Source of the DNA: an uncultured bacterium
GTDB taxonomy: Bacteria; CALINM01
DNA: 14,603 nt
Direction of reading: 5' to 3'
Assembly (NCBI GenBank): GCA_938045315.1
Contig: CALINM010000081.1
Span: 1 to 14,603, forward strand
Part shown: one piece after another, positions 1 through 14,603 of the stretch
How the letters are laid out: every line of letters starts with the position of its first letter
Numbering within the stretch: position 1 is the stretch's first letter
The notes under the pieces: model-generated
What the model saw: only the letters and a program-made list of their open reading frames with translations
What the model was told of the DNA's origin: nothing
Databases searched by the model: none
Position numbers and translations under genes: made by a program

Positions 1-303
1 ATTATGCCTAAATAAACCAACCATAATCTCTCTTAAAACAAATACAATTGCTGCATCTACAATATAAGTAATCTTTAGCCTTTCAATTTCAAAATATTCC
101 ACAATACTTTTAAGAAGCTCAATTAAAATAAATATAGAAAGTATGTTTTCAATTAAAAGATCTAATCCCTGCGATATAGTAGGAGCTTTAAAAACATATG
201 TAAGATCAAGAAAAATTTTTGATAAACTAATCAACAAAGCTAAAATAACGATGGGAATTAAAATTTCAACCATAACTTTTATAATTTTTTTAAAATATTT
301 CAT
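1..303 (-). CDS. PsiE-family membrane protein, N-terminal part (runs off the left edge)
   Basis: Reading the minus strand from the ATG at 301-303 gives 101 uninterrupted codons to the window edge, so the gene is partial at its 3' end. The protein starts MKYFKKIIKVMVEILIPIV and has two hydrophobic segments at about residues 8-28 and 50-68. It then shows a conserved-looking stretch, an E-Y-F-E-I-E-R motif followed by Y-I-V-D-A-A-I-V-F-V-L-R-E-I. The pattern LLEL...YFE..R...YIV.AAIVFVLRE is what I associate with the PsiE (phosphate-starvation-inducible E) family, small inner-membrane proteins of unknown biochemical function. No convincing ribosome binding site or Pho box lies upstream, so the start is tentative; an in-frame ATG ten codons later is possible. 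No neighbour on the same strand is visible. Confidence 0.72.
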   Translation of the reverse strand, partial: MKYFKKIIKVMVEILIPIVILALLISLSKIFLDLTYVFKAPTISQGLDLLIENILSIFILIELLKSIVEYFEIERLKITYIVDAAIVFVLREIMVGLFRHN

Positions 304-514
304 GAGATAAGTTTAGCTAAAGCAAGTAAAAAAATTTTTAATTTTGAATTAAATATAAGTTAATTTATTTCACAGATTTAAATCACCTTTATTTTCAGGG
401 ATATCTATTTTATAATTTTATTAATGTCCTATCTTACCTGTGTTTTGAAAGTTACAATACCTTCTTTAATTTAAACTACTGATACATTTTACGAAATATG
501 ATATCATAAAAACA
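304..514. other. AT-rich intergenic region, divergent promoters not resolved
   Basis: This spacer separates the leftward PsiE-family gene from the rightward radical SAM pseudogene, so it should carry two divergent promoters. It is very AT-rich and many hexamers resemble -10 boxes, for example TATGAT at 497-502 on the plus strand. I find no -35 partner at 16-18 bp, and no clear ribosome binding site before the ATG at 515. No hairpin terminator, tRNA or open reading frame was seen. Confidence 0.5.
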
Positions 515-1551
515 ATGAATATTCTTTTAATCAAACTAAACAGCCCAGCAGATGAGATTATCCCCCCCTATCTCTAGGATATTTAGCATCTACTGTAAGG
601 CACAATCATAGGGTGAGAATACTTGATTGCTTAAAAGAAAACTTATCAATAGTACAAGTTACTGATATAACAAAAGAATTTGATGTAGTTGGAATAACTC
701 TTTTCACAAAAGATTTAGCCATATGTAAGCAGTACTTAAAAAGTATCAAAAAAGCAAAGCCAAGTATAATTACGCTCCTTGGTGGACCTCATCCCTCTGC
801 AGTACCTGATGAAACACTAATGTTCTTTAAAAATCTTGCAGATTATATCTTTGTTGGAGAATCGGAGATAGGTTTTCCTGAACTTATTAATTACCTAGAA
901 CAGGGAAAACCTTCTTAGGATGAGATAGAAGGTCTCGCATATATAAGGGATGGTAAAATAGTAAAAAATCCAACAATTTGCCCCGATAACATTGATGATT
1001 TTCAAGTTGCATGGGACTTAATACCACCTAACTCTTATCCAATGGCACCTCATGGAGCATTTTTCAAACAATATCCAGTTGCTCCTATAATAACTTCTCG
1101 TGGTTGTCCCTTTCATTGTACCTTTTGTGGTGGGCATATAATATCTGGCAGAAAGATAAGGCAAAGAAGTATAAAAAATGTAATGTCAGAAATCGAGCTA
1201 TTATATAGAGATTATGGTGTCAGAGAGATACACATAGAAGATGACAATTTCACCTTTAGAAAGGATTATGTTCTAGAGTTTTGCAATCATATGAGGTCAA
1301 AATTCCCTAATTTAACCTGGACATGCCCAAATGGAGTTAGGATTGACACCCTTGATGAAGAAATGGTGGAAGCAATGAGATCGTCAGGATGCTATGCTTT
1401 GTCGATAGGTATAGAGTCCGGTAGTGATAAGATACTAAAGCTCATGAAGAAATCACTTAACATTCAGAAAATAGCAGAAAAAATAGAAATGTTAAAAAAA
1501 TTTGATATAGATATTAACGCTTTTTTTATCCCTGGTGGTGATAAATTATAG
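515..1551 (+). pseudogene. B12-binding-domain radical SAM protein, frameshifted, with internal stop and lost 3' end
   Basis: Three pieces in two frames form one protein. From ATG 515 the frame reads MNILLIKLNSPADEIIPPY and hits TAG at 575. One extra C in the C7 tract at 562-568 would restore PPLSLGYLAST and continue in the frame of 577-915. That frame carries a typical N-terminal cobalamin-binding-like fold (VVGITLF..., then LLGGPHPSAVPDE, then IFVGESE). An in-frame TAG at 916-918 interrupts it, and the same frame resumes directly (DEIEGLAYIRDGK) through the radical SAM core. The [4Fe-4S] motif C-P-F-H-C-T-F-C (CxxxCxxC) lies at about 1105-1128 and is followed by EDDNFTF and SIGIESGSDKILKLMKK. 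The frame ends at 1551 shortly after FFIPG, where family members read IPGxPGET and continue for over 100 residues. The rest is missing, and IS256-like sequence follows. The substrate cannot be inferred. With two lesions plus a truncation this is probably a dead gene rather than a sequencing error. Confidence 0.85.
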
Positions 1552-2118
1552 TTGTGTCTTTTATAGTATAATTTAGTAATATGGGGGAAAAATCAAATAA
1601 GATTTTAAAACAAAGAGGCATCAAAAGTTAAATTAAACCTGAGGATGGGATACATACTTTCCAAACACATACCATAGACTTGTCATGTCCACATGTTAAG
1701 AAACGTCTTGAAGAATATGTTAAAATAAGATGCAAAAGCCTTTTGTGAAGAACTGAAGTGGATAAAGAAGATGAAGGATTTTTACAAGGCAATATTGTGA
1801 TTCGAAGAAGTGATATGGAGATTTGAGAAAAAGTATCCTGTTTATATAAAAGGTTTACTTAAATAGAAAAAGCCGTATTTTAACTATTTGAAATATTTAA
1901 ACAATTAATATAGTGGAAAAACACAAATAGCTGTATAGAGCTTGTGAGGCATAATACAGGTGTATACATTTAATTTGTAAGGATTGGGCAGGTAAGCATT
2001 TACGTAAATATAAGCTTATTAGAGAAAAATAGATGGAAGGATCCCTACACCTATGGCAAAAATTACTTTTTATGAATCAGGACAAAAGTTTAATGCCAGA
2101 TCTATACTTAAACTTTAA
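1552..2118 (+). mobile_element. Degraded IS256 (Mutator)-family insertion sequence remnant
   Basis: No intact frame exists, but the plus-strand translation carries the C-terminal half of an IS256-family transposase. Around 1660-1680 a frame reads FPNTYH. After a frameshift, 1681-1866 reads C-H-V-H-M-L-R-N-V-L-K-N, then DAKAFCEELKWIKKMKDFY, then F-E-K-K-Y-P-V-Y-I-K-G-L-L-K and F-N-Y-L-K-Y. These match the family pattern QRCxVHxLRN...KD...F...L..IY.A...FE.KYP..IK....LF.YLKYP. Another frame gives ELVRHNTG near 1940-1965, and about 2030-2100 gives W-K-D-P or R-I-P-T-P-M followed by QKFNARS, resembling the terminal W.KPIP......LY.L.Q.F..R block. Stops and frame changes are numerous. The region is about 570 bp against roughly 1.3 kb for a complete element, so most of the 5' half is deleted. 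A TTGTGTC-containing left end near 1553 is possible, but no matching right-end inverted repeat was found. Confidence 0.72.
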
Positions 2119-2147
2119 TTTTTTTAACAGGAGCCAAAAGCGAGGTG

Positions 2148-3136
2148 TTAGCATAATCTTATTTTTGCTAAAATCAAAGGCATTGTAAAAATAGTATTAA
2201 GGGCAGGGCCTGACAAAGGATCTTCATTAACTGGATTTGATACTGGATAGGTGTAAGCACCAGATGATGTTGTTTGAATATTACTATCAATAGCAACATT
2301 AGCAAAGATAAAAAGCTTCTGCCCCAGTGAATCAATTAAAAAGATGAAGTTGTTATCCGTATTTATACCCGATGCAGTTAAAACTTCTCCAATTACAGGC
2401 TTTGTGCCATGTATCACAAATTGCCGTGCACCATTCGTCCCGGGATCACAACTATACCCAGTATTTGGATTTGCAAATACCTGAATTTTTCCCTCTGGCC
2501 TTCCAGCATAGGAAGTTACTCTATCATACTGCCTTTTAAAGGGATTCCATTTCAAAGTTTGCTTAAAGCAGGGTGTGAAATTTAAAAAATCTGCTACAAG
2601 CAATTTGCCTGTTGTGCTATCAAAAGTAATACCCGATGGTAAATAAAATTGACCATTACCATAAGATAGGGAAGGGTTGTAGTAAGGAAAAGCACCATTG
2701 CCAACAAGAGTATTAAAACTTCCGTCTGATAAAGAGTATGACTTAATATTTTTGTCATACATATCTGTGGCATATAAATACCCATCTGGCCCTACCGCAA
2801 GGTCAGCTGGTCTTGTAAGGTTTTTATAAGTTTCTGAGCCTGTAAAACCACTTCCATAATTGGCTATAAAACTACCATCAGAAGCGTTATATATTTTCCC
2901 ACCATCATTTTCTGTAGCAACAGCAATTTATTAGATGAATATGCAATTGCTACAGGCCTGGTTATATTTACGAAAGTGGTTACATTTTTTGAAGGGTCAA
3001 CTTTAAAAACAGCGTTTGCTCCCCAATCAGCTACATATACATTAGTACCATCAGTAGTTACACCGATTGGATTAATAAAACCCTTTTCAGGGCCTGAAAT
3101 TTTTATAATTTTTTTTACGCCAAATAACGTAATCAC
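2148..3136 (-). pseudogene. NHL-repeat/beta-propeller protein, frameshifted
   Basis: Translation from GTG 3136 gives NHL-type blades: INPIGVTTDGTNVYVADWG, then NAVFKVDPSKNVTTF, then RPVAIAYSSNK. At about 2925-2928 the frame breaks. The following frame, starting AVATENDGGKIYNASDG, continues with TRPADLAVGPDGYLYATDMY and LPSGITFDSTTGKLLVADF to the stop at 2148-2150. Adding one base near 2927 joins the two halves, so this is a single gene of about 330 codons. GTG 3136 overlaps the TGA of the DUF192 gene (GTGA), suggesting translational coupling. The protein has no signal peptide of its own, which is unusual because NHL proteins of this type are generally exported; its true 5' end may therefore be lost or the start may differ. 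The C-terminus (…AKIRLC) also looks frameshifted: a neighbouring frame reads FDFSKNKIMLT past the stop, toward the IS256 remnant. Function unknown; such propellers usually bind proteins or ligands. Confidence 0.72.
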
Positions 3137-3555
3137 CTTGCGCCTGTTAGAGTATTTTTAAGAGGAATTTCAAGAACATATTTCCCAGAAACCTTTACAA
3201 TAGTGCCAATTCTTAAATGTTTACGCTCTTTTATAATAAATTTATCTTTGCCTGTCTTTTCGAGAACCAGTAACATTAAATCATACTTCATATGCCATGC
3301 CTGAAAAGTCTTTTCAGAAGCATCATTAAAAATAAAGAGCATGCCTGCTACGCCTAAACTTTTAAGAGTTGATAACTCAGTATTTGAAAGCCCCAGCTCT
3401 TTTTCTCTCTCGTCTTTAGCTACCAAAACAACCAAATCTCTCCCATTAACATTAATTTTCTTTTTTTGATAGCTATTTATTGTAATCTTTTGAGCAATCG
3501 AATAGAAATTATTAGTAAAAATTAATAAAATAATTAATATAACCTTTTTTTTCAA
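3133..3555 (-). CDS. DUF192 family protein with signal peptide
   Basis: 140 residues. An N-terminal Sec-type signal is visible: MKKK, a hydrophobic run at residues 5-18, and a likely cleavage near 20-22 (S-I-A-Q). The mature part follows the DUF192 pattern: LVVLVAKDEREKELGLSNT (41-59), then V-A-G-M-L-F-I-F (69-76), then W-H-M-K-Y-D-L (87-93) at the place of the family WMKNT..PLD motif, and a closing K-Y-V-L-E-I-P (125-131). The family is small, periplasmic and of unknown biochemical function. The start is TTG at 3553-3555, supported by the Shine-Dalgarno GAGGTG at 3560-3565, which overlaps the stop of the LemA-like gene one base upstream. The W-H-M variant of the motif departs from the usual W-M-K-N, so this is a divergent member. 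The TGA overlaps the presumed GTG start of the NHL gene. Confidence 0.75.
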   Translation of the reverse strand: MKKKVILIILLIFTNNFYSIAQKITINSYQKKKINVNGRDLVVLVAKDEREKELGLSNTELSTLKSLGVAGMLFIFNDASEKTFQAWHMKYDLMLLVLEKTGKDKFIIKERKHLRIGTIVKVSGKYVLEIPLKNTLTGAR

Positions 3556-3556
3556 A

Positions 3557-4024
3557 TTACACCTCTATCTCATGCAGTATACTTATTTTGAAAACTTTAA
3601 AAAGCAGATTTACCGCAGGCTTTTGGCTTATATTAATAAGTTTTTTCACTAAAAGATTATACTCCCCCAATGTTACATGTATCTCTTGATTAATTTTTAT
3701 TATATCTTCGCTGGATTCAATACCTTTAATAGACTCGCTGATTTCGTGTTCTACTTTTAATTTTCCATAAATATCCCTCGTTTGGTTCGATGTGTTTACA
3801 AGGGAAATAATTTTTGAAAGAATCATCAAGGAATTTGTGGAACTTAAAAATTTTTCATTAATTAACGTTTCTATTAGCTCATGCCTTTTGTCAAATAATC
3901 TAATAAGTTTGCCCAGCAAATTTTGGGCTGCATGCTTGATCTTATATATTTTATATAACCATAAACTGCTCCAGATAACTAATAAAATTAGCAAAACAAT
4001 AATTATGAAGTAAATATAAAACAT
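3557..4024 (-). CDS. LemA-like membrane-anchored protein
   Basis: 155 residues with one strong N-terminal membrane segment at about residues 3-25 (FIIIVLLILLVIW). A predicted helical region follows, containing L-F-D-K-R-H-E-L-I-E-T-L-I at 43-55. This resembles the LemA core (…L.RRHDLIPNLV…), and the later EYNLLVKKLI (121-130) with a hydrophobic tail P-A-V-N-L-L-F-K resembles LemA's YN..V..YN.....P. The fold would be an antiparallel helical bundle outside or inside a single-pass anchor. LemA proteins are widespread and of uncertain role. Similarity is by pattern only and the usual conserved middle region is weak, so this may be a distant relative. The start ATG at 4022-4024 has GGTGA just upstream, overlapping the aldolase stop, and it is 3 bp from that gene in the same apparent operon. 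Confidence 0.6.
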   Translation of the reverse strand: MFYIYFIIIVLLILLVIWSSLWLYKIYKIKHAAQNLLGKLIRLFDKRHELIETLINEKFLSSTNSLMILSKIISLVNTSNQTRDIYGKLKVEHEISESIKGIESSEDIIKINQEIHVTLGEYNLLVKKLINISQKPAVNLLFKVFKISILHEIEV

Positions 4025-4027
4025 ATT

Positions 4028-4618
4028 TCACCAGTTAGAATTTTTAAAAAACCCCTTTCCCTTTGATCTGTAAAACATTATTTTACAGGAATGTTCCAGT
4101 GTAGATGTATATGAAAATGCCTCTTCCAGCAAAAGACCTGTTGAAAAGCTCCCATGACCTTTTAACATAACAATTTTATACTCCTGCAAATACTTAGGTA
4201 TTATATCTGCCACTTCTCTTGATCCAACAGACCTTTTCGTTGCAATTACAGGGACTTTTTTTAAGATATAATTCCCCTCAGAATCATCAAGAATTATCTC
4301 TTCACATTCCATTGACAAAGCTGTTGCAATTGGTGGGTGTGCATGAAAAACTGCAAGGGCAGAAGTTTTTTTATAGATGGCTCTATGCACTACTATCTCT
4401 GTAGATGCTAAACAAATATTTGAATCTATATCATCTATCAAAGTTTCTATTATATCTTCTTCTGACAAACTGCCAAGCATAGAACCTCTTCTGGTTATAT
4501 AAATCTTTTCACCCACTTTTACACTCATATTACCGCCATGTGAAGAAAAGAGTCCCTGTTGCCAGCCTAATTTACCAATTTTTGCAAACTCTTCCCAGAT
4601 TTTTACTATACTAGCCAT
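4028..4618 (-). CDS. Class II aldolase, FucA/adducin-type
   Basis: 196 residues, close to the usual length of bacterial L-fuculose-1-phosphate aldolase-type enzymes. Zinc-dependent members cleave ketose 1-phosphates to dihydroxyacetone phosphate plus an aldehyde. Visible motifs are S-S-H-G-G-N-M-S-V-K (25-34, the phosphate-binding GN.S loop), ITRRGSMLG (41-49), STE (72-74), H-A-H-P-P (92-96) and KGHGSFSTG (153-161). E73, H92, H94 and H155 correspond by position to the catalytic Glu and three zinc His residues I recall for E. coli FucA, so the active site appears intact. The loop reads ITRRGS where typical members have ITPSG, suggesting a different substrate. It overlaps the AOR gene by 13 bp and precedes the LemA-like gene by 3 bp. 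Fuculose-, rhamnulose-, 5-deoxyribulose- and methylthioribulose-phosphate substrates are all possible. Kinase and isomerase partners are absent here, so no gene symbol is assigned. Confidence 0.88.
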   Translation of the reverse strand: MASIVKIWEEFAKIGKLGWQQGLFSSHGGNMSVKVGEKIYITRRGSMLGSLSEEDIIETLIDDIDSNICLASTEIVVHRAIYKKTSALAVFHAHPPIATALSMECEEIILDDSEGNYILKKVPVIATKRSVGSREVADIIPKYLQEYKIVMLKGHGSFSTGLLLEEAFSYTSTLEHSCKIMFYRSKGKGFFKNSNW

Positions 4619-6321
4619 TCTAAACCCAATTCTTTTAATTTCCGCTGTTTGGGAAAGCCAGTTTTTTCATCCCACCCCCTTGCTAAATAATACTCATCTA
4701 ACATGTCTTCATACTCATCAAAATACAGTCGAGGCGGAAGATAATCATCCTCTCTTTTAAAGCCCGCTTTTATGTTAAAAATTCTTTCTAAATTGTAAAT
4801 CCTCTCCCCTATTTTCTGGAATTCCACTGTTGATAAATCCAAACCAGTATAAGCATTTAACAGACGGGATAGATAATCGTCCGATACAGCAAGCCCTAAA
4901 AATCTGCAAAAAATAGAACTATCAGAAGCACAATGACTATTTTGTAAATATATTACTATTCCAGCTTTTCCCTTTGACATTTTTCTATTAATCAATTTGG
5001 GTATACCAAGCACTTCCGGAGCTAGCATATATGCCCTCAAATGACACCCCCCTCTATTGGATGTACCATAGGATAGAGCCATCCCATAAATACCCTTAGG
5101 ATGGTAAGCTGGTAACTCCAGTCCTTTAACTGTCATCGATAGTTCTTTTCTGCCAAGCTTTTCAGCTAATCTTCTGCTCCCTAAGGAGATATCTTTGCCT
5201 TCATCTAATGCCTCCAGTGTTTTATTAATCAATTCTGATACAATTTTTATATCACCAAAGGGAATTTGATTTATCTCAAGAAATGCAGCGATACTTCCAC
5301 CAAGAGAGATAGTATCAACACCATAATCTGCACATAATTTATTAAATTCAATAACTGCGTCAAGATCAGATATCCCTAAATTTGCTCCCAAAGCCCAGAG
5401 TGTTTCGTATTCCGGACCTTCTCCTTTATCTGTGATACGCCCACAGGCAATCTTACAACCAATACAGGCTCTCTTTTTAATGACCTTGTTTTTTAAAGAT
5501 TCTCCTGATATTTTATCTGCTTCTTCAAAAAAGATTTCTTGAAAATTTTTATGGGGCAAAATCTTTAATTCATTAATTAAATTCAACAAGAGGGAAGTTC
5601 CGAACTCTGGCAAACCCTGTGAAGTAATTGGATTAGCATAAATCCACTTATCTATCTCATCACTCACATAGTTAAATCTCTCTTTATCAAAGGGATTAAA
5701 GATATTTTTTTCCCTTCTCTTAACTACTAAAGCTAACAAATTTTTAGAGTTAAAAACTAAACCCCCACCACCTCTACCAAAGTATCTGTTATCTGAGGAT
5801 AGATTAGAAAAAATAACCCCCCTTTCAGCAGAAGGCCCACACATTATATATGAAATATCTTCGCCGAATTTTTCCTTTAACTTACCTATTCTCTCAGGGA
5901 TCTTTTTACCTTTTAAGTAGATTCCCTCGTGGAAACTTATTTTTTCATCTTCTATATAAATTATTGAGGGGGATTCTAATCTTCCTGTTATAACAATCCC
6001 ATCAATACCATTTTTTACGAAATACACACCTCCATATCCACCACATGAACTATCAAAAATTGTTCCCGTTAAAGGGGACTTAAATACACAGTGAAACCTA
6101 CCAGTTAATGGTCCTGTACTACCCGTTAAAGGACCCGTAAGAAAGAAAATAGGGGCCTCTGGATCTAATGGATCAATATCAGGACTGGCGAATTCAAAAT
6201 ATAGTCTTACCCCAAGCCCCCTCCCTCCTAAAAACTGCTTTATAATTGAAGCATCCAGTTTTTTATTTTTTACAGTTTTCTTTGTTAGGTTTAGATGTGT
6301 AAGTCTATACTCAAGGCTCAT
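4606..6321 (-). CDS. Tungsten/molybdenum-type aldehyde:ferredoxin oxidoreductase (AOR family)
   Basis: 571 residues, slightly short of the roughly 600 typical of the family. AOR enzymes oxidise aldehydes to carboxylates (or the reverse) with ferredoxin, using a bis-pyranopterin tungsten or molybdenum cofactor and one [4Fe-4S] cluster, in the cytoplasm. The N-terminal domain shows FLGGRGLGVRLYFE (30-43), LTGPLTGSTGP with RFHCVFKSPLTG, and S-S-C-G-G-Y-G-G (91-98). The RYFGRGGGGLVFNSKNL block (179-195) is the usual domain boundary. The cluster ligands are visible as C286-x2-C289-x3-C293 and C472 (DSSIFCRF). HLRAYMLAPEVLGIP (427-441) matches the second pterin-binding region. The gene starts with an ATGA overlap at the folK stop and its end overlaps the aldolase by 13 bp, so co-expression with both is likely. 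Substrate cannot be read from sequence. No separate small electron-transfer subunit lies nearby, suggesting free ferredoxin is used. Confidence 0.93.
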   Translation of the reverse strand: MSLEYRLTHLNLTKKTVKNKKLDASIIKQFLGGRGLGVRLYFEFASPDIDPLDPEAPIFFLTGPLTGSTGPLTGRFHCVFKSPLTGTIFDSSCGGYGGVYFVKNGIDGIVITGRLESPSIIYIEDEKISFHEGIYLKGKKIPERIGKLKEKFGEDISYIMCGPSAERGVIFSNLSSDNRYFGRGGGGLVFNSKNLLALVVKRREKNIFNPFDKERFNYVSDEIDKWIYANPITSQGLPEFGTSLLLNLINELKILPHKNFQEIFFEEADKISGESLKNKVIKKRACIGCKIACGRITDKGEGPEYETLWALGANLGISDLDAVIEFNKLCADYGVDTISLGGSIAAFLEINQIPFGDIKIVSELINKTLEALDEGKDISLGSRRLAEKLGRKELSMTVKGLELPAYHPKGIYGMALSYGTSNRGGCHLRAYMLAPEVLGIPKLINRKMSKGKAGIVIYLQNSHCASDSSIFCRFLGLAVSDDYLSRLLNAYTGLDLSTVEFQKIGERIYNLERIFNIKAGFKREDDYLPPRLYFDEYEDMLDEYYLARGWDEKTGFPKQRKLKELGLEWLV

Positions 6322-6827
6322 TTAAATATTCCCGGGAAATCCTGAATTTCTAATTTTTTCATCCTCTGCTCATTAATCAGGTCATTTTTTAAATTAGCTA
6401 TGGATTTAAAGTACAGGGGGTGTATATAGTTTTCACACAATTCAGCAAGGGGATAGAGCACAAAAGCCCTATTTTTTAAATGGGGATGTGGCACAATTAT
6501 ATCTAAATCAGAGTATATAACATCATCATAAAATAAAATGTCTAAATCGATTATACGGGGACCATATTTGAAGGTTTTAATCCTTCCCATTTTTTTTTCC
6601 ACATTTTTTAAAAATATAAAAAGGTTCTGAAGGCTAAAAGAGGTTTTAAGTTCTATTACTCCATTGATAAACTCTGGTTGATCTCTATAACCAACAGGTT
6701 CAGTCTCATAAAGATTCGATAAAACTATCGCATTAATTTCCTCTTCAGCCTTGAGATATTCTATTGCTCTCTTGATATTTGCTAATCTATCACCTAAATT
6801 TGTTCCAATACCAATATAGGCTATCAT
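6318..6827 (-). CDS. folK: 2-amino-4-hydroxy-6-hydroxymethyldihydropteridine pyrophosphokinase (HPPK)
   Basis: 169 residues, normal for single-domain HPPK, which transfers pyrophosphate from ATP to 6-hydroxymethyl-7,8-dihydropterin in folate synthesis. Diagnostic segments are YIGIGTNLGDR (4-14), Y-E-T-E-P-V-G (40-46) with QPEFIN, the family signature KYGPRIIDLDILFY (87-100) containing the two magnesium-binding aspartates D94 and D96, and PHPHLKNRAFVLYPLAEL (113-130). No other folate genes are visible; folK sits between dapL (2 bp upstream) and the AOR gene (ATGA overlap), inside a mainly lysine-biosynthetic transcript. Only an AGGG about 14 bases upstream could serve as a ribosome binding site, so translation may depend on coupling with dapL. 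Confidence 0.95.
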   Translation of the reverse strand: MIAYIGIGTNLGDRLANIKRAIEYLKAEEEINAIVLSNLYETEPVGYRDQPEFINGVIELKTSFSLQNLFIFLKNVEKKMGRIKTFKYGPRIIDLDILFYDDVIYSDLDIIVPHPHLKNRAFVLYPLAELCENYIHPLYFKSIANLKNDLINEQRMKKLEIQDFPGIFK

Positions 6828-6829
6828 TT

Positions 6830-7993
6830 TTAAAAACTTACCCTTTCAATCCTATCAAGGGCTTCGAGCAACTTTTCTTTATCCACCGTTAAAGCTATTC
6901 TAAAATATCCTTCTCCATGGGAACCAAAACCCACCCCTGGGGTAAGAACAACACCAGTTTCTTCAAGTATTTTCCCGCAGAAGGTTCTTGAATCAATATT
7001 ATTAGGAGTCTTTACCCATACATAAAAGGTAGCCTGAGGATAAAAAACATCGTACCCAAGACTCTGCAATTTTTGCACAACTAAATCACGCCTTTCTTTA
7101 TATATACTTCTATATTTATTTACGATACTCTGATCACCCGATAATGCTTCTATACCAGCTTCTTGAACTGCCTGAAAGATACCAGAGTCAACATTAGTTT
7201 TGATCTTCCCAAGACCCTCAATAATAGATTTGTTCCCCACTGCAAAGCCAATTCTCCATCCCGTCATGCTGTAAGTTTTTGATAATGAATGCATCTCTAT
7301 AGCAACATCCCTGGCTCCATCTACATTAAAAATACTAATTGGCGGCTCTTCATAAAAAAGCTCAGAATATGCCATATCATGGCACACTATAAACTTATAT
7401 TTATGGGCTAAATCAACTACCTCTTGAAAAAAATTCTTATTTGCCATTGCAGATGTGGGATTATTGGGATAATTTATGTGCATCATTTTAGTTTTTTTCA
7501 GAACATCTTCAGGAATTGCTTTTAAATCGGGCAAAAAATTATTTTCCCTTTTCAAAGGCATTATGTAAGAAATACCACCTGCAAATATTGTCCCTATGTT
7601 ATAAACGGGATACCCAGGATCGGGTACCAAGACGTAATCACCGGGATTAACAAAAGCAAGGGGTATATGCGCTATCCCTTCTTTAGAACCAATAAGTGAT
7701 ACAACTTCATTTTCTGGATTAAATTCAACCCCAAATCTATTCTTAATCCATAAAGAAGCAGCCTTCCTGAACTCATATAAACCCTCATAATCAGGATATT
7801 TATGGTTCTTTGGATCTTCTGCAGCCCTCTTCAGTCTCTCTACTATATGATGTGGAGTGGGAAGATCTGGATCCCCTATCCCCAGGCTTATTATATTTAT
7901 TCCTTTAGATGCAACCTCCTTCTTCTTTCTATCAATTTCTGCAAAAAGATATGGTGGTAGTTTTTTCAGTCTCTCTGACTTTTCAAAATCCAT
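6830..7993 (-). CDS. dapL: LL-diaminopimelate aminotransferase
   Basis: 387 residues, a fold-type I PLP aminotransferase. It converts tetrahydrodipicolinate directly to LL-diaminopimelate using glutamate as amino donor. Motifs are PPYLFAEIDRKKKEV (13-27), IISLGIGDPDLPTP (34-47), IGSKEGI (101-107), MHINYPNNPTSA (171-182), HDMAYSELFY (205-214) and the PLP lysine K239 in SLSKTYSMTGWRIGF (236-250). The late E-G-Y-F-R-I-A-L carries the substrate-carboxylate arginine. The assignment to DapL rather than a generic aspartate aminotransferase rests on the PPYLFAEIDRKK/GIGDPDLPTP pattern and on the surrounding dapA, dapB, dapF and lysA. The start ATG has a strong AAAGGAG at 8000-8006 with 6-base spacing, overlapping the stop of the FAH-family gene. 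Its presence explains why no dapC, dapD or dapE is needed. Confidence 0.93.
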   Translation of the reverse strand: MDFEKSERLKKLPPYLFAEIDRKKKEVASKGINIISLGIGDPDLPTPHHIVERLKRAAEDPKNHKYPDYEGLYEFRKAASLWIKNRFGVEFNPENEVVSLIGSKEGIAHIPLAFVNPGDYVLVPDPGYPVYNIGTIFAGGISYIMPLKRENNFLPDLKAIPEDVLKKTKMMHINYPNNPTSAMANKNFFQEVVDLAHKYKFIVCHDMAYSELFYEEPPISIFNVDGARDVAIEMHSLSKTYSMTGWRIGFAVGNKSIIEGLGKIKTNVDSGIFQAVQEAGIEALSGDQSIVNKYRSIYKERRDLVVQKLQSLGYDVFYPQATFYVWVKTPNNIDSRTFCGKILEETGVVLTPGVGFGSHGEGYFRIALTVDKEKLLEALDRIERVSF

Positions 7994-8006
7994 ACCAATC
8001 TCCTTT

Positions 8007-8768
8007 CTACGATTTTTTTACAAAATTTGTAAGGATACCTATATTTTCTATCTTTATCTCCACTTTATCACCATCTTTTAAAGGACCTATACCTGCTGGT
8101 GTTCCTGTAGCAATAACATCACCGGGAAGCAAAGTCATAATTCCACTTATAAAAGACACCAGTTTTTCGATTGAAAAAATTAAATCACATGTATTACCCT
8201 CCTGAACCACTTCACCATTGAGAATGGTAAATATGTTAAGGGATTTAGGATTACACTCCGTTTCGATCCATGGACCCATGGGAGCAAAGGTATCGTAACT
8301 TTTAGCTCGCGTCCATTGTCCATCCTTTTTCTGATTATATCTCTCTGTAACATCATTAAAACATGTATAGCCCAGAATATATCTATTTGAATCATCTTCC
8401 CTTACATTTTTCGCTTTTTTTCCAATTACAACAGCAAGTTCACATTCGTAATCAACCCTTCTATAATGTTTTGGCAGGATTATGTAATCCCCATGACCTA
8501 TAACCGCTGTTGAGGGCTTTAAAAAAATTATGGGCTCGTCGGGTAAAGGTATTTTCATCTCTTCAGCATGGCTTTTATAATTTAATCCTACTGCAACGAT
8601 TTTTGAAGGTTTTGCAGGTGGCAATAATTCAACTTCATCCAGTTTTATTATTTCTTTTGTTTTTTCGATAAAGTCATTTATAAAGGGGTCAGTAATTGTA
8701 TGAAAATACGTCTCTTCAATGATGCCAAATTTTTCTACCCCCCTGTGATTGGCCCTTGCAATCTTCAT
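8007..8768 (-). CDS. Fumarylacetoacetate hydrolase (FAH)-family enzyme
   Basis: 253 residues, typical of the single-domain FAHD1/YcgM-like group that acts on acylpyruvates, oxaloacetate or related 2-oxo acids with Mg2+ or Mn2+. Visible are [12 protein letters not shown] (60-71), [17 protein letters not shown] (78-94), [12 protein letters not shown] (105-116), [11 protein letters not shown] (133-143), [12 protein letters not shown] (156-167) and [16 protein letters not shown] near the C-terminus. E108, E110 and D139 are the expected metal ligands. The family is over-annotated, and hydrolase, decarboxylase, tautomerase and hydratase activities all occur, so the substrate is open. It sits 1 bp after dapB and 13 bp before dapL, within the lysine cluster, which suggests a link to aspartate/oxaloacetate or pyruvate metabolism. 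GGGA seven bases upstream is the likely ribosome binding site. Confidence 0.92.
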
Positions 8769-8769
8769 A

Positions 8770-9564
8770 TTACAGTCCCAGAACTTCCTTCATGCCATAT
8801 AAACCGGGTTCTTTACCATAAACCCATTTTACAGCCCTTAAAGCACCCCTTGCAAAATTTTCTCTGCTGTGTGCCCTATGAATAAGCTCAATTCTCTCAC
8901 CCATGCCACCAAATATAACTGTATGCTCTCCTACAACATCGCCAGCCCTTAAAGTTTGCATGCCAATCTCCTGTTTCTTTCTTTCACCAATTATACCCTT
9001 CCTTTCAAAGACAGCTGATTTATGATAATCACGACCTAAAGCTTCAGCAACTACCTGACCCAGCTTGACTGCAGTTCCACTGGGAGCATCTTTCTTCATC
9101 CTATGATGGATTTCCAGTATTTCTACATCATAATCATCCCCAAGAATTTTAGCTGTCTCATAAGCGAGTTTAAATAGAAGATTTACACCCAGACTCATAT
9201 TTGGACTCATCACACAGGGAAAATATTTGGTACAATCTTTTATAAATTCAACCTGATCCTGATCAAAACCAGTAGTACCAATAACCATTGGAAAGCCTAT
9301 TTCTTTAGCAAGCTTTACATTATTAAGTGTAGAATATATATGCGTAAAATCAACAACTACTGCGTCCTTTACAGCCACCTCTCTTAATGAGGAAGATATT
9401 TTAATACCCTGATTTCCTCCAAACTTTGAAACATCCTCACCTATAAAGGGACTATCAGATCTCTCTACAGCTCCCACAAGTTTTAAATCTGAATCTTCTT
9501 TTACCAATCTAAGAATGGTACTCCCCATTCTTCCTGCAGCACCAAGAACAATAACTTTGATCAC
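8770..9564 (-). CDS. dapB: 4-hydroxy-tetrahydrodipicolinate reductase
   Basis: 264 residues. DapB reduces the DapA product to tetrahydrodipicolinate with NAD(P)H. The N-terminal Rossmann motif G-A-A-G-R-M-G is at 8-14, VIGTTGF at 94-100, and [12 protein letters not shown] at 120-131. The substrate-binding signature [15 protein letters not shown] (151-165) holds the catalytic His pair and Lys. [20 protein letters not shown] and [17 protein letters not shown] follow, as in other DapB proteins. The start is GTG at 9562-9564, supported by AAGGAG seven bases upstream; this Shine-Dalgarno overlaps the 3' end of dapA. It is flanked by dapA (11 bp) and the FAH-family gene (1 bp). Confidence 0.96.
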
Positions 9565-9575
9565 CTTATTACTCC

Positions 9576-10451
9576 TTATTTAACTAATTTATACTTCTTA
9601 AGAACAGCTTTAAGTTTATTTAAATTTGATTCTGTCATTTCACATAAGGGTAGTCTAACTTCAGGATCTATCATTTTCATCATTCCCATAGCTGTCTTTA
9701 CTGGAACTGGATTGGTCTCAATAAACAATGCTTTCATGAAATCATAGTATTCGTAATGAATTTTTCTTGCCTCATCAACTCTTTTATTCAAGTAAAGAGA
9801 AACCATTTTTGCAATCTTATCGGGTATAATGTTAGAAGCAACAGAAATAACTCCTTTACCACCCAAAGAAAGCATAGGTAAAGTTAGAGAGTCATCACCA
9901 GAAAGCACAACAAAATCTTTATCTATATTCTTTATAATTTCTGTAACTTGTTCTAAACTACCTGAGGCCTCTTTAATACCAACAATATTGGGAATTTTAG
10001 ATAACCTAACAACTGTTTCAGGTGACATATTAATACCCGTTCTTCCAGGTATATTGTAAAGTATTATAGGGATATTCACTGCTTCTGCTACTTTCTTAAA
10101 GTGTCTGTATAAGCCTTCCTGTGATGGTTTGTTATAGTAAGGACAAACTAGCAATGCACCATCGGCACCAACTTTTTTTGCAAACTCCGTTAATTCGATA
10201 GCTTCTTCTGTGCTATTTGCACCGGTTCCTGCAATAACAGGTACTCGCTTTTTAACATATTTTACAGTCAACTCTATTACCTTTTTGTGTTCTTCATATG
10301 ACAATGTTGGTGCCTCCCCTGTAGTCCCACAGGGAACGATACCATTAACACCCTTCTCTATCTGAAATTCAATAAGTTTCTTAAGGGCATTTGTATCTAA
10401 TTCACCCCTTTTAAATGGTGTAACTAACGCTGTAATTGCTCCTTCAAACAT
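9576..10451 (-). CDS. dapA: 4-hydroxy-tetrahydrodipicolinate synthase
   Basis: 291 residues, standard length. DapA condenses pyruvate with aspartate semialdehyde, the first committed step to diaminopimelate and lysine. The TIM-barrel signatures are all present: ALVTPFKRGELD (8-19), VPCGTTGEAPTLS (39-51), CPYYNKPSQEGLYRHF (103-118), LYNIPGRTGINM (131-142) with catalytic Y132 and R137, and the Schiff-base lysine K160 in IVGIKEASG (156-164). The ATG at 10449-10451 has a strong TAGGAGG with 6-base spacing, overlapping the dapF stop codon. It follows dapF by 9 bp. Confidence 0.97.
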   Translation of the reverse strand: MFEGAITALVTPFKRGELDTNALKKLIEFQIEKGVNGIVPCGTTGEAPTLSYEEHKKVIELTVKYVKKRVPVIAGTGANSTEEAIELTEFAKKVGADGALLVCPYYNKPSQEGLYRHFKKVAEAVNIPIILYNIPGRTGINMSPETVVRLSKIPNIVGIKEASGSLEQVTEIIKNIDKDFVVLSGDDSLTLPMLSLGGKGVISVASNIIPDKIAKMVSLYLNKRVDEARKIHYEYYDFMKALFIETNPVPVKTAMGMMKMIDPEVRLPLCEMTESNLNKLKAVLKKYKLVK

Positions 10452-10460
10452 AATTGCCTC

Positions 10461-11294
10461 CTACCCCGGAATTATTTCATCGAGGTAAATATATCCTTCA
10501 CATATTATTTTTACCGCACCTTCAAGATAAACATCTTTAAAGTTCTCCTTTTCAAGTTTAAAATAAATATAAAGTTTTTCGCCACCTGTAGTTATTACTT
10601 CTACCGGTGATTCAACTTTTCTTAGATAACCACATACGAGTGCCGATGCTGATGCACCAGTACCACAGGCAAGAGTTTCGTCTTCAACACCTCTTTCATA
10701 GGTACGCACTTTTATTGAATTTTTACCTGCTGGACTAACAAAATTTACATTTGTACCAGCTGGACTGAATCTATCGTGATATCTTATTTTCCTGCCCAAT
10801 TCTTTTACAGGCACATTTTCGAGATTATCTTCATAGTAAATCACAAAATGGGGAACACCAGTATTTATAAAATTACCTTTTATAATGTCCCCGTCCACGT
10901 ATATATCCATATGGGGTATAAAGTTAGCTGGATCGGAAAGCCTGATTTTAACAAGGCCGTCCCTAACCTGGGCATGTATCACACCTGCTAAGGTCATGAA
11001 AGAGATGTCATTTTTGCCTGTCATCAAAGAGTATAGTCTTGCTGCACATCGAGAACCATTACCACACATCTCAGCCACACTTCCATCGGCATTGAAAAAA
11101 TCCCATCTAAAATCCATTCCTTCGTATTTATTTAGAACTATTAATCCATCTGCACCAACACCATTATTTCTGTTACAAACATAGGGAGTCATTTTTTTGA
11201 AAAAATCAAAATCATAATTGCCATCAAAGTTATTGATGATTATAAAATCATTACCAGAGCCTGTTAATTTATGAAAATAGAGTTTTTTTCTCAT
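10461..11294 (-). CDS. dapF: Diaminopimelate epimerase
   Basis: 277 residues, usual length. DapF interconverts LL- and meso-diaminopimelate, giving the peptidoglycan precursor and the lysine precursor, without a cofactor. The two pseudo-symmetric halves each supply one catalytic cysteine: C77 in N-A-D-G-S-V-A-E-M-C-G-N-G (68-80) and C210 in DETLACGTGASA (205-216). FHKLTGSGNDFI (7-18) at the start, N-N-G-V-G-A-D-G (43-50) and the S-P-A-G-T-N-V-N-F block (177-185) are also conserved. It starts 3 bp after the lysA stop with only a weak Shine-Dalgarno, consistent with translational coupling. The gene seems intact. Confidence 0.97.
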   Translation of the reverse strand: MRKKLYFHKLTGSGNDFIIINNFDGNYDFDFFKKMTPYVCNRNNGVGADGLIVLNKYEGMDFRWDFFNADGSVAEMCGNGSRCAARLYSLMTGKNDISFMTLAGVIHAQVRDGLVKIRLSDPANFIPHMDIYVDGDIIKGNFINTGVPHFVIYYEDNLENVPVKELGRKIRYHDRFSPAGTNVNFVSPAGKNSIKVRTYERGVEDETLACGTGASASALVCGYLRKVESPVEVITTGGEKLYIYFKLEKENFKDVYLEGAVKIICEGYIYLDEIIPG

Positions 11295-11297
11295 AGA

Positions 11298-12557
11298 CTA
11301 CTCAACCTTTATTTGGGGTATTATTTCTTTTGAAACCAGATCTTCTAATGTATCCCTTTCTCTGATGCAAAAATACTCATCTTTATACACGAGCACTTCA
11401 GCAGGTTTTAGTCTTGAGTTATAATTTGAAGACATACTAAAACCATATGCCCCTGCACTCATTACACAAAGTATGTCACCCTTTTCCGGCTCAGTAATAG
11501 TCCTGTTTTTTGCTAAATAGTCAGTAGATTCGCAAACGGGGCCTACTATATCTACCTCGATATTATTACCCTCTTTTTTATTAACGGGAACTATACTATG
11601 ATATGAACCATACAGTGCTGGCCTTGCAAGGTCGTTCATTGCTGCATCAACAATGACAAAATTTTTTTCCCTTGTGTCCTTTCTGTATAAAACCTTTGTT
11701 AGCAGAACTCCTGCATTACCAACTATAACCCTCCCGGGCTCAAAAATCAGGGTTTTATTAGTATTTTTGAAGTATTTCAAGATTGACTCACCATACTCAT
11801 TTGGATGTGCAGGTTCTTCATCTTTATAAGTAATACCTAAACCGCCTCCCAGATCAACATATTTTATATTAATCCCAAGTTTTTCTATTATATCAATCAG
11901 ATTTAACATTTTTTCTACAGCTTCATTAAATGGTCCTAATTGTGTAATTTGAGAACCTATATGACAATCGATGCCAATAACTTCTACATTTTCTAATTCC
12001 AACGCTTTTTTATATACATCAATAACCCTATCATGGGGAATGCCAAACTTATTCTTCTTTAGGCCCGTTGATATATAAGGGTGTGTAAGGGGATTAACAT
12101 CGGGATTAACCCTGAAAGCAATTGGAGCTTTTTTACCTAATCTTTGAGCCACTTTATCAATTGTTATTAATTCTAATTCTGACTCCACATTAAACATCAA
12201 AATTCCTGCTATAAGAGCCATTTCTATCTCATCTTCTGTTTTTCCAACTCCAGAAAATACTATTTTTGATGGATCTGCCCCTGCTTTAATTGCCCTGTAT
12301 AGTTCTCCTTTTGATACAATGTCGAAACCGCTCCCTGATTGAACTAATAAATTCAAAATAGCAATATTGCTATTTGCCTTTACAGAATAGCATATTAAAT
12401 GGTCATGTTTTTTAAAAGCATTATCAAAGGCATGAAAGTGCCTTAAAATTGTTTTACCACTGTATACATAAAGAGGTGTACCAAACTTAACAGCAAGCTC
12501 GTTTAAAGAAATATCCTCACAATATAATTCGTCTCCTCGATAATTAAAATAGTTCAC
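11298..12557 (-). CDS. lysA: Diaminopimelate decarboxylase
   Basis: 419 residues. LysA decarboxylates meso-diaminopimelate to L-lysine, the last step. It is a fold-type III PLP enzyme: K60 in CYSVKANSN (56-64) binds PLP, GSGFDIVSKGEL (75-86) follows, H199-I-G-S-Q lies in the barrel, D-L-G-G-G-L-G at 235-241 and E-P-G-R at 273-276 hold the phosphate. C342 in GPVCESTDYLA (339-349) is the active-site residue supplied by the partner subunit of the dimer, and MSAGAYGFSMSS with Y371 closes the site. The GTG start at 12555-12557 has AGGAGG nine bases upstream. As the first gene after the divergent promoter region it heads the apparent operon. Confidence 0.97.
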   Translation of the reverse strand: MNYFNYRGDELYCEDISLNELAVKFGTPLYVYSGKTILRHFHAFDNAFKKHDHLICYSVKANSNIAILNLLVQSGSGFDIVSKGELYRAIKAGADPSKIVFSGVGKTEDEIEMALIAGILMFNVESELELITIDKVAQRLGKKAPIAFRVNPDVNPLTHPYISTGLKKNKFGIPHDRVIDVYKKALELENVEVIGIDCHIGSQITQLGPFNEAVEKMLNLIDIIEKLGINIKYVDLGGGLGITYKDEEPAHPNEYGESILKYFKNTNKTLIFEPGRVIVGNAGVLLTKVLYRKDTREKNFVIVDAAMNDLARPALYGSYHSIVPVNKKEGNNIEVDIVGPVCESTDYLAKNRTITEPEKGDILCVMSAGAYGFSMSSNYNSRLKPAEVLVYKDEYFCIRERDTLEDLVSKEIIPQIKVE

Positions 12558-12571
12558 CCAAAAAGACCTCC
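12558..12571 (-). promoter_or_regulatory. Ribosome binding site deciding the GTG start of lysA
   Basis: The minus strand reads GAGGAGGTCTTTTTGG immediately before GTG 12557. A near-perfect AGGAGG at nine bases supports GTG, since no ATG lies at a suitable distance. Confidence 0.75.
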
Positions 12572-12591
12572 TCTATAACAGATGATTGCTT

Positions 12592-12621
12592 ATTTTAAAA
12601 AATATTGCATCGAAAAATCAA
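12592..12621 (-). promoter_or_regulatory. Predicted sigma70-type promoter for the lysA operon
   Basis: On the minus strand a -35 TTGATT (12616-12621) and a -10 TAAAAT (12592-12597) are separated by 18 bp. They lie about 35 bp upstream of the lysA start, leaving a short leader. No lysine riboswitch fits in so short a leader. Hexamer matching in AT-rich DNA is permissive, so the call is moderate. Confidence 0.55.
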
Positions 12622-12630
12622 TAAAATTAG

Positions 12631-12659
12631 TTGTTAAATGGATTGATATAACATATAAT
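12631..12659 (+). promoter_or_regulatory. Predicted sigma70-type promoter for the YchF-like gene
   Basis: A -35 TTGTTA (12631-12636) and a perfect -10 TATAAT (12654-12659) are separated by exactly 17 bp. Transcription would begin near 12666, about 28 bp before the GTG start, with GGGAG at 12681-12685 as ribosome binding site. It lies back to back with the lysA promoter, only 9 bp between the two -35 boxes. Confidence 0.65.
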
Positions 12660-12693
12660 CAACGATTGATTTTGCTGACAGGGAGAAATTTAA

Positions 12694-13776
12694 GTGAAAG
12701 CTTGTTTGACAGGTTTTGAAAAAACAGGAAAAACAACCCTATTTAATGCAATAACTGGTTTAAATATAACCATCAATTCAGGACAGACACCAGAGAATAC
12801 CATTCACGAAGGTGTTGCAATAGTTGAAGATCCAAGAGTTAGAAATCTTTCTGAAATATTTAAGCCCAAAAAAACTACTTATGCAACAATTAGATACATT
12901 GATCTAACAGGTATTTCAAAAAATGATCAACAGCGAAATCAAAAAATATTTGAAAATATAAAAGATGCTGAAGTTTTAATACACATTATCAGGGCGTTTG
13001 ATGATGTATCCACCCCACATCCCATAGGTGAGATTAATGTAGAAAGGGATATCAAACTTTTTGAAAGTGAGCTTTTGTTATATGATTATGTCTTATTAGA
13101 AAAGAGAATAGAAAGAATCAAAAATAATTTGAAAAGGGGATTAAAGGAAAATCAAAAGGAACTCGAACTCTTCGAAAATATGAAAGCATTTTTAGATGAT
13201 GAAAAGCCTCTAAGAGAGTTTAACTTTTCTATAGAGGATTACAAAATCTTACTACCCTATAAGTTTATAACAATTAAACCCATAATACATGTAGTAAATT
13301 ATGGAGAGAGTTATTTAAACAGATTTTCTACGTTTGATAGCAAATTATTGAACTTATACAATAAACCTAAAAGATCCTCTATAATTTCTTTATGTGCCAC
13401 ACTGGAAAGAGAAATATCAGAATTACCCATGGAAGAAAGAGAGGAGTTCCTCAAAGAACTAAATATTCAAGAACCAGCATTTAATCTCTTAATTAGAGAA
13501 TCTTACAGTTTATTGGGTTTTATATCCTTCTTCACTGTGGGAGAAGATGAAGTAAGAGCATGGACAATAAAAAGAGGTATGACTGCAAAAGAAGCGGGGG
13601 GAAAGATTCACTCTCATATCGAAAAAGGGTTTATAAGGGCTGAAGTTGTATCATATAAAGATTTTGTAGAAGCGGGGAGCTTAAAGGTTGCAAAAGATAA
13701 GGGGTTACTACGTCTCGAGGGAAAAACTTATATTGTTGAAGATGGTGACATAATGAATTTCAGGTTTAATGTTTGA
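12694..13776 (+). CDS. Divergent YchF/OLA1-family P-loop NTPase with TGS domain
   Basis: 360 residues, near the 363 of canonical YchF. The C-terminal TGS region is very YchF-like: SLLGFISFFTVGEDEVRAW (272-290), then TIKRGMTAKEAGGKIHSHIE, KGFIRAEVVSYKDFVEAGS and a closing YIVEDGDIMNFRFNV. The N-terminal G domain departs from YchF: the P-loop is GFEKTGKT (7-14), not GxPNVGKS, and the G3 region reads Y-I-D-L-T-G-I-S-K (68-76) without the G-A-S-K-G-E-G-L-G-N switch that normally follows. V-V-N-Y-G-E (200-205) retains the NxxE form of the G4 motif, which in YchF shifts specificity from GTP to ATP. A charged coiled-coil-like insert spans about 125-170. I infer a ribosome- or stress-associated ATPase paralogue rather than YchF itself. 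GTG start with GGGAG eight bases upstream. The gene is monocistronic and its end converges within 1 bp of the cytochrome gene. Confidence 0.82.
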   Translation: MKACLTGFEKTGKTTLFNAITGLNITINSGQTPENTIHEGVAIVEDPRVRNLSEIFKPKKTTYATIRYIDLTGISKNDQQRNQKIFENIKDAEVLIHIIRAFDDVSTPHPIGEINVERDIKLFESELLLYDYVLLEKRIERIKNNLKRGLKENQKELELFENMKAFLDDEKPLREFNFSIEDYKILLPYKFITIKPIIHVVNYGESYLNRFSTFDSKLLNLYNKPKRSSIISLCATLEREISELPMEEREEFLKELNIQEPAFNLLIRESYSLLGFISFFTVGEDEVRAWTIKRGMTAKEAGGKIHSHIEKGFIRAEVVSYKDFVEAGSLKVAKDKGLLRLEGKTYIVEDGDIMNFRFNV

Positions 13777-13777
13777 A

Positions 13778-14311
13778 TTAGTTTGCCTTTTCAAAGACAA
13801 ACTTTACATAATGACAGTAATCACACTTTTTAATATCTCTTTCTTTTATATGACAATCACCTGTAAAACAACCTGTCATAGTAGGTCTATTGGTGGCATA
13901 GCTACCAATATCATGCGCTAAACCGCCATGACACTCTAAACATTTCATAGAAGCTTTTACACCATCTAAATGAACTTTATGATCCATTTTTATAATTTTC
14001 TTACCTTTAATCTCCTTTCTTTCCTTAATTTCTCTATGACAACTTTCGCACTTGCTGTTCATTATTTTAGAATCACTGGTAAAATGCTTGGATAGGGATA
14101 GGGATGATAAATCATGACAATCTATACAATCAGAATTTTTAGTATTGTGAATAAAAGATGTAGAAAATAGTCTGGCTTCCTTGAAATGGCAAATACCACA
14201 ATACATAGTTGAAACTGTAGTAGTCCTTACCAACCAAAAAATTGTAAAAAAGATTACAATTACAACGAAAACTAAGGGAAAAACATATTTCTTTAAATCT
14301 TTAGCTTCCAT
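13778..14311 (-). CDS. Membrane-anchored multihaem c-type cytochrome
   Basis: 177 residues. One N-terminal membrane segment at about residues 10-28 is followed at once by a haem-binding C-G-I-C-H (38-42), as in NapC/NirT/NrfH-type quinol dehydrogenases. Further motifs are C-I-D-C-H (62-66), C-E-S-C-H (88-92), C-L-E-C-H (124-128), an unusual C-F-T-G-D-C-H (CX4CH, 148-154) and C-D-Y-C-H (163-167). Up to six haems could therefore be attached on the periplasmic face. Spare histidines (H55, H76, H111, H114, H133) could serve as distal ligands. It probably passes electrons between quinone and a periplasmic partner, but no terminal reductase is visible. AAAGGA precedes the ATG, just after the stop of the upstream partial gene (2 bp gap). 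The 3' end is 1 bp from the YchF-like stop, with no terminator hairpin between them. Confidence 0.88.
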   Translation of the reverse strand: MEAKDLKKYVFPLVFVVIVIFFTIFWLVRTTTVSTMYCGICHFKEARLFSTSFIHNTKNSDCIDCHDLSSLSLSKHFTSDSKIMNSKCESCHREIKERKEIKGKKIIKMDHKVHLDGVKASMKCLECHGGLAHDIGSYATNRPTMTGCFTGDCHIKERDIKKCDYCHYVKFVFEKAN

Positions 14312-14313
14312 AA

Positions 14314-14603
14314 TTATCCTTTTGAAATGTCAATACTTTTTTGATTAATCACGAATATATTCCTGTATTCATCGCCTGTAAAAAGCTTACTTAGCTCTAC
14401 ATCTTCATTCTTCCACCAGATCTCTTTTTCTTCTTTGTCTTTTGGGAATAATTTTTTATCGCCCGTAAGATATATATTACCAGATATTTTAACCTTAAAC
14501 CTTTTTAAAGCTATAACATCCTCAACTATTCCTTCGTAAAAAAATACTCTTACAAATATTGAATGATCATGGGTGCTGATCTTTGCAACCTGACCATGTT
14601 TCA
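14314..14603 (-). CDS. Unrecognised protein, partial at the right edge, upstream of the cytochrome
   Basis: The minus strand from the window edge is open in one frame for 95 codons to TAA at 14314-14316. It begins KHGQVAKISTHDHSIFVRV and ends with I-D-I-S-K-G. The sequence is soluble and charged, with a W-W-K-N motif and no membrane segment or haem motif. I do not recognise the family. The two bases at 14602-14603 read TG on the minus strand, so the codon before K could be a start (ATG, GTG or TTG) and the protein nearly complete, or the gene may extend well outside. The stop is 2 bp before the cytochrome start, and its last codons contain the cytochrome's ribosome binding site, so the two are very likely co-transcribed and coupled. 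Confidence 0.7.
   Translation of the reverse strand, partial: KHGQVAKISTHDHSIFVRVFFYEGIVEDVIALKRFKVKISGNIYLTGDKKLFPKDKEEKEIWWKNEDVELSKLFTGDEYRNIFVINQKSIDISKG

Follow-up and report, generated by a model that had tools for sequence, protein, structure and literature searches.

A conserved class II aldolase–AOR gene pair in an uncultured bacterium and its predicted role in ferredoxin-linked aldehyde oxidation

Organisation of the locus

The window, i.e. the whole stretch of 14,603 nucleotides analysed here, is contig C81 of the MAG G000 (1.86 Mb, 92% complete). The family to which it belongs is sampled by three draft genomes that are 84–92% complete, namely G000, G001 from the same genus, and G002 from the same family. 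In the public record, G001 and G002 are named 'Proteobacteria bacterium' SKW176 and SKW305. The minus strand of the window includes lysA, dapF, dapA, dapB, a gene for a FAH-type hydrolase, dapL, folK, a gene of the aldehyde:ferredoxin oxidoreductase (AOR) family, a gene for a class II aldolase, and an ORF of 155 aa. The dapL and folK genes were named by scores over curated cut-offs, and lysA, dapF, dapA and dapB by reading. Features at and around the aldolase and AOR genes are listed in Table 1. Both genes lie where the initial annotation had placed them, with the short overlap that it reported. The folK gene likewise overlaps the start of the AOR gene, by 4 bp. The 155-aa ORF has homologues in G001 and G002 that are 47% and 30% identical, respectively, its N-terminus appears membrane-like by reading, and no match to it was found in Pfam or NCBIfam. 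Searches of the window for Rfam families and tRNAs gave no matches.

Table 1. Features of the aldolase–AOR region of the window.
Feature	Position	Strand	Remarks
155-aa ORF just downstream of the aldolase gene	3557..4024	-	Homologues at the same place in G001 and G002
FucA-fold class II (metal-dependent) ketose-1-phosphate aldolase gene, 196 aa, PRK08660 type	4028..4618	-	ATG start; Pfam Aldolase_II
Overlap of the aldolase and AOR genes, 13 bp	4606..4618	-	Absent as such in the sister genomes
AOR-family aldehyde:ferredoxin oxidoreductase gene, 571 aa	4606..6321	-	ATG start; Pfam AFOR_N/AFOR_C
folK (HPPK), upstream neighbour in the operon	6318..6827	-	TIGR01498, 137.5 bits (cut-off 54.1)
LL-diaminopimelate aminotransferase gene (dapL)	6830..7993	-	TIGR03540, 624 bits (cut-off 593)

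The AOR-family protein

The 571-aa protein is a member of the AOR family. Pfam AFOR_N (193 bits, cut-off 29.8) and AFOR_C (379 bits, cut-off 27) together match it over its full length, and phmmer matched it to 1aor with an E value of 6e-120. A structural model of the protein (pLDDT 94) superimposed on 9mqx and 1aor with Z scores of 56.5 and 55.5, respectively (rmsd 1.2, 567–568 residues aligned). The gene had been described as complete with C286, C289, C293 and C472, and this was borne out: the four cysteines do not vary among relatives, and their counterparts in Pyrococcus furiosus AOR are C288, C291, C295 and C494. In the 23 AORs found paired with an aldolase (see below), R76, the four cluster cysteines, E313 and H448 (P. 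furiosus numbering) are all kept. The protein is probably a tungstopterin enzyme, with W or Mo as the predicted metal.

The residue next to the fourth cysteine, position 495 of P. furiosus AOR where it is Leu, is Lys or Arg in 23 of 23 paired AORs and is mixed in AORs outside the paired clade. Among the paired AORs, only those of the window's family have Ser in place of P. furiosus Asn93, which is part of the Mg/pterin site; this replacement counts against the reaction sequence proposed below. Of the four other AOR genes of G000, three adjoin a ferredoxin-like gene by reading, as do several AOR genes outside the paired clade, while no such gene lies alongside the paired AOR gene of the window. 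The latter arrangement fits free ferredoxin as the putative acceptor.

The aldolase

The 196-aa protein is a class II aldolase with the FucA fold. It scores 105.9 bits with Pfam Aldolase_II (cut-off 22.2) and 217.5 bits with NCBIfam PRK08660 (NF006413; cut-off 203). Its AlphaFold model (pLDDT 92) is related to 2fk5 with Z 31.1 (rmsd 1.3, 188 residues aligned) and to DrdA (6btd) with Z 24.7 and 21% identity on the structural alignment; in this fold comparison only 2fk5 stands out, and FucA, DrdA and other members are not told apart. The scores lie under the equivalog cut-offs for L-fuculose-1-phosphate aldolase FucA (TIGR01086, 32.6 against 400 bits; NF040649, FucA_Meth, 84 against 250 bits), for the methylthioribulose-1-phosphate dehydratase MtnB (TIGR03328, 41.9 against 137 bits), and also for ribulose-1-phosphate aldolase. 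Hence, the substrate is not fixed by family score. No relative of the aldolase was found in the viral contigs searched.

In a 30-sequence alignment of the subfamily, the catalytic Glu and the three metal-binding His residues (E74, H92, H94 and H155) are invariant. The initial annotation had the three His right and the Glu intact, though as E73 rather than E74. It further took the ITRRGS loop as unusual and as a hint of an odd substrate; however, ITRRGSMLG is the majority sequence at this loop in the same 30 members, and this suggestion was dropped.

Conservation of the gene pair

G001 and G002 keep the order dapL–folK–AOR–aldolase–155-aa ORF, with dapL opening the conserved block; in G002 the rest of the lysine operon is not found there. 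In place of the overlap in the window, the AOR and aldolase genes are separated by 3 bp in G001 and by 6 bp in G002, and the spacing in other pairs ranges from overlaps to a gap of 43 bp. The conserved feature is thus adjacency and order, and the 13-bp overlap is specific to the genome of the window. The fixed stoichiometry once read from this overlap is not supported.

When 84,980 species genomes were scanned with patterns derived from five aldolases, 77 loci were obtained, and 74 of them were used. An AOR gene lies directly upstream of the aldolase gene on the same strand at 22 of the 74 (20 adjacent, two with one gene between), a proportion that is not a general rate as the scan favours close aldolases. 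Just one further locus has any AOR gene within eight genes. The paired loci are from Lokiarchaeota, Sigynarchaeota, Helarchaeota, Bathyarchaeota, Chloroflexota, a 'Deltaproteobacteria' MAG, Aminicenantes, and the window's family, including G001 and G002. The order of the pair is reversed in G042, and the aldolases of the Aminicenantes pairs are double, with two aldolase domains. For most of the aldolase homologues recovered by the scan, no AOR gene lies nearby, and the aldolase therefore does not require AOR.

The bias of the aldolase scan was avoided in a reciprocal test, in which 400 Chloroflexota genomes were scored against a profile of the paired AORs. An AOR scoring >840 bits was present in five, and in four of these, two of them new, an aldolase gene directly follows it. 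The next genomes score ≤691 bits, and no aldolase gene was seen beside their AOR genes. A phylum search around G044, which covered four genomes, revealed no paired AOR.

In a 51-row AOR tree, the 23 paired AORs group together with that of locus L036, requiring 2 label changes as compared with 17.0 in shuffles. The L036 gene adjoins an upstream two-domain aldolase gene, one domain of which, by reading, has lost the HxH motif. Support for the exact clade is low (83/33) and rises to 96/90 when the long-branched L037 is included. As judged from this tree, the paired AORs form almost one clade. The AOR and aldolase distances are correlated (Mantel r 0.90, 0 of 2000 permutations), which partly follows from common descent.

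The AOR–aldolase pairing is not accidental. The initial annotation would have been undermined by an adjacency confined to a single genome; instead, the pair recurs, with co-varying sequences, in archaea and several bacterial phyla, and thus very likely serves one anaerobic reaction sequence, by which aldehydes derived from sugars would be disposed of with a gain of energy.

Proposed reaction sequence

From a deoxy-ketose 1-phosphate, the class II aldolase would produce DHAP together with a short aldehyde, and the AOR-family enzyme would oxidise this aldehyde to the acid and pass two electrons to ferredoxin. For related aldolases, DrdA cleaves 5-deoxyribulose-1-P to DHAP and acetaldehyde, and Ald2 cleaves 5-deoxyribulose-1-P and methylthioribulose-1-P to DHAP and (methylthio)acetaldehyde, with an equilibrium constant of such aldol cleavages of ~1e-4 (PMC6079011, PMC10986504). 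A strong aldehyde sink therefore matters, and oxidation by AOR would pull the unfavourable cleavage forward as well as remove the toxic aldehyde. That the aldolase and the AOR catalyse successive steps of a single anaerobic catabolic module is, as such, held with good confidence. Aldolase action followed by AOR had been proposed at the outset; the conserved adjacency and the deoxyhexose-to-lactaldehyde neighbours in Lokiarchaeota (see below) speak for this order, and the activities themselves are predicted.

Gene neighbourhoods in archaea and Chloroflexota

Genes found next to the pair in Lokiarchaeota, pooled over loci as no one locus carries all of them, encode RhaA, a FGGY kinase, FucI, an α-L-rhamnosidase, a LarA-type racemase (lactate racemase) and a GlcD-like FAD oxidase. 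FucI scores over its cut-off, and the kinase, closest to rhamnulokinase, and the racemase score just under theirs; at the Dehalococcoidia locus L078, LarA is over the cut-off. The aldehyde in Lokiarchaeota is most likely L-lactaldehyde. Rhamnose or fucose would be converted to the ketose 1-phosphate, from which the aldolase would release DHAP and L-lactaldehyde, and AOR would oxidise the latter to L-lactate with reduction of ferredoxin, replacing AldA of E. coli. As suggested by family membership, the racemase would then convert L-lactate to D-lactate, and the oxidase would form pyruvate. Together, these genes make up a complete proposed route from rhamnose or fucose to pyruvate.

Input in the window's family

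Given these neighbourhoods, the same deoxyhexose catabolism may be considered for the window's family, with L-fuculose or L-rhamnulose 1-phosphate cleaved by the aldolase and lactate made by AOR. The initial annotation had listed deoxy sugars among the possible inputs, and the surroundings of the pair elsewhere are in keeping with this, namely RhaA, FucI, kinase and rhamnosidase genes in Lokiarchaeota and a LarA gene in Dehalococcoidia. However, the C-domain of L-fucose isomerase (PF02952) was found in none of the three draft genomes of the window's family, rhamnose isomerase and rhamnulokinase genes were absent near the pair, where they were looked for, and the neighbours of the pair are lysine and folate genes. 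A deoxyhexose input is thus unlikely in this family.

The other input named at the outset was 5-deoxyribose or methylthioribose phosphate. The MTA phosphorylase MtnP is encoded in two of the three genomes (G000 and G001) and MtnA in all three (G000, G001 and G002), two of the mtnA genes, including that of G002, being cut by contig ends; acireductone dioxygenase was found in none of the three drafts. The presence of MtnP and MtnA, with neither fucose isomerase nor acireductone dioxygenase found, makes 5-deoxypentose phosphates the likelier input in the window's family. The co-occurrence of MtnA was rejected as proof of an input from SAM waste: a match is present in 34 of 34 genomes that have the aldolase but also in 46 of 60 arbitrary genomes, and it is mildly informative. 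Neither is there a mtn cluster, as mtnA, mtnP and the aldolase gene are scattered over separate contigs and have unrelated neighbours.

MtnP and MtnA would make 5-deoxyribulose or methylthioribulose 1-phosphate from spent SAM products, and the aldehyde presented to AOR would more likely be acetaldehyde and/or (methylthio)acetaldehyde. A phosphorylase-type DHAP shunt with AOR rather than an alcohol dehydrogenase as its last enzyme would be the most economical reading for the window's family. For the genome of the window itself, the case for a 5-deoxypentose phosphate input is evenly balanced.

Other explanations for the pairing

The two genes might be functionally unrelated passengers of an operon, held together by descent. 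The pair of the window's family does end a lysine/folate housekeeping operon, and the aldolase is widespread without AOR. Against this, the adjacency persists across domains amid otherwise unrelated neighbourhoods, the gene order can be reversed and the aldolase duplicated as described above, and an immediate AOR neighbour at 22 of 74 loci by chance is not credible. This explanation is very improbable.

A link to folate was suggested by folK, which lies directly upstream of the pair in the window's family, near the pair at the 'Deltaproteobacteria' locus L077, and upstream of an aldolase gene without AOR at L087. Synthesis of 6-hydroxymethyl-dihydropterin would free glycolaldehyde or its phosphate for oxidation by AOR, or the aldolase would replace FolB, which was not found in the window's family. 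However, G001 and G002 have a gene for a PTPS with a CExxHGH motif beside a folE2-like gene. A PTPS of this type substitutes for FolB, which makes a replacement by the aldolase unnecessary, and this variant was rejected. Furthermore, the pair has no folK neighbour in the archaeal and Chloroflexota loci, and folK occurs in varied housekeeping operons. Hence, folK beside the pair is probably a housekeeping passenger, and a folate-linked role is given very little weight, slightly less than operon passengers.

Acetogen AORs reduce acids, which counts for a biosynthetic direction, with AOR reducing an acid to the aldehyde by low-potential ferredoxin and the aldolase condensing the aldehyde with DHAP to a deoxy-ketose 1-phosphate. 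The aldol equilibrium also favours condensation (PMC6079011), but the rhamnosidase, transporter, isomerases and kinase in Lokiarchaeota form a catabolic context and no deoxysugar-using genes lie beside the pair in the window's family, which leaves this direction as improbable as the folate link.

The best explanation as a whole is an aldolase–AOR module acting on L-lactaldehyde in Lokiarchaeota and on a 5-deoxypentose-derived aldehyde in the window's family, and we consider it likely, if with less assurance than the module as such. The conserved aldolase partner points to the source of the aldehyde for a whole clade of AORs. The module would give the DHAP shunt an aldehyde-handling step in strict anaerobes, and would explain reduced ferredoxin formed from deoxy sugars or SAM waste. 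In the open-access literature, which defined the scope of the search (subscription papers lay outside it), no report was found of an AOR–aldolase pair, nor of an AOR that takes up an aldehyde released by a class II aldolase. The two enzyme families and the two types of pathway are already known, and what appears to be new is the pairing. Tentatively, the pair may be a general, previously undescribed ferredoxin-reducing module of archaea and bacteria whose inputs differ by lineage. Asgard archaea would feed it with 6-deoxyhexoses, and anaerobes such as G000 with by-products of SAM (5-deoxyribose and methylthioribose phosphates), in which case radical-SAM waste would become a source of low-potential electrons.

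Comparison with known systems

The AORs of P. furiosus and Clostridium autoethanogenum (1aor and 9g7j; also 9mqx) share with the window AOR the fold, the cluster cysteines, E313 and H448, at ~40% identity, whereas the window AOR belongs to a separate, aldolase-paired clade.

MJ1418 of M. jannaschii has the role of FucA. In the route to F420 lactate (work listed among the references of PMC3087415), this FucA-family aldolase is likewise followed by oxidation of an aldehyde to lactate, by lactaldehyde dehydrogenase. The dehydrogenase there is of the NAD type, and the FucA_Meth score of the window aldolase is far below the cut-off.

Dissimilation of L-fucose and L-rhamnose (FucI/RhaA, FucK/RhaB, FucA/RhaD, and AldA or FucO) includes the same types of reaction, and RhaA, FucI, a rhamnulokinase-like kinase and a rhamnosidase are encoded beside the pairs of Lokiarchaeota. 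In contrast, AOR would replace the NAD-dependent AldA or FucO, and the window's family is without such neighbours.

The DHAP shunt for disposal of 5-deoxyribose (DrdK–DrdI–DrdA; or MtnK or MtnP, MtnA and Ald2) likewise employs a class II aldolase of the FucA fold. MtnP and MtnA are encoded in G000, and the predicted products are DHAP and acetaldehyde or methylthioacetaldehyde (PMC6079011, PMC10986504). The window aldolase differs in being a distant homologue of DrdA whose gene is not clustered with mtnP or mtnA. The aldehyde sink would also differ, being AOR here, whereas the route published for E. coli has alcohol dehydrogenase or AdhE as its last step.

Other AOR-family genes and neighbours of the aldolase

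The genome that contains the window (G000) has five genes of the aldehyde:ferredoxin oxidoreductase (AOR) family. By reading, a ferredoxin-like gene adjoins three of the four that lie elsewhere in this genome, and genes for BcrA/BadF-type ATPases and a thiolase were found near the AOR gene on contig C50, which suggests a role for this AOR in CoA-ester metabolism.

Loci from Bathyarchaeota, Sigynarchaeota and one MAG labelled Lokiarchaeota have, immediately upstream of the AOR-aldolase pair, a gene of the DHDPS/KDG-aldolase family that possibly encodes a second aldehyde-releasing aldolase. Double-domain class II aldolases also adjoin AOR genes, and in the one from G042, where the gene order of the pair is reversed, the metal histidines appear, by reading, to have been lost from the second domain. 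In Desulfurobacteriaceae, the aldolase type of the window occurs without AOR, and the gene after it is tyrA-like, for prephenate dehydrogenase. The gene that comes after the aldolase in a Methanocellaceae MAG encodes a deoC-like deoxyribose-phosphate aldolase, another acetaldehyde-handling enzyme.

Genes of interest in the window and at related loci
Feature	Location	Strand	Remarks
Secreted NHL-like protein gene	window 2148-3136	-	named by reading; seemingly two ORFs
Longer ORF at corresponding place in G001	L057 1-1012
B12-binding/radical SAM protein gene	window 613-1551	+	seemingly two ORFs: B12-binding 613-918, radical SAM 1042-1551
PTPS gene (CExxHGH), then directly FolE2-like gene	L073 594-1778; L074 674-1866
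DHDPS/KDG-aldolase-family gene upstream of pair	L091, L092, L093, L096
Aldolase and tyrA-like genes, Desulfurobacteriaceae	L094, L098, L110, L115, L118, L123, L130
deoC-like gene, Methanocellaceae MAG	L117 10531-11196
Double-domain aldolases adjoining AOR genes	L059 1-1215; L147 9980-11209		G042; Aminicenantes
Other AOR-family genes of G000	L067, L068, L069, L070		contigs C50, C54, C116, C196

Apparently interrupted genes in the window

The NHL-like gene, for which a Pfam search gave no match, looks broken; the longer ORF (337 aa) in G001, of the same genus, runs off its contig. The apparent split of the B12-binding/radical SAM gene may be due to a frameshift or an assembly error.

Folate genes

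The folK gene is found near the aldolase type of the window in two 'Deltaproteobacteria' MAGs too (L077 and L087), at one locus with AOR and at the other without. FolB was not found in the window family (G000, G001 and G002), and this, together with the CExxHGH motif of PTPS and the FolE2-like gene, points to a putative folate route of the PTPS-III type.
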